A DNA stretch of 64,000 nucleotides from Bacteroidales bacterium F22 (GTDB lineage Bacteria; Bacteroidota; Bacteroidia; Bacteroidales; Bacteroidaceae), in contig CP095414.1 in the NCBI GenBank assembly GCA_029541985.1, positions 1,178,001-1,242,000 on the forward strand. Reading direction: 5' to 3'. Positions 1-64,000 of this stretch are shown here, piece by piece; the stretch's first letter is position 1; every line of letters starts with the position of its first letter. The notes under the pieces were generated by a model. That model saw only the letters and a list, made by a program, of their open reading frames with translations. It was not told the origin of the DNA and made no database searches. Both the position numbers and the translations under genes were made by a program.

Positions 1-193
1 AAGTTTTATTTACATCATCTTTGTCCATTTTTATAGCACCTTTCCCTTTATTAAAGAAGATGTCAAGGGCTTCTAAAATTGTAGATTTTCCTATATCATT
101 TTTACCTACAAATGTTGTAAGGTTTCCTACTGATATTTCAATTGGTTCTTGATAACTTCTGAAGTTTTTAATTTTTATAGTTTGCAGTCTCAT
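1..193 (-). CDS. OLD/RecF-like AAA ATPase, N-terminal part only (runs off the left edge)
   Basis: Reading leftwards from an ATG at 193, 64 codons are open to the window edge. The product begins MRLQTIKIKNFRSYQ, the classic first strand of RecF/SMC/OLD-type ATPases, and has a Walker A motif GKNDIGKST at residues 30-38. OLD-family proteins usually carry a C-terminal Toprim nuclease domain, which would lie outside the window, so nuclease function is inference. The gene lies 145 bp downstream of, and on the same strand as, the HEPN-motif gene at 339-1730. The pair could be co-transcribed as an anti-phage module. It could also be a general RecF-like ATPase. The fold call is safe and the subfamily is not. 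Confidence 0.75.
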   Translation of the reverse strand, partial: MRLQTIKIKNFRSYQEPIEISVGNLTTFVGKNDIGKSTILEALDIFFNKGKGAIKMDKDDVNKT

Positions 194-338
194 AGTTTAT
201 TATTAGTTATTTGTTCAGTATGAAGAACAACAGTAAGTATAAGAATAGTAGCCCGTCTGCATAGTACTTTCCTGTCAATTACAAGAAATTTGAAGCGAGC
301 TACAACCTCTGAATTTACTAGTGTCTCGGCTATTATTT

Positions 339-1730
339 TCATCTATTGTTGTGTGTAGGATTTATTAAAATCTTTTTACGATAATATCGTCTAAAACAAT
401 AACTTGTCCATTCTCTGATTTGTAATATATTAACTCCAGAGCAATTACCATTTATATTTACAGTTATAAACCCATAATCTTTTAATCCAGATGCAGTTGT
501 CAAATCTATCATTGGTTTAATATGAGTGTTTAAATTGGAAGAAGAACTTTCACCTGTATGTAAAAATTTAGACCTATTATTATATAACTTCTTAAACACT
601 TTACTTAAAGTGTTATTAAAATATTCTTCTATAAAGTCAGCAACTCTCTGACCAATCTTATATTGTACTTGATGACACATTTTACAAGTTGACTGTTGAG
701 AGCCATAAAAAGACAAGACTTCAATTGATGAAAGATAAAAGGTCATTGCACTATTAATTATTGCTTGCTTGTTAAAAAGACCAACTGGAGAAAATGCAAA
801 GGCTTGTTCTTCAGACATGAATGCTGTTGGCATAATTATAGCATTTTCAGATGCTAACCCTTTTTGAAAATGTATACATGCTTGCAAAAAACTTCTAACT
901 ATCTTTGGATTATTATATTCCCTTTCAACAAATACATAGTTATTTAAAAATTCAATTCCTTTTGAGGAAATTAGAAGTTTTGAATCATATATTGGATAAT
1001 TATCTATAAAATATTTCCCATTTTCATTTGTATCTTTAAACACTACCTCTTCTTGATGTTTACAGGACGTTGTATTGTATTCCTCAATATTTGGAGTTTC
1101 AGAAATTAAAACATTGTCGAAATCAAAATGGATATTTGTTTCTATTGCAAGAAATGCAGTTAATGTTCTAAGACGTTTTTCTGTTAATTGAGTTGCCTCA
1201 AATTCATCTATTGAATTTACCTTAAATTTGATTTTAGATTTTTTATTTTGTTCATAGAACTTAAAGTTATTACCTGTATAATTATTGATAAATAAATTCT
1301 GAAATATGCATTTTAGTTCTGCAGTGACAGTATAAGATCTTGTTTTCTTACTATTCTTAATAGCTTTTGTCACTAATCCTTTTATTCTTTTCTTGTAATC
1401 TTCACTAGAATTCAGTGAGTAAAAATGAATACTATCAATATCTCCTTTTTTTTGATATGATATGGCAACATAAAAATGCCCTATCGCAGTATCAACTATT
1501 CCCAAAAAGGATAACAAGTTTCTCTTTAGTTTATATCTGTTCGGAAGATAAGCCCAAGGACATGTACCATCTTTAGTTCCTAATTCTATATCTAATTCAT
1601 GCCATAAAGACAAAAGAAATTGATTTGAATCTATTTCATTCTTTGTTTGAACACTAAACGATTCAAACAAGTTGAAATCAACTTCAATAGTTGTATTTAT
1701 TACTTTGTAATTAGGAACTTTAATTTTCAT
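339..1730 (-). CDS. HEPN-motif protein, possible anti-phage RNase (ApeA-like)
   Basis: A 463-residue protein with no signal peptide, rich in Lys, Asn and Ile. Near the C-terminus it has R386-S-K-F-L-H391, an exact R-x4-H motif of HEPN ribonucleases, preceded by a helical stretch (about residues 350-390) containing a C-x2-C pair (CKMC). This arrangement resembles the C-terminal HEPN domain of ApeA-type abortive-infection proteins. The first 330 residues were not recognised. It lies upstream of the OLD-like ATPase on the same strand and near a DpnI-like endonuclease, which suits a defence role. RNase activity is inferred from the motif alone. The base composition is visibly more AT-rich than in the carbohydrate genes further right. 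Confidence 0.6.
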   Translation of the reverse strand: MKIKVPNYKVINTTIEVDFNLFESFSVQTKNEIDSNQFLLSLWHELDIELGTKDGTCPWAYLPNRYKLKRNLLSFLGIVDTAIGHFYVAISYQKKGDIDSIHFYSLNSSEDYKKRIKGLVTKAIKNSKKTRSYTVTAELKCIFQNLFINNYTGNNFKFYEQNKKSKIKFKVNSIDEFEATQLTEKRLRTLTAFLAIETNIHFDFDNVLISETPNIEEYNTTSCKHQEEVVFKDTNENGKYFIDNYPIYDSKLLISSKGIEFLNNYVFVEREYNNPKIVRSFLQACIHFQKGLASENAIIMPTAFMSEEQAFAFSPVGLFNKQAIINSAMTFYLSSIEVLSFYGSQQSTCKMCHQVQYKIGQRVADFIEEYFNNTLSKVFKKLYNNRSKFLHTGESSSSNLNTHIKPMIDLTTASGLKDYGFITVNINGNCSGVNILQIREWTSYCFRRYYRKKILINPTHNNR

Positions 1731-2294
1731 TTAGAACTTTAATATTTTATTACACAGAGGTGACTTTTCTTACACGCAACATCTTATTTACGTAATTTCT
1801 CTTATAAACACTCGTAAATACATTTTAAACTCGTATGCTATACGCAAGTATAATCTATTTTGAGTTCACATTAAAGAAGATTTGTGTCTGAAGTTTACTA
1901 TGTTACCTACAACTAACATACACTTATGTTAGTAAAAATAGTAAAAAGATTAGCAAATACTGATATTTTCACTATTTTTAGTGTATACAAACAATAAGCT
2001 ACAGTCTATTTAGATAATAATAGATTATAGAGACACAACTGATAAAACAGGAGCTTATTGGGATAGAACTGAAATTATGAAGACACAACTGGTAGAGTGA
2101 GACTAGATTCTTCTTTCTACGGTTTCCAGATGGTATGGAGTAACCTATGTATATCTTCTTTTTTTGAAGCATGTAGGGTAAACGAGTGATTACATCTGTC
2201 AGGCAATACCTTTTTGTCATTTATTCCATTATTTTGTTCAATGACCAAATATATGAATAACCTATGCAGGCGTTGTTCATTATAAAGAGAATAA
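1731..2294. other. Long AT-rich intergenic stretch with small hairpins
   Basis: No convincing gene was found in these 560 bases. Two overlapping minus-strand ORFs (1999-2220 and 2117-2311) have no recognisable features and unlikely composition. A perfect 9-bp inverted repeat with a 4-base loop lies at 1912-1933 (ACTAACATA / TATGTTAGT). A short motif AAAAATAGT near 1936 recurs inverted at about 1971. The 10-mer GACACAACTG occurs twice, near 2031 and 2083. These could be regulatory or remnants of an insertion. No transposase was seen. Confidence 0.4.
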
Positions 2295-2663
2295 TCAAAA
2301 CAAATCCACAAGATACTCAGCCAAGCAACCCACCTCTCCCAAGGGCAAATCGATTCGATTTAAGAGATAAGGATGGAGACAAGCATCTTCATCCCGTAGC
2401 ATAACTTCTATCTCTACATCGTTAATTGAGATCAATCGCACACGGTGAACTTGACAATGTGCTGAAGTGTTATCAAGATTGACGACTAAAGAATAGATAG
2501 TTGAACAGTCTTCATCGAAATGGATTTCTTGGATACCATAATACGTTAGAATAGCTGCTAATTCACTCCATTCAGCATCTCTAAATTTCTTTCTCGCTTC
2601 ATAGCTACATGCCTGGAGTTGAAATTTCTCTTTTCTCTTACTTCGTCGTGGAATAATATGCAT
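2295..2663 (-). CDS. Small hypothetical protein, 122 residues
   Basis: The reading frame is open from 2747, but the start is placed at the ATG at 2663. The minus-strand promoter box TATATTTG at 2701-2708 would begin transcription near 2694, downstream of the earlier ATG. The product starts MHIIPRRSKRKEKF, a strongly basic N-terminus, and then becomes mixed and acidic, with no membrane segment or known motif. It follows the DpnI-like gene on the same strand with about 130 bp between, but appears to have its own promoter inside a large inverted repeat. Function unknown. A DNA-binding role is only suggested by the basic start. Confidence 0.5.
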   Translation of the reverse strand: MHIIPRRSKRKEKFQLQACSYEARKKFRDAEWSELAAILTYYGIQEIHFDEDCSTIYSLVVNLDNTSAHCQVHRVRLISINDVEIEVMLRDEDACLHPYLLNRIDLPLGEVGCLAEYLVDLF

Positions 2664-2670
2664 AATGAAA

Positions 2671-2716
2671 AACCCTTCTATATTTGTTGTTATTATACAA
2701 CAAATATAGAAAGGTT
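2671..2716. repeat. 46-bp inverted repeat carrying facing promoter boxes
   Basis: Arms of 20 bp (2671-2690 and 2697-2716) match at 19 of 20 positions around a 6-base centre. Each arm contains TATATTTG, the Bacteroidota -7 element: plus strand at 2679-2686, minus strand at 2701-2708. The minus-strand copy would drive the small gene at 2663. The plus-strand copy would make an antisense transcript into the 3' end of the DpnI-like gene. The repeat could be an operator, a transcript hairpin, or both. Confidence 0.6.
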
Positions 2717-2792
2717 TTAGTATCATTGGATAGTCTCCAATAAACATTTAGTATGTCTTATCTTTAGATCACTTTATTGATCACTTCATTCA

Positions 2793-3569
2793 TTATCTTT
2801 CTATTTTTCTATATACCCCTCTAGATTTAAACTCTATCAATCCTTGATCTCTTAACACTTGGAGCTGCTGACGGATTTTATCTTTAATAAAATGATTAGC
2901 AGTATATTTTCGTTGTAATTCATCTTCAAAAGCATAGACTTCTTTCAGAGAAAAAGTTTCATTCTCTATACTATCTACACAATTCATAATATCCAAGATC
3001 CAACCTTTTGAATCCCCTTTTTTTTGATTTAAGAAAGACGTTCTTTGCCACTTGGCTATTACCTCTTCAGGTTCTATGACCGATGAATCTCTAACCAAAT
3101 AGATACGCCCATTTTGAGGAATCTTTGATATTTCTATATTACACCCCACCCAACCAGCACGACGTGCAGTTTCCGCAAGAGGCTTACGCTGTTCTATTAT
3201 ATCAGTTACAAAATAATGTTTAGGAACAATCATAAAATTACTTACAGTCCAATTCTTCTTTTCATATGTAAGAAAAAAGAAATTGGGATTGTTACTCGCA
3301 TTAATTCGTTCTATCATGGTTGAATAAGCACCATCGTTGATTTTAGTTCCTAGAGATTTACTATTCTTTGATTTTAATTCGAACTCCTCATGACATGAAT
3401 CACAGAAAAAATCAGCTACTGGTTTATTATTCTCAAATTGACTGACTGTAGGATTTCCACATATTGGACAATAGCTATTGTGCTGTACCCAATCCTCAGT
3501 TAAAACGCGAGCAACTTGCGAGTTGTTCGTATATCCTGTCGCTATTTGTGTGTTAAGATTTAAATTCAT
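2793..3569 (-). CDS. dpnC: DpnI-type methyl-directed restriction endonuclease
   Basis: A 258-residue protein that closely matches recalled DpnI (254 residues), which cuts GATC only when the adenine is N6-methylated. Numbered from the ATG at 3569, a zinc finger is formed by C34-x2-C37 and C56-x2-C59. The PD-(D/E)xK residues fall at D53, E64 and K66, the same numbers as in DpnI. The C-terminal third (about 190-258) is the winged-helix domain that also reads methyl-adenine. The frame is open to 3635, but the extra 22 residues are a hydrophobic stretch absent from DpnI, and a minus-strand box TATTTTTG at 3581-3588 lies between the two starts. No methylase accompanies it, as expected for an enzyme that spares unmethylated host DNA. 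The symbol is the Streptococcus name for R.DpnI. Confidence 0.93.
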   Translation of the reverse strand: MNLNLNTQIATGYTNNSQVARVLTEDWVQHNSYCPICGNPTVSQFENNKPVADFFCDSCHEEFELKSKNSKSLGTKINDGAYSTMIERINASNNPNFFFLTYEKKNWTVSNFMIVPKHYFVTDIIEQRKPLAETARRAGWVGCNIEISKIPQNGRIYLVRDSSVIEPEEVIAKWQRTSFLNQKKGDSKGWILDIMNCVDSIENETFSLKEVYAFEDELQRKYTANHFIKDKIRQQLQVLRDQGLIEFKSRGVYRKIER

Positions 3570-3580
3570 TTGTATGGATA

Positions 3581-3588
3581 CAAAAATA
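3581..3588 (-). promoter_or_regulatory. Probable -7 promoter box of the DpnI-like gene
   Basis: TATTTTTG on the minus strand fits TAnnTTTG and lies 11 bases before the ATG at 3569, so the leader would be very short. No good -33 box was seen. It supports the shorter start. Confidence 0.4.
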
Positions 3589-4078
3589 AATAAAAAATTT
3601 ATAATTACTAAAATAATACGAAGCAAAACAGCCATCTGTAACTAATTGATCAAGCTATCCTGTAATCATGTACTCCATTTAACTAATCACACTCCACTCA
3701 CCACTCTCAAATCATTTCATTTTCCCCTTCCCCACCCCCTATCTGTTAAACATTAACATTTCCTCTTCTATTTCCTCTAGTAACGACGCATAGTTACCGA
3801 AGTATCACTTTCTATTTATTTTATTGAACACAAAGTGTTACTTCGGTAAGACTTAAGTGTTACCAATTTCTTTCTTTGAGAATCCTTTTTGAGCTGTTCA
3901 AAAATTGAAATGAGCCATTTTAAAGGATTTGCTGACCTTCTTTTTTAGAGTGGGATATTTGCCTTAGGGATAAGGGATTTCTTCGTGTCTATCTGTCGTT
4001 CGTTTTTTCACTATTGTGAAATGGGATGCGAGCATTCTTAATTCACTTAATGAATGGGGATTACGTGCCCTTTTTATT
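3589..4078. other. Gene-poor stretch upstream of the DpnI-like gene
   Basis: No gene was supported in these 490 bases. The stretch holds a long inverted repeat (3794-3849, listed separately), a third partial copy of the arm (AAGTGTTAC at 3855-3863), and a small hairpin TTTCAC/GTGAAA near 4006-4021. It marks the boundary between the AT-rich defence-like stretch and the housekeeping genes. Confidence 0.4.
3794..3849. repeat. 18-bp inverted repeat with a third partial copy nearby
   Basis: Arms 3794-3811 and 3832-3849 match at 17 of 18 positions (starting TTACCGAAGTA and ending TACTTCGGTAA) around a 20-base centre. The inner part AAGTGTTAC is repeated directly at 3855-3863, 22 bp from the copy at 3833. 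No T-tract follows, so a simple terminator is unlikely. A protein-binding site or the end of a mobile element are possible. Confidence 0.5.
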
Positions 4079-4115
4079 CAAAAAAAGAGCCTCGATTCTT
4101 TTCAGAATCGAGGCT
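4079..4115 (-). terminator. Terminator of the mscS-micropeptide operon
   Basis: A perfect 12-bp stem (4088-4099 with 4104-4115, AGCCTCGATTCT) with loop TTTC. Read on the minus strand it is followed by a run of T. It ends the minus-strand transcript coming from mscS and the two small genes. Confidence 0.85.
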
Positions 4116-4149
4116 ACTTCATAATCTATTCTAGTGCTCTTGCTAGAGA

Positions 4150-4269
4150 CTAGTGTTTTAGCGCTTTGCTATACTTCTTATAGGAACGAAAAGATAGCAA
4201 AATAACATCCATTACAAACATGATGAAAAATCCAGATAGCAGTAATAGAGCAATGTGTATGATATTCAT
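4150..4269 (-). CDS. Micro-membrane protein, 39 residues
   Basis: ATG at 4269 to TAG at 4150. One hydrophobic helix fills residues 4-26 (IHIALLLLSGFFIMFVMDVILL), followed by a basic tail with SYKKYSKALKH. The start lies 4 bases after the stop of the 48-residue gene upstream, and a strong terminator follows 35 bases later, so it is the last gene of the mscS transcript. Tight spacing, a single helix with a positive inside-like tail, and the terminator all support a real gene. Function unknown. A small partner of the channel is one possibility. Confidence 0.65.
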   Translation of the reverse strand: MNIIHIALLLLSGFFIMFVMDVILLSFRSYKKYSKALKH

Positions 4270-4273
4270 AATT

Positions 4274-4420
4274 CTATTTTTTATTTTTATTTTCTACAAA
4301 TGTTTTCATTTTTCGTTCAATCTTGGGTTCATACCACGAACGAAACCATGAACGGACCCATGGCCAAACGAAAACGACTACAGCAAGACATATTAGCCAT
4401 TCCATTGACATATTTTTCAT
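4274..4420 (-). CDS. Micro-membrane protein, 48 residues
   Basis: ATG at 4420 to TAG at 4274. Residues 6-20 are hydrophobic (EWLICLAVVVFVWPW), followed by a Trp/Arg-rich stretch (RSWFRSWYEPKIERK) and a Lys-rich tail. It begins 34 bases after mscS ends and is followed at once by the 39-residue gene, so the three form one transcript. The aromatic-basic region next to the helix would sit at the membrane interface. Function unknown. It was identified by spacing and coding sense, not by homology. Confidence 0.65.
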   Translation of the reverse strand: MKNMSMEWLICLAVVVFVWPWVRSWFRSWYEPKIERKMKTFVENKNKK

Positions 4421-4454
4421 TGTTTATTTTTTTATAGATGATTATTTTTTTCGC

Positions 4455-5321
4455 TTACCCTTTGCGGTCGTAGATATTGACACATGGGAAAGGTATTTCG
4501 ATATTTTCTTTATCGAAACGTGCTTTGATGGCTTCTAATGAATCACAAGTTATGGCGAAGGCATTTCCGGTGCTACTTGCCCATGCCCATGCTTTCAAGT
4601 TGATTGCTGAATCGCCTAGGGCAGTCACACGGACCATCACTTGAGGGACTCCTGATGCTTTATCTTCTGCAGTACGGTGGTCGAGCAAGAGTGGGTGTTT
4701 CATGATTTCTTCACGCATCACCTTCATCGCTAGTTTGATATCTGAATCGTAAGCAACGCCGACTTCTACATAGCCACAAGTCTCTGGATTGCCGATAGTG
4801 GAATTGACGATATCAGATTTGTTCATCGTACTGTTTGGAATGATCAACTTACGGTTGTCAAGTTGATTGATGACGGTATGACGTAGGGTGATGTCTTCTA
4901 CAGTACCCATGGTGCCATTGACTTTGATGATATCGCCGATACGGTAAGGTTTAGCGACAATGATGAAGACTCCACTAATAAAATTGGATAGCGCTTCCTG
5001 TGCAGCGAAACCTACGGCCAAGGCCATGATACCAGCACCTGCTAATATGGAGTTTCCTAAGGCCTCAAGACCTGGGATGGAACGTAGAATCAAGACGAAG
5101 GCGATGACATATACGGTGTAGATGAGTACCTTACGAAGGAAGCCTGCAGTGGTCTCGTCCAATTTGGCATCTGGCTTGTACACTTTTTTCCTAGAGAAGA
5201 TTTTCTTCAACACGGCAATGACGATGGTCATCACGATGAGAATCATCACGATATTGATCCCTTTCTGAATCAAATCAAAAGGGAGATGCTCACCAAAGAG
5301 ATTTGTCAACAATTCTTTCAT
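4455..5321 (-). CDS. mscS: MscS-family mechanosensitive ion channel
   Basis: A 288-residue inner-membrane channel, the size of E. coli MscS, which opens under membrane tension to release solutes on osmotic downshock. Three hydrophobic helices lie at about 18-42, 64-84 and 88-118. The third is the Gly/Ala-rich pore helix (AGAGIMALAVGFAAQEALSNF). The beta domain follows (YRIGDIIKVNGTMGTVEDITLRHT), then PNSTMNKSDIVN and a soluble C-terminal domain. A minus-strand promoter TATATTTG at 5364-5371 precedes it. It heads an operon with two micro-membrane proteins and is divergent from the HD-domain gene. Confidence 0.93.
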   Translation of the reverse strand: MKELLTNLFGEHLPFDLIQKGINIVMILIVMTIVIAVLKKIFSRKKVYKPDAKLDETTAGFLRKVLIYTVYVIAFVLILRSIPGLEALGNSILAGAGIMALAVGFAAQEALSNFISGVFIIVAKPYRIGDIIKVNGTMGTVEDITLRHTVINQLDNRKLIIPNSTMNKSDIVNSTIGNPETCGYVEVGVAYDSDIKLAMKVMREEIMKHPLLLDHRTAEDKASGVPQVMVRVTALGDSAINLKAWAWASSTGNAFAITCDSLEAIKARFDKENIEIPFPCVNIYDRKG

Positions 5322-5348
5322 AATTTTTTTTATTTGTGAGTAAATGAG

Positions 5349-5371
5349 TAATTTTGTCTTTCACAAATATA
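5349..5371. promoter_or_regulatory. Overlapping divergent promoters of mscS and the HD-domain gene
   Basis: A minus-strand -7 box TATATTTG (5364-5371), with a TTG -33 candidate 20 bases upstream near 5392, drives mscS. A plus-strand box TAATTTTG (5349-5356) can drive the gene at 5418. The boxes are only 7 bases apart and face each other, so the transcripts may compete. Confidence 0.55.
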
Positions 5372-5417
5372 AATAAAAGTGTAACAAAATGCAACTTTTC
5401 TGTAATCTTTTCAATTT

Positions 5418-5975
5418 ATGACAAAACAAAAAACGATTAATGTACTGGATATCTTAGATCAGTATTACCCAGTAGCGAATGAGTTGAAGCATATCATCTT
5501 GACGCATAGCAGACAGGTGGCAGATTATGCTGTGGCGGTGGCGAGGGCTCACCCGGAATTGAAGGCGGATAGCGCATTTATTGAGGAGGCTGCGATGTTG
5601 CATGATATCGGCTGTTTCTTATGTGATGCTCCGGGGATTTATTGTTTCGGTAAGGAGCCGTATATCCGTCATGGTCATCTAGGAGCAGAATTGCTTCGAG
5701 CCTTGGGATGGGATAGGCATGCGGATGTTTGTGAACGACATACAGGAGCGGGATTGTCCTTGGAACAGATCGTAAAAAATGATTTGCCAATCCCTCATCG
5801 CAATCTTATCCCGCAGAATATAGAGGAGGAAATCATTTGTTATGCGGATAAGTTCTATAGCAAAGCGAATCTCAAAGCAATAAAAACGCCTGAAGCAATC
5901 TGCAGGAGTTTGGCTCATTATGACACTCAGAGTGTGGACCGATGGATGGCTTGGCACAAGCGTTTTGCCTTGTAA
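5418..5975 (+). CDS. HD-domain (HDIG) phosphohydrolase-like protein
   Basis: A 185-residue soluble protein with the HD metal-binding signature: H30, the doublet H62-D63 in MLHDIG, histidines near 85-87 (IRHGHLGAELL), and H108 (CERHTGAGL). HD proteins of this size hydrolyse phosphomonoesters or nucleotides, and the substrate cannot be read from the sequence. It is complete and ends about 115 bp before the LptD-like gene on the same strand. Transcription likely starts from the box at 5349-5356. Confidence 0.85.
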   Translation: MTKQKTINVLDILDQYYPVANELKHIILTHSRQVADYAVAVARAHPELKADSAFIEEAAMLHDIGCFLCDAPGIYCFGKEPYIRHGHLGAELLRALGWDRHADVCERHTGAGLSLEQIVKNDLPIPHRNLIPQNIEEEIICYADKFYSKANLKAIKTPEAICRSLAHYDTQSVDRWMAWHKRFAL

Positions 5976-6054
5976 TTCCCTTGTTGATAACAGCTTACAT
6001 GAAGTTTTATAGAACATTTTATTCTAATTATGTGTGTATGTGCATCGGATTGTG

Positions 6055-6062
6055 TATTTTTG
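6055..6062 (+). promoter_or_regulatory. Probable promoter box of the LptD-like gene
   Basis: TATTTTTG fits the -7 element. It lies inside the longest possible reading frame (from 6030) and predicts a transcript start near 6069, which argues for translation from the TTG at 6090. Confidence 0.5.
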
Positions 6063-6089
6063 CCCGTAGAAATTGATGCAAATAAAGGT

Positions 6090-8885
6090 TTGACAAAAAA
6101 AAATAACACCCTATCACTTCTCGCATTTCTTGTTTTTCTATTGCTTCCTTCAGTGGCATTTTCAAGTAGAAATCAAGGCCGAGACAATAATGACGCTCAC
6201 TACTTTTCGGTAGTTGATAGTTTGCTTCCTGACACCCTCAAACGTCATGAATTGGGCAAACGAATCGACCAAGAGAAGGAGAAGAAGCGTGCTGTCTTAA
6301 CTCCTGATTCGACCCAAATACCAACTGATAGTTTGGCTAAGGATAGCACGAAATCGGATGTGGGACTGGATGCGCCAGTGACGTATACAGCAAATGACTC
6401 TATCGTATTCGAAAATGGAGGATTTGCACATCTCTTCGGAGAGGGTAACGTGACGTATGACAAGGTGAAACTCGAAGCGGCAGTGATATCTATGAATATG
6501 GATAGTAGTTCGGTCTATGCCCATGGCGTGACGGATTCATTGGGCAAAGAGGATGGTATCCCTATATTTACCGATGGGGACACTCCTTATGAGACCAAGG
6601 CTATCCGGTATAACTTCAAGAGTGAACGGGGAATCATCTCCAATATCAATACCCAACAGGGAGAGGGTTATGTGACTGGACATAATGCTAAAAAAGGGGC
6701 GGACAACACGATTTATATGGTGGATGGTAAATATACCACGTGTGATAATCATGAGCATCCTCACTTTTACTTGCAGATGAGCCGCGCTAAAGTCAAGCCG
6801 AAGAAAAATGCGGTCTCGGGACCGGCTTATTTGGTCGTCGCGGATGTGCCATTGCCTATCTGGGTACCGTTCTTCTATTTTCCTTTTACCACAAGCTATA
6901 CCTCTGGGTTTATCATGCCTACTTATGTGGATGATAGTGACAGAGGATTTGGACTTGAAGGAGGAGGATATTACTTCGCTATCAGTGATTACATGGACTT
7001 GAAAGTGACCACGGATATCTTTACACAGGGTTCATGGGCCATGAGTGGAGACTTTAGTTACAACAAACGATATAAGTATAGTGGGTCTTTCCAATCGGAT
7101 TACCAAGTGACTAAGACGGGCGATGAGGGATTGCCTGATTATGCTGAATCGAAAGATTTTAAGGTTATCTGGTCCCATCGTCAAGATGCTAAAGCGAACC
7201 CTAACAGTACCTTCTCGGCTTCGGTGAATTTCTCTACCTCGAGTTATGAGAAGACGAATTATGGTAACCAATATAATCCGGCGGTTTCGTCTCAGAGTAC
7301 CAAGACTTCTAGTGTCAGTTATTCAAGAACATTCCCGGACCAAAAATTGACTATCTCGAGTACATTCAATGTGGCGCAATCCATGCGTGATTCGACGCTT
7401 TCATTGACGCTTCCGGATCTGAATATCTCACTGAGCCGTCGCTACCCTTTCAAACGGAAAGATGCCGTGGGGGATGACAAGTGGTATGAGAAAATCTCAC
7501 TGAGCTATACGGGACGTCTGACCAATAGCATCACGAGTAAAGAGGATGAACTTTTCAATAAGAGCTTGGCTAAAGACTGGAAAAATGGAATGAGTCATAC
7601 TATCCCGATTAGTGCCTCATTTACTTTTTTCAAATATCTCAATGTCACCCCATCTATCAATTATAAAGAACGGTGGTACACACGCAAGATTGAACGGAGC
7701 TGGGATGCCAATAGCCAAGAGGAGGTCAGAGATACGATCTCTCAATTTAATCGGGTCTATAACTACAGTTTGAGTCTGAGTGCCAATACCAAGATGTATG
7801 GTATGTACAAGCCGCTATTCTTACAATCAAAAGAATTGCAGATTCGACATGTCTTCACCCCATCTATAAGCATCTCAGCGGCTCCGGACTTTGGGGCTTC
7901 GAAATATGGCTATTGGAAATCATATAGCTATGTCAACTCGAGTGGAGAAACTGTGACTAAAGAATATTCTCCGTATTCTTCTGAAGCATTTGGCGTGCCG
8001 GGACAAGGACGCTCAGGCGTGATTAGTTTCGATATGTCGAATAATGTGGAGATGAAATACAAGTCTGATACGGATTCTACAGGATTCAAAAAGGTGAGTC
8101 TAATCGATCAGTTGGGTGCTAGCATGAGTTACAATACGGCGGCAGAAACGCGTCCATGGAGTGACCTCTCGACTCAATTACGATTGAAATTAACGAAGAA
8201 TTATACCTTCACCATGAATGCTTCATTTGCTACGTATGCCTATCAATTTGATGAGAGTGGCAATGTCGTCGTGGGAGACCGTACAGAATGGAGTTATGGT
8301 CGCTTTGGCCGTTTCCAAGGCTATGGTTCTAGCTTCAATTATACGTTCAACAATGATACGTGGAAGAAATGGTTCGGAGGTAAAGATGATCAAGAAGAGA
8401 CTAAAGATAAGGATAAAAACAAATCCAAAGAGGATTCTAATGATGAACTAGGCCGCAAGAAGCCAACCAAGGAGAAGAAGAGTGCTTCTATCGGGGCTGA
8501 TGGCTATGAGAAATTCTCGATGCCATGGTCATTGAATATCAATTATTCCTTCAATATAAGTGAAGATAGAAGTAAAGCAATCAACAAGAAGTCGATGCGC
8601 TATCCATATAAGTATACTCAAAATATGAACTGCTCAGGTAATATCAAGTTGTCCAATAAATGGAATGTGAGTTTCAGTTCTGGTTATGACTTTGATGCGC
8701 ACGAAATCACGCAGACATCGATGAATCTAAATCGTAATTTGCACTGTTGGGAATTGACTGCATCAATCAACCCATTCGGCTATTACCGATCATATACTTT
8801 TACTATCCGAGCTAGCTCTCAAATCCTTCAGGATTTGAAATGGGACCAACGAAGCAGCAGACAGTCTAATATCGAATGGTATTAG
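6090..8885 (+). CDS. lptD: LptD/OstA-like outer-membrane LPS assembly protein
   Basis: A 931-residue protein counted from the TTG at 6090. A signal peptide follows directly (TKKNNTLSLLAFLVFLLLP, then SVAFS). Residues about 90-240 form an OstA/LptA-like jelly-roll (FGEGNVTYDKVKLEAAVISM; GYVTGHNAKKG). The remainder is a beta-barrel rich in Tyr, Ser and alternating polar residues, with a charged loop (about 770-810, KDKDKNKSKED) before the last strands. In the family this protein inserts lipopolysaccharide into the outer leaflet. The frame also opens with an ATG at 6030, but a promoter box lies at 6055-6062 and the preceding residues do not look like a signal peptide. It converges with topB, leaving a 20-bp gap. 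Confidence 0.85.
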   Translation: MTKKNNTLSLLAFLVFLLLPSVAFSSRNQGRDNNDAHYFSVVDSLLPDTLKRHELGKRIDQEKEKKRAVLTPDSTQIPTDSLAKDSTKSDVGLDAPVTYTANDSIVFENGGFAHLFGEGNVTYDKVKLEAAVISMNMDSSSVYAHGVTDSLGKEDGIPIFTDGDTPYETKAIRYNFKSERGIISNINTQQGEGYVTGHNAKKGADNTIYMVDGKYTTCDNHEHPHFYLQMSRAKVKPKKNAVSGPAYLVVADVPLPIWVPFFYFPFTTSYTSGFIMPTYVDDSDRGFGLEGGGYYFAISDYMDLKVTTDIFTQGSWAMSGDFSYNKRYKYSGSFQSDYQVTKTGDEGLPDYAESKDFKVIWSHRQDAKANPNSTFSASVNFSTSSYEKTNYGNQYNPAVSSQSTKTSSVSYSRTFPDQKLTISSTFNVAQSMRDSTLSLTLPDLNISLSRRYPFKRKDAVGDDKWYEKISLSYTGRLTNSITSKEDELFNKSLAKDWKNGMSHTIPISASFTFFKYLNVTPSINYKERWYTRKIERSWDANSQEEVRDTISQFNRVYNYSLSLSANTKMYGMYKPLFLQSKELQIRHVFTPSISISAAPDFGASKYGYWKSYSYVNSSGETVTKEYSPYSSEAFGVPGQGRSGVISFDMSNNVEMKYKSDTDSTGFKKVSLIDQLGASMSYNTAAETRPWSDLSTQLRLKLTKNYTFTMNASFATYAYQFDESGNVVVGDRTEWSYGRFGRFQGYGSSFNYTFNNDTWKKWFGGKDDQEETKDKDKNKSKEDSNDELGRKKPTKEKKSASIGADGYEKFSMPWSLNINYSFNISEDRSKAINKKSMRYPYKYTQNMNCSGNIKLSNKWNVSFSSGYDFDAHEITQTSMNLNRNLHCWELTASINPFGYYRSYTFTIRASSQILQDLKWDQRSSRQSNIEWY

Positions 8886-8905
8886 TCTCGATGGATGCGT
8901 AGTCA

Positions 8906-10975
8906 CTATATCGGATGAGTCCAATCACAACCTGATTTCCATTCAGAACAACCATAGGATTTATTGCCACGGATGATTTTTCCGCGTCCGCATTTTGGAC
9001 AAGGAGCCCCTACCATTATCGTTGAAGCGGATGCCATACTTGGTGTTGCAGTGGCTACAGCAGCTTTCGTGGCAGTGGCTTTCGTGGCAGCGGCTTTCTT
9101 GCGAGGAGCTCGCTTCTTTTTCGTCGCCTTCTTCTCTTCTTCTGGTGAGATGAGTGTCACACGACGGTTCTCATTGTCACGAAGGACGGTATTGACGATT
9201 TCTGTAATCATCATCTTCAATTCATTAATGAATTGGCCGGCATTGTATTCTTTGCGCTCTATCTGACGCAACTTACTCTCCCAGATACCTGTCAACTCAG
9301 CACTCTTGAGGAGGTCTTCACGAATCAATCCTATCAATTCCACACCCGTTGGAGTGGCGATTAGGTTCTTCCTTTCCTTACGGATGTAATGACGCTTGAA
9401 TAAGGTCTCGATGATATTGGCTCGAGTAGATGGACGCCCAATCCCATTTTCTTTGAGGGCATCGCTCAAGTCGTCATCTTCGACTAACTTACCAGCGGTC
9501 TCCATGGCACGAAGCAAAGTGGCTTCGGTATAGTTCTTTGGCGGTTGTGTCGACTTCTCTATCAGGCTAGGAGTATGGGGGCCACTCTCTCCTTTGACAA
9601 AAGGAGGTAAGGTAGCGGCTTCCTTATTTTTACTATCGTCCTGTTCCTGTTCCTTATCATTCATTGATGGAGGCAGATTGGTCGTCTCTTTGGCAAATAC
9701 ATCATGCCATCCGCTAATGAGGATTTGTTTCCCCGTGGTCTTGAACGGAACAGTCTCTACTTTACCCATCACGGTGGTGGTGGATATCTGACAATCGGGA
9801 AAGAAGATGGCGATGAAACGACGGGCGATGAGGTCATACACGCGGCGTTCCATATCGGTCACACCACGAACGGGCATCCCCGTAGGGATGATAGCATGGT
9901 GATCGGTGACTTTCTTGGAGTTGAAATAGCGTTTGGATTTCGGTAACTTCTTCCCTTGAAGAGGGGTCGTATAAGGGGCATAGACATCGCCTAGATTCAC
10001 TAGAATCTTAGGACATTTGGGATAGATGTCATCGGTCAAGAAGGTGGTATCGACACGTGGATACGTGGTGAGTTTCTTCTCGTACAAACTCTGAATGAGT
10101 TTCAGGGTCTCATCTGCAGAATAACCAAATTTCTTGTTACACTCTACCTGCAAAGAGGTTAAGTCAAATAGTTTAGGGGCATATTCTTTTCCTTTCTTCT
10201 CTTTGACACTGGTCACCACAAAGGGTTTATCAGCGACTTCGGTCAGAAAGGCTTCTCCTTCTTCTTTCTTCATGAAACGACCTTTCGTCGCATTGAAGTT
10301 CACCCCACGGTAAAGGGTTTTGAGTTCCCAAAAAGGTTTAGAAACGAAATGAGCAATCTCTTCTTGACGTTGCACAATCAAAGCCAAGGTAGGCGTCTGT
10401 ACCCGTCCGATAGAAAGCACTTGTTGGTTCTGTCCATATTTGAGGGTATAGAGACGTGTCGCATTCATCCCCAGAATCCAATCTCCGATAGCACGCGAAA
10501 GGCCTGCTTCATAGAGGGATTGGTAATCGGATTGGTCTTTGAGATTGGCAAAGCCTTCACGGATGGCTTCTTCGGTAAGTGAAGATATCCATAAGCGCTT
10601 CACAGGGCATTTTACATTGGCCTTGAGCATCACCCAGCGCTGAATGACCTCTCCTTCTTGTCCCGCATCACCACAATTGATAATCGTATCGGCTTTTTGC
10701 ATCAGCGATTCGATGACACGAAACTGACGGTCACTACTCTCTTGACCGATGAGTTTCACACCGAAACGAGCAGGGAGCATCGGCAAGCTACCTAAGCTCC
10801 AAGTCTTCCATCTGTCTGTATAGTCATTGGGTTCCTTGAGTGTGCAAAGGTGTCCAAAGGTCCAAGTCACCTGATAGCCATTGCCTTCTAAGTATCCACT
10901 ATGTTGAGTGGTGGCACCCAATATCTGGGCGATATCTCTAGCTACACTAGGTTTCTCGGCAATACATACAATCAT
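8906..10975 (-). CDS. topB: DNA topoisomerase III (type IA)
   Basis: A 689-residue enzyme that relaxes and decatenates DNA through a 5'-phosphotyrosine. It starts MIVCIAEKPSVARDIA (Toprim domain) and has the GDAGQEGE metal-binding motif. The catalytic tyrosine is Y305 in TTYPRVDT. SIGRVQTPTLALI and GIGRPSTRANII are also typical. After the core comes an Ala/Lys-rich linker (KKATKKKRAPRKKAAATKA...) and a C-terminal zinc-ribbon-like module (CPKC...C...C) at about 660-689. The start at 10975 is preferred over 10987 because family proteins begin at MIVCIAEKPS. A minus-strand promoter box TATCTTTG lies at 11025-11032. Confidence 0.95.
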   Translation of the reverse strand: MIVCIAEKPSVARDIAQILGATTQHSGYLEGNGYQVTWTFGHLCTLKEPNDYTDRWKTWSLGSLPMLPARFGVKLIGQESSDRQFRVIESLMQKADTIINCGDAGQEGEVIQRWVMLKANVKCPVKRLWISSLTEEAIREGFANLKDQSDYQSLYEAGLSRAIGDWILGMNATRLYTLKYGQNQQVLSIGRVQTPTLALIVQRQEEIAHFVSKPFWELKTLYRGVNFNATKGRFMKKEEGEAFLTEVADKPFVVTSVKEKKGKEYAPKLFDLTSLQVECNKKFGYSADETLKLIQSLYEKKLTTYPRVDTTFLTDDIYPKCPKILVNLGDVYAPYTTPLQGKKLPKSKRYFNSKKVTDHHAIIPTGMPVRGVTDMERRVYDLIARRFIAIFFPDCQISTTTVMGKVETVPFKTTGKQILISGWHDVFAKETTNLPPSMNDKEQEQDDSKNKEAATLPPFVKGESGPHTPSLIEKSTQPPKNYTEATLLRAMETAGKLVEDDDLSDALKENGIGRPSTRANIIETLFKRHYIRKERKNLIATPTGVELIGLIREDLLKSAELTGIWESKLRQIERKEYNAGQFINELKMMITEIVNTVLRDNENRRVTLISPEEEKKATKKKRAPRKKAAATKATATKAAVATATPSMASASTIMVGAPCPKCGRGKIIRGNKSYGCSEWKSGCDWTHPI

Positions 10976-11024
10976 AATATACAGCAATTTTTGTTTTTAG
11001 AACTCTCTTCAAAAGATAGGTATA

Positions 11025-11032
11025 CAAAGATA
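11025..11032 (-). promoter_or_regulatory. Probable -7 promoter box of topB
   Basis: TATCTTTG on the minus strand, about 50 bases before the start at 10975, matches TAnnTTTG. Confidence 0.5.
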
Positions 11033-11085
11033 AGGTAATTCCAGCATCTAGCCAAGATTGGACGGGGATAATATAAGACAACAAA

Positions 11086-11123
11086 AGTCCCCCACTTTCC
11101 ATATCGATGGAAAATGGGGGACT
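11086..11123 (-). terminator. Terminator of the GH97 gene
   Basis: A 17-bp stem with one mismatch (AGTCCCCCACTTTCCAT paired with the copy ending GGGGGACT) and loop ATCG. On the minus strand TTTTGTTG follows. It lies 30 bases after the GH97 stop. Confidence 0.85.
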
Positions 11124-11153
11124 CTACTAACGATTCTATTAAATTAACATGAA

Positions 11154-13325
<2,172 letters not shown>

Positions 13326-13363
13326 TTATTTATTAATTAATTGATTTTATACTGAACGATACA

Positions 13364-13371
13364 CAAAGATA
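13364..13371 (-). promoter_or_regulatory. Probable -7 promoter box of the GH97 gene
   Basis: TATCTTTG on the minus strand, 51 bases before the ATG at 13313. Confidence 0.5.
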
Positions 13372-13453
13372 CGAAGAATATAAGCATTCTTCCTTTATTC
13401 ATTTTAATAGTGACTTTTGAGTTATGCAATCGTTTTCAATAAACTATTTGTCG

Positions 13454-13461
13454 TACCTTTG
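13454..13461 (+). promoter_or_regulatory. Probable -7 promoter box of the LtaS-like gene
   Basis: TACCTTTG matches TAnnTTTG and lies 12 bases before the ATG at 13473, implying a very short leader. Confidence 0.45.
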
Positions 13462-13472
13462 GGGCTTAGAAT

Positions 13473-15395
13473 ATGAATACAACTAAAGACCGCTTATATA
13501 TGATTCGATTTCTACTCAAAAATTACGTCTTTTATCTTGCCTTCTGCTTGATACTCAAATTAGTGTTTATCATTGTCTATCGGGGAATCATTCCTCATGA
13601 CATGGCAAATATCATGGGCATCATGTATCATGGATTGCCACTGGATTTGGCCATCGCTGCGTATCTCACGGCACTGCCGGCCTTGTTTCATATCGTGCAT
13701 CTGTGGATAGAGAGTAAACTCTTCTATACCTTACATAAACTGTATCTCATGATTACGTCGCTCTTGTTGGTGCTCATCTATGGGGCTGACTTGACGCTGT
13801 ACAGTTATTGGGGATTCCGACTGGACAATACGCCCCTATTCTATCTGAAATCGTCACCCAAAGAAGCCTTTGCTAGTTTGGAATGGTGGCATACGGCGCT
13901 ACTCGTCATCGCTACAGCGATAGCTTCGTGGCTATTATATAAGGTCAGTAAACGATGGCTAGTGAGTCCTATCACCTTATTGGATCGGTATCATCCGACC
14001 TATTCGAGGAATGTGGCACGCATCCATCCGTCATTTCATCATTCGACAAAGACACGAAAGACCCACGCACGATGGGTACAAACCCTCGTGGGGGTATTTG
14101 CCTTAGGCCTCTTATTCTTAGCCATCCGGGGCGGGGTCAAGGTCTCGACACTCAATACGGGACGGGTCTATTATAGTAGTCAGATGGTGCTCAACCATGC
14201 AGCCATCAATCCGTGTTTCAGTTTGCTCGAATCGGTCCTTAAAAGCAAGGACTTCGCTAAACAATATCACTATATGAAACGGGATCAAGCTGCTTCTCTC
14301 TTCGAAACGATGCGCGATACCACGACATACAAGACCACGCCGAAGCTGCTCAAGACCAAACGGCCCAACGTGTGTATCTTCTTGTTAGAGAGTTTCATGG
14401 CACGGGCGATGACTTCTATCGGCGAATGGCCCAATATCGAAACCAATATGGATAGCTTGGGACGTGAAGGAGTCTTATTTACTCACCACTATGCCAATAG
14501 CTTCCGTACCGACAGGGGAATGGTCGCCGTATTTAGTGGCTTCCCTGCTCAACCGACCATGAGTGTGATGAAATACCCACGCAAGACCCAACAGCTGCCG
14601 AGTTTACCGAAAGCATTGCATCAAGCGGGATATGCCCTCCAATACTGCTATGGAGGAGACGCGGACTTCACCAACATGCGCTCCTACCTCACGGCGATGG
14701 GATTCGAAGACATCATCGAAGATATCGATTTTCCACTCAGCAGTAGACTCAGCAAATGGGGCGTACATGATGAGGTGCTACTCGATAGTGTGGCGCGACA
14801 AATCACGCAGGAGAAAGAACAAGAACCGTTTCTCAAAATCATTCAGACATCGAGTAGTCACGAACCGTTCGACGTACCCTTTCACCGTCCTGGATTGACG
14901 AAAGAGATGAATGCCATGGCATATGCTGATAGTTGTGTGGGGGATTTTATCAATAAGATGCGCCATACAAAGTACTGGGACAATACCTTATTTGTATTGG
15001 TAGCGGACCATACCCTTCATTATCCGGATACTATCGATAATTTGAGCGACCTGAGGTATCATATCCCACTAATCTTCTGTGGAGGTGCCATCAAAGAGCA
15101 TCAAGTAATCGATACCTATGGTTCACAAAATGATATCGCTGCCACTATCTTAGCTCAACTGGAGATGGACCATAGCGCCTTTACCTTCAGTCACGACATG
15201 CTCAATCCGAATGCACCTCACTTTGGCTATTTCGCCTTTCCAAATGCCTTCGGGGTGATCACAGCTGATGGGAGTTTCGCTTGGAATGAGGCAGCCAAGA
15301 AACAAGTGCGGGATACGACCCCTCCCGCTCGGCAATGGGCACTCCGGGCCAAGAGTTTCATCCAAACCATTTATCAGCAGATTGCATCGTTGTAG
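13473..15395 (+). CDS. LtaS/MdoB-like membrane phosphotransferase (sulfatase fold)
   Basis: A 640-residue inner-membrane enzyme. About five hydrophobic helices fill residues 10-240. The periplasmic alkaline-phosphatase/sulfatase-fold domain starts near 290 with VCIFLLESF (metal-binding Glu). The nucleophile region is SFRTDRGMVAVFSGFP (Thr), and the late metal motif is VADHTLHYPD. LtaS relatives transfer phosphoglycerol or phosphoethanolamine from phospholipids. A Gram-negative cell would use this on lipid A, periplasmic glucans or surface glycans, so teichoic acid synthesis is not implied. It is a lone gene that converges with the sensor-regulator 10 bp downstream. A paralogue lies at 37249-39219. 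Confidence 0.85.
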   Translation: MNTTKDRLYMIRFLLKNYVFYLAFCLILKLVFIIVYRGIIPHDMANIMGIMYHGLPLDLAIAAYLTALPALFHIVHLWIESKLFYTLHKLYLMITSLLLVLIYGADLTLYSYWGFRLDNTPLFYLKSSPKEAFASLEWWHTALLVIATAIASWLLYKVSKRWLVSPITLLDRYHPTYSRNVARIHPSFHHSTKTRKTHARWVQTLVGVFALGLLFLAIRGGVKVSTLNTGRVYYSSQMVLNHAAINPCFSLLESVLKSKDFAKQYHYMKRDQAASLFETMRDTTTYKTTPKLLKTKRPNVCIFLLESFMARAMTSIGEWPNIETNMDSLGREGVLFTHHYANSFRTDRGMVAVFSGFPAQPTMSVMKYPRKTQQLPSLPKALHQAGYALQYCYGGDADFTNMRSYLTAMGFEDIIEDIDFPLSSRLSKWGVHDEVLLDSVARQITQEKEQEPFLKIIQTSSSHEPFDVPFHRPGLTKEMNAMAYADSCVGDFINKMRHTKYWDNTLFVLVADHTLHYPDTIDNLSDLRYHIPLIFCGGAIKEHQVIDTYGSQNDIAATILAQLEMDHSAFTFSHDMLNPNAPHFGYFAFPNAFGVITADGSFAWNEAAKKQVRDTTPPARQWALRAKSFIQTIYQQIASL

Positions 15396-15404
15396 AGTAG
15401 ACTC

Positions 15405-18400
15405 TTAGGAGAGAATGCTTCTTACATATTCTGATGGAGATACGCCAAAGGCTTCTTTGAAACACTGACGGAAATAATCTGGCGTGGCCATGCCGACCAA
15501 ATCACTCACCTCGGTGATGGTATGGGTTCCTTGCAAGAGCAATGACTCGGCTTTTTGTAAACGAATGTAACGGATATATTCGTTGGTCGAACTCCCTGTC
15601 ATTTGCTTTATCCGACGGTAGAGGGTGGAATGACTCATGTTCAAACTGTCTGCTAAGAAAGCCACATCGACTTTCCGTCTGCTCATGTTTTCTTCAATCA
15701 GACTATTGACATTCTCGAGAAACTCCTGTTCGATATGGGATAGGTTCTTCCGCAAATGAATCTTCTTCTGCAGGATACTCGTCTCGGGATTTGTCGTCAC
15801 CTCCTGATTCGAAACGGACATCAAGTTCGCCACACGACTCTTAAGGAGGTTGGCACTGAAAGGCTTGGTCAAGAATGAATTGGCTCCTGCTTGATATCCT
15901 TGTTCACGCTGTTTGTTATCTATGATAGCTGTCAACAAGATGAAAGGGATGGATGCATATCGCTGCTCCTTCTTCACCGCTGTACACAAGGCTATACCAT
16001 CCATCAAAGGCATCATATAATCGCTGATGATGATTTGGATGTGATGCTTCTTCAGCATCTCGAGAGCCATCTCGCCATCGTCCGCACGGATGACATGATA
16101 GGTATCATCAAAGATATGTGCGATATATTCTTGAATGTCCCCATCATCTTCCACCACGAGCATCTCTGGTTTAGGCGATTTCGAGGGTTTGAGGCTACAG
16201 CGATGGGCTTCAGGTATCGCTACTTTTGCTTCATCAGACTGATTGACCTGCGCTACATGCGTCATCGATGGTGCAGTCGGCACTGCCAAACCAGCATATT
16301 GATGACTCGTCTGTAAGGTGATAACAAAGGTAGTCCCCTCACCTTCTATGCTCTCCACTTCTATCGTCCCTGCATGTCTGATGACGAGTTCCTTGACGAT
16401 AGATAATCCGATTCCATTGCTGAAAGAATTGGCTGCATGGTCTCCTTGGTTCCACCTATTGAATAGGTGTTTTCTCTTTTCTTTGGATATCCCATCTCCA
16501 CTGTCATGAATCTTCAATATAGTATGGTCTGTGAGGGCATCTTGTTCCACTTCCACCAAGACAAATCCTTCACGTGTGTGCTTGAGTGCATTGCTCAATA
16601 GATTCGTGATGATGATGGCAGTCACGGCATGGTCAAAGTAAATTGGTTTCAACGGTGCCGCACACTTAAAGGATACTTCCACATGCTTATTGCGATTCAA
16701 AGAACGAAAGTCGGCGACTTGTGCTTCGATAAATGCAGCGAAATCGGCTAACTGTGGTCTGATGACCAACTTATTGTTTTCTGCCTTACGAAACATAATC
16801 AGCATGTTGGTTAGGTTGAGCAATTTCTGAGCACTCCGATAGATGACTTGTATCTCTTTCTTGATTATCCCTGAGAGTTCCTCATGCTGAAGCAAATCAC
16901 GAAGAGGACCTATAATGAGCGTCAATGGCGTACGTATCTCATGCGTGATATCGGTATAGAATTTCAACCGCTCGGTATTGAGTTCATTTTCATGTGCATG
17001 CGCTTGTTGCTCCAGCGCTAACTCTTGCTTGAGGCGTAACTGGTTAATCGAATACTGAAAGATTTTCCACACGATACCTACGATGAGGGCCAATGACAAG
17101 AGTAGAAACCACCAAGTGGCCCAGAATGGAGGACGAATCAGGAGTTTCAATTCCGACGTAGACACGTTGCGCGCATCGCCATCGAGCATACTCCGTATCT
17201 TCAACGTATAATTGCCTGGTAGGAGGTTACGAAGCACTAGTTCTTGTTGATTGCCCAATGGATACCACGTGTCATCGGCACCGACTAATTGGTATTGGAA
17301 GGTGAGGCGATTGTGATAAGCATAGTCATGAATGACAAACTGTACTTCGAATCCTGGCTGCTTGAGGGTCCAAGAGGAGGGTTGTCTGTAGGTCGTCTTC
17401 CCTTGCAGAAAAGTCTTTTTCGTGGTTCCTAATCGACGACAACTGGTTATAATCGGTGTCGGAGCAGGCGTAGTGACGAGCAATTGAAAAGGATTCAAAC
17501 TCCATAGCCCTTCTGAAGAACCGAAATAAAGGTGCTCACTATCATGGGTTGCGGAATTCTTCTTGAAACTGTGCAACTTCATCGCATTGGCTTCGGTATA
17601 GCAAAAGAGTTTCTCGTCTTTCAAATCTATGCAGACTAGCCCTTTGGTGGTACTGCCCCAAATCATCCCTTGAGGGTATTCTATCACGGTCTGGATATTG
17701 CTACTTATCAGCCCATCTTCTTGTGTATAGATACGTCTGTTCGTACCGTTGCGGTCTATATTGACACGCATCAAGCCTTGGTTTGAAGCAACCCATATCT
17801 GCTGATGGCTATCCTCGATGATATTACGTATGCTAGCATGGTCGAAAACAGAAAGAGAGGGGATGGACAAGGGTTGCATGGTCTTGAGATCGAAGACTTG
17901 AAGTCCATTAAGGAAATAACCTATCCAGAGGAGTCCACGGGAATCTATATAGGAACTCCGAAGTACATCGGAGCGGAGTCCTGAGGTCTCTACGGTATAG
18001 TGCTGGATGATGTCGCCATCACTGCTAATTTCATATAATCCTTGCGTAGTGGAGATCCAAGCATGACCCTGACTGTCTATCGTGATGTCTCGAATATCAC
18101 TTAAGCGCTTGTGGTTAGAGGTGTATATGGGCATCAACTTCTTGTCGTTGGGGTTTACCCGAAATAGCCCATGCTGGTAGGTACCGAACCATAAGATACC
18201 ATGGGGGTCTCGTGCCGAACTGATGACGGACATCCCGATGCCGTCGGTAACCTTATTGATATTCGCCACACGCTGTCCTTGAGCAAATACATCTATCCCA
18301 TTACCATCATTGCCTACCCAGAGTTGTCCCTGCTCATCCGTACAGACTCCCCAAGCCACGGCATGAGATAAAGAGGTGCTACTGCTTCCATCTCCGACAC

Positions 18401-19472
18401 GACGCAAAAGATTAAATACGGAGGGCTCATGACTGATGAATCCGACACCACCTCCGTAGGTGCCTATCCAGATATTCTTGAAACAATCTTGAAAAATCTT
18501 ACGGATACTGAACTCGCGGAAACTGATTGAGAATAAATCATTTTGCAATTGCTCAAATGCTAATTCCTCTCCGCTGCGAAGCATCTGCCCAGCACTCAGA
18601 CGATAGATGCCGTGGAGTTCCACTCCGACCAAGAGGTCTCCATTGGCTGTTTCTTTGATGTCATAGACTACTTTATTGGGAATTAACTGTGGATTGCTGT
18701 CTGAACTATAATTGCGGAAGGGATGTGCCGTATCCCCAGTGAATAGGCTCAGCCCTTTGCTGGTTCCTATCCAGATGGAGCCGTTGCGCATGATTTCTAT
18801 GGCATTGATCTTGTCATCGACTAGATTCCCATGGGTACTGTGAGTCGTATAGTGTTCATAATGATGGGTATGGGTATCGAAGGTGGCAAAACCTTGTTGC
18901 CAAGTACCGATATAGAGCATATGATTCTTGACAACGAGGTTACGGAGTCCTAGATGGGCAAATTCAGGAACGAGCGTTTGGTCATACGCAGTGATTTGAT
19001 GTGTCGTCTGGTCGTATCTATAGATGCCATGTGCTTGGACAGTGAACCAGAGGTCATTTCCCGATTCACGGATATATAAGATGGTCGTTAGTTGATGCCT
19101 CCTGAAGTAAACCGTGATGGGGGTTTCTTCTATAGCATGGGTATGTATATTGTAACAGGAGAGGCCATATCGTTCGTTGGAGATATAGAGATAGGGTTCT
19201 TTCGTGGAGGCTTGAATGAAGCGAATGTTGTGTCGTAGGCTGTCTGAAACAAAGGTGTCTAAACTGGTCGGCACGTAGAACTGTTTACCATAAAAAGTGT
19301 CGATACCCTCTTCGGTATGAAACCACATCGCACCATCTATATCTTGTGTTATATTGAGTATTTCATCGTTGGATAAATTCTGCTCGACCGTTAATTTCTC
19401 TACTCGTAAGGCATAAATGGAATGAGTAAGAAAAAAAGAAAGGAGAAAGGTAAGGGTAAACCGCATCTGCAT
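15405..19472 (-). CDS. Hybrid two-component sensor-regulator (HTCS) of glycan use
   Basis: A 1355-residue one-protein signalling system. The order is: signal peptide 1-21; two beta-propellers of Reg_prop repeats (many W-I/V-G-T motifs, e.g. GSIWIGTSKGLSLF) to about 690; a Y_Y_Y domain; one membrane helix near 778-800; a histidine kinase with H844 in DITHEIRTPL and ATP-binding motifs (NLLSNALKH); a receiver with D1151 in ISDYMMP; and an AraC-type DNA-binding domain (about 1255-1355). In this family the periplasmic part binds an oligosaccharide directly. The divergent neighbour is a GH2 beta-galactosidase 175-199 bp away, the likely target. A minus-strand promoter box TAGATTTG lies at 19524-19531. 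Confidence 0.95.
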   Translation of the reverse strand: MQMRFTLTFLLSFFLTHSIYALRVEKLTVEQNLSNDEILNITQDIDGAMWFHTEEGIDTFYGKQFYVPTSLDTFVSDSLRHNIRFIQASTKEPYLYISNERYGLSCYNIHTHAIEETPITVYFRRHQLTTILYIRESGNDLWFTVQAHGIYRYDQTTHQITAYDQTLVPEFAHLGLRNLVVKNHMLYIGTWQQGFATFDTHTHHYEHYTTHSTHGNLVDDKINAIEIMRNGSIWIGTSKGLSLFTGDTAHPFRNYSSDSNPQLIPNKVVYDIKETANGDLLVGVELHGIYRLSAGQMLRSGEELAFEQLQNDLFSISFREFSIRKIFQDCFKNIWIGTYGGGVGFISHEPSVFNLLRRVGDGSSSTSLSHAVAWGVCTDEQGQLWVGNDGNGIDVFAQGQRVANINKVTDGIGMSVISSARDPHGILWFGTYQHGLFRVNPNDKKLMPIYTSNHKRLSDIRDITIDSQGHAWISTTQGLYEISSDGDIIQHYTVETSGLRSDVLRSSYIDSRGLLWIGYFLNGLQVFDLKTMQPLSIPSLSVFDHASIRNIIEDSHQQIWVASNQGLMRVNIDRNGTNRRIYTQEDGLISSNIQTVIEYPQGMIWGSTTKGLVCIDLKDEKLFCYTEANAMKLHSFKKNSATHDSEHLYFGSSEGLWSLNPFQLLVTTPAPTPIITSCRRLGTTKKTFLQGKTTYRQPSSWTLKQPGFEVQFVIHDYAYHNRLTFQYQLVGADDTWYPLGNQQELVLRNLLPGNYTLKIRSMLDGDARNVSTSELKLLIRPPFWATWWFLLLSLALIVGIVWKIFQYSINQLRLKQELALEQQAHAHENELNTERLKFYTDITHEIRTPLTLIIGPLRDLLQHEELSGIIKKEIQVIYRSAQKLLNLTNMLIMFRKAENNKLVIRPQLADFAAFIEAQVADFRSLNRNKHVEVSFKCAAPLKPIYFDHAVTAIIITNLLSNALKHTREGFVLVEVEQDALTDHTILKIHDSGDGISKEKRKHLFNRWNQGDHAANSFSNGIGLSIVKELVIRHAGTIEVESIEGEGTTFVITLQTSHQYAGLAVPTAPSMTHVAQVNQSDEAKVAIPEAHRCSLKPSKSPKPEMLVVEDDGDIQEYIAHIFDDTYHVIRADDGEMALEMLKKHHIQIIISDYMMPLMDGIALCTAVKKEQRYASIPFILLTAIIDNKQREQGYQAGANSFLTKPFSANLLKSRVANLMSVSNQEVTTNPETSILQKKIHLRKNLSHIEQEFLENVNSLIEENMSRRKVDVAFLADSLNMSHSTLYRRIKQMTGSSTNEYIRYIRLQKAESLLLQGTHTITEVSDLVGMATPDYFRQCFKEAFGVSPSEYVRSILS

Positions 19473-19523
19473 GGTTTTAGTATTTGTAGATTTAACAAGG
19501 TCTCTTTTATTAAAGAGTTATCA

Positions 19524-19531
19524 CAAATCTA
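19524..19531 (-). promoter_or_regulatory. Promoter of the HTCS gene
   Basis: TAGATTTG on the minus strand, with a TTG -33 candidate 20 bases upstream near 19552, lies about 52 bases before the start codon. Confidence 0.55.
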
Positions 19532-19627
19532 AACAATCAGACTATATTTTGCAAGAGAAAGGCCTAAAATGAATGATTTCTAGGATTTATTGATTGATTA
19601 ATCCTAGTCGTCAAACCTCATTAACCT

Positions 19628-19635
19628 TAATTTTG
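19628..19635 (+). promoter_or_regulatory. Promoter box of the GH2 gene
   Basis: TAATTTTG matches the -7 element and predicts a transcript start near 19642. That leaves only 6 bases before the first ATG (19648) but 30 before the ATG at 19672. Confidence 0.55.
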
Positions 19636-19671
19636 TACTGAATAATTATGTCAAAACAAATAACAAGTTGT

Positions 19672-22600
19672 ATGAAAAACATTTACTTGCCGATAGCTTT
19701 GGGTATCGCTCTTTGTGTGTCGCAAAGTAGTATCCAAACTATTCACGCACGAGAGGCCAATCACCAAGAGTGGTTGAATCCGAAAATCAATGAAGTCAAT
19801 AGGCTTCCTATGCATGCTTCATTTTTTGCTTATGATTCGCAAGAAGAAGCGGAAATGGGACAGATGGAACAGTCGAATAACTTTCTATCGCTGAATGGGA
19901 TTTGGGCTTTCCACTGGGTGGCTGATGCAGACAAAAAACCGGTCGACTTCTTCAAAAAACAATATGATGATAAGGCATGGGCAACAATGCCGGTTCCTGG
20001 TATCTGGGAATTGAATGGGTTTGGTGATCCTGTCTATCGCAATAGAGGATATGCATGGGGAAATGATTTTGCACTCAATCCGCCAGTTGTCCCTGTAAAG
20101 AAAAATCATGTCGGATCATATAGACGTCAGTTTATGATTCCTAAGTCGTGGAATGGACAACGAATCGTAGCCCATTTTGGTTCAGTGACAAGTAATATCT
20201 ATCTATGGGTCAATGGTCAATTTGTCGGATATAGCGAAGATTCTAAATTGGAGGCTGAATTTGACTTGACAAAATATTTGACACCGGGACAAGAAAATCT
20301 AATCGCCTTCCAGACCTATAGATGGTGTGATGGCAGTTATCTCGAAGACCAGGATTTCTGGCGCCTCTCAGGAGTCGGACGTAGTTGCTATTTATACACT
20401 ACTCCTAAGACTTATATACAGGATGTACATGTGGAGACGCCACTGGATGAGACCTATACTGATGGTATCTTCAAGGCCAAAGTGATGACCAAAGGCAAAG
20501 CGATGGTATCGATGGTGCTCAAAGATGCATCGGGAAAATTGATTAAGGAGGCTGATGCCGTGTCGTCTCATGGGGTGGTTGATTTCAATCTGCCGGTGGT
20601 GAATCCTAGAAAATGGAGCGCTGAGGATCCTTATCTTTATAGTCTGTTCATTTCGCTTAAACATAGAGGAAAAGCGGTGCAAGTCATTCCGCTCAAAGTG
20701 GGATTCCGAACTTCGGAAATCAAAAATGGACAATTGCTTGTCAATGGACAACCGATATTGATTAAGGGAGCTAATCGTCATGAATTGGACCCTGATGGAG
20801 GGTATGTAATCTCTCTTGAACGTATGGAACAAGATATCAAGCGGATGCGCGAATTGAATATCAATGCAGTGCGTACATGCCATTATCCTGATGATGCGAG
20901 ATGGTATGACTTGTGTGATAAATATGGTATCTACATAACTGCTGAGGCGGATATCGAATCGCATGGTATGGGCTATGGCAAAGAGACATTGGCCAAAAAT
21001 GAAGCGTATACACTGGCACATATACAACGAAATCAACGACATATCGCTCGCAACAGAAATCATGCGGCAATCATCGTGTGGTCTATGGGTAACGAAGCGG
21101 GTATGGGTCCTAACTTCGAGAAGGTGTATAAGATGATCAAACAGATGGATACCACGAGACCTGTCCAATATGAGCAGGCTAAGAAGGATACGAACAATAC
21201 GGATATCTATTGTCCTATGTATCTTGATTATAAGCGAAGTATCGCTTATTGTGAGAGTAATCCTACGATGCCGCTGATCCATTGTGAATATGCTCATGCG
21301 ATGGGTAATTCCATGGGGGGATTGGATTACTACTGGGAATTGATCCGGAAGTATCCTCACTTCCAAGGAGGACATATCTGGGATTTCGTGGACCAGAGTA
21401 TTCGGGCTTATTCACCTGAGAATAAGATGTATTATGCATATGGGGGGGATTTCAATCCTTATGATGCAAATGATAATAATTTCTTGGATAACGGAATCAT
21501 CTCACCTGACCGCCGATTTAATCCTCATGCTGATGAGGTGAGGTATCAGTATCAGAATATTTGGACTTCCCTTAGCGATACTCAAAAGGAACAGACTGTG
21601 ACTTTGAATGTACATAATGAGAAGTTCTTCACTGATGCGACACAACTCTTGAAGTGGGAGGTATTGGCTGATGGAGAATCTATCGCTCAGGGAACTGTAG
21701 CAACGTTGCAAGTGAAACCTCAAATGACACAGCAAGTGGTGCTTCCGATTGATATAACTACTTTGCCTAAGGATAAGGAATGCCTTCTCAATGTGTATTT
21801 CCTCAATAAACAGGCTGAGCGAATATTGCCTGCGGGATATCGGGTTGCAAAACAACAGTTAGCACTCAATGCAGTCAAGAAGGAAGCGGTGACTATTGAG
21901 AACTTTGCGTTGAAACATTCTAGTCCTTCGGTTCCAGTCATTGACAATGCGAACAAGAATCGATTATTGGTCACTGGGGATAATTTCAGATTGGAATGGG
22001 ACAAGCACACCGGTTTCTTATGCGTCTATTCAGTTGATAAGATCAATAGAATCGCTGAGGGTGGTGCACTTATGCCTAACTTCTGGAGAGCACCGACGGA
22101 TAATGATTTCGGAGCGAAATTGCAGAAGAAGAATCGTCTATGGCATCAACCTGAGATGAAGATGAAGAATCTTGAAGCAGCGTCTAAAGATGGTTTGGTA
22201 GTGGTCATGGCATCTTATGATTTGCCAGCAGCAGAGTGCCAGTTGACATTGACCTATTCTATTAATAATGTAGGGGAAGTGTTGGTCGACCAAAAACTCG
22301 TCGCTTCTGGTAGTCACAAGGATGAATTGTTCCGCTTTGGAATGAAGATTGAAATGCCTTATGATATGGAATGGGCTACGTATTATGGACGAGGTCCTGT
22401 GGAGAACTATGCAGACAGAAATGCTTCTACCTTTATCGGAAAGTTTAGTCAACAGGTGGATGAGATGTATTATGCTTATATCAGACCTCAAGAGACTGGT
22501 AACCATACGGGTATCCGCTATTGGAACCAAACGAATCTTGGAGGTAAGGGATTGAAAGTATCTGCTAGTGAACCGTTCTCTGCATCGGCACTTCACTATA

Positions 22601-22824
22601 CGATTGCTTCGCTAGATGATGGTATCAAGAAAGATCAACGCCATGGCTTACTCGTACCGAAAAGCGACGTCACAAATCTATGTATCGATATGAAACAAAC
22701 AGGATTGGGTTGTGTGAATAGCTGGGGAAGAAAGGCTAGAACTCAATTCTTGCTTCCTTATGGAAACTATGAATGGCAGTTTAAGTTATCTCCTGTGAAG
22801 CATTGCTTCCCTGAGAAGAACTAG
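19672..22824 (+). CDS. GH2 beta-galactosidase, exported LacZ-like
   Basis: A 1050-residue enzyme that hydrolyses terminal beta-galactosides. The signal peptide is MKNIYLPIALGIALC.. to about residue 26. The sugar-binding domain follows (SLNGIWAFHW; VPGIWELNGFGDPVYRN), then immunoglobulin-like domains and a TIM barrel (LIKGANRHELDPDGG). The acid/base is E475 in WSMGNEAG and the nucleophile is E539 in LIHCEYAHAMGNS. A C-terminal Bgal_small_N domain (about 750-1040) marks the long LacZ type. An in-frame ATG at 19648 exists, but the promoter position and signal peptide favour 19672. The substrate may be a host or plant galactoside. Control by the divergent HTCS is inferred. No isolated SusC/D is nearby. 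Confidence 0.93.
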   Translation: MKNIYLPIALGIALCVSQSSIQTIHAREANHQEWLNPKINEVNRLPMHASFFAYDSQEEAEMGQMEQSNNFLSLNGIWAFHWVADADKKPVDFFKKQYDDKAWATMPVPGIWELNGFGDPVYRNRGYAWGNDFALNPPVVPVKKNHVGSYRRQFMIPKSWNGQRIVAHFGSVTSNIYLWVNGQFVGYSEDSKLEAEFDLTKYLTPGQENLIAFQTYRWCDGSYLEDQDFWRLSGVGRSCYLYTTPKTYIQDVHVETPLDETYTDGIFKAKVMTKGKAMVSMVLKDASGKLIKEADAVSSHGVVDFNLPVVNPRKWSAEDPYLYSLFISLKHRGKAVQVIPLKVGFRTSEIKNGQLLVNGQPILIKGANRHELDPDGGYVISLERMEQDIKRMRELNINAVRTCHYPDDARWYDLCDKYGIYITAEADIESHGMGYGKETLAKNEAYTLAHIQRNQRHIARNRNHAAIIVWSMGNEAGMGPNFEKVYKMIKQMDTTRPVQYEQAKKDTNNTDIYCPMYLDYKRSIAYCESNPTMPLIHCEYAHAMGNSMGGLDYYWELIRKYPHFQGGHIWDFVDQSIRAYSPENKMYYAYGGDFNPYDANDNNFLDNGIISPDRRFNPHADEVRYQYQNIWTSLSDTQKEQTVTLNVHNEKFFTDATQLLKWEVLADGESIAQGTVATLQVKPQMTQQVVLPIDITTLPKDKECLLNVYFLNKQAERILPAGYRVAKQQLALNAVKKEAVTIENFALKHSSPSVPVIDNANKNRLLVTGDNFRLEWDKHTGFLCVYSVDKINRIAEGGALMPNFWRAPTDNDFGAKLQKKNRLWHQPEMKMKNLEAASKDGLVVVMASYDLPAAECQLTLTYSINNVGEVLVDQKLVASGSHKDELFRFGMKIEMPYDMEWATYYGRGPVENYADRNASTFIGKFSQQVDEMYYAYIRPQETGNHTGIRYWNQTNLGGKGLKVSASEPFSASALHYTIASLDDGIKKDQRHGLLVPKSDVTNLCIDMKQTGLGCVNSWGRKARTQFLLPYGNYEWQFKLSPVKHCFPEKN

Positions 22825-22866
22825 CCTCAAGCGTCATGGTGATCAAAACACGATGATGGCTATATA

Positions 22867-22906
22867 AAAAGGAGTGTACTATATGATATAGTACACTCCT
22901 TTTTTT
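22867..22906. terminator. Bidirectional terminator between GH2 and sulfatase genes
   Basis: A perfect 12-bp stem GGAGTGTACTAT (22871-22882 with 22888-22899) and a 5-base loop, flanked by AAAA on the left and T6 on the right. It lies between two convergent genes and can serve both. Confidence 0.9.
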
Positions 22907-22932
22907 GTGCTTTGTCTATCGTCTGTATAGAT

Positions 22933-24375
22933 CTACTTCTTCGTGTGCATCTTCAAGAAGCGATGTAATTGTCCAGGTGATTTCACACGGACTTTTCGAT
23001 TGAGGAATAAGTCTTCATGAATCATCCAAGTGATGGTATCCCAAGTGTGTCCTTCAGTCCATAAGGGAGCTCTCATATGTGATTCCCAACGGTCGAGGGC
23101 ATCGTTTAGTTGTCTCAAATCAGTCGAATCGGTCGTACTCAAGTCTGTGGTTTCTGAGAGGTCATCTTGTAGATTGTACATCCGTTCACCGAGTCGGGCT
23201 ACACGAATCAGTTTCATGTCTCCGATGCGAGCTGCAGCGGCTTCTCCTTTTCTCCAAAACAAGGATTGATGGGGATTTCCACTTTTTTCATTCATCATAT
23301 AAGGCATCAAATCTACTCCATCTAATTGGGCTGTGATATGTTTAATGGCTGGCGTGATTTTCTCATCGGGAAGTGGACTTGTGGCTGTAGCCAAACTGGT
23401 AGAGAAGATATCCAATGAGGATACTAATCCATGGAAGAAACTGCCTGGTGCTATATGATTGGGCCACGAAACAATGAAAGGAACCCGGTGTCCTCCTTCA
23501 TATTTGTTCCCTTTGAATCCTTTCAAAGGATAGCAACACGAGTTGTTCTGAGGCGAACCGCCGTTGTCACTAAGGAAGAAAATCAGCGTGTTGTCGTAGA
23601 GTCCTTCGTCTTTTAATGTCTGGATGATTTGCCCTACTCCACGGTCTAGGGCATAAGTCATCGCGGCTAATGTCTGTCGCTTGTGCCCTTCGAAGCGTGC
23701 TAAGTCGGCTTCTGTGGCTTGCATCGGGGTGTGTACCGCATTGGGAGCCCAATACATGAAGAATGGGTGACGCTTGTTCGCTTTGATATAGTCGACTGCT
23801 TTGTCTGCTAAGCGGTCTGTGAGGTAGCCCTCAAAGGAAACGAATTGGTCGTTCTCTCTCAAGCAGTGGTCATCCCCTTCTCTATCGTTTTTGGGGTTTG
23901 TAAAGTAACCACGTCCTCCTGAGAGGAAGCCATAGAAGTAATCAAACCCGCGATTGTTGGGCTTGTAAGGGTCTTCGCTACCAAGATGCCATTTACCGAA
24001 GGCGGAAGTATGGTAGCCTGCTTCTTTCATGGCATCGCCCAAAGTGGTCTCTTGAAGGTCGACACCGCTGAAGGCGGCTGATGGATTGCATTCGTATCCG
24101 AAACGCTGCTGATAACGTCCTGTCATGATTCCTGCTCGTGAGGGACCACTCACTGAGGCGGATACGTGGGCATCTGTAAAGACCATACCGGAATGAGCCA
24201 ACGCATCTATATGTGGGGTCTGAAGGTCTTTACTACCATTGAAGCCAAAGTCAGCATAGCCTGCATCGTCACACAGAAGAACGATGATGTTAGGTTGAAT
24301 CGATTTTTTGGTTCCGCAACTGGTCATAAGAAATGACATTGCGGTCAACATAGGTACTGAGAATTTTGTTTTCAT
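22933..24375 (-). CDS. Sulfatase, lipoprotein, serine-type (S1 family)
   Basis: A 480-residue sulfate ester hydrolase. A lipobox ends at C20 (SFLMTSC), placing it on a membrane surface. The metal-binding start is NIIVLLCDDAGYADFG. The activating motif is S76-G-P-S-R80, so formylglycine would be made from Ser by an anaerobic maturase (anSME), none of which lies in the window. GKWHLG and FLSDNGG are further family motifs. The sulfated substrate cannot be read, though a sulfated host glycan is likely. It converges with GH2 across a shared terminator and is transcribed alone. Confidence 0.92.
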   Translation of the reverse strand: MKTKFSVPMLTAMSFLMTSCGTKKSIQPNIIVLLCDDAGYADFGFNGSKDLQTPHIDALAHSGMVFTDAHVSASVSGPSRAGIMTGRYQQRFGYECNPSAAFSGVDLQETTLGDAMKEAGYHTSAFGKWHLGSEDPYKPNNRGFDYFYGFLSGGRGYFTNPKNDREGDDHCLRENDQFVSFEGYLTDRLADKAVDYIKANKRHPFFMYWAPNAVHTPMQATEADLARFEGHKRQTLAAMTYALDRGVGQIIQTLKDEGLYDNTLIFFLSDNGGSPQNNSCCYPLKGFKGNKYEGGHRVPFIVSWPNHIAPGSFFHGLVSSLDIFSTSLATATSPLPDEKITPAIKHITAQLDGVDLMPYMMNEKSGNPHQSLFWRKGEAAAARIGDMKLIRVARLGERMYNLQDDLSETTDLSTTDSTDLRQLNDALDRWESHMRAPLWTEGHTWDTITWMIHEDLFLNRKVRVKSPGQLHRFLKMHTKK

Positions 24376-24573
24376 TGAATGGTTAATTCTAAATGGTTAG
24401 TAGTTGGTTCGAGACGTCAATACGTGATGACGCTCTCTATATGCTCACAAATATTGGAAAAAATAGATAAATGAACCCATAATAATCTTGCAAATTAGTA
24501 GAGCTATCGTTCAGTGAGACCAAGAAGCTGACATTTCTAACCAGATAGTGAGGGAAGCTGCGACATCATATAA

Positions 24574-24609
24574 AAGAAAGGCTAACTCCCCGAGGAATTA
24601 GCCTTTCTT
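24574..24609 (-). terminator. Terminator of the carboxyltransferase gene
   Basis: A 16-bp stem with one mismatch (AAGAAAGGCTAA.TCC with its copy) and loop CCGA, 42 bases past the stop at 24651. On the minus strand it is followed by TTTATATG. It may act in both directions. Confidence 0.75.
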
Positions 24610-24650
24610 CTTTATGATAGGATGAAACAGATTGCTATCTGCTCTTACAT

Positions 24651-26504
24651 CTATTTCTTAAGATGTTTCATCGTTTTGTTCGATACTTTCGATTTCGCTT
24701 GTAACGGTTCTGCAGGGGCTTCTACAGCAGGAGCATCAGGCGCTTCAAACTTAATCCATGCAATGGGTTCTCCTTTTTCGACCATATCTCCTTGCTTCTT
24801 ACATATCTCGACGATACGTCCTGAGAAGTTAGCATATTGAGCATCAATCGTATTCCATGACGTATTGATATAGCAGAAGGTATCTCCTTCTTTTACTTTA
24901 TGGCCCAATTCAGGTGCGGTAGATGGGTCAGTGACATTGTATTCCCAAACCATACGGCCGTGTACGGTCGCTTCGATAGGTTGTGCTTGGGCATGTTTGG
25001 CTTTCTGAATATCCTCCTCAGAGAATCCTTCTTTGGCCATCTTCTGTGCACGCATCTTCTCACAATCTTCTTCGAATCGCTGTTTGGCTACGCCTGACTT
25101 GTAATCACGATATTGACGGTCATGCATGGCCAATTCGAAGAGTTCTTCGTCATCATCACCATAATCCCATCCGTTCTCATCCATCTCTTTGCGATATTCT
25201 TCTAGATTATCAGGATAGAATGATTGAGGGTCGGCGGTAGTAAATTCGAATTTCTTCTCTTTTGCCAATGCGATAATCTCTGGAGCTAATTCACCAGGGA
25301 GTTTACCTGACTTACCGAGAATCATGCCCCAAGCATTTGGGTCTATACGTGAGAAGCGTTCTTCTCCGCTAGCCAAACTGAAGACATTCATCAGTGCTAT
25401 ATTTTTTACATATTGACTAAATGGAGTAACCAATGGTGGATAACCTAGTTTAGGCCATACATACTCGACTTCATTGAAGAGTTCGAGGGTCAATTCTTCC
25501 ATAGTCAATTCTTTCTTATCGTTCTTACGAAGCGCTGCGTTGATCGCACCATGCATGCCTTCAAGGTCGGCCATCATAGAACCCATCATACCGCCTGGGA
25601 GGCCGCAAGTGAGCAAGAGAGATGACATCAAACTGTTGGTTGGATTGATGAATAAACCTAAGAAGTCATCGATAAATTCCTGTGTCAGTGCACGAGCCTT
25701 CATGTAGGCATTCATGTTGATTTCTGGTACCTTAAATCCGGCATCAGCAAGCATGGCACGTACAGAGATTACATCTGGATGTACTTTACCCCATGAAAGT
25801 GGTTCGATGGCTACATCGATGATATCTGCACCTGCCTTACAAACTTCAAGGACAGAGGCCATAGATAGTCCAGGACCTGTATGGCCGTGGTACTGAATGA
25901 TTATTTGTGGATGTTTTGATTTGATTTTACGAACCAAATTGCCTAGAAATACGGGACGACCAATACCTGCCATATCTTTAAGGCAAATCTCTGGTGCGCC
26001 AGCAGCAATCAATTTATCTGCTACTTCAGCATAATACTCTATGGTATGAACGGGAGAGTAGGTGATACAAAGGGTGGCTTGAGGTGTCATGCCTGCTTCC
26101 TTTGCATATTTGATTGAAGGAATAATATTGCGGGTATCGTTGAGTCCATCAAAGATACGAGGGATATCTACTCCCTGAGCGTGCTTCACTCTATACATCA
26201 TCTTACGTACATCCACGGGAACTGGATACATACGTAGACCATTTAGCCCACGGTCAAGCATGTGTGTCTGGATACCTGCTTCATGTAGAATCTTGGTATA
26301 AGCACGAATGGCTTTGTTTGGATTCTCACCGTAAAGTAAATTTACTTGCTCAAATGCACCACCATTGGTTTCTACACGAGCGAAACACCCCATCTCAATA
26401 AATACAGGGGCAATTTTTACTAACTGATCAATGCGTGGCTGATATTTTCCTGACGATTGCCACATGTCTCTATAAACGAGGCTAAATTTGATTTCTTTGC
26501 TCAT
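24651..26504 (-). CDS. Oxaloacetate decarboxylase alpha / pyruvate carboxylase B-like carboxyltransferase
   Basis: A 617-residue cytoplasmic enzyme of the carboxyltransferase family that moves CO2 between biotin and oxaloacetate, pyruvate or a related acid. The HMGL-like TIM barrel begins SLVYRDMWQSSGKYQP and shows CLKDMAGIGRP and IQYHGHTGPG, with typical metal and substrate residues. A conserved carboxyltransferase domain follows, and a biotinyl-like fold lies at about 530-590 (KVKEGDTF...GDMVEKGEPIAWI). Where the family has AMKM, this protein reads INTSWNTIDAQ, with no lysine to carry biotin. It could use a biotin carrier encoded elsewhere, or be a changed-function relative. The tail is Ala/Pro- and Lys-rich. 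No partner subunits are adjacent. Confidence 0.8.
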   Translation of the reverse strand: MSKEIKFSLVYRDMWQSSGKYQPRIDQLVKIAPVFIEMGCFARVETNGGAFEQVNLLYGENPNKAIRAYTKILHEAGIQTHMLDRGLNGLRMYPVPVDVRKMMYRVKHAQGVDIPRIFDGLNDTRNIIPSIKYAKEAGMTPQATLCITYSPVHTIEYYAEVADKLIAAGAPEICLKDMAGIGRPVFLGNLVRKIKSKHPQIIIQYHGHTGPGLSMASVLEVCKAGADIIDVAIEPLSWGKVHPDVISVRAMLADAGFKVPEINMNAYMKARALTQEFIDDFLGLFINPTNSLMSSLLLTCGLPGGMMGSMMADLEGMHGAINAALRKNDKKELTMEELTLELFNEVEYVWPKLGYPPLVTPFSQYVKNIALMNVFSLASGEERFSRIDPNAWGMILGKSGKLPGELAPEIIALAKEKKFEFTTADPQSFYPDNLEEYRKEMDENGWDYGDDDEELFELAMHDRQYRDYKSGVAKQRFEEDCEKMRAQKMAKEGFSEEDIQKAKHAQAQPIEATVHGRMVWEYNVTDPSTAPELGHKVKEGDTFCYINTSWNTIDAQYANFSGRIVEICKKQGDMVEKGEPIAWIKFEAPDAPAVEAPAEPLQAKSKVSNKTMKHLKK

Positions 26505-26710
26505 TTTTTTCTTATTATATATTTATAGATATTGGATAAATATCTCATTGCTACAAACGAGTCGTAGGTACTATGCAAAGTAAGCAGTTTCTAACTAGAA
26601 AATGAACTTATTTATTATAAAAAAGCGAAAGTGCCGATTGAAAATAGAGAAAACATAAAAATAGAGGGAAATCAAACAGTAAAAAGAATAAAGTCATTGA
26701 TTAAGAAAAA

Positions 26711-27787
26711 TCAAATAAATCGAATTTGTAAATTCAATTTAAAAAAAACTTTATCCCCATTTCTGTAAATCTTACCAAAATCATGTCTCGTGCTACTGGC
26801 AGTTTCTAGTTTTGTGTTTTCATACAAATAATTCTCAAATTCATTTCTATTATAAATATGATAACAAACAATATCACCATCTTCTTTCACAATGAGATAC
26901 CCACCAGTAGCATCAATGATTCCATTCCACATACTACCAGGCATCATTCCTAACGCTATATCAACTAAGCATTTTTTAATTTTATACTCATAAAAAGGAT
27001 GACCATATTCTAAATTATAACGTTCTGGATTATCTTGCGCTACTTGACTAATTAATGTCTTTATTTTTGAATGTTTTGAAGTGAAATATTTAAAAATCAT
27101 ATTTGAGAGAATAGATGGTAAATCACTATCTATTAATACTAAGTTATTATCAAATATACTTTTTTCTGTTTTAAAAAAATCAAATTTACCATTCCTTTTT
27201 ATTATAGAATTGATACGGTCTCTTATTTTTTGTCGCCCATTTATCTCATTAATAGCATTAATTTGCTCATCTGTAAAATCAACATTCTTAATTTCATAAA
27301 TAAAATTAGTAGTTTTACCTGCATTTAACAATGTTGAAAGACCTCCCAAACGCGATTTGATACTAAATCCCAAAGTTGGCTCTTGTGAAGTATTTGAATC
27401 GTGAATTTTCAGACGTATATCACTCTTTGTAGATGATTTTGCTTTTAAATTACTGCAATTAAAAGAACTCATAAAGTCCTCAACCTCTGGTATCGAAAAA
27501 GTGCTACCTGATTTTTCTTTCAATTTTGAAAGCAATAGATTAGATTGTTTTACAAAATCAGAAACAGCAATTCGAAATTCTTTATCATCACCTTTAACTA
27601 TAACAATTTCATCCTTGTAGAAATACTCATTTAATTGATTCGATTCAAATCTAAGTACTTTAATAATTGGATACATTAACTCTTCAATTCTATTTAAGTT
27701 AGCATCTCCAGCATACAATTTTTTATCTCCTAGAATCTTAAAGAGCGCATATATTTCGCTCCATTCTCCTATATTACCTTTTATCAT
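26711..27787 (-). CDS. HpaII-family type II restriction endonuclease
   Basis: A 358-residue protein starting MIKGNIGEWSEIYALFKILGD, as recalled for R.HpaII, which cuts CCGG between the two cytosines. A nuclease-like segment lies at about 125-160 (SDIRLKI ... LGFSIKSRLGG) and may hold the metal site. That assignment is inference. It starts inside the stop of the methyltransferase gene (ATGA overlap), so the two are translated together, methylase first. The gene is much more AT-rich than its flanks, a sign of transfer. The call rests on the N-terminus and on the M.HpaII-like partner. Confidence 0.85.
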   Translation of the reverse strand: MIKGNIGEWSEIYALFKILGDKKLYAGDANLNRIEELMYPIIKVLRFESNQLNEYFYKDEIVIVKGDDKEFRIAVSDFVKQSNLLLSKLKEKSGSTFSIPEVEDFMSSFNCSNLKAKSSTKSDIRLKIHDSNTSQEPTLGFSIKSRLGGLSTLLNAGKTTNFIYEIKNVDFTDEQINAINEINGRQKIRDRINSIIKRNGKFDFFKTEKSIFDNNLVLIDSDLPSILSNMIFKYFTSKHSKIKTLISQVAQDNPERYNLEYGHPFYEYKIKKCLVDIALGMMPGSMWNGIIDATGGYLIVKEDGDIVCYHIYNRNEFENYLYENTKLETASSTRHDFGKIYRNGDKVFFKLNLQIRFI

Positions 27788-29058
27788 TTTATAATATTTA
27801 ACGTCTTTAATATTTGACTTGCCACTGCCTCAACAACAGGTAATGCAACAGAATTTCCAAATTGTTTATAAGCAGAAGCATCAGAGACAGGTATAATATA
27901 TTCATCTGGAAATCCTTGTAACCTAGCCCATTCTCTAGGAGTCATTTTTCTAATGCCTTGCCGATTGACATCACCTTTTATATTAGTTACAGGAGTAAAG
28001 TCTTTTAATCGATTATCATAGACAAGATTTCTTTCTCTCCCCATGCCTCCGCACATAACAGAGTTAGCTATACCCTCATCTGAAATAATTTGGTAACCGA
28101 AACCATTTCCTTTACTTGCATGTCTGGCCTTATGCTTTTTTAAAGTTTCTAAATAAACATTCGATAGATAATATTTAACAGAAACAACTTTTTCTTCTTT
28201 AACACTTTTAAAAGACACATCATAATTTAATGGAACTGGGTACTGAAACTGGTTAATTCCAGTATCTTTATGAAAGCCCACAATAAATATTCTTTCTCTG
28301 TTTTGAGGGAGTCCAAAATCTTTGGCATTTAGAATCTGTGGATTAGGAACATAATAGTTTAAATCATTCTTTAAAACATTCAATATGGTATTTAAAGTCC
28401 TTCCTTTATCATGATTTCTAAGACCTTTTACATTTTCTAAAAGAATAGCCTTTGGTTGCTTTTTTTTTATAATCTCAGCAACTTCAAAAAACAACGTTCC
28501 TCGTGTATCTTCGAACCCTGCTCTTTTTCCAGCAATAGAAAATGCTTGACAAGGAAATCCAGCACATAAAATATCAAAATCATTCGGAATATATGATTTA
28601 GTTTTTTCTTGTGTAATATCTCCGAAGGGAATCTCTCCAAAATTGGCCCTATATGTTTCCTTAGCTTTTGAATCCCATTCGCTAGTGAATACACATTTTC
28701 CTCCCAGATTTTGAAGAGCTAATCGAAAACCACCTATTCCAGCAAATAAATCGATAAACTTAAATTTACTGTTCGGAATGGAAGGAAATGGAATGTCAAA
28801 AGAATCAAACAAACCTAGTTCCAAAGCTTCTTCAGCTATTTTATCTGTTATTGTTTCATCGGAGTATTTTGAACTTAAAATTTCTCTTGTATATGACACA
28901 GCCTCTTTTTTGTAATACTTAGAAACATGACTTTTCTGATTATACAAATAATGGGTTAAAATTGCATCTTTATTGTTTTCAGTCTCTACAATTTTTTCAC
29001 GATTTTTTTTATTGCCTACTTCCCTTATGGAAATCTTATCTGTAAACATTTTCTCCAT
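27784..29058 (-). CDS. HpaII-like DNA (cytosine-5) methyltransferase
   Basis: A 424-residue enzyme that would protect CCGG sites by methylating cytosine. The m5C motifs are in order: FIDLFAGIGGFRLAL (101-115, SAM binding), CAGFPCQAFS with catalytic C170, LLENV (206-210), QNRERIFIVGF, a recognition region (GYQIISDEGIANSVMCGGMGRERN) and KQFGNSVALPVVEAVA. The match to recalled M.HpaII is close through the whole core, implying inner-C methylation of CCGG. The first 100 residues exceed M.HpaII (358 aa) by about 65 and are Lys/Glu-rich. They could be regulatory. The pair sits between a carboxyltransferase gene and a cation transporter gene. Confidence 0.93.
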   Translation of the reverse strand: MEKMFTDKISIREVGNKKNREKIVETENNKDAILTHYLYNQKSHVSKYYKKEAVSYTREILSSKYSDETITDKIAEEALELGLFDSFDIPFPSIPNSKFKFIDLFAGIGGFRLALQNLGGKCVFTSEWDSKAKETYRANFGEIPFGDITQEKTKSYIPNDFDILCAGFPCQAFSIAGKRAGFEDTRGTLFFEVAEIIKKKQPKAILLENVKGLRNHDKGRTLNTILNVLKNDLNYYVPNPQILNAKDFGLPQNRERIFIVGFHKDTGINQFQYPVPLNYDVSFKSVKEEKVVSVKYYLSNVYLETLKKHKARHASKGNGFGYQIISDEGIANSVMCGGMGRERNLVYDNRLKDFTPVTNIKGDVNRQGIRKMTPREWARLQGFPDEYIIPVSDASAYKQFGNSVALPVVEAVASQILKTLNIIK

Positions 29059-29142
29059 TCTTTTTTTCTATTTAGGCGCAATTTACTACTATTTTTTATT
29101 AATTTATTATTGTACAGCAAAAAAACTTCGACTTCATCCATT

Positions 29143-30093
29143 CTACTCTTTTTTAACGTCAAAATCACGCTTACTTAAACCAAATTGTTCCTCTTCTTGA
29201 TTACTCAGGGGTTCTACATGAATCAATACATCGTACACGTTTGGTATCTCTTGTTTTATCTTTCTCTCTAAATCCATCGCTATCTTGTGACTTACAAATA
29301 CCGAAAGATAGCCATCGACTTCTATATCTAGGTCTATATCGTATAGGTAATTTATCTTACGGATACGGACTTTATGGGGGTTTGAAATCTCTGGAAAAAG
29401 GTCTATCAGCTTAAATAATTGGGTATAGAGCTTGTCCCGCTCGGGAAAACTATCCATCAACTCGGAGTTGATGCCTAGGAAGAGCTGAGCACCTGTCCAT
29501 ACTATCCAAAAGCCGAGTACTAAACCGAGAAGCTTATCGATGATAGGAAGTCCTACAACGAAGGTGGCAATCAATCCTATCAATACGGCCAAAGAGAGAA
29601 ATACATCATTGCGCATGTTTATCGAATCGGCTTTGACCATAGGACTCTGTGTCTTCTTAGCTATCAGTGCTTGGTATTGGGATATCAATAATTTGCCAGC
29701 TATGGAGACGATAGTGACTACGATGGAAATATGACCAGGCATCTCGAGGGGCTCAGAACTATAGAGACGCCCTGTAGCAGAGATTATCAGCTGAATGCCT
29801 GCAAAGACAATCAAAAACGATATCGCAGCAGTTGCCGCAGTTTCCACACGGGTATGCCCGAAAGGATGTTCCTTATCGGGGGGGAGTTCTGACACTCTAT
29901 TCGCATAGTTAGTGACCAACGAACCGACCACATCAGATGCGGAATCAATACCATCGGCTATCACAGCAGCTGAATGGGCAAATAATCCGATGACAATTTT
30001 CAGTATAGAGAGCGTTGCATTGCCAAATATGCCGACTAATGAGGCTCTATGTATGGATCGACGTCGTTTGCTTATCTGTTTTCTCTTTTTCAT
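29143..30093 (-). CDS. Cation diffusion facilitator (CDF) metal exporter
   Basis: A 316-residue inner-membrane antiporter of divalent metal ions, with a basic N-terminus, six hydrophobic helices between about 18 and 205, and a cytoplasmic C-terminal domain (about 220-300). The TM2 site reads D50-S-A-S-D54. The TM5 site reads D156-S-I-N159-M-R-N-D163, with Asn where zinc transporters of the FieF type carry His. This suggests a preference other than zinc, possibly manganese. It is divergent from the flavin reductase gene, with an 84-bp gap. Confidence 0.9.
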   Translation of the reverse strand: MKKRKQISKRRRSIHRASLVGIFGNATLSILKIVIGLFAHSAAVIADGIDSASDVVGSLVTNYANRVSELPPDKEHPFGHTRVETAATAAISFLIVFAGIQLIISATGRLYSSEPLEMPGHISIVVTIVSIAGKLLISQYQALIAKKTQSPMVKADSINMRNDVFLSLAVLIGLIATFVVGLPIIDKLLGLVLGFWIVWTGAQLFLGINSELMDSFPERDKLYTQLFKLIDLFPEISNPHKVRIRKINYLYDIDLDIEVDGYLSVFVSHKIAMDLERKIKQEIPNVYDVLIHVEPLSNQEEEQFGLSKRDFDVKKE

Positions 30094-30142
30094 AGAATCT
30101 AATCTTTTTCACAAATCATTGTGTTTTTACAAGTATAACGAT

Positions 30143-30150
30143 TATTTTTG
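30143..30150 (+). promoter_or_regulatory. Promoter box of the flavin reductase gene
   Basis: TATTTTTG matches the -7 element, 28 bases before the ATG at 30178. Confidence 0.5.
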
Positions 30151-30177
30151 TAATAACGTCAATATATAATTTAGATT

Positions 30178-30756
30178 ATGAAACAGTACAGCAAGAAAAA
30201 GATTAATATCTACGACCACATGAATGAAATCATGAAGGCCTTGAAAAAAGGAATTACCATCACCACGAAGTCAAAGAACCGGGTAAATACGATGACTATC
30301 TCTTGGGGAGGAATGGGTATTGAGTGGAATAAGCCAATCTTTACTACTTATGTTAGACGGAGCAGATATACGCATGAGTTCCTCGAACAAACGGGTGTAT
30401 TTACTGTAAATATCCCTATTGACGACTCGGCTAAGAAGGCTATAAAATATGTAGGTACGCATAGCGGCCGCAAAGAGGATAAACTGGCTATCGCAGGATT
30501 GACTCCTGTAGACGGTGAGACAATCGATGTACCTGGATTAGTCGAATTGCCGATTACCTTGGAGTGTAAAGTACTTTTTAAACAAGAGCAAACATTGGAT
30601 TTGCTGCCTGAGGGATTTGCTGACAAGTATTATCCTGAGATGACGGCAGAGGCGATTGAGAAGAATGGGACTCCTCTGAAAGTCGGTCAACGAGATGTGC
30701 ATGTTCAGTATATGGCTGAAATTGTGAATGCCTATATGTTAGAACCGATGGACTAA
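30178..30756 (+). CDS. Flavin reductase-like FMN-binding protein
   Basis: A 192-residue split-barrel protein of the flavin reductase/flavoredoxin family, expected to bind FMN and reduce flavin or pass electrons in the cytoplasm. Typical features are NTMTISWGGMGIEWNKP, TTYVRRSRYTHEFLEQTGVFTVNIP and YVGTHSGRKEDK. No signal peptide. It is a single-gene transcript framed by its own promoter box and a strong terminator. Its redox partner is unknown. Confidence 0.9.
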   Translation: MKQYSKKKINIYDHMNEIMKALKKGITITTKSKNRVNTMTISWGGMGIEWNKPIFTTYVRRSRYTHEFLEQTGVFTVNIPIDDSAKKAIKYVGTHSGRKEDKLAIAGLTPVDGETIDVPGLVELPITLECKVLFKQEQTLDLLPEGFADKYYPEMTAEAIEKNGTPLKVGQRDVHVQYMAEIVNAYMLEPMD

Positions 30757-30779
30757 GCGCCAAGACGGATAAGAGACGC

Positions 30780-30826
30780 AAAAAAGCCACAGTTGAACCT
30801 ATTACTGTTTCAACTGTGGCTTTTTT
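30780..30826. terminator. Terminator after the flavin reductase gene
   Basis: An 18-bp perfect stem AAAAAAGCCACAGTTGAA (30780-30797 with 30809-30826) and 11-base loop. The T-run on the right and A-run on the left let it work for both convergent genes. Confidence 0.92.
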
Positions 30827-30865
30827 AGATGTATTGGCCTATGGGTTATCCCCTCGGACTAGTCA

Positions 30866-33800
30866 TTACTTCATCAATAATTTATAGGTTTCGATAGCGT
30901 AAGGATTGATTTCTATCTTGTCTACCATCTTAGGATATTCTTCGATGATATTTGTCTGTTGTATCTCATTCACTTTGAAAAATGATTGAAGGGTCACGTG
31001 GGCTGCTTGTCCATCGGCATCATACATCCGTACGATGACATCGTCGCTGTCTTCTGCTTTCTTGATGCATGAGATAATCACATTTTTCTTATCGATACTA
31101 AAGAAGGTAGCAGTCTCACTTAGATTGGCTTGAGTAGATTTATCAGGATTGATGACTACCTTGATAGGGTCATTGAATTGCTTAGCTGTTCTGTCTCCGC
31201 TATCATCACCTGATGCAGTCGAGGTAAGGATATGGCTGAAATGATGGTCACCAGGTTGGGTGTAGTCATTACCTAGGGCATTGCAAGATTGTCGGCTAGC
31301 AAGCAATAGATGCTGCAACAACTGAGCATCACCATCTGTCGTCGGATTAATCCAATCGGCTCCTGCTACAGAAGAACTTAATGTCACTTTGACTTTATCA
31401 TCATGTGCAGCTATCCAGTCCATGATGCCTCTTGGATGGACGTCTTTGCACTCTGGCGTATAGCGCTCGCCAGCACAACCGATTTCACTTTGCCCTACGA
31501 CTACAGTGCCGAAAGGTACTTCATGACTAATCGTTGGTCGATTCATCGCTACTGGATAGGCGGTTCTAAATTCTCTAAATAAGGTGCCATCCCAATTGAG
31601 CAACTGGTCATCAAATTGTATACGTTTCAACTGATTGTAAATGGTCACTCGCTGCTCTACCTTGGCATGCTTAATAGGTTGTATCAAACGGTAGGTCGTA
31701 TACACTTCGCCGGACTCTACTATCTCCCATTTTGCATGGTGGGTGCTTACTTGGTCGAAGTCTTTCATCGTCGGCTGCTGGACATCGCCAAATTCTCCGG
31801 CTCCGTTGCCGACAGATTCCATAGTGAATATTTCTCCTACTTTGAACTGATGGGTATCGAACAAGTTCCTATTGAACTGCTTGTCATATACTTGCTTAAT
31901 CCCTCCATCTGCGAAGGTTACAGTATAAAAATCATTGTCATAGGTAGATGAATAGGTAGTCGAAAGGTTGGCGGTCGATTCTGAGGAATGATTAGCGGTA
32001 GATTCTGGAGTCACATAATAGGTCTTGTATCCAATCGATGGGATATCTTGTGCAACAAATACGACATCTGCATGTTTGATGCTTCCGTCAGCATAAGTGG
32101 TCACACCAGTCAATTGCATCGGAACACGCGTCTTCTTGGAAGATGTCACACGTAAACTTCGTGCCTCACCTTGAGAAAAGTCAAGACTCACGGTCACGGG
32201 GTCGGTTCGCTTCCATGACAGGCTATTGAATAAGACCACAGGTATGCCTTTATTTTTTTTCGTTTTGACACGTCGAGCTATGAAATGAGTGGCCTCATCA
32301 AGAAGTTTCTCACCTATATTCTCGGACTTGACGAAATTAGCTGTAAAGAGGTCGTCTGTGATATTTCCCATATTCCCACCCCAACCATGGTCTGGATATA
32401 TCTTTGCACGCCATCCTTCATCAAATGCATCAAAAGGATAGACCATCTTCTGACGGTCAAGCATAGAAGCGACAGTCATGAATTTCTCTGCTGCGGGAAG
32501 TAACTTAGAAGCTCTTCGACTTGCTTCAAAGGCGTGATGATGGGCTGGGCCATGGATATAAAGCCATACATCAGGACGCTCTCCATAGATGGTGTCGACT
32601 GATGTAGCATATTTTTCCGCTAAAGGAAGATATTCATCTACGGTCATTAATTCCATCTTAGGAAGATATACTGGTCGCTCAGTACCTTGTGCATCGACTA
32701 CTGCGTCTGTCTGATTCCATGCTTGAATAAAGGAAGAATAGTCGACGGCTGGAAGCATGTCTTGACTAGATAACAATGGAGTCTGGGTTTCGTTTCCTTG
32801 GAAAAATTGGCTCCACCAAACAACTTGTTCTGCCCCGTATTTTATTTGGTCAGCCATCCCTTTGGATAAGGACAAGAGATCTGTACCATAGTGACCTGGG
32901 GTGTAGGTGAAGACAGAACTTCCGTCTGGACTTTCCCAACGATACATCCCGCGTTCGTGACGACTAATAACCATATAGTCAACTCCTGCTTTTTTCATGA
33001 TCTGAGGGAATTGCATGGTTCTACCAGGTACATCGACATTCCAATAGACTTTAGCATCATATCCGCCAAAAGTCTTTTTCGTCCACCGTTTACCGAGATA
33101 GAACTCACGAACTAAGTCTTCTCCTGAATACATATCTTCATAAGGACAATTGTATGTGGCACCGACGGAAATGAGTTTACGGTTTAGGAGTTGGGCTATC
33201 TTCTCTTTTGCTTCTGGATGACGAGTGATGAATTCCCTAAGCATCAACCCGTCTTCAATATCAAATCCGTAGTCATCACGGATAAAAGCATCTCGCACAA
33301 TGGGAGTCAAAAGCATGGTATCTCTCATGATTTTACAGACTTCAGGTTGTTCCATCCAAGCAATATCTTGATGACTAGAATTCATGACGGCGATACGTCC
33401 ATTCTGGTATTTACGATCGAAGAAAGGGGTATAGGCTTGGTAGAAGTCAGGACGATAACGAGTAATAAAAGTTCCCTTCCAAGCATCTCCTATTTGACTG
33501 TAAGAGGAATAAAACAAATCCCCTTTGACCTTATTTTCTGAGATACATCCATCCCCGTTTGGGAAAGTGAATGTAGCCTGCTGCTCCCCATAATTGATAG
33601 AAAAAGTGTTCTTCGGAGCAGCTGATACGACGGTAGCTGTGGCCATATCTCCTACTCGTTTGAGCAAAACGACATCGCTTTGCTTACCATCAGAGACGAC
33701 TTGAATTTTGCTTCCTGCTAAATATTCAGGTGCTTTTATTTGTAACGAATGGTCTATTTGAGAAATAACAAAAGCGCTTTCTTTAGCCGTAGCCTCGCTT

Positions 33801-34441
33801 AGCCAAGTCGTAATATTAGATGCCTTGAACAACATGAACCATGAATTTGTTCCTTCTTTGTGTCCATATACTGTTATCGTTGCTTTTTCTCCTTTTGTGA
33901 GCATCGTCACAGGTACATCCAACTCAAATGCACCGATGCCATCCTTATTGCCATCTCTCTTGACGAGAATATATTGAGCATCGGCATGAGGAACGGCAGG
34001 CGAGATTTGCAACTGACCACTACGTGTGGCTGTAAAAGTCAGTAAGGCCTTACCATTGACTTTCACGTCATACGGTTTGAGTAGGTTTAAATCAATATCA
34101 GAATAGAAAAAGAAAGATACGACTTCTCTAGAATAATCCGTAGGTACTTCAGCTGTTTGAAATTCAAACCCCACTTTACCTGTAGATGCTCTAGCAATCA
34201 TCGCTTCGGATATCTCAGAACGCAAAGATGGATAAGTATAGATTCCTCCTCCTGTTTGCTTAGTATAACCATCTAGGTCATCTTGAGAAATCTGATATAA
34301 TCTCTTGTTCACATTCAATTCTCGAATGATAGCCTCTCCATTCAGCTCTTGAGCAGCTAAGCTAAAGGAGCACATCAGAAGAAGAATAAATAGCATACTT
34401 CGCCTAAGAATAGGCATGTTATTGGTCTCTTTTTTCATCAT
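30866..34441 (-). CDS. GH38 alpha-mannosidase, exported
   Basis: A 1191-residue protein. A signal peptide ends near residue 30 (LLLMCSFSLAAQ). An N-terminal beta-rich region of about 330 residues precedes the catalytic domain. The catalytic domain shows SSHQDIAWM (first metal ligands His and Asp) and WNVDVPGR with D470 as the likely nucleophile. YIHGPAHHHAFEASR gives another metal-binding cluster. The C-terminal half is the usual beta-sandwich region (VVLFNSLSWKRTDPV). It is longer than many bacterial GH38s because of the N-terminal addition. The substrate is probably mannose on N-glycans. It is transcribed alone, with a minus-strand box TATTTTTG at 34504-34511. Confidence 0.92.
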   Translation of the reverse strand: MMKKETNNMPILRRSMLFILLLMCSFSLAAQELNGEAIIRELNVNKRLYQISQDDLDGYTKQTGGGIYTYPSLRSEISEAMIARASTGKVGFEFQTAEVPTDYSREVVSFFFYSDIDLNLLKPYDVKVNGKALLTFTATRSGQLQISPAVPHADAQYILVKRDGNKDGIGAFELDVPVTMLTKGEKATITVYGHKEGTNSWFMLFKASNITTWLSEATAKESAFVISQIDHSLQIKAPEYLAGSKIQVVSDGKQSDVVLLKRVGDMATATVVSAAPKNTFSINYGEQQATFTFPNGDGCISENKVKGDLFYSSYSQIGDAWKGTFITRYRPDFYQAYTPFFDRKYQNGRIAVMNSSHQDIAWMEQPEVCKIMRDTMLLTPIVRDAFIRDDYGFDIEDGLMLREFITRHPEAKEKIAQLLNRKLISVGATYNCPYEDMYSGEDLVREFYLGKRWTKKTFGGYDAKVYWNVDVPGRTMQFPQIMKKAGVDYMVISRHERGMYRWESPDGSSVFTYTPGHYGTDLLSLSKGMADQIKYGAEQVVWWSQFFQGNETQTPLLSSQDMLPAVDYSSFIQAWNQTDAVVDAQGTERPVYLPKMELMTVDEYLPLAEKYATSVDTIYGERPDVWLYIHGPAHHHAFEASRRASKLLPAAEKFMTVASMLDRQKMVYPFDAFDEGWRAKIYPDHGWGGNMGNITDDLFTANFVKSENIGEKLLDEATHFIARRVKTKKNKGIPVVLFNSLSWKRTDPVTVSLDFSQGEARSLRVTSSKKTRVPMQLTGVTTYADGSIKHADVVFVAQDIPSIGYKTYYVTPESTANHSSESTANLSTTYSSTYDNDFYTVTFADGGIKQVYDKQFNRNLFDTHQFKVGEIFTMESVGNGAGEFGDVQQPTMKDFDQVSTHHAKWEIVESGEVYTTYRLIQPIKHAKVEQRVTIYNQLKRIQFDDQLLNWDGTLFREFRTAYPVAMNRPTISHEVPFGTVVVGQSEIGCAGERYTPECKDVHPRGIMDWIAAHDDKVKVTLSSSVAGADWINPTTDGDAQLLQHLLLASRQSCNALGNDYTQPGDHHFSHILTSTASGDDSGDRTAKQFNDPIKVVINPDKSTQANLSETATFFSIDKKNVIISCIKKAEDSDDVIVRMYDADGQAAHVTLQSFFKVNEIQQTNIIEEYPKMVDKIEINPYAIETYKLLMK

Positions 34442-34503
34442 ATTATTTAATGGTTAAATTTTTATGCCAAATTTCAATCAGTGAAATGAACTAATCTTGT
34501 TTA

Positions 34504-34511
34504 CAAAAATA
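34504..34511 (-). promoter_or_regulatory. Probable promoter box of the GH38 gene
   Basis: TATTTTTG on the minus strand, 62 bases before the start at 34441. Confidence 0.45.
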
Positions 34512-34742
34512 GGAGAATAAATCTAGAATAGCGGGAGATTAATAAGCTAGTTCTTACTCTTAAGAGGTATTTCATTATGCTTATCAGACTAATAAGGGTT
34601 ATTTTAATCTTTATTAGTCGAAATGTACGCTTTTTTGTTTAACCGTTTAAGAGATAAAGGCTAAATTAGAGGTTCGTACGACCTTTTTTAGACAAATGTT
34701 TGAGTAAGAGAATGAACTTCTTTTTAGAAAGAAAAAAAGTAG

Positions 34743-34750
34743 TATCTTTG
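34743..34750 (+). promoter_or_regulatory. Probable promoter box of the thioesterase gene
   Basis: TATCTTTG, 56 bases before the ATG at 34807. Confidence 0.5.
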
Positions 34751-34806
34751 TAATACTTAGATGAGGTATCAATCGAGTAGGAATTCCCTCGAAAAAGAAA
34801 AATGAA

Positions 34807-35304
34807 ATGAAAGAAATCAATAATCCATGGCATAATCATCCCGACCATTTCTGTATCGGTTGCGACCCACGAAATCCCTTTTCCTTAAATATGACTTTTT
34901 TTGAAGACGGAGACGATGTCGTATGCAATTGGACTCCTCGCCCAGAGTTTCAAGGATGGATCAATGTATTGCATGGCGGCATACAAAGTCTCATGATAGA
35001 TGAGACTGCAGCATGGGTAGTCACTCGTTTCGGTCATGCGACAGGAGTCACATCCAAACTAGAATGTCAATACAAGAAAGCAATTAATATCAATGATGGT
35101 CCGATTACTGTTCGTGCCAGAATAAAAAAGCAAATGCGTCGTATATTTATTATAGATGCCGAAATCACAAATAGCCAAGGAGAAGTATGCACCACAGGGC
35201 AAGCAACCTATTACACATACTCCGATAAACAAACTCAGGGACTTGCCAAATTCGGTTATTCAAACGAAAAAGAACAGCATCAAGGTAAGGAAGATGCTCT
35301 ATAG
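34807..35304 (+). CDS. PaaI-type hotdog-fold thioesterase
   Basis: A 165-residue cytoplasmic protein of the hotdog fold, probably hydrolysing an acyl-CoA or related thioester. The signature is VLHGGIQSLMIDETAAW (about 54-70), where HGG and the following acidic residue form the active site. The front HFCIGCDPRNPFSLNM is shared with the short PaaI/YbgC-like proteins. The last 25 residues are polar and probably disordered. It converges with the LytTR regulator and overlaps it by 6 bases at the stop codons. Confidence 0.88.
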   Translation: MKEINNPWHNHPDHFCIGCDPRNPFSLNMTFFEDGDDVVCNWTPRPEFQGWINVLHGGIQSLMIDETAAWVVTRFGHATGVTSKLECQYKKAININDGPITVRARIKKQMRRIFIIDAEITNSQGEVCTTGQATYYTYSDKQTQGLAKFGYSNEKEQHQGKEDAL

Positions 35305-36039
35305 AAATTGCTCCATAAAATCAGTTCTATAATTATCTCCGAGAGGAAGTTTCTCCTCATTTTTCAAGACAATTCTATTGCCTTCAATATATTTGATAGC
35401 AGAATCATTCACTATATATGAGCGGTGTATCCTGTAAAATGGGCCAGCAGAAAGACTCTCTTCTGCTGATTTCATCGTTCCATAGACCATTAGATTTCCA
35501 TTTGACTTAGTTACATATTTCAAATACTCATTTTGAGACTGTACATAGAGAATATCACTAAAATCAATCTTATAGATTTTCTTATTGGACTTGAGCTGTA
35601 CATGGTTTATAGAGGAAGAAGAAGCAGAGTTCGTTGAATCGTTTATCAGAGAAGATGAGCGGCTTATATGAGAGGATTGATTGATACTTATCGCTTTTCT
35701 CACCTTATTTATAGCCTTCAGGAAACGAGAAAATTCAATCGGTTTGAGTAGATAGTCTGCGACTTCTAATTCGAACCCCTCCACAGCATATTCACGATAT
35801 GCCGTCGTGAAAATAACTTGTGGTGAATTATGAAGAGATTTTACGAAGTCCACCCCAGAAATAGTGGGCATATTAATATCAATGAATAAAAGGTCGACTT
35901 CACCTCGTTCTATATATTGCATCGCAGGAAGTGCAGATTTCAACAGAGCAACGACTTCCAAGTCATCCACATTTTGACAATAGTCATTCAACAATAAACG
36001 AGCGGGTTCCTCGTCATCAATAATTATACATCTATACAT
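35299..36039 (-). CDS. LytTR-family response regulator
   Basis: A 246-residue DNA-binding regulator. The receiver domain (1-120) has acidic IIDDEEPA and phospho-acceptor D54 in FIDINMP. A Ser-rich linker (about 127-150) leads to a LytTR DNA-binding domain (FSDILYVQSQNEYLKYVT; FYRIHRSYIVN; LPLGDNYR). LytTR regulators bind pairs of 9-bp direct repeats with about 21-bp periodicity, and such a pair lies at 37149-37181. It overlaps the end of the sensor kinase gene by 8 bases, so the two are co-translated. Confidence 0.93.
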   Translation of the reverse strand: MYRCIIIDDEEPARLLLNDYCQNVDDLEVVALLKSALPAMQYIERGEVDLLFIDINMPTISGVDFVKSLHNSPQVIFTTAYREYAVEGFELEVADYLLKPIEFSRFLKAINKVRKAISINQSSHISRSSSLINDSTNSASSSSINHVQLKSNKKIYKIDFSDILYVQSQNEYLKYVTKSNGNLMVYGTMKSAEESLSAGPFYRIHRSYIVNDSAIKYIEGNRIVLKNEEKLPLGDNYRTDFMEQFL

Positions 36040-37030
36040 CGGTATCTAATTCTAATGTTATTTTATATTCCTTTTCTTCATCACATATATCCAAGACATG
36101 TCTATTGGGATAGAATAAATCCAAGCGGCGCTTGACATTAACAATTCCTATCCCTCCTCTTTTATGTCTCAACCTATGCAGTCCTTTCGAATTGACACAT
36201 TTGAAAAATAAAGTAAATCCTTCTGATGAAATTTCTATATCTATGAATCCATTTTCGATATCATCTAGATTGGCAAACTTAAAGGCATTCTCAATGAACG
36301 GAATCAGTAGCATCGGAGCAAGCATCAATTCAGTATTTACTGAAGAAGCATCAAAATGAATGTTGTTGAGATGACTATCTCGAAGTTTATAGAGAGAGAT
36401 AAAGTTAGTGATATACTTGATCTCATCCTTCATTGAGACGATTCCATCACGTCCACCGTATAATGAATAGTCTAGCATCTTAGAGAGTTCCATGATAGCT
36501 CGTGAACCTTTCGGAGATTGTTTATAAGTAAGAAAATAAATATTATTAAGCGTATTGAAAAGGAAATGAGGATTGGTCTGTTGTACTAAAAAGGTTTTTT
36601 CTGCTTTCACCATCTCCAATTCTTTCAACTCTTGAGTCTTCCTTCGACGCTCCATATAGATGAACAGACTAATAAAAAGAGCCAAAATAATAGGCATGGC
36701 ATGAGTAAAAATCATCTCTAAGTCAAATAAGTGAAAAGGACCAGCTTCTAATCCTTCCTCTACATCGAGATGATAAGGTGTAAAGTCTGTGATGAAATCA
36801 TTTAGCCAGACACCTAACACAATGAAAAGTAAATTCAAAGAACCATAAATCACATACTTCTTGCGTGCATAAAAGAGAGGAAGAATCCATTTCAGGTTGG
36901 AATAGACCACTACTAATTGGACTGACACGATGCCAATAGTGTGCAGTACAGCAGTAGTAGTATCTGCCAATAATTTGAACACTACAAACAAGAAAAAGCT
37001 GTAGATTGTCCAAACGAATAATGTCTTCAT
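36032..37030 (-). CDS. LytS/YehU-type sensor histidine kinase
   Basis: A 332-residue inner-membrane kinase with about four hydrophobic helices in the first 140 residues. The signature VQQTNPHFLFNTLNNIY contains the phosphorylated His of the His_kinase family, and a compact ATPase domain follows (PMLLIPFIENAFKFA; GGIGIVNVKRRLDLFYP). The frame opens at 37042, but a minus-strand promoter box TATATTTG at 37047-37054 puts the transcript start near 37040, so the ATG at 37030 (MKTLFVWT) is preferred. It pairs with the overlapping LytTR regulator. The signal is unknown. Confidence 0.9.
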   Translation of the reverse strand: MKTLFVWTIYSFFLFVVFKLLADTTTAVLHTIGIVSVQLVVVYSNLKWILPLFYARKKYVIYGSLNLLFIVLGVWLNDFITDFTPYHLDVEEGLEAGPFHLFDLEMIFTHAMPIILALFISLFIYMERRRKTQELKELEMVKAEKTFLVQQTNPHFLFNTLNNIYFLTYKQSPKGSRAIMELSKMLDYSLYGGRDGIVSMKDEIKYITNFISLYKLRDSHLNNIHFDASSVNTELMLAPMLLIPFIENAFKFANLDDIENGFIDIEISSEGFTLFFKCVNSKGLHRLRHKRGGIGIVNVKRRLDLFYPNRHVLDICDEEKEYKITLELDTDV

Positions 37031-37046
37031 CTTTTGTCCCATTGTT

Positions 37047-37054
37047 CAAATATA
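37047..37054 (-). promoter_or_regulatory. Probable promoter box of the LytTR two-component pair
   Basis: TATATTTG on the minus strand directly before the kinase gene. It moves the likely start from 37042 to 37030. Confidence 0.5.
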
Positions 37055-37128
37055 ATGATTTGTCTGTATATATCAGATAAGCTATTTCGCTTTTTCCACT
37101 AAACAACCTTTTCTTTCAATCAAAACAG

Positions 37129-37138
37129 GTCAATTGAC
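37129..37138. repeat. 10-bp perfect palindrome GTCAATTGAC
   Basis: A perfect palindrome that lies in the divergent region between the kinase and the phosphoglycerol-transferase genes, 10 bases left of the LytTR-like repeats. Possibly a second regulator site. Confidence 0.35.
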
Positions 37139-37148
37139 TTTTGTTAAG

Positions 37149-37181
37149 CCCGTTCGTTGAATTCTCTGTCCCGTTCGTTGA
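37149..37181 (+). promoter_or_regulatory. Candidate LytTR operator (two direct repeats, 21-bp period)
   Basis: The 12-mer CCCGTTCGTTGA occurs at 37149-37160 and 37170-37181, exactly 21 bp apart, so both sit on one face of the helix. The family consensus is [TA][AC][CA]GTTN[AG][TG]. CCCGTTCGT fits 8 of 9 positions. The repeats end 6 bp before a TTTG -33 candidate (37188-37191), which is the usual place for an activator. Confidence 0.7.
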
Positions 37182-37187
37182 TTTTTT

Positions 37188-37218
37188 TTTGAATTAGATG
37201 AAGCGATAGCTATTTTGG
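37188..37218 (+). promoter_or_regulatory. Probable promoter of the phosphoglycerol/DAG kinase operon
   Basis: TTTG at 37188-37191, a 19-base spacer, and TATTTTGG at 37211-37218 (one mismatch to TAnnTTTG). The imperfect -7 box suits a promoter that needs an activator. Start of translation is at 37249. Confidence 0.55.
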
Positions 37219-37248
37219 TCTCATTATTCATTAATGACCGCTTAAATA

Positions 37249-39219
37249 ATGACCAAAAAATATTCAAGTAAAAGATTCAGCCTTCTAAAGAGCTTCATTC
37301 TCACATTTCTCCTTTTCTCCATTGTCCTAAGAATTGTCTTTTTTCTATGGACGATTCATGAGTCCGATACATCGCTATTTGCATGGTCCAAAACCCTGTT
37401 GATTGGAACATTTTATGATATAGGCACGATTTCCTTCTTTGCACTACCCTATGCGCTCTATTTAGGTTTACTCCCCAACAGGTTATCCGGATCGATAGCT
37501 GATAAAGCAATCACTTACTTTGCCCTGACACTAGGACTATTGATTTTCCTCTTTTCATTCTTTGCAGAGATTACTTTCTGGAATGAATTTCAACGACGGT
37601 TTAATTTTATAGCAGTAGATTATTTAATCTATACCTACGAAGTCGTCAAAAATATCAACGAATCGTATCCCATCCCTTTATTGGTAGGTAGCATCGTCAT
37701 CCTGACTACTATCATTCTATTGACATACAAGAAATTACAGGTTTTTAAGTCAACATTTAGCAATAAAGCAACACTGCTTCAAAAAGGAATAGTCAGTATT
37801 TCAGTCATCATTATCGCATCATTCTACATTTTATTCATTAAAAATGACGGAGCGGAATGGAGTAAGAACAGGTACAACAATGAACTCTCCAAAGCAGGAA
37901 TATATAGTTTTTTCAATGCATTCAGAAGCAATGAATTGGATTTCAAAACTTTTTATAAGACACGAAAAGACATAGATGCTTTTAATGTAGTTAGAAGTCA
38001 TCTTCCAGCAGATTCACCCTATCTAGGAGATTCGCATTCTATATTACGTAGAATTATCAACGACGACAGCTTGAAAATAAGACCCAATGTCATTTTCATC
38101 TGTGTAGAGAGTTTGAGCGCCTCATTCTTACAGACTTTCGGACATAAAGAGAACATCACACCTACCTTAGATTCACTAGCCAATAACAGTGTCCTATTCA
38201 CCAATTTTTATGCTACAGGTACTCGCACTGTACGAGGCATGGAAGCCATCACACTATCTATCCCTCCTACTCCAGGGCGAAGCATCGTCAAGCGAGTACA
38301 CAATCAGCAGTTATACACCATCGGTGAAGTATTTAAACAGCAAGGCTATAGACGCAATTTCTTCTATGGAGGCGATGGTTACTTCGATAACATGAACAGC
38401 TACTTCGGTGGAAATGGATTCGACATCGTAGATAGAGGACGTCGATTTCTGATAGATACCCATACGACAAGCAAACGAACCAACATAACAGATAGTGAAG
38501 TGACCTTTGAAAACGCATGGGGAGTATGCGATGAAGATATATTCAATAAGGTTCTCAGCGAGGGAGACAAAGAAGCTCAATCTGGCAAAGCCTTTTTTGA
38601 TTTCGTGATGACTACATCAAACCATAGGCCCTATACATATCCTGATAATAAGATAGATATCCCATCAGGTACAGGACGAAGTGGAGGCGTAAAATATACC
38701 GACTTGGCCTTCAAAGAATTCTTTGCACAAGTCAAGAAAAAATCATGGTACAAAAATACGGTATTCGTCATCATGGCGGACCATTGTGCTAGCAGTGCTG
38801 GCAAATGGGAACTTGACATCATGAACTATCATATTCCAGCCATGGTAATCAATGCACCTAATATAAGTAACCAACGCATAGATAAAGTCTGTTCACAAAT
38901 AGACCTCTTCCCTACTCTTTTTGGCCTATTCAATTGGAGTTATACAAGTAATTTCTTTGGACAAAATATTTTGAAGATGAAACCTACAGAGGAACGAGCT
39001 TTCGTGGCAAATTACCGAAAGTTAGGAATGCTAAAGAAAAATAAGGTAGTGATACTAGACGACCACAAGGGAGCCTCATCCTATCAATGGAATCCTCAGA
39101 CAAATGAGTTAAAAGCCATAACACAAGACACCGAATTAACTGATGAGACCATCTCTTGGTACCAGGTAGCTGATTACTTATATCACTCTGGTGGTCTCTC
39201 TATACACGCCAAGAAATGA
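37249..39219 (+). CDS. LtaS/MdoB-like phosphoglycerol transferase
   Basis: A 656-residue inner-membrane enzyme. About five helices lie in residues 10-200. A periplasmic sulfatase-fold domain runs from about 280, with VIFICVESLSASFLQTF (metal Glu), GTRTVRGMEAI (nucleophile Thr) and IMADHCASS (late metal site). In LtaS/MdoB relatives phosphoglycerol is taken from phosphatidylglycerol, leaving diacylglycerol. The next gene, overlapping by ATGA, is a diacylglycerol kinase, which fits such a by-product. The acceptor in a Gram-negative cell would be a periplasmic glucan, lipid A or a glycolipid. It is probably controlled by the divergent LytTR pair. Confidence 0.88.
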   Translation: MTKKYSSKRFSLLKSFILTFLLFSIVLRIVFFLWTIHESDTSLFAWSKTLLIGTFYDIGTISFFALPYALYLGLLPNRLSGSIADKAITYFALTLGLLIFLFSFFAEITFWNEFQRRFNFIAVDYLIYTYEVVKNINESYPIPLLVGSIVILTTIILLTYKKLQVFKSTFSNKATLLQKGIVSISVIIIASFYILFIKNDGAEWSKNRYNNELSKAGIYSFFNAFRSNELDFKTFYKTRKDIDAFNVVRSHLPADSPYLGDSHSILRRIINDDSLKIRPNVIFICVESLSASFLQTFGHKENITPTLDSLANNSVLFTNFYATGTRTVRGMEAITLSIPPTPGRSIVKRVHNQQLYTIGEVFKQQGYRRNFFYGGDGYFDNMNSYFGGNGFDIVDRGRRFLIDTHTTSKRTNITDSEVTFENAWGVCDEDIFNKVLSEGDKEAQSGKAFFDFVMTTSNHRPYTYPDNKIDIPSGTGRSGGVKYTDLAFKEFFAQVKKKSWYKNTVFVIMADHCASSAGKWELDIMNYHIPAMVINAPNISNQRIDKVCSQIDLFPTLFGLFNWSYTSNFFGQNILKMKPTEERAFVANYRKLGMLKKNKVVILDDHKGASSYQWNPQTNELKAITQDTELTDETISWYQVADYLYHSGGLSIHAKK

Positions 39220-40115
39220 AGAAAATACATTTTATAGTCAATCCAGTATCAGGAAACGGGAAACAGAAATTTGTCAAGGAATCTCTGAGTCCATTTTTCG
39301 AAGAACTTCATTATGAGTTGGTTATCAAGCAGACACAATATGCTGGACATGCGACCTCCCTCACACTAGCATCTATTGCAGAAGAAGCCGATATTATTGT
39401 CGCCTGTGGAGGAGATGGAACAATCAATGAAGTCGCTTCGTGCTTAGTCAATAAGAAGATTCCATTAGGAATCATTCCTATGGGTTCTGGTAATGGGCTA
39501 GCTTCAAATCTAGCCATCTCTAAGAATGTAAGAAAAGCATTGAGAACCATCAAGGAAGGGCTGACAACAAAAATAGATGTAGGACAAATCAATAAGCATT
39601 TCTTCTTCAGCAATACCGGTTTAGGATTTGATGCAGAGGTCGTATCGAACTACGAACAAATGGAGAAAAGACAACTGACTGCCTATTTGAGTGCCGTCAT
39701 CAAATCATTTAATCACTATCGAGGTTATAAGAGCGTGGAGATAGTCATAGAAAACAAGCGACGCGTCATCCGCCCATTTATGGTTTTCGTGTCCAATTCT
39801 AATGAGATGGGATACAAGATAAGCCTCACACCCACAGCTCAGCTAAATGATGGATTGCTAGACGTAGTCATAATACCTCAAATAACGAAGCTACGAATCC
39901 TATACTTAGGGCTATTGCTGCTGCTAAATCGAACAGAGAACATCCAGTGGATAAAGAAGATAAAGACAGATGCTCTCGTGCTACACGAGAAAAACCGTCA
40001 CCACCTTTCCATACAAAAAGACGGTGAACGATTTAAGGCTGAAAACAAGACACTAAACATATCCCTGCTTACAAAATCTCTGAATGTGATTGTTCCCCGT
40101 GTCAAAGGAGTATAA
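39216..40115 (+). CDS. Diacylglycerol kinase-family lipid kinase
   Basis: A 299-residue soluble or membrane-attached kinase. The nucleotide-binding front is IHFIVNPVSGNGK (about 4-16). The DAGK_cat signature VACGGDGTINEVA is at about 62-74, with GIIPMGSGNGLA at about 86-97. The second domain shows NTGLGFDAEVV. The family phosphorylates diacylglycerol or related lipids to phosphatidic acid, recycling it to phospholipid. It starts within the stop of the phosphoglycerol transferase (ATGA), so expression is coupled. No terminator was seen before the B12 region 130 bp later. Confidence 0.9.
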   Translation: MKKIHFIVNPVSGNGKQKFVKESLSPFFEELHYELVIKQTQYAGHATSLTLASIAEEADIIVACGGDGTINEVASCLVNKKIPLGIIPMGSGNGLASNLAISKNVRKALRTIKEGLTTKIDVGQINKHFFFSNTGLGFDAEVVSNYEQMEKRQLTAYLSAVIKSFNHYRGYKSVEIVIENKRRVIRPFMVFVSNSNEMGYKISLTPTAQLNDGLLDVVIIPQITKLRILYLGLLLLLNRTENIQWIKKIKTDALVLHEKNRHHLSIQKDGERFKAENKTLNISLLTKSLNVIVPRVKGV

Positions 40116-40246
40116 TTAAAGTCTCCAATCAGTTTATCTTCGAGAAGAGTTCATGTAGCGATGCGACAACGACTAGCCAATAATCTACGTTTCACAAATA
40201 ATAAGATAGGAAAAATCATAAAAAACAACAAGAAGCGTATAAAGCT

Positions 40247-40277
40247 TTTGAATAAAAGAAAAATAGTCCTACTTTTG
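40247..40277 (+). promoter_or_regulatory. Consensus promoter of the B12 uptake operon
   Basis: TTTG at 40247-40250, a 19-base spacer, and TACTTTTG at 40270-40277: an almost ideal Bacteroidota promoter. It starts the riboswitch leader. Confidence 0.8.
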
Positions 40278-40280
40278 TCA

Positions 40281-40425
40281 TGTTTTGAAAGGGAATGAGG
40301 TGAAACTCCTCGACGGTCCCGCCGCTGTAAGCTTCACAAAACTGATGACGATCTTTAGAGCCACTGCATGAGAGATGTGGGAAGGCAGTCATTAGCGAAG
40401 TAAGTCAGAAAACCTACAAAGCATA
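40281..40425 (+). ncRNA. Cobalamin (B12) riboswitch
   Basis: The leader carries the conserved core in order: GGGAATGAGGTGAAACTCC, then ACGGTCCCGCCGCTGTAA (B12 box region), then GCCACTG, a TGGGAAGGC block and GTCAGAAAACCTAC. These are the standard segments of the adenosylcobalamin-type riboswitch. It lies directly between the promoter and btuB and should shut down the five-gene uptake operon when B12 is abundant. Confidence 0.95.
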
Positions 40426-40461
40426 AACGATCATAATACACGCTTGCGAGGCACAAGCTTT

Positions 40462-42528
40462 ATGAATATGTATCACAAAACGATTTCGCTACACTATCTA
40501 CCTACACGTAGATTCATTGTTATTGGCTTACTATTAGCCTATTCATGTTGGGGGATTCTCTCAGCACAGACTGTCGTGCGTCAAGACAGCCTCTACCAAG
40601 CAGATACCCTATTCATCGAAAAAGACCTCGAAAATGTAGAAGTCAACGCTTTCCACAAACCGATTCAAAGCAAAGCAGGCATTCCTATTCAATCAGTAGA
40701 TGCAGAGGAGTTAACTACTCGAGGGATACAAAATGTAGCAGATGCCGTAAAGCAATTTTCAGGAACCACAGTAAGAGATTATGGAGGTATCGGTGGCATG
40801 AAAACCGTGTCAGTTCATAGCCTTGGAGCCCATCATACTGCAGTAGCATACGATGGCATAGCTATCAGTAACATCCAAGCCGGACAAATAGATATCGGAC
40901 ACTTCTCTTTAGACAATATCAGTGTACTATCCCTCGCCGTAGGACAAGAAGAAAACCTGATGCAATCTGCAAGGCTACTCGCTTCAGGTGCAGTACTAAA
41001 TCTTCAGACAGCGACTCCAAGAGTGAGTCAGACCTCCCCATATACTTTATCATCCAAACTCAAGATAGGTAGTTTCGGTGAGATAAATCCCGCTTTCCAT
41101 TACGGTCAATGGCTCAGTCAGAAGACCACCCTATCAGCAGATGTAGATTGGATGCGCGCTGATGGACAGTATCCTTTTACTATCCAAAACTACAAAACTC
41201 TAGAACATCATAAACGACAAAATTCAGATGTCGAACAAGCTCATATAGAACTGAACCTTCGGAGTGAACTCACACCAACGAGTGAATTGGAAATAAAGAG
41301 CTATTACTATCGTTCCGAACGCGGACTACCAGGCAGCGTCATCCTCTATACCGATGACAATAACGAACGCCTATGGGATGAAATGTTCTTCACCCAAGCC
41401 AAATACAATTGGCAACTAGCAGATAAATGGAAAGGACAGTTGGCTGCTAAATACAGTCGGAGTTATAGCAAATATCACGATGAAGACGTGACCTATGCCG
41501 ATGGGGAAGTGACCGATATCAACCGCCAACAAGAATATTATATCCAAGGGACCTTTGCCTATCAACCGACCGATTATCTAGCCATCAGTTGGGCCAATGA
41601 TGGGGTCATCAACCATCTAAACAACAACCTACCCAATGGAGTAAAACCCACCCGCTATACTTGGCTTTCGGCACTCACTGCGAAACTAGACTGGAAGCAG
41701 CTCGTATTTAACGGTTCACTGCTCAGTACTTATACCACCACTCACGTATCCACAGGAGAAAAGCCAGCAGATAGGTCTAAGATTATTCCTACCTTCTCCG
41801 TACGTTATACCCCCATACAAGACTATCCTTGGAATTTGAGAATGATGGCCAAAAGAAGTTACCGGATCCCATCATTCAATGATTTATACTACGAACGTAT
41901 CGGAAACAAAGACTTAAATCCTGAAATAGCGGATGAATATAGCCTAGGAAGCAGTTGGACTCTGACACGAGTACCCTTCTTCGATTATATCAGATTACAT
42001 GTCGATGGATTTTACAATGAGATAGATGATAAGTTAGTCGCCATGCCCTCTACCTATGTATGGAAGATGGTTAATTACGGGCAAGTGAGAGTCAAAGGAG
42101 TAGACCTTAGCAGTGAAGCAGTCATCCCTCTAGGAAACCATTATTCATTGTTCTTATCAGGGAATTACACCTATCAAGAAGCCCTCGATATGACAGATAA
42201 TCAATCGAAAAGTTACAAGAATCAACTCCCTTATACCCCTAAAAATACGGGGACAGTATCTAGCCTCATCCATACTCCATGGGCAGACTTAAACTACACC
42301 CTGATAAGTGTCGGCAAACGCTACTCATCAAAACAGAACCTATCCCAATATAGGATGGATGCTTATAAAGAGCACACCCTAACCTGCACCAAAGAATGGT
42401 CATGGGGAAGATTCCCAATCAAGACGAGTCTCTCGTGTTTGAATTTTACAGACAAACAGTACCAAGTTATTTCTTACTATCCGATGCCCGGAAGGACATG
42501 GAAAGTAACAATCAAGATAGACTTATAA
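40462..42528 (+). CDS. btuB: TonB-dependent vitamin B12 receptor
   Basis: A 688-residue outer-membrane receptor that imports cobalamin using TonB energy. A signal peptide spans about 18-36 (FIVIGLLLAYSCWGILSAQ). The plug domain (about 65-190) shows GIQNVADAVKQFSGTTVRDYGG and VAYDGIAISNIQAGQIDIG. A beta-barrel follows and ends in aromatic strands (YQVISYYPMPGRTWKVTIKIDL). The frame opens with a TTG at 40444, and the ATG at 40462 is taken as the start. The upstream riboswitch fixes the substrate as B12. Confidence 0.95.
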   Translation: MNMYHKTISLHYLPTRRFIVIGLLLAYSCWGILSAQTVVRQDSLYQADTLFIEKDLENVEVNAFHKPIQSKAGIPIQSVDAEELTTRGIQNVADAVKQFSGTTVRDYGGIGGMKTVSVHSLGAHHTAVAYDGIAISNIQAGQIDIGHFSLDNISVLSLAVGQEENLMQSARLLASGAVLNLQTATPRVSQTSPYTLSSKLKIGSFGEINPAFHYGQWLSQKTTLSADVDWMRADGQYPFTIQNYKTLEHHKRQNSDVEQAHIELNLRSELTPTSELEIKSYYYRSERGLPGSVILYTDDNNERLWDEMFFTQAKYNWQLADKWKGQLAAKYSRSYSKYHDEDVTYADGEVTDINRQQEYYIQGTFAYQPTDYLAISWANDGVINHLNNNLPNGVKPTRYTWLSALTAKLDWKQLVFNGSLLSTYTTTHVSTGEKPADRSKIIPTFSVRYTPIQDYPWNLRMMAKRSYRIPSFNDLYYERIGNKDLNPEIADEYSLGSSWTLTRVPFFDYIRLHVDGFYNEIDDKLVAMPSTYVWKMVNYGQVRVKGVDLSSEAVIPLGNHYSLFLSGNYTYQEALDMTDNQSKSYKNQLPYTPKNTGTVSSLIHTPWADLNYTLISVGKRYSSKQNLSQYRMDAYKEHTLTCTKEWSWGRFPIKTSLSCLNFTDKQYQVISYYPMPGRTWKVTIKIDL

Positions 42529-42566
42529 AAAAAATAGAATCAAAAATAAAATTAAAAACAAACGAA

Positions 42567-43694
42567 ATGATGAAATTAAAATCTCTTTTAATCAATATGA
42601 TGCTACTGATAGCTGTCGGATTCAGTATAGCTTCATGTAGTAGTGATGACAATAATGACCTCTTCAATGACAAAGATAGCACAGTAGAATTGCCTACCCA
42701 TCGTGCTTATATCCTCAATGAAGGTGCTTTAGGTAAAAATGATGCCAATATCTCACTGTATGCTCCTCAAGACGGAACTTCGATTCCCACACTATACAAG
42801 AAACAAAATGGGCAAAACCTAGGAGATGTCGCCCAAGACATCATCTATGCAAACAAAAGCATTTTTGTCGTTCTAAATGGCTCTAAGAAGCTAATCAAGA
42901 TGAACACAGCCCTTGTAGAAGAAGCTGCTGTAACCATCGAAGGAAGCCCTAGATACATGACCTATTTAGATGGGAAAATCTATCTTACTGTATGGGGAAA
43001 AGGCATACAAAAATATGATGCAAAAACCCTTACATTAGAAGAGACACTCGACACCAATTATGCTACTCCTGAAGATATTGTTGTCATTGACGACATGCTT
43101 TATATCTGCAACTCAACCCCTTACAGTTCCACTTCAAGTGAAAATACAGTGACCGTCGTTGACCCTGCCACATTTCAAATCACAAAAACCATCGAGATAT
43201 GGGCCAATCCACAGCGAATGTTAGAAATGGATGGTGACTTATACATCGCCTCAAGTGGTAACTATGGTTATATAGCAGGAGAAGAATATATACCATATCA
43301 AGTACAACGTGTACACATCAGTGATGGTTCGTACACTATTGACAACCTAGGCGAATATAGCAATATGGTAGCAAACGAAGATGATGACCTACTATATTTA
43401 GCCAATTCAGTGACCGATTGGAGTACTTATGCTACTACGACTACATTTAGTAAATATGACCCTGAGACCAACACAGTATCAGATTCATCATTTTTGACAG
43501 ATGCCCCAGAGGTATTAAATACCACAAGTCTCTACAATATGACCGTAAACCAAAGCAATGGTGATATCTATATTTGTACTTCAGATTTCGTGACAAACGG
43601 AGAGATCTACCGTTTTGATTATACAGGAAAATACCTCAATGAATTTGACGCCATGGGTATCAATCCAAGTCATATTCTTTTTATTGATAAATAA
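42567..43694 (+). CDS. btuG: BtuG-like surface lipoprotein, B12-binding beta-propeller
   Basis: A 375-residue protein counted from the ATG at 42567. The frame opens earlier inside btuB, but the signal peptide starts here. The lipobox ends at C24 (FSIASC), followed by SSDDNND, which resembles the Bacteroidota lipoprotein export signal to the cell surface. The rest has repeats of the YncE type (YMTYLDGKIYLTVWGKGIQKYD; PEDIVVIDDMLYICNST) forming a beta-propeller. Known BtuG proteins next to BtuB capture B12 with very high affinity and feed it to the receptor. Its position, 38 bp after btuB under a B12 riboswitch, makes the same role likely. Confidence 0.88.
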   Translation: MMKLKSLLINMMLLIAVGFSIASCSSDDNNDLFNDKDSTVELPTHRAYILNEGALGKNDANISLYAPQDGTSIPTLYKKQNGQNLGDVAQDIIYANKSIFVVLNGSKKLIKMNTALVEEAAVTIEGSPRYMTYLDGKIYLTVWGKGIQKYDAKTLTLEETLDTNYATPEDIVVIDDMLYICNSTPYSSTSSENTVTVVDPATFQITKTIEIWANPQRMLEMDGDLYIASSGNYGYIAGEEYIPYQVQRVHISDGSYTIDNLGEYSNMVANEDDDLLYLANSVTDWSTYATTTTFSKYDPETNTVSDSSFLTDAPEVLNTTSLYNMTVNQSNGDIYICTSDFVTNGEIYRFDYTGKYLNEFDAMGINPSHILFIDK

Positions 43695-43705
43695 GTCCAT
43701 TCATA

Positions 43706-44845
43706 ATGAATAGAAAGACCTTACTTATATTAAGTATTGCTTCCTTGCTTTTTGCTGCATGCCAGCAAAAGGCAGGGAAGTCTGCTCTTTGGGAGGGAAC
43801 ACCTCTAGAGATGGCATATAGTGATCTATTACACATCTCTCAGCAAGATGCCATCACCAAGATTGTCATTGATAATCCATGGGATAGTACAGCCATCCTT
43901 CAGCAATATGTACTCGTCCCTAAGACGACCGAACTAACAGACTCTCTGCGTAAACAATTACCAAAAGGGAAAATAGTACGCACCCCCCTCACACGTTCTG
44001 TGGTTTTATCCTCTGTCCATGCAGGTTTATTCATTGAACTTCATAGACTATCTGCCATCGCAGGCGTATGTGACAGTCAATACATGCTCAACGAACAAGT
44101 TCAGACGAATCTCAAAGAAGGAAAGATTATCGATTTAGGGTCAAGCATCACCCCAAACATTGAACGAATGGTAGAAGTGAAACCCGATGGAATACTTGCT
44201 TCTCCATTTGAGAACAGTGGCGGACATGGACGCATCGAACAATTGGGAACCCCTATCATCGAATGTGCTGATTATATGGAGACATCCCCTCTGGGACGCG
44301 CAGAATGGATTCGCTTCTATGGATTACTCTTGGGACAAGAGCAATTAGCAGACTCCCTATTTGCTGTCACCCGTACCCGTTACAATGCCCTCAAGCGACG
44401 AGCACAAACAGCTCCAAATCGCCCGACTGTATTTAGTGGACTTAAGAGCAGTTCAGCATGGTACATAGCAGGTGGAAAAAGTGTGACGAGTGGATTCTTT
44501 AAAGATGCATCTGCAGACTATATATGGAAAGACAATTCGAACTCCGGATCCATTCCCATGTCTTTTGAGCGTGTATTTGAAGAAGCAAAGAATGTAGACA
44601 TTTGGCTATTTAAATACAACAGTGACCATGATATGAGCTATCATTCATTGAAGGAAGAGTACACGCCATACACTGGATTTGCAGCATACAAAAACCATCG
44701 TGTCTATGGATGCAATACAGGCAAAGTAAAATATTATGATGAAACTCCTTTTCATCCAGACTTATTTCTTGAAGATATTATTCGTATCTTTCACCCTGAA
44801 TTGAAATTAGAGGGAGAAAATCGTTATTATTTCCCTCTGAAATAA
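43706..44845 (+). CDS. btuF: ABC transporter B12-binding lipoprotein
   Basis: A 379-residue periplasmic binding lipoprotein. The lipobox ends at C19 (SLLFAAC), followed by QQKAG. The FecB/BtuF-type fold is indicated by RLSAIAGVCDSQYML, LGSSITPNIERMVEVKPDGILASPF and a C-terminal lobe (AAYKNHRVYGCNTGKVKYYDETPFHP). It would hand cobalamin from btuB to the inner-membrane transporter. It lies 11 bp after the BtuG-like gene. Confidence 0.88.
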   Translation: MNRKTLLILSIASLLFAACQQKAGKSALWEGTPLEMAYSDLLHISQQDAITKIVIDNPWDSTAILQQYVLVPKTTELTDSLRKQLPKGKIVRTPLTRSVVLSSVHAGLFIELHRLSAIAGVCDSQYMLNEQVQTNLKEGKIIDLGSSITPNIERMVEVKPDGILASPFENSGGHGRIEQLGTPIIECADYMETSPLGRAEWIRFYGLLLGQEQLADSLFAVTRTRYNALKRRAQTAPNRPTVFSGLKSSSAWYIAGGKSVTSGFFKDASADYIWKDNSNSGSIPMSFERVFEEAKNVDIWLFKYNSDHDMSYHSLKEEYTPYTGFAAYKNHRVYGCNTGKVKYYDETPFHPDLFLEDIIRIFHPELKLEGENRYYFPLK

Positions 44846-44881
44846 GACAACATATTTTCCAACGAAAGACAAGAACACTCA

Positions 44882-45946
44882 ATGAAGAGTAAAACAAAAG
44901 AACACGACTCAGGCAAATCCGAACGTACCCGATGGGTTTTGGTTATCACAATCATAGCATTAGTTACCCTACTACTTGCCAATATATGGTGGGGAGCTAT
45001 TCATATCCCAGCAAATGAGATATGGAATATCTGCACAGGCAAAGGGTCTAGCAATGAAGCATGGCATTTTATTGTGTTGGAGTCACGAATTCCTCAAGCC
45101 ATCACCGCTGTACTTTGTGGAGCCTCATTAGCTGTATCAGGATTGATGCTTCAGACGGTATTTAACAACCCACTAGCTGGCCCATCCATACTAGGAATCA
45201 ATGGAGGGGCTAGTTTGGGAGTAGCTACAGTGATGCTTTTCATGGGGGGCTCATTTACCGTAGCTGAATATACGCTCTCTAGTTTCTTGTCAGTCGCAAT
45301 CGGTGCCTTCGTAGGAGCCATGATTGTATTGGCAATTATCTTGTTCTTCTCCACTTTAGTAAAGAGCAATCTGATGCTTCTGATTATAGGTATCATGGTT
45401 GGCTACATGACCTCATCCATCATTTCCTTACTGAACTTCTTCTCTACAGCAGAAGGAGTCCACTCCTATATGGCTTGGGGGATGGGTAATTTCAGTGGAG
45501 TGACTCGTGGACAATTGCCTTTATTTATAAGCATCATCAGTATCGGCCTCATCGTATCTATACTACTAATCAAACCGCTCAATGCCCTACTATTAGGACA
45601 ACATTATGCATCAAATTTAGGCATCAACATCCGATTAGTTCGTAACTTATTATTAGTTGGGGTAGGTCTATTGATAGCCATTACAACCGCCTTTTGCGGA
45701 CCCATTTCATTCATTGGATTAGCCGTACCACACATGGCTCGTCTGACACTCAAGAGCAGTAATCACAATGTACTCCTTCCCTACACCTTAATTTTTGGTG
45801 GAGTGGTTGCCTTGTTGTGCAATTTGATTAGTGTCATCCCAGGAGAATATGGTCTGATACCGCTCAATGCAGTGACTCCCATGATTTCTGCTCCAGTGAT
45901 TATCTATGTGATTGTCAACCAGCGTAAAATCCAATATTTTAATTAG
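44882..45946 (+). CDS. btuC: B12 ABC transporter permease (FecCD family)
   Basis: A 354-residue inner-membrane permease with about nine to ten hydrophobic helices. Family motifs include ESRIPQAITAVLCGASLAVSGLMLQTVFNNPLAGPSILG (about 62-100) and GPISFIGLAVPHMARL (about 277-292), the coupling region facing the ATPase. The ATPase gene follows 8 bp later. The substrate assignment to B12 comes from the riboswitch-controlled operon. Confidence 0.93.
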   Translation: MKSKTKEHDSGKSERTRWVLVITIIALVTLLLANIWWGAIHIPANEIWNICTGKGSSNEAWHFIVLESRIPQAITAVLCGASLAVSGLMLQTVFNNPLAGPSILGINGGASLGVATVMLFMGGSFTVAEYTLSSFLSVAIGAFVGAMIVLAIILFFSTLVKSNLMLLIIGIMVGYMTSSIISLLNFFSTAEGVHSYMAWGMGNFSGVTRGQLPLFISIISIGLIVSILLIKPLNALLLGQHYASNLGINIRLVRNLLLVGVGLLIAITTAFCGPISFIGLAVPHMARLTLKSSNHNVLLPYTLIFGGVVALLCNLISVIPGEYGLIPLNAVTPMISAPVIIYVIVNQRKIQYFN

Positions 45947-45954
45947 GATACGTC

Positions 45955-46995
45955 ATGGAGAGGAACAACAAAAGAGATAAGCAATTGAAACAAACTTCCC
46001 ATATCTATTCCGCAAAGAATCTGACTATCGGCTACCAAGAAGGAAGCAAGGATTTCATCGTCCATGAAAATATATCTATCGATTTTCCATCCGGACAACT
46101 GATCAGCTTGCTAGGTCCTAACGGTGCTGGAAAGTCTACCCTCCTGCGCACACTCTCAGGTGCCCAGTTACCTTTAGCAGGTCAACTGACGATTGAAGGG
46201 AAGAATTTACAAGACATCTCAGCTAAGAAACGAAGTAAAATCATCAGTGTAGTGCTCACGGATCACACACAGATTGGAGGATTGACACTTTATGAATTGG
46301 TTGCACTCGGCAGACAACCCCACACCGGTTTCTTCGGACGATTAAGTAAACATGACGATGCCATCATCCAGCAGGCACTACAAGACGTGGGGATGACTGC
46401 GCTTCAAAATCGCTATGTAGCTCAATTGAGTGATGGTGAACGTCAAAAAGGAATGATAGCAAAAGCCTTGGTACAAGAATCTCCTTTGATTCTTCTAGAT
46501 GAGCCTACGGCCTTTCTTGATATCGTCAGCAGAATCGAAATCATCTCTTTGCTCCATCAATTAGCACATAAAAAAAATCGGACAATATTACTATCCACCC
46601 ACGATATAGAACAAGCACTTATTCTGAGTGACCAATTATGGCTCCTTCGTCCAAACAAAGGATTGGTCTGTGGAACCACGGAAGATGTGCTGCTCAATGG
46701 AGAAATGGATACCCTATTTGATAATCAAAAAATTCTTTTCGACACCAATCATGGGACCTATTACCCTCGTATCACACATCAAAAAGAGATCGCTCTCCGA
46801 TGTGAAAACAATATCCTAGCCCATTGGACTATCAATGCACTGAATCGCTGTGGCTATTGTGTAAATGTAAAAGAGCAATCTCTACCACTAATAATAGCCC
46901 AGGATAAACAACATTTCATACTCAAGACCGCACAGCGAGAATGTACCTTAAATAGCTTCGAAGCCTTAGTCAACGAAGTAAATATTTTACATTAA
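45955..46995 (+). CDS. btuD: B12 ABC transporter ATPase
   Basis: A 346-residue ATPase. Walker A is LLGPNGAGKST (about 50-60), the signature LSDGERQKGMIAKAL (about 159-173), and Walker B LILLDEPTAFLD (about 178-189), with a switch His in LSTHD. It is about 90 residues longer than E. coli BtuD. The C-terminal extension (about 255-346) is Cys/His-containing and unassigned. It is the last gene of the cobalamin operon. Confidence 0.93.
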   Translation: MERNNKRDKQLKQTSHIYSAKNLTIGYQEGSKDFIVHENISIDFPSGQLISLLGPNGAGKSTLLRTLSGAQLPLAGQLTIEGKNLQDISAKKRSKIISVVLTDHTQIGGLTLYELVALGRQPHTGFFGRLSKHDDAIIQQALQDVGMTALQNRYVAQLSDGERQKGMIAKALVQESPLILLDEPTAFLDIVSRIEIISLLHQLAHKKNRTILLSTHDIEQALILSDQLWLLRPNKGLVCGTTEDVLLNGEMDTLFDNQKILFDTNHGTYYPRITHQKEIALRCENNILAHWTINALNRCGYCVNVKEQSLPLIIAQDKQHFILKTAQRECTLNSFEALVNEVNILH

Positions 46996-47007
46996 TCGTT
47001 CAATTTA

Positions 47008-47038
47008 CTTGAGATATCACTTTAGACCTTTATATTTG
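47008..47038 (+). promoter_or_regulatory. Promoter of the GH20 gene
   Basis: A CTTG -33 candidate (47008-47011), a 19-base spacer and TATATTTG at 47031-47038. It lies 68 bases before the ATG at 47107 and separates GH20 from the B12 operon. Confidence 0.65.
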
Positions 47039-47106
47039 TATATAGAAACTAGAATCTACGCCTTAACTCAACTCTATTAAGAATTAATTTCTAACTACAA
47101 CTAAAC

Positions 47107-49113
47107 ATGAAAAGTACATTCAATCTCTTTATCTTGATGTTGACACTCATCATGGTGTCTCCACTACATGCCTCGCACAAAACAATCAATTCGAAACCTT
47201 TCGTGATTCCAGAACTCCGTTCATGGAAAGGACGGACAGGGACTTTTGCTATCGAAAACAAGACAAAGATTATCTACAGCAGCAAGACCCCCGAATTGAA
47301 ACGAATAGCAAAAGCATTGTCCGATGACTACGCTCTTTTTTTTCAAAAAGAACTAACTGTAAGCACAGGGAAGGCACACAAAGGAGACATAGAACTCCGC
47401 TTACGCAGCACTAAGCATGACACGACAAAAGAAGGATATGAGATAGATATTCAGGATAAAGTAGTGATTACCTCTACCTCAGAGCAAGGACTTTATTGGG
47501 CTACACGTACCCTGTTACAACTAAGTCAACAAGAGACCAAACAGCATCTTCCAAAAGGAAAAATAGCCGACTATCCCGATTTTGGGCTTCGTGGTCTGAT
47601 GCTAGATGTAGGTCGTAAATACATCCCAATCACTTACCTTAGAGACCTGGTCAAAACCATGGCCTATTACAAGATGAATTGTCTACAGATACATCTAAAT
47701 GACTGCGAAATTAAAGGTAAAGAAGATACCGATTTGCTCAACTTCTATAGTGCCTTTCGCCTTGAAAGCTCCACCTATCCAGGACTTTGTGCTCGTGACG
47801 GCTACTATACCAAACAGCAATTTAGAGACCTTCAACTATTAGCAGAAAGCTTGGAAGTAGAAATCATTCCAGAGATAGATGCCCCAGCCCATGTCTTAGC
47901 TTTTACTCATTATCGTCCAGAACTAGGAAGCAAGAAATATCATATGGACCATTTTGATTTATTCAATCCCGAAGTATACACCTTCATGGATAATCTTTGG
48001 AAAGAATACTTAGAAGGGCCCGACCCAGTATTCCGTGGCAAACGTGTACATATCGGTACAGATGAATATTCAAACAAAGACCAACAAGTAGTCGAACAAT
48101 TCCGTGCATACACAGACCATTATATTAGATTCGTAGAGCGTTACGACAAGCAAGCCTGCATGTGGGGCTCACTTACCCATGCAAAAGGAACAACCAAAGT
48201 CAAAGTAAAAGATGTGATACAAAGTAGTTGGTTCAATGGCTACAGCGACCCTAAAGTGATGATAGCAAAAGGCTATCAGCAGATAAGTATTCCCGATGGA
48301 TTGACGTATATCGTGCCAGCTGCAGGCTACTATTTTGATTATTTGAACATCAAGAAATTGTATAACGAATGGACCCCCAATCAAATAGGGAAAGCCATCT
48401 TTGACTACCAACATCCTGCCATCCTAGGCGGTATGTTCGCTGTTTGGAACGACCATGTTCGCAACGGTATCAGCGTAAAAGATATTCAAGACAGATTATT
48501 TCCTGCCCTTCAAACCTTATCAGCCAAATTCTGGACTGGCAAGCATGTCACGATTCCTTTCGAAGAATTTGATACCAAGCGACAGACAGTATGTGAAGCT
48601 CCAGGCGTAAATGTAAGAGCAAAAATAGGGACCCCTCATAGTTGTGTCTTCGAAAAAGCATCAATAGCAGCTGGAGAAATACTTCCTTACAAAGAAATTG
48701 GTTATGACTATACTGTTCAGTTCCATCTAAAAGGAGGTTTGGATGAAAAAAACACAGTCCTATTCTCGAATAAAAATAGCACATTCTATTTGGTAGACCC
48801 CATCAAAGGTGTCATGGGATACAGCCGTGATGGCTATCTCTTCACCTTCAACTATCGAGTTTTTGCAGGAGAAGAAGCTGACATATGCATCGAAGGAAAC
48901 AACAAGACCACCCGTCTCTATGTAAATGGTCGTTTGAGATTTGACAATACGATATTGCGTCACTATGACCAAAAAGGGAAGAATGGTCATTCAAAAGTCA
49001 GAACCCTTGTCTTCCCACTAAACAAAGCAGGGAATTTCAAGAGCGAAGTAAGTAACTTAAAGGTATACAATTACATGACTCATGAAAAAGAAGAGACAAT
49101 CAGCAAGCACTAA
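47107..49113 (+). CDS. GH20 beta-N-acetylhexosaminidase-like, exported
   Basis: A 668-residue exported enzyme removing terminal GlcNAc or GalNAc. The signal peptide is MKSTFNLFILMLTLIMVSPLHA. A GH20b N-terminal domain (about 35-150) is followed by a TIM barrel starting LRGLMLDVGRKYIPI, with IPEIDAPAHVLAF and the catalytic pair D319-E320 in HIGTDE (family consensus HxGGDE, so one Gly is Thr here). A C-terminal beta-sandwich (about 500-660, laminin-G/lectin-like) includes RLYVNGRLRFDNT. Substrate-assisted catalysis through the N-acetyl group is the family mechanism. The gene overlaps the stop of a convergent AraC regulator by 4 bases. Confidence 0.9.
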   Translation: MKSTFNLFILMLTLIMVSPLHASHKTINSKPFVIPELRSWKGRTGTFAIENKTKIIYSSKTPELKRIAKALSDDYALFFQKELTVSTGKAHKGDIELRLRSTKHDTTKEGYEIDIQDKVVITSTSEQGLYWATRTLLQLSQQETKQHLPKGKIADYPDFGLRGLMLDVGRKYIPITYLRDLVKTMAYYKMNCLQIHLNDCEIKGKEDTDLLNFYSAFRLESSTYPGLCARDGYYTKQQFRDLQLLAESLEVEIIPEIDAPAHVLAFTHYRPELGSKKYHMDHFDLFNPEVYTFMDNLWKEYLEGPDPVFRGKRVHIGTDEYSNKDQQVVEQFRAYTDHYIRFVERYDKQACMWGSLTHAKGTTKVKVKDVIQSSWFNGYSDPKVMIAKGYQQISIPDGLTYIVPAAGYYFDYLNIKKLYNEWTPNQIGKAIFDYQHPAILGGMFAVWNDHVRNGISVKDIQDRLFPALQTLSAKFWTGKHVTIPFEEFDTKRQTVCEAPGVNVRAKIGTPHSCVFEKASIAAGEILPYKEIGYDYTVQFHLKGGLDEKNTVLFSNKNSTFYLVDPIKGVMGYSRDGYLFTFNYRVFAGEEADICIEGNNKTTRLYVNGRLRFDNTILRHYDQKGKNGHSKVRTLVFPLNKAGNFKSEVSNLKVYNYMTHEKEETISKH

Positions 49114-49964
49114 CTAGTACTATTATAGTTATTCTTAAACTCAGAAGGAGTAGTACCGACAATCTTCTTGAACAGTTTATTGAAATAAGAAATATTAAAG
49201 ATAGAAACAGAATAAGCCACTTCTTGGATGGAATCTTCACAGAGAAGCAATCTAAGTTGGCACTGTTCTATCTTTTTTCTATTGATATAATCAATAGGAG
49301 TAATCCCCATTTCCTTCTTAAACAATCGAATAAAATGATCTTCAGAGAGACAACATTCATTCGTTAAATCATTGATTTTAATCGATTCTGAAAGATGTTC
49401 TCGGATAAATCTGATGGCTTTGAAGACTCGATTATCCTTGGTCAACACAGCATCTTTCGCCATAGCTAAAAATCTAGAAAAGAGAACAAGCAAAATCCCC
49501 CTTGTCTCTATAAAATCATAGTTATTCTTCCCTACAAAAGGATTTGTGATAAACGGTTCTCCTGTGTACTTCTTCGGATCATAAAAAGCCAAACTCTTGT
49601 TGGGATTGATACTATGCAATCTTTTGATCAAGTCAATCTCAAAAGCTGTCGCATCGATTTCAAAAGGAAACGTCTTCAAATCAAAGATACTGATATCCTT
49701 TTGGAGTTCCTCAAATACATGAATATAATACAAGTGAAATGTAGAATCACAATGATCACTATGTATAGTCATAGGAGGAATCATATATAGATGCCCTTCA
49801 GTCAATGGATACACTACCCCATCAATCGTCACTCTAGCATGGCCTTTAGCTACATAGTATATTCTGAAGAAAGGATTACGTATATTATACCAATTCCAAT
49901 CAGAATGATGCTCTGCATACCCTATATTCAAAAGTAAAAACGAGAGATTAAATTTCTTCATCAT
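49110..49964 (-). CDS. AraC-family transcription regulator
   Basis: A 284-residue regulator. The N-terminal cupin-like ligand domain (about 15-100) shows NPFFRIYYVAKGHARVTIDGVVYPL. The C-terminal pair of helix-turn-helix motifs (about 185-282) reads INDLTNECCLSEDHFIRLFKKEMGITPIDYI and VAYSVSIFNISYFNKLFKKIVGTTPSEF. It is divergent from the GH29 fucosidase operon, with about 140 bp between. A sugar-responsive regulator of that operon is inferred. Confidence 0.93.
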   Translation of the reverse strand: MMKKFNLSFLLLNIGYAEHHSDWNWYNIRNPFFRIYYVAKGHARVTIDGVVYPLTEGHLYMIPPMTIHSDHCDSTFHLYYIHVFEELQKDISIFDLKTFPFEIDATAFEIDLIKRLHSINPNKSLAFYDPKKYTGEPFITNPFVGKNNYDFIETRGILLVLFSRFLAMAKDAVLTKDNRVFKAIRFIREHLSESIKINDLTNECCLSEDHFIRLFKKEMGITPIDYINRKKIEQCQLRLLLCEDSIQEVAYSVSIFNISYFNKLFKKIVGTTPSEFKNNYNSTS

Positions 49965-50075
49965 ATCCGTAAAGATATAAATATAAGTCAGAAGAGTAGG
50001 ACTTTTCTGATAAAAAACGACGTTTTATTATTATTGAATGTCGAAATAGTGTTATTCATACTTTAGAATAAGCCC

Positions 50076-50083
50076 TATATTTG
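50076..50083 (+). promoter_or_regulatory. Promoter box of the fucosidase operon
   Basis: TATATTTG predicts a transcript start near 50090, so the first in-frame ATG (50081) cannot be used and the ATG at 50108 is the start. Confidence 0.65.
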
Positions 50084-50107
50084 TCCTATCAATTTAATCC
50101 AATAGTA

Positions 50108-51664
50108 ATGAAAAAGTACACACACATGAAAACAACCTCCATTTATCTTATGCTAATAGCAACGCTTATGGCCAGTTGCGGCAGCAGTGGGAAATCAAAA
50201 GACGACAGCACTAGTTATACAGGTCCAGATATAACGACAACGATATCCCCAAAAGGAACCGATTTATTCAAAGCAGATTCCACATCAATCGCACAAAGTT
50301 ACACCATACCCGATTGGTTTCGTGATGCTAAATTTGGTATTTTCATTCATTGGGGCGTTTATGCTGTTCCTGCATTTGGCAACGAATGGTATCCTCGAAA
50401 GATGTATGACAAAAACTCAGAAGAATACAGACATCATGTAAAGACCTACGGTGAATTGACTGATTTTGGCTATAAAGATTTTATTCCTATGTTCAAAGCA
50501 GAAAGATTTGACCCACAGGCATGGGCTAAACTATTCAAACAGTCAGGAGCCCGTTATGTAATCCCTGTAGCAGAGCATCATGATGGATTCGCTATGTACC
50601 ACAGCACCTTTAACAAATGGAATGCTATCGATATGGGACCTCATCGGGATATAATAGGAGATCTCAGAGAAGCCATATTAAAAGAGAAATTACATTTCGG
50701 CCTTTCATCGCATCGTTGTGAAAATGCTTGGTTCTTCGATCACGGAAAAGAAATCCCTTCAGATGTACAAGATCCAGCAAATACACTATATGGAGAACTC
50801 CTTCACAAACCAGACAACAAATCAGGCGAAGTGGAATGTGACAAGTACCCAGGTAGTAATGAGAAATCACGTAAAGAATGGCTAACTGAGACCTATGAAC
50901 TCATCGACCAATACCAGCCAGAGCTCTTTTGGTTTGATTGGACCGTAGGAAACAAACCTTTCCAGCCAACCTTCTATCAGTTCATGGCATACTATTATAA
51001 CAATGCAAAGGACTGGAACAAAGGAGTCGTCGTGAACACCAAATACGGTTATGGGGACAACATTCAAGTCTATGACATAGAACGTGGGAAGAGTGATAAA
51101 GCCCGTCAATATCCATGGCAGACCGACACCTCAGTTGGTAAAAAGTCATGGGGATATATCCAAGGAGAAGAAAACAAAACACCTAATCAGATCATCGATG
51201 ATTTGATAGACATTGTTTCTAAAAATGGAAATCTACTCCTAAATATAGGTCCTAAAGCTGATGGAACAATTACCCAAGGACAGCAGCAAGTACTATTAGC
51301 AATCGGCAAATGGCTGCAAGTAAACGGGGAAGCAATTTATGGGACTCGTCCATGGAAAGTGACAGCCAGCGAAGGAGCAACAAAAGGAACTGCAGGTAGT
51401 TTTACAGACAATAAAGAGACGAAATATTCAGCACAAGATATTCGTTTCACGACTAAAGACGATACCCTATATGCGATTTCTCTAGAATGGACCGATGAGA
51501 ATGTAATTATACAGTCCTTAAAAGGCTATGATATCAAATCAATATCGATGCTTGGTAGTAATGAGGAGATAAGCTATAAGATGACTAAAGGAGGTTTAAA
51601 CATTGATTTTCCAGAGAAAAGACCGAATGATTTTGCCTATGCGTTTAAAATCAAACTACAATAA
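50108..51664 (+). CDS. GH29 alpha-L-fucosidase, lipoprotein
   Basis: A 518-residue enzyme that removes alpha-linked fucose from glycans. The lipobox ends at C24 (LIATLMASC) after the signal peptide, followed by a Ser/Lys/Asp-rich linker, so it may be surface-exposed. The catalytic domain begins WFRDAKFGIFIHWGVYAVPAFGNEWY. HHDGFAMYHS is typical, and D277 in FWFDW is the likely nucleophile. C-terminal beta-sandwich (about 420-518). It is the first gene of an operon with two oxidoreductases and a mutarotase-like protein. The longer frame from 50081 lies upstream of the predicted transcript start. Confidence 0.93.
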   Translation: MKKYTHMKTTSIYLMLIATLMASCGSSGKSKDDSTSYTGPDITTTISPKGTDLFKADSTSIAQSYTIPDWFRDAKFGIFIHWGVYAVPAFGNEWYPRKMYDKNSEEYRHHVKTYGELTDFGYKDFIPMFKAERFDPQAWAKLFKQSGARYVIPVAEHHDGFAMYHSTFNKWNAIDMGPHRDIIGDLREAILKEKLHFGLSSHRCENAWFFDHGKEIPSDVQDPANTLYGELLHKPDNKSGEVECDKYPGSNEKSRKEWLTETYELIDQYQPELFWFDWTVGNKPFQPTFYQFMAYYYNNAKDWNKGVVVNTKYGYGDNIQVYDIERGKSDKARQYPWQTDTSVGKKSWGYIQGEENKTPNQIIDDLIDIVSKNGNLLLNIGPKADGTITQGQQQVLLAIGKWLQVNGEAIYGTRPWKVTASEGATKGTAGSFTDNKETKYSAQDIRFTTKDDTLYAISLEWTDENVIIQSLKGYDIKSISMLGSNEEISYKMTKGGLNIDFPEKRPNDFAYAFKIKLQ

Positions 51665-51719
51665 AGAGATTAGACCAAATAGCGAAATAATATCAAGACC
51701 ACATAAATCATAGTTTATC

Positions 51720-52727
51720 ATGGGAAAAATAAATCCAACACTTGTTCCTAAAATAAGATTGTACAACGGCATAGAGATCCCAACAATCGGTTTAGGCACC
51801 TTTGGCTCGGATCATATATCAGCAACACAGATAGCTGAAGCAGTGTACGACGCCGTAAAAATCGGATATAGACATATTGACTGCGCAGCAGTATATGCAA
51901 ATGAAAAAGAAATTGGCGAAGCCCTCAAGCGGTTATTTGACGAAGGGATAGTCAAACGTGAAGACTTATGGATAACATCCAAAGTATGGAATGACAGACA
52001 CACCGATGTACGTGGAGCATTCGAAGAGACGATAAGCCATTTGGGGCTCGATTATCTCGATTTATATTTAGTCCATTGGCCTTTTCCCAACAGCCATGAC
52101 GTAGGAGTATCCGTAGATTCTCGTGACCCGAAAGCAGTCCCTTATATCCATCAAGATTTCATGAACACATGGGGAGTGATGGAAGACTTGTACCAAAAAG
52201 GCTCTTGCAAGAGTATCGGCACGTCAAATATGACGATTCCAAAATACAAACTCTTACTTCGTGATTGCAGAGTGAAACCGATGATTAATGAGATGGAATT
52301 GCATCCTCACTTCCAGCAACCAGACTTTGTAGCATACTTAGTAAAAAATGATATCAGGGTTATTGGCTTCTGTCCTATAGGTTCTCCAGCCCGTCCCGAA
52401 AGAGATAAACTCCCTACTGACACTGTCCCTATCCAAGACCCAACCCTAATAAAGATAGCCCAAGCACATGGAGTTCACCCTGCAGTCATTTGTATCAAAT
52501 GGTCAGTTCAGCAAGGACAAATCCCCATTCCTTTCTCCGTAAAGCCGGCTAAATACACGAAGAATCTGCAATCCGTCACCGAGGATCCCTTGAGTGATGA
52601 AGAAATGGCAGCGATTCGTGCTCTCGACAAAAACAATCGATTCATCAAAGGACAAGTCTTCTTATGGCCCACAGCTAAAGATTGGCATGACCTATGGGAT
52701 GAAGATGGGCACATCACAACGAACTAA
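51720..52727 (+). CDS. Aldo/keto reductase
   Basis: A 335-residue cytoplasmic NADPH-type oxidoreductase with the TIM-barrel AKR signatures: GLGTFGSD near the N-terminus, HIDCAAVYANEKEIGEAL (catalytic Asp and Tyr), ITSKVWN (Lys) and LDLYLVHWPFP (His). The cofactor motif IPIPFSVKPAKYTKNL is near residue 270. No signal peptide. It lies 55 bp after the fucosidase and 46 bp before an alcohol dehydrogenase gene, all on one strand. A role in reducing or oxidising a sugar released by the fucosidase, or lactaldehyde, is inference. Confidence 0.9.
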   Translation: MGKINPTLVPKIRLYNGIEIPTIGLGTFGSDHISATQIAEAVYDAVKIGYRHIDCAAVYANEKEIGEALKRLFDEGIVKREDLWITSKVWNDRHTDVRGAFEETISHLGLDYLDLYLVHWPFPNSHDVGVSVDSRDPKAVPYIHQDFMNTWGVMEDLYQKGSCKSIGTSNMTIPKYKLLLRDCRVKPMINEMELHPHFQQPDFVAYLVKNDIRVIGFCPIGSPARPERDKLPTDTVPIQDPTLIKIAQAHGVHPAVICIKWSVQQGQIPIPFSVKPAKYTKNLQSVTEDPLSDEEMAAIRALDKNNRFIKGQVFLWPTAKDWHDLWDEDGHITTN

Positions 52728-52773
52728 AATGCATAATAGTAATAATCCAACAATACATTAAAAAGAGCATACA

Positions 52774-53841
52774 ATGAAAGCTAATATGATGAAAGCAGCT
52801 TATTTGCCTGGAAATAGAGAAGTCATTCTCAAAGAGGTAGCCATCCCAGAGCCAGGACACGGAGAAGTATTAATCAAGATGAAAGCATCCACGATTTGTG
52901 GAAGCGATATCCGAGCCATATATCGTGAACATCTAGGCAAAGGACCAGAAGCCTATCAGAATAAGATTTGTGGACATGAGCCTTGTGGTCAAATCGTAAA
53001 GTGTGGCCCTGGACTTCGGCGTTTCAAGGAAAATGACCGAGTCATCATCTACCATATCTCAGGATGTGGGGTTTGTAACAATTGCCGTCGCGGGTACATG
53101 ATTTCATGTACTAATGAAAAATATCGTCGTGCATACGGATGGCAACGTGATGGTGGTATGGCTGAATATATCTTGGCCGAAGAGAAAGATCTCGTAGCCC
53201 TTCCTGATTCGTTAACTTATGCCGATGGTGCACAAGTAGCATGCGGGTTTGGTACCGTATATGAAGGACTCGAAAAGATAGGTATCTCTGGTAATCACAC
53301 TGTATTGGTCGTAGGACTAGGACCTGTCGGTTTGGCCTCATGTATGCTAGCCAAAGCTATGGGAGCAAACAAAGTAATAGGTGTCGATACGGTTCAGGAG
53401 CGACTCGGCATAGCCCTTGAAAAAGGATTAGTCAATGATGGATTTCTCTCGGATGAAGAAGCACTCAGTAAAATACTCGCTGCTACTAGTGCCCATGGGG
53501 TAGAAAGAGCTGTCGACTGTTCGGGCAACACGCACGGACGTCAATTAGCAATTCGTGCTACTCGAGAATGGGGTAAAATCGTCTTTATCGGGGAAGGTGG
53601 AACCGTCGAATTTAACCCTTCTCCAGATATGCTTCATGGACAGAAAACCATTTTTGGTTCTTGGGTTACAAGTATTTGGAAAATGGAGATACTAGTGGAG
53701 AACCTCGTCAAATGGGGTATTCATCCAGAATCACTTATTACCAACAGATTTGACCTCGACCATGTCACTGAGGCGTACGAGTTGATGGATAAAGGCCGTT
53801 GTGGTAAAGTGGGTATCTTCTTCGATGAGGAACTCAAATAA
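52774..53841 (+). CDS. Zinc-dependent alcohol/polyol dehydrogenase (MDR)
   Basis: A 355-residue medium-chain dehydrogenase. The catalytic zinc site is STICGSDIRA and CGHEPCGQI. The structural zinc loop is SGCGVCNNCRRGYMISC (four cysteines). The nucleotide fold is VLVVGLGPVGLASCMLAKAMG. Sorbitol, threonine or sugar-alcohol dehydrogenases share this plan, and the substrate is not identified. It is the third gene of the fucosidase operon, 12 bp before the mutarotase-like gene. Confidence 0.9.
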   Translation: MKANMMKAAYLPGNREVILKEVAIPEPGHGEVLIKMKASTICGSDIRAIYREHLGKGPEAYQNKICGHEPCGQIVKCGPGLRRFKENDRVIIYHISGCGVCNNCRRGYMISCTNEKYRRAYGWQRDGGMAEYILAEEKDLVALPDSLTYADGAQVACGFGTVYEGLEKIGISGNHTVLVVGLGPVGLASCMLAKAMGANKVIGVDTVQERLGIALEKGLVNDGFLSDEEALSKILAATSAHGVERAVDCSGNTHGRQLAIRATREWGKIVFIGEGGTVEFNPSPDMLHGQKTIFGSWVTSIWKMEILVENLVKWGIHPESLITNRFDLDHVTEAYELMDKGRCGKVGIFFDEELK

Positions 53842-53853
53842 AAAATAGACATC

Positions 53854-54324
53854 ATGAATTGGAAAGAACAATTAGCCGAACAGTTACCATTATTGGGTCA
53901 TCGGAATTGGATTCTTATTGTGGATAAAGCTTATCCTATGCACAGCGCACCAGGGATGGTCACTATCAACACAAAAGAAAAGCCGATGAATGTCCTAAGC
54001 TTTGTGTTAGAATCAATAAAGCAAGAAAGACATACTACTCCAATCATTTATGTTGATAAGGAACTCGATAGGATGAATGATACATTCAGTCCAGGAGTGG
54101 AACATTTTCAAGAGGAACTCCACAAAATGACTCATCGATATCCTGTCAAGCATATTCTTCATGAGGAAGTCTTTGACAGGTTGAATCAAGCTTCAAAATT
54201 ATTTGATATTCTAGTTCTCAAGACAGATCATTTGATTCCTTATACCTCTATATTTATGGAGTTGGACTGTGGTTATTGGTCGCAGGAAAAGGAAGAATTA
54301 CTTAGGGAGTTGGTTCGCTTATAA
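53854..54324 (+). CDS. RbsD/FucU-like sugar mutarotase
   Basis: A 156-residue protein. The front LPLLGHRNWILIVDKAYPMHSAP resembles the RbsD/FucU fold, where a His after Gly begins the active site. The late block LVLKTDHLIPYTSIFMELDCGYW matches the second half. Family members convert anomers of ribose or fucose. As the last gene of a fucosidase operon a fucose mutarotase role is likely, but the identity to FucU is low by eye. A terminator follows 57 bases later. Confidence 0.6.
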   Translation: MNWKEQLAEQLPLLGHRNWILIVDKAYPMHSAPGMVTINTKEKPMNVLSFVLESIKQERHTTPIIYVDKELDRMNDTFSPGVEHFQEELHKMTHRYPVKHILHEEVFDRLNQASKLFDILVLKTDHLIPYTSIFMELDCGYWSQEKEELLRELVRL

Positions 54325-54380
54325 TTCATCAAATAGACTCAACAGATCCTGATTATCATTCAGGTAGAGAGGAATACATA

Positions 54381-54420
54381 AAAGGGTAAACTCGTTTCAC
54401 GACTTGTTTACCCTTTTTTT
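54381..54420 (+). terminator. Terminator of the fucosidase operon
   Basis: An 11-bp stem AAAGGGTAAAC (54381-54391 with 54406-54416), with a small inner CGT/ACG pair, followed by a run of T. It ends the GH29 transcript. Confidence 0.85.
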
Positions 54421-54507
54421 TGCACTTCATTTAGAGCATATGAAGTGCAAACCCCTCAAAAGAGTTGATTTTTAGGCGAGAAATAAATGTAAAGTCCATT
54501 TTTATTG

Positions 54508-54515
54508 TAACTTTG
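54508..54515 (+). promoter_or_regulatory. Promoter box of the second sulfatase operon
   Basis: TAACTTTG matches the -7 element, 29 bases before the ATG at 54544. Confidence 0.5.
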
Positions 54516-54543
54516 GGCATACTCTAAATATAATACTAAAAAG

Positions 54544-55947
54544 ATGAAGCGATTATTCCTAACATTGCCCACCTTAGCAGCAGCCATTTCATTACAAGCA
54601 GCTGATTACACCAATTTCATTGTAATTAATCTTGACGATGTCGGCTATGGAGACTTTTCCTACAATGGAGCGTATGGTTACCAAACGCCCAACATAGACC
54701 GCATGGCCTCACAAGGAATGTGTTTCACTCATTTCCTTGCAGCTCAACCAATCAGTGGTGCCTCACGTGCTGCTCTTCTCACAGGATGCTATCCTAATCG
54801 TATCGGCTTCTCAGGAGCTCCAGGCCCAGACAGTCCTTACGGAATCAACGCAAATGAGATGACCATGGGGGAATTAGTGAAACAGCAAGGATATGCGACA
54901 GCCATATTTGGCAAATGGCATCTAGGAGATGCCAAGAAATTTTTACCTTTACAAAATGGATTTGATGAGTACTATGGACTTCCCTATTCTAATGACATGT
55001 GGCCATTCCATCCACAACAAGGAAGCATCTTTCATTTTCCCGATTTGCCAACTATAGAAGGCAACAAAATCATCGGATACAATACAGACCAGACTAAATT
55101 TACGACAGACTATACGACTCGTTCTATTGAATTCATCAAGAAAAACAAGAACAAACCCTTTTTCTTATACTTGGCTCACTCGATGGCTCATGTTCCACTA
55201 GCTGTCTCAGAAAAGTTCAAAGGGAAGAGCGAACAAGGACTCTATGGAGATGTCATGATGGAACTTGATTGGAGCATCGGTCAAGTACTGAATACCCTCC
55301 GAGCACTTCATCTAGAAGAAAAGACTTTAGTGATTCTCACGACAGACAATGGACCTTGGACCAATTATGGCAACCATGCAGGTTCTGCCGGTGGCTTACG
55401 CGAAGCTAAAGCGGTAACTTTCGACGGAGGAAATCGAGTGCCCTGTGTGATGTATTGGAAAGGAACAATTGAGCCAGGTAGTACGACGAACCAATTAGCA
55501 TCTAACATGGACCTATTCCCAACCTTGTCCGAGATTTCAGGAGCACCACTTCCTAATCATAAGATAGATGGAGTCAGTTTATTACCTTTAATTAAACAAG
55601 AGAAAGATGCCAATCCACGCAAGTCATTTGTGTATTATTTCAATCAGAATGACTTAGAGGCTGTAACGGACGGACGCTACAAACTGGTCTTCCCACATAC
55701 CTATACCACTTATACAGAGTACGAGCCAGGCCAAGACGGTCAGCCAGGTAATTTATCCACTTTGAAAGTGCATAAACCAGAGCTTTATGACTTGCGTCGT
55801 GACCCAGGAGAACGGTACAATGTCATCACTCAACATCCCGAAGAAATCATTAAACTAAACAAGATAGCAAGTGAGATGCGCAAGGATTTAGGCGATAATC
55901 TACGACTAATCAAACCGACAAACAACCGTGAACACGGACTGCGCTAA
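54544..55947 (+). CDS. Sulfatase, exported, serine-type with S-x-A-x-R motif
   Basis: A 467-residue exported sulfatase. The signal peptide is MKRLFLTLPTLAAAISLQA. The metal front is FIVINLDDVGYGDFSYNGA. The activation motif reads S71-G-A-S-R75, with Ala at the place of the common Pro, and formylglycine would be made from Ser. GKWHLGDA and TTDNGPWTNYG are further family motifs. It heads a two-gene operon with a glycosidase-like lipoprotein, which suggests joint action on a sulfated glycan. Confidence 0.92.
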   Translation: MKRLFLTLPTLAAAISLQAADYTNFIVINLDDVGYGDFSYNGAYGYQTPNIDRMASQGMCFTHFLAAQPISGASRAALLTGCYPNRIGFSGAPGPDSPYGINANEMTMGELVKQQGYATAIFGKWHLGDAKKFLPLQNGFDEYYGLPYSNDMWPFHPQQGSIFHFPDLPTIEGNKIIGYNTDQTKFTTDYTTRSIEFIKKNKNKPFFLYLAHSMAHVPLAVSEKFKGKSEQGLYGDVMMELDWSIGQVLNTLRALHLEEKTLVILTTDNGPWTNYGNHAGSAGGLREAKAVTFDGGNRVPCVMYWKGTIEPGSTTNQLASNMDLFPTLSEISGAPLPNHKIDGVSLLPLIKQEKDANPRKSFVYYFNQNDLEAVTDGRYKLVFPHTYTTYTEYEPGQDGQPGNLSTLKVHKPELYDLRRDPGERYNVITQHPEEIIKLNKIASEMRKDLGDNLRLIKPTNNREHGLR

Positions 55948-55985
55948 TCATTTTTATTACACAACTCTAATCAAAACATTTTTAC

Positions 55986-58070
55986 ATGAAGAAACTAGTC
56001 CTATTAGTACTCGTCCTTTTTGTCCTTTCAGCTTGTAATAACGAGGTGTCTATCACCTATGGCGAAGGAACAAAATCATCCCCAGTAGAAACAGCTGTAA
56101 ATGAATTTAAGACATTAATCAAGCAGGCCAAAGTTGGTGATAGCGATGTCAACTATACTTACCGTTTGATTCTAAATAAGGATATAACAGATGGTAGCTT
56201 CGGATACCGAACAAAAGACAAAACGATAGAATTTTTTGCAGGAGATGCCATGGGTTTATCCAATGCGCTATACACACTACTAGAAGATTTAGGTTACACA
56301 TTTGACCTCACAGGGATCAGTGCTCCAGACACGTTCAACTGGGCAGCCGTCCAAGAAGCCAATCAAACGATTACTCCTACTGTTCGCTGGAGAGGTATCC
56401 GTCAGCATGTCAATTTCCCGATGGACGTATCTTCCTATCCTATCGAAGATGCAAAAAAATACATAGACTGCGTGACTCGTCTACGCATGAACAAATTCAC
56501 CATACACAGTTATCCAGGCCAATGGTATGAGACTCATATAGGTGATAGTCTTGCTCTAGCCGGTAACTTCTTCTACGGAAACAAACATTTCATGTATGAC
56601 AGCCCACTATTGAAGAAATTTGTCCCTAGCAACGACTCTCTATTTTGCATCCCCAAAGCAGAGAAGTTAACAGCAGAAGCTCGCAGTACCTTCGCCACTC
56701 AATGGATGAAAGAATTCATCACGTATGCTAAGGAAAGAGGTTTCTATGTACAGTTCTCTTTCGAACCTCGTGCCACTTCTATCGCACAAGCTATCAGTAC
56801 GTCTAAAGAAATCATACAGACCTATCCAAACATAGATGCTTTAGAATTGATTACCGAAGAAACTGGCGGTTGGGGTAAAAGCTGTACTGAGGAAGAGACA
56901 CAGGCTAGCTTGAAGAAATATTTCACCTCTGAAATAGCACAGAATAAAGTAGTTGTGAAACCAGTACGCAAAAAACAACGAGATCTAAATAACCTATACA
57001 CTCAGATTGGTATTAGTGCAGGCGCAATCAAAGAGATGACTGCCCAAGATGATGTCAATGTAGCTTTGAAACTAGGGATTTATTGCTCGATTGATGGCTA
57101 CACACCATCAGCCTATCGCTTGGCACGTCTAGCCTTGCCATCTACTCCTATCTGCTTGATGCCTTCACACGGTAGTGATGGTACAGCAAATTCCTTCCCA
57201 CTATCTGTCCTAAGCAAAGAGGATATGGCACTGACAGAGATTTATTCGTGGATTGAATTTGATGGACTGATGTACCTACAGCAAAATACGATTAACGGAA
57301 ACGAGCGTTTACTCAACGAGATGAATACGTTCTCTAATGGTCAACTCGGTTCACTATGCTACAACCATTGGCGTACTGCGGAGAACAGAACCAATGCTCG
57401 TTATGCTGCAGAATCGACATTGAAAGGAGCCATTCCTGCCGATACTTTTTACAAGAGCTATGCCAAACGACTAGCCTTACCTTCAGTAGACAAATACATC
57501 CAAGCGATGCATCTTATAAATAAAGTAGACACCTATTCCAAATCACACCTAGGTAACATGGGCTTCTGCTGGATGGGCGCTTGGCGCAATGGCGGTCCTT
57601 ACAATAGATTAAGTGCAGACAATATAGCTTATGCAAGAGGGATACATTTTGAAGCTGCTAATCTATTAGCAGAACTTCTCAAACAAACTCAAAAAGGAAC
57701 CGTGGCTCATGACTATTTAGCTTTCTTAGGTAACCGAACACTTTGTACCGTTCGTTATCTTGATGCTTTCCAAGAAGCTGTAAAGATTCAGACACTCAAA
57801 CGGGATAAAATAGGGAAACTCTCTTCAGTAGAGAAGAAACGAGCTGAAACAATTTGCAACAAAGCCCTATTGCTCTTAGACCAATACTTAGAATTACATG
57901 CTAGTATGATGCCGGACAGAGGTTGTGAAGGTACTTTAGTCAGCGTATGGAATTCTCCAATCCGTGGATTGAAAATCATCCGTTCTAAGCTAACTGGCAT
58001 TCCTATGGGTGTGATGCCTCACAGTGATGATGCTGTAGATGCTCCCCCATTGCCAATATTCTATGAATAG
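55986..58070 (+). CDS. Unclassified glycosidase-like lipoprotein
   Basis: A 694-residue lipoprotein with the lipobox ending at C17 (LFVLSAC). Residues about 20-130 resemble the small N-terminal alpha/beta domain of GH20, GH67 and GH84 enzymes (AGDAMGLSNALYTLLEDLGYTF). From about 135 a TIM-barrel-like part starts (VRWRGIRQHVNFPMD; RMNKFTIHSYPGQWYETH), with acidic patches DALELITEETGGWG (about 280-293) and EIYSWIEFDGLMYLQQN. No GH20 catalytic pair is present. A helical C-terminal region (about 520-660) follows. It is co-transcribed with the sulfatase 38 bp upstream. An exo-glycosidase of an unrecognised family is inferred. Confidence 0.6.
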   Translation: MKKLVLLVLVLFVLSACNNEVSITYGEGTKSSPVETAVNEFKTLIKQAKVGDSDVNYTYRLILNKDITDGSFGYRTKDKTIEFFAGDAMGLSNALYTLLEDLGYTFDLTGISAPDTFNWAAVQEANQTITPTVRWRGIRQHVNFPMDVSSYPIEDAKKYIDCVTRLRMNKFTIHSYPGQWYETHIGDSLALAGNFFYGNKHFMYDSPLLKKFVPSNDSLFCIPKAEKLTAEARSTFATQWMKEFITYAKERGFYVQFSFEPRATSIAQAISTSKEIIQTYPNIDALELITEETGGWGKSCTEEETQASLKKYFTSEIAQNKVVVKPVRKKQRDLNNLYTQIGISAGAIKEMTAQDDVNVALKLGIYCSIDGYTPSAYRLARLALPSTPICLMPSHGSDGTANSFPLSVLSKEDMALTEIYSWIEFDGLMYLQQNTINGNERLLNEMNTFSNGQLGSLCYNHWRTAENRTNARYAAESTLKGAIPADTFYKSYAKRLALPSVDKYIQAMHLINKVDTYSKSHLGNMGFCWMGAWRNGGPYNRLSADNIAYARGIHFEAANLLAELLKQTQKGTVAHDYLAFLGNRTLCTVRYLDAFQEAVKIQTLKRDKIGKLSSVEKKRAETICNKALLLLDQYLELHASMMPDRGCEGTLVSVWNSPIRGLKIIRSKLTGIPMGVMPHSDDAVDAPPLPIFYE

Positions 58071-58077
58071 TAGCAGA

Positions 58078-58110
58078 GACTTGTTCTAATCTTCTATTAG
58101 AACAAGTCTG
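58078..58110 (+). terminator. Hairpin after the sulfatase operon
   Basis: A perfect 14-bp stem AGACTTGTTCTAAT (58078-58091 with 58097-58110) and loop CTTCT. It lacks a T-run, so termination may be weak or the hairpin may protect the 3' end. Confidence 0.65.
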
Positions 58111-58238
58111 AAACATTGTAACTAATTAAACTTTAGAGAAAAGAAGCGATAAAAATTGGAAATCCGCTTAAAATACTTTATTTTTAACAAATAATAAAGC
58201 TTATAGATTCTTGCAGTATAAATAATAAAAAATTAGTT

Positions 58239-59282
58239 ATGAAAAAAAATTATCTTTTTATCTTATGCCTAATCAGCCTGCTTACAACACCAAAAACGAA
58301 TGCATGTACACGGGTAGTTTATACAGGAAATGACAACATAGTAGTGACTGGTCGAACAATGGACTGGAAAACAGAAATGTTTAGTAATATCTGGGCTTTT
58401 CCTAGAGGGATGCAACGAAATGGTGAAACAGGAGCTAATTCATTAAAGTGGACATCCAAATACGGTAGTGTGGTAACCTCTGCTTTCGAGATAGCTAGTA
58501 CAGATGGGATAAATGAAAAAGGGCTAGTAGCAAATTTATTATGGCTCAATGAATCGGTATATCCAGTATGGGATAAAAGAAAGCCAGGACTAACAATAGC
58601 CGCATGGGTGCAGTTTATGTTGGATAACTTTGCTACAGTAAACGAAGCAGTGTCTTATGTTAGCAAAAACGATTTTCAGGTAGTATCGGACAAGATGCCC
58701 GATGGATCTAGACTGGCCACATTGCATCTTGCCATTTCAGATGCTACAGGTGATAATGCCATTTTCGAATATATAGATGGAAAGCTAAATATTTATCATA
58801 GTATGGATTATAAAGTTATGACTAATTCACCAACCTATGATAAGCAATTAGCATTAAATGATTATTGGAAATCTATAGGAGGACTGACTTTTCTACCAGG
58901 AACTAATCGTGCAGCTGACCGTTTTGCTAGAGCAAGTTTCTATACCGATGTACTACCAAAGCTAGTCGATGAAAAAAGAGCTATTGCTAGTGTATTTAGT
59001 GTTATTCGCAATGTCTCTGTTCCCTATGGAATTTCCACTCCAGAAAGCCCTGAAATTTCTAGTACCCAATGGAGAACAGTATCGGACAGTAAGAATCTAA
59101 CCTATTTCTTTGAATCGTGCTTAACGCCGAATACATTTTGGATAAGACTTAAGGATATAGATTTCTCAGAAGGTGCTCCAGTTCTGAAACTAGCGACAGC
59201 AAAAGGTGAGATATATAACGGAAATGCAGTTAAAAGCTTCAAACCTGCACAGCCATTTCAGTTCTTAGGTATAAAGGATTAA
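58239..59282 (+). CDS. Choloylglycine hydrolase-family amidase (bile salt hydrolase-like)
   Basis: A 347-residue Ntn-hydrolase of the penicillin V acylase/bile salt hydrolase family. A signal peptide ends at A22. The next residue is C23, the N-terminal nucleophile set free by cleavage, followed by TRVVYTGND and VVTGRTMDW (R39 and D42). GINEKGLVANLLWL and the later AISDATGDNAIFEYIDGK are family blocks. It would cleave a linear amide bond in the periplasm. Bile salts are the expected gut substrate, but N-acyl signals or penicillins are possible. It is 88 bp before the small membrane protein gene. Confidence 0.92.
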   Translation: MKKNYLFILCLISLLTTPKTNACTRVVYTGNDNIVVTGRTMDWKTEMFSNIWAFPRGMQRNGETGANSLKWTSKYGSVVTSAFEIASTDGINEKGLVANLLWLNESVYPVWDKRKPGLTIAAWVQFMLDNFATVNEAVSYVSKNDFQVVSDKMPDGSRLATLHLAISDATGDNAIFEYIDGKLNIYHSMDYKVMTNSPTYDKQLALNDYWKSIGGLTFLPGTNRAADRFARASFYTDVLPKLVDEKRAIASVFSVIRNVSVPYGISTPESPEISSTQWRTVSDSKNLTYFFESCLTPNTFWIRLKDIDFSEGAPVLKLATAKGEIYNGNAVKSFKPAQPFQFLGIKD

Positions 59283-59370
59283 TCGCAAATAGATTGTAGC
59301 ATAGAAGTTTGTTAGTATGGTTACGCAAAAATCAGAAAGGGACTAGGTTACAATAATAAAACCGATAACG

Positions 59371-59568
59371 ATGAATGTAAAACAAGACATGAGAAAGAGA
59401 ATTAAAATATTAGCGATTATAGTTGCTAGTTGTTTCCTCATATTACTTATCAATGCCCTTTTTCTGAATCTTCCAGGGAAATGGATGGATGTGATTCAGA
59501 ATCTGGGCCTCATCGCAACCTTTTTGATTCTTGTCAGCTATATACGACTCTTGTTTCAAAAAAAATAA
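59371..59568 (+). CDS. Small two-helix membrane protein, 65 residues
   Basis: A basic N-terminus (MNVKQDMRKRIK) is followed by two hydrophobic helices at about 12-32 (ILAIIVASCFLILLINALFL) and 42-61 (IQNLGLIATFLILVSYIRLL), with a basic end. The stop lies 4 bases before the ATG of the beta-helix protein, which indicates coupled translation. Function unknown. Confidence 0.65.
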   Translation: MNVKQDMRKRIKILAIIVASCFLILLINALFLNLPGKWMDVIQNLGLIATFLILVSYIRLLFQKK

Positions 59569-59572
59569 AATC

Positions 59573-62380
59573 ATGAAATACCGTACCTTGTTTATCTTAT
59601 TCTTTATCGTTCATTCCCTTTGTGCAAAAGAAATTTATGTCTCTCCAGTAGGAAAGGATAGCAATAGCGGAACTAAGGAGTCTCCTTTTGCCTCTTTTGA
59701 AAGAGCGGTTGAAGAGACGAAAAGATATGCTGCTCGTGAGGCAGTCACCGTATGGTTTAGTCAAGGAACATATTATTTGAATCAGACACTTGTCTTAGGT
59801 AGCAAATTCACGGGAACGGCTGACAAACCTATCCTATTTGCAGCCCTACCTGGCGCTGAGGTCATCGTCAAAGGGTCTCGTCTCCTTAGTGACTTACACT
59901 GGAAGGAATATCAAAAGGGACTATTTGTCACCACGATTCCTTCTTCATTGCATTTTGACCAGTTGTATGTTGATGGTGAACGGCAAGTGAGAGCTCGTTT
60001 TCCAAATCAAGATTATCAGAATCCGATAAGAGGTGGAAAAGGCTATCAGCAGGTAGTTGATGGTTCAAACCGTCGATTTGATAAATGGTTCACTTTTAAT
60101 CCAGCCCTTTTCTCGACCAAAAATTGGCAGAATCCTGAGACGGGAATCGTGCATGCTTTTCAGAGTCACAATTGGGGAAATATGCAGTATCGGATCAAAG
60201 ATATCGATCGAAAGGAGCATAAGATTCTCCTCGGAGAAGGAGGATGGCAATTGCAACGTGCCTTTGGCATCGGACAGCATACGGCTTTTTATATTGATAA
60301 TATATTTGAAGAGCTGGACGCTCCGGGAGAGTGGTTTCTTGACCACAAGACGAATCAATTGTATTACTATCCGCCAGCAGGCATCCTCTTGGAGCAGGCA
60401 AAGGTGGAAGTTCCTGTCATCAAGGACCTGATTCAACTCAAAGGAACAAGTAGTCATCCAGTAAAAAGTATCGTATTTAAAGGGTTTCATTTCACACAGT
60501 CTATGACTACTTTTATGGACCAGTACGAACCTGTATCTCGTGGAGATTGGGCCATTCATCGAGGAGGAGCTATCTTCATGGAAGGAGCTGAGAGATGTGC
60601 AGTCGAAAACTGTGACTTCGAAAGTTTAGGTGGGAATGGTATCTTTATGAGTGGGTACAACCGAGCAAATAGTGTCAGGAATTGCCGTTTCATCCATACA
60701 GGTGAAAGTGCTGTCTGCTTCGTCGGTTCCCCTTCAGCAGTTCGTTGCTATAGCACTTGGGATGACAGAGAAATCAAAGGAAAAAGCTGGATGGAGATGC
60801 GCAAAGACATGGACCTCGAAGCGGGGCCTAAATCTCCTGACTATCCAGAGGATTGCATCGTTGAAAATTGTATCATGCATGATTTTGGTGATTTCGGGAA
60901 ACAAGTCGCTGGCGTATATATATCCATGAGCCACAGAATCAGTGCCTCTCACAATACCATCTACAATTGCCCGAGAGCTGGCATCTGTATCAATGATGGA
61001 ACATGGGGGGGACATGTTATCGAATATTGTAATATTTGGGAGACGGTACGCGAAACAGGTGAACATGGCCCATTCAATTCGTGGGGACGTGAACGCCAAT
61101 GGCTTGGAGGTAGTGGTTCTGACCAAGATTTCAAGAAGGAATTGACGCTACTTGATGCTATAGATGTGACAACAATAAGAAATAATCGTATTGCAAACTT
61201 CCGAAAATCAGTGAGTGCAGGAAACTGGACTATTGACTTAGATGACGGCTCAAGCAACTATGATATATATAACAATCTTAATTTGGGCTCAACCATCAAA
61301 TTGCGTGATGGCGTACTTCGTAAAGTACATAACAACATTACCGTTAGTGCAGTGCCACTAGGCTGGCATGTATGGCCCAAAGACTCAAAAAATGAAATCT
61401 ATCAAAATATATTTGTAATCTCTGGCGCAGTACCGGGTAAAGGAAAACCAACAAAACAGTTTGTCAGACCGATTGGCTTACCCAAAACAACAACATGGAG
61501 CAATCATTATGACCAGAATTTATATTGGAATATCAATTTCCAGAAAACTCCTGAAATGATCAAAGGAATTGATATGACAGCATGGAAGGCTAAAGGATAC
61601 GATTGTGCATCGAAGATAGCTGACCCGCTATTTGTCAATCCTCAAAAGGGCGATTATAAGGTGAAAGCAAACTCTCCAGCATTGAAACTCGGATTTACGA
61701 ACTTTCCGATGGACAAATTTGGGCACTACATGACTCGAATCGTTCCTTTCGGAGGAGACTTCTCATCAGAAACGACAGTAGTGTTGGTTGCAGATAAACG
61801 AATGACTACCGGAGGAACAGTGAGATATACTCTAGATGGAACTGAACCTACACTACATTCGCCAATATATACTCACCCCTTCAAATTAAACCGCTCGACA
61901 GTCGTAAAGGCACGATCTTTTGATGCAGCAGGCCATTTTATTGATTTCGTCCATGAGGTTCGTTTCAAGAAAGTCCCTAAAGTGATTTATCCGAATTGGT
62001 ATAGCACATTACTTACAGGTAAATATATAGCGGAAACGGAAGTTGAAACAGAGCTAAAAGCCAAACAAGAACTAATTTGTGGCGCCGTGATGGTAAATAT
62101 AGGAGATGACCCTGATTTGATTGATGCTTCAGGGGGGCACAATGCAGGATGCTATATCAAATCGATAGCTGCACAGAAAGGGATGATGTGGTCAGAGGCA
62201 GGACTAGCAAGAGGGTGGATTATACAAAAGGTAAATGATATCCCTGTAAATGACATCAAAGATTTAAACATGCTGTTAGATAGATACAAAGGAGAAACCG
62301 TAGAAATAACGGCGGTAAAAAGTTATGATACTCAATCATTTAAAGTCATTATCCCTCGTAACTATAGAGTAGCTTTGTAG
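59573..62380 (+). CDS. Right-handed beta-helix protein with PDZ domain (GH141-like)
   Basis: A 935-residue exported protein, counted from the ATG at 59573. The signal peptide is MKYRTLFILFFIVHSLCA. The front EIYVSPVGKDSNSGTKESPFASFERAV and PGAEVIVKGSRLL are typical of large beta-helix glycosidases such as GH141. Right-handed helix turns follow at about 290-560 (CAVENCDFESLGGNGIFMSG; ISASHNTIYNCPRAGICIND). Next comes a chitobiase C-like domain (TVRYTLDGTEPTLHSPIY, about 740-800) and a C-terminal PDZ-like domain (about 830-930, ARGWIIQKVNDIPVNDIKDLNMLL). The family assignment is tentative and no catalytic residues were assigned. The longer frame from 59531 overlaps the small gene. It overlaps a convergent gene by 32 bases. 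Confidence 0.75.
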   Translation: MKYRTLFILFFIVHSLCAKEIYVSPVGKDSNSGTKESPFASFERAVEETKRYAAREAVTVWFSQGTYYLNQTLVLGSKFTGTADKPILFAALPGAEVIVKGSRLLSDLHWKEYQKGLFVTTIPSSLHFDQLYVDGERQVRARFPNQDYQNPIRGGKGYQQVVDGSNRRFDKWFTFNPALFSTKNWQNPETGIVHAFQSHNWGNMQYRIKDIDRKEHKILLGEGGWQLQRAFGIGQHTAFYIDNIFEELDAPGEWFLDHKTNQLYYYPPAGILLEQAKVEVPVIKDLIQLKGTSSHPVKSIVFKGFHFTQSMTTFMDQYEPVSRGDWAIHRGGAIFMEGAERCAVENCDFESLGGNGIFMSGYNRANSVRNCRFIHTGESAVCFVGSPSAVRCYSTWDDREIKGKSWMEMRKDMDLEAGPKSPDYPEDCIVENCIMHDFGDFGKQVAGVYISMSHRISASHNTIYNCPRAGICINDGTWGGHVIEYCNIWETVRETGEHGPFNSWGRERQWLGGSGSDQDFKKELTLLDAIDVTTIRNNRIANFRKSVSAGNWTIDLDDGSSNYDIYNNLNLGSTIKLRDGVLRKVHNNITVSAVPLGWHVWPKDSKNEIYQNIFVISGAVPGKGKPTKQFVRPIGLPKTTTWSNHYDQNLYWNINFQKTPEMIKGIDMTAWKAKGYDCASKIADPLFVNPQKGDYKVKANSPALKLGFTNFPMDKFGHYMTRIVPFGGDFSSETTVVLVADKRMTTGGTVRYTLDGTEPTLHSPIYTHPFKLNRSTVVKARSFDAAGHFIDFVHEVRFKKVPKVIYPNWYSTLLTGKYIAETEVETELKAKQELICGAVMVNIGDDPDLIDASGGHNAGCYIKSIAAQKGMMWSEAGLARGWIIQKVNDIPVNDIKDLNMLLDRYKGETVEITAVKSYDTQSFKVIIPRNYRVAL

Positions 62381-64000
62381 TCACAGTAATCTCCCCATCA
62401 GTCCAATCAAGACCTTTCCACGTATAGCTTACTTTGCTGTCAGAGATCGTCACAACAACATAACCGTAAGAGGCGACATGGTCCAAACGCTTCACACTGT
62501 AATCACTATTCTCCCCATTATAATCGCTATACTTATCCATAATCCATCCACCTCCTGTACCTACGCAAAGCTGATAGATATCATCATCTACTTGTGCCAA
62601 GTCGAAGAAATGGTCATGACCACAAATATAAGTCTTCACATCATATTTCTTGAGTAATTCCCAGAATGCATCTCGATTCGCAGTATCATCATCCAAGCAA
62701 TCATCATGGAATATCTTGAATGCCGCCTCATGACCATAAACAAAGACATGAGGTTTCGTATTATGACTTAGAATAGAATCTAACCACTGGATGTCTACCT
62801 TGTCAGCACTTGCATATTCATCAAGTCCTATAAATAAGGCATCGTTTAGACTATAACTATAATTCATATTCTTTGAAGAGCCAGCATCCATCGGGACAGC
62901 ATACTCAGCACTAAAGAAATCATTCCAAGCCTCTTCACTATCCGAAGCATCCGCTTCATGATTTCCCCGTACGGTGAGTACCTTGATACCCTTATCATAA
63001 AAAGGATCCATAGCATCACTCCATTTACTTAATTGACGCACCATCATCATACTATCTGACTTAATACCTGTCTCGGTAAGGTCACCAGCAACCACAATAG
63101 CTTCGATAACTTCATGCTGCGCAATATAATTAGAGATGGTATCGAAAGCGAGAGAACTAGGAATATGAGTATCGTTGACAATTACAAATTTCCAGACATC
63201 CTCATCGACAGTAGCTGTCGTATCGGGCATTGCACTACTAGCATCAGATGCTTTCACACTGCGAACTAGGCGTACATAATTATAAATTCGAACTGCATCT
63301 CCTTGAGGTCCATGTCCTTGTGGATATTCTGAAGGGTCCCCACTCTTGAGATCACTTTTCTGAGAACCAGCACCATGTACATCATACCAACCAGTAATCA
63401 TCTGCATATCCATATAACCTAATGCACGACCGAAACTGAAATAACAAGCATGGTCACCAGCTTGGACAGATGGAGCAGCTCCTATACCAGTATAAGCCTC
63501 GTGAGTAGTAGAAGTCCAAAAGTAAGGCCAATCAGTCTCCCCTAGTTCATTCACAAAAGAAGTGCACTCAAATAGCGGATCGATTGCAGCTGAATGGGTT
63601 GCATCAGGACCACGCTCATAATCGACTAGACTATTCAACTCCTTGGTATCTGGTAAACGCCAGTCATCATACCCTGCCAACTGAGAACCATTGGCATAGG
63701 CCAATGCATCTTTCCAAGTCATTCCGGCATCGCAAGGACAGTCTGGGTCAGCAGCGTTGTCATATTTAGCCCACATCAATCCAGTAGCACTATCCGTAAT
63801 GGTATTGTCTCCATTGTCCACAAATTGATTTTTTCCATAATTTTCATTACCCCGAACAAAAAAGAAATAGAATGGTTTATTCTCATATCCATAGCCCTTG
63901 ATACGACCATCAGCAAAATTCACACCGAAGATGGTCTTATTATTCTTCATCGTAACAGATGTATAATAAGTCTGGGTACCACATTGTGCATCGAGAATAC
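62349..64000 (-). CDS. DUF1566 (Lcl) domain-metallophosphoesterase fusion, 5' end beyond the window
   Basis: The frame is open to the right edge (in-frame codons continue before the ATG at 63950), so the N-terminus is missing. About 550 residues are visible. The first part is a DUF1566/Lcl-like domain (DNGDNTITDSATGLMWAKYD; GYDDWRLPDTKELNSLVDY). The second half is a calcineurin-type phosphoesterase with VNDTHIP, VVAGDLTETG, VRGNHEAD, YGHEAAF and ICGHDHFFD, the usual two-metal site. It probably acts outside the cytoplasm, though the signal peptide cannot be seen. The end overlaps the beta-helix gene by 32 bases, tail to tail. Confidence 0.85.
   Translation of the reverse strand, partial: ILDAQCGTQTYYTSVTMKNNKTIFGVNFADGRIKGYGYENKPFYFFFVRGNENYGKNQFVDNGDNTITDSATGLMWAKYDNAADPDCPCDAGMTWKDALAYANGSQLAGYDDWRLPDTKELNSLVDYERGPDATHSAAIDPLFECTSFVNELGETDWPYFWTSTTHEAYTGIGAAPSVQAGDHACYFSFGRALGYMDMQMITGWYDVHGAGSQKSDLKSGDPSEYPQGHGPQGDAVRIYNYVRLVRSVKASDASSAMPDTTATVDEDVWKFVIVNDTHIPSSLAFDTISNYIAQHEVIEAIVVAGDLTETGIKSDSMMMVRQLSKWSDAMDPFYDKGIKVLTVRGNHEADASDSEEAWNDFFSAEYAVPMDAGSSKNMNYSYSLNDALFIGLDEYASADKVDIQWLDSILSHNTKPHVFVYGHEAAFKIFHDDCLDDDTANRDAFWELLKKYDVKTYICGHDHFFDLAQVDDDIYQLCVGTGGGWIMDKYSDYNGENSDYSVKRLDHVASYGYVVVTISDSKVSYTWKGLDWTDGEITVTTKLLYSYEG

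Follow-up and report, generated by a model that had tools for sequence, protein, structure and literature searches.

In all probability (about 0.88), the repeat pair at 37149-37181 serves as operator for the adjacent LytTR response regulator (35299-36039), which would act through it to activate a divergent operon for a membrane sulfatase and a lipid kinase. Four lines of sequence evidence support the operator reading. A motif learned with this genome's own systems held out ranks the site first in the 64-kb window (the whole stretch of DNA analyzed), the 21-bp period of the repeats is specific to regions upstream of operons encoding a histidine kinase and a LytTR regulator (HK-LytTR operons), a -7 element stands at the distance that is modal in the family, and a residue in the recognition loop of the regulator predicts the half-site letters.

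Genomic context of the repeat pair

The sequence-only reading had placed the repeats between a LytTR two-component pair on the minus strand and a divergent operon on the plus strand, and Pfam domains bear out this gene context (Table 1). As befits a LytTR response regulator, the protein carries a receiver and a LytTR domain, both above curated cut-offs, and is encoded next to a histidine kinase of the PF06580 type. It scored below the NCBIfam cut-offs for the BtsR and LytR equivalogs (134.3 bits vs 246 and 109.2 vs 375, respectively), and the locus was ruled out as an LRS (LytTR Regulatory System), the partner of the regulator being a histidine kinase and not a membrane inhibitor. Similarly, the sulfatase fell below the cut-offs for the LtaS and phosphoglycerol transferase I equivalogs (52.1 vs 970 and 68.9 vs 572). 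The solved protein nearest to it by sequence is 3lxq (function not named; E = 7e-66), with lipoteichoic acid synthases next. It is reasonable to infer that the sulfatase carries out a phosphoglycerol transfer releasing diacylglycerol, which the lipid kinase recycles. Relatives of the sulfatase in Flavobacteriaceae are 56-62% identical and mostly retain the lipid kinase, without an adjacent kinase-LytTR pair. We looked for other genomes with the same kinase-regulator pair beside the sulfatase and found none. Direct phylogenetic footprinting of this intergenic region was therefore impossible, and the regions upstream of other HK-LytTR operons were examined instead. Elsewhere in the window, a cobalamin riboswitch (Rfam RF00174, 87 bits) is located at 40258-40435 on the plus strand, 5' of a TonB-dependent-receptor-like gene (40444-42528), and the minus strand encodes a large GH38-type alpha-mannosidase-like protein at 30866-34441 (PF01074 in the part tested).

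Table 1. Features of the intergenic region and of the genes on either side of it (window positions).
Feature	Position	Strand	Remarks
Response regulator with LytTR domain	35299..36039	-	Response_reg PF00072, 70.6 bits; LytTR PF04397, 79.4 bits; E171 in predicted recognition loop
Sensor histidine kinase	36032..37042	-	His_kinase PF06580, 67.9 bits
TATATTTG, -7 element of the HK-RR operon	37047..37054	-	Perfect; 4 nt before annotated ATG
TTTAGTGGA (or GTTTAGTGG at period 20), degenerate partner half-site	37095..37103	-	Ambiguous register, period 20 or 21
TTTGATTGA, strong half-site directed towards the kinase gene	37116..37124	-	Scores highest of the single half-sites in the intergenic region
Distal repeat CCCGTTCGTTGA	37149..37160	+	Core half-site GTTCGTTGA at 37152-37160
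Proximal repeat CCCGTTCGTTGA	37170..37181	+	Core half-site GTTCGTTGA at 37173-37181
TTTG, candidate -33 element of the sulfatase promoter	37188..37191	+	Not strongly conserved among family sites
TATTTTGG, candidate -7 element	37211..37218	+	5/6 fixed letters of TAnnTTTG; 29 bp after proximal half-site
Membrane sulfatase-fold protein, LtaS/OpgB-like, putative phosphoglycerol transferase; proposed target	37249..39219	+	Superfamily PF00884
YegS/DAGK-family lipid kinase, proposed target	39216..40115	+	4-bp overlap with sulfatase gene

The two repeats had been described from the letters as identical copies with a 21-bp period, ending 6 bp before a TTTG that is followed by N19 and TATTTTGG. This description is exact: both 12-mers read CCCGTTCGTTGA, their starts lie 21 bp apart, and the promoter elements stand where they were placed. 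The agreement of CCCGTTCGT with the classical LytTR consensus at 8 of 9 positions also holds. With 9-nt cores GTTCGTTGA, a 12-nt spacer and a period of 21, the pair has the repeat geometry of a LytTR operator. When the 206-bp intergenic region was dinucleotide-shuffled 20,000 times, an exact four-letter 12-mer pair at a period of 20-23 appeared in only 2 of the shuffles, and within the 64-kb window no other pair matches at 12/12 positions at periods 18-25. A genome search for the paired repeats had been put forward as a means to define the regulon. The exact CCCGTTCGTTGA pair proved to occur once in the whole 2.89-Mb genome, and no larger regulon was found.

A motif and a promoter distance recurring among HK-LytTR operons

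In a survey of direct repeats upstream of 117 distinct HK-LytTR operons, both systems of this genome included, 10-mer repeats showed a sharp peak at period 21 (14 loci, this one among them), against 0-5 loci at each of the other periods from 11 to 35. A tied two-block EM was then run de novo on 112 Bacteroidales HK-LytTR operons from which the two systems of this genome were excluded. It likewise favored period 21 (log-likelihood of 175.7 vs 98.7-123.1 at other periods between 16 and 27) and returned a half-site that, read towards the promoter, is roughly (G/T)TTnRTnGA. When the resulting matrix was scanned over the window, the repeats ranked first with a score of 14.2, reached by none of 3000 shuffles of the intergenic region. 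For validation, the matrix was frozen and applied to 69 independent HK-LytTR loci from the wider phylum, where the motif was found in 16 (shuffle mean 0.35, maximum 2); this set also peaks at period 21, with 16 loci and 6 for the next highest period. Upstream of Flavobacteriaceae sulfatases without an adjacent two-component pair, used as a negative control, frozen-motif pairs were found in 0 of 79 cases. Overall, the repeats carry the motif common to sites beside LytTR regulators, and a confident pair is present in only a minority of HK-LytTR operons.

The position of the promoter relative to the repeats is just as regular. An element was considered near consensus when it had at least 5 of the 6 fixed letters of TAnnTTTG, and its offset was counted from the 35-bp site frame. 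Among 56 pooled sites, such a -7 element occurs at offset 24 in 32; the median for the remaining offsets is 1. TATTTTGG, which deviates from the consensus at one letter, lies at exactly offset 24, so that the repeats stand at the set distance from a downstream promoter that characterizes these operators. Lesser peaks were seen at offsets 17, 25 and 45, the last of which (24 + 21) suggests operators with three tandem half-sites in which the distal pair was scored. A generic sigma-70 scan gave fewer matches than shuffled sequences and is uninformative for Bacteroidota. The site position suggests activation rather than repression and, together with the poorly conserved -33 element, would make the sulfatase promoter activator-dependent, as the sequence-only reading had proposed.

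The composite pattern (pair, N29 and TAnnTTTG) with at most one mismatch occurs in only two places in the 2.89 Mb, both beside HK-LytTR pairs. We examined nine matches with two mismatches, of which only one (L253, described below) looks meaningful. At three mismatches the genome-wide count of 122 is at the level of the control (144), and hence gives no sign of a larger regulon.

Apart from the main pair, the intergenic region contains a weaker pair in the opposite orientation (about 37095-37124), absent from the earlier description. With the period set to 21, this pair takes second place (score 11.5) when the held-out matrix is scanned over the window. Its distance to TATATTTG is 35 bp, 11 above the modal 24 and thus atypical, and autoregulation of the kinase-regulator operon through this pair is a plausible, tentative proposal. 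The main pair itself might be a true LytTR operator that acts mainly on the kinase-regulator operon, by autoregulation or repression, and whose proximity to the sulfatase promoter is incidental. Such a role would agree with its location between two divergent promoters and with the orientation of the family, in which 38 of the 56 sites face the kinase gene. However, both the orientation of its half-sites and the offset of exactly 24 argue for the sulfatase promoter, and it is a separate minus-strand pair that faces the kinase; we regard this alternative as unlikely.

A second LytTR system and a candidate residue-letter code

Five LytTR domains are encoded in the genome. The second classical HK-LytTR pair, at 2.387 Mb, is accompanied by the pair TTCTGTAGA/GTTCGTAGA with TATCTTTG at exactly offset 24, before a divergent gene encoding an Lcl_C domain. 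This locus (L150, genome 2384500-2391500) harbors opposed TAGA-type pairs at 4355-4392 and 4290-4324, both between the kinase and the divergent gene. For the plus-strand pair, the distance to the -7 element is exactly the modal one. The kinase-facing pair (4290-4324) lies far from its own -7 element, and any autoregulation there is tentative. At L253 (genome 1656688-1656753), a two-mismatch TAGA-type pair upstream of another gene for an Lcl_C domain is followed by TATTTTTA at the modal distance; by its sequence, this site is a likely candidate for a second target of the genome's other LytTR regulator.

To pick a candidate specificity residue, the residues of the regulators were compared with the letters of their half-sites by mutual information. 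The position matching E171 of the window regulator co-varies with half-site position 7. In the independent set, for which positions 7 and 8 of the half-site were masked during site location, T was present at position 7 in 0 of 46 half-sites with D and in 9 of 14 with E. Counted by locus, T occupies position 7 in at least one half at 17 of the 21 loci with E and at 1 of the 17 with D (Fisher p = 3e-6), these being representatives less than 60% identical drawn from all loci except those of this genome, with training loci included and kinship reduced, not removed; the same two positions were masked in locating these sites. The window obeys the rule, pairing E171 with half-sites GTTCGTTGA that have T at position 7 and G at position 8. 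In AgrA, the loop that aligns with residue 171 enters the DNA groove, and the histidine H169 is a base contact. Alignment to AgrA (PDB 3bs1) places E171 in this loop, two positions before the histidine.

The code is incomplete, since E is likewise found at this position in the other classical regulator of the genome, which nevertheless goes with TAGA-type sites. It also has sub-classes, and other residues are needed to explain half-sites that end in ATA or CTA rather than TGA/CGA, as observed, in closely related loci, for some regulators with D at the recognition position (L364, L354 and L300, and L292, L299, L301, L343 and L350). A further candidate, linking residue 150 to position 8, was strong in training and failed validation (K accompanied T and G at about equal frequency). 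On balance, we favor the view that the classical LytTR regulators of Bacteroidota share a grammar of approximately (G/T)TTnRTnGA-N12-(G/T)TTnRTnGA-N29-TAnnTTTG, along with a residue-171 code that helps to set positions 7-8 (E, mostly TG; D, C/A then G/T; A, TC). If both are true, targets could be assigned to regulators from sequence alone, and under the code an E171D substitution would move the preference from GTTCGTTGA to GTTCGTCGA.

With five LytTR domains in the genome, the repeats might be bound by a different regulator, either another LytTR protein or an unrelated factor, instead of the adjacent one. The half-sites associated with the other classical regulator, however, are of the TAGA type, both at its own locus and at the second Lcl_C gene, and residue 171 of the adjacent regulator suits a TGA half-site, although the residue alone cannot separate the two regulators because both have E. 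We consider this very unlikely. Short two-copy repeats can arise by chance, but a functionless duplication is scarcely credible in view of the shuffling results, the first rank in the held-out scan, the fixed promoter distance and the genome-wide uniqueness of the composite pattern.

Proposed mechanism and comparison with known systems

The repeats, their spacing, the promoter position, the family-wide motif and the covariation of residue and letter are directly legible in the sequences; binding, activation, its dependence on phosphorylation, the enzymatic roles and the signal are inferred. For the operator of the adjacent regulator, we propose that the kinase would phosphorylate the LytTR regulator, two molecules of which would occupy the two GTTCGTTGA half-sites, which lie two helical turns (21 bp) apart and so on the same face of the DNA. 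The bound regulator would then recruit or stabilize RNA polymerase at the TTTG-N19-TATTTTGG promoter and switch on the sulfatase, a putative phosphoglycerol transferase, together with the lipid kinase, which would recycle diacylglycerol released by the sulfatase. The weaker opposite-facing pair may autoregulate the kinase-regulator operon.

The Bacteroidota genomes searched contain many LytTR regulators. The operator itself is very probably of an ordinary kind, and its first interpretation correct. It offers a concrete regulator-target pair, in which a phosphoglycerol-transferase-like/lipid-kinase operon is putatively placed under a dedicated sensor. Interest is raised by an operator layout that recurs beside such regulators across Bacteroidota and by the matching candidate amino-acid/DNA-letter code, both of which can be checked in many genomes.

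Among known systems, AgrA differs in that E171 aligns two positions before its base-contacting histidine. The DNA-binding domains of AgrA (PDB 3bs1) and of the window regulator are homologous. A LytTR operator consists of two direct repeats of 9-11 nt with 11-13 nt between them, as in YpdB/yhjX of E. coli (PMC4847170). As in that system, direct repeats here precede the promoter that drives a dedicated target, with 9-nt half-sites and 12 nt between them. In contrast, the half-site is GTTCGTTGA here and GGCATTTCAT there, and the promoter has Bacteroidota -33/-7 elements instead of sigma-70 hexamers. Our literature search for Bacteroidota LytTR operators, which most subscription papers lay outside, found no operator for the classical two-component members and only the repeats of LRS-like Bacteroides operons. 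These repeats precede TGTA/TGTG-N19-TATCTTTG, and autoactivation has been proposed for them (PMC6193735, Table 3). Both arrangements place direct repeats immediately upstream of a promoter, but the LRS repeats are 11 bp long with a period of 22, compared with 21 here, and the partner of the LRS regulator is a membrane protein, whereas the regulator described here is paired with a histidine kinase in a classical two-component system.
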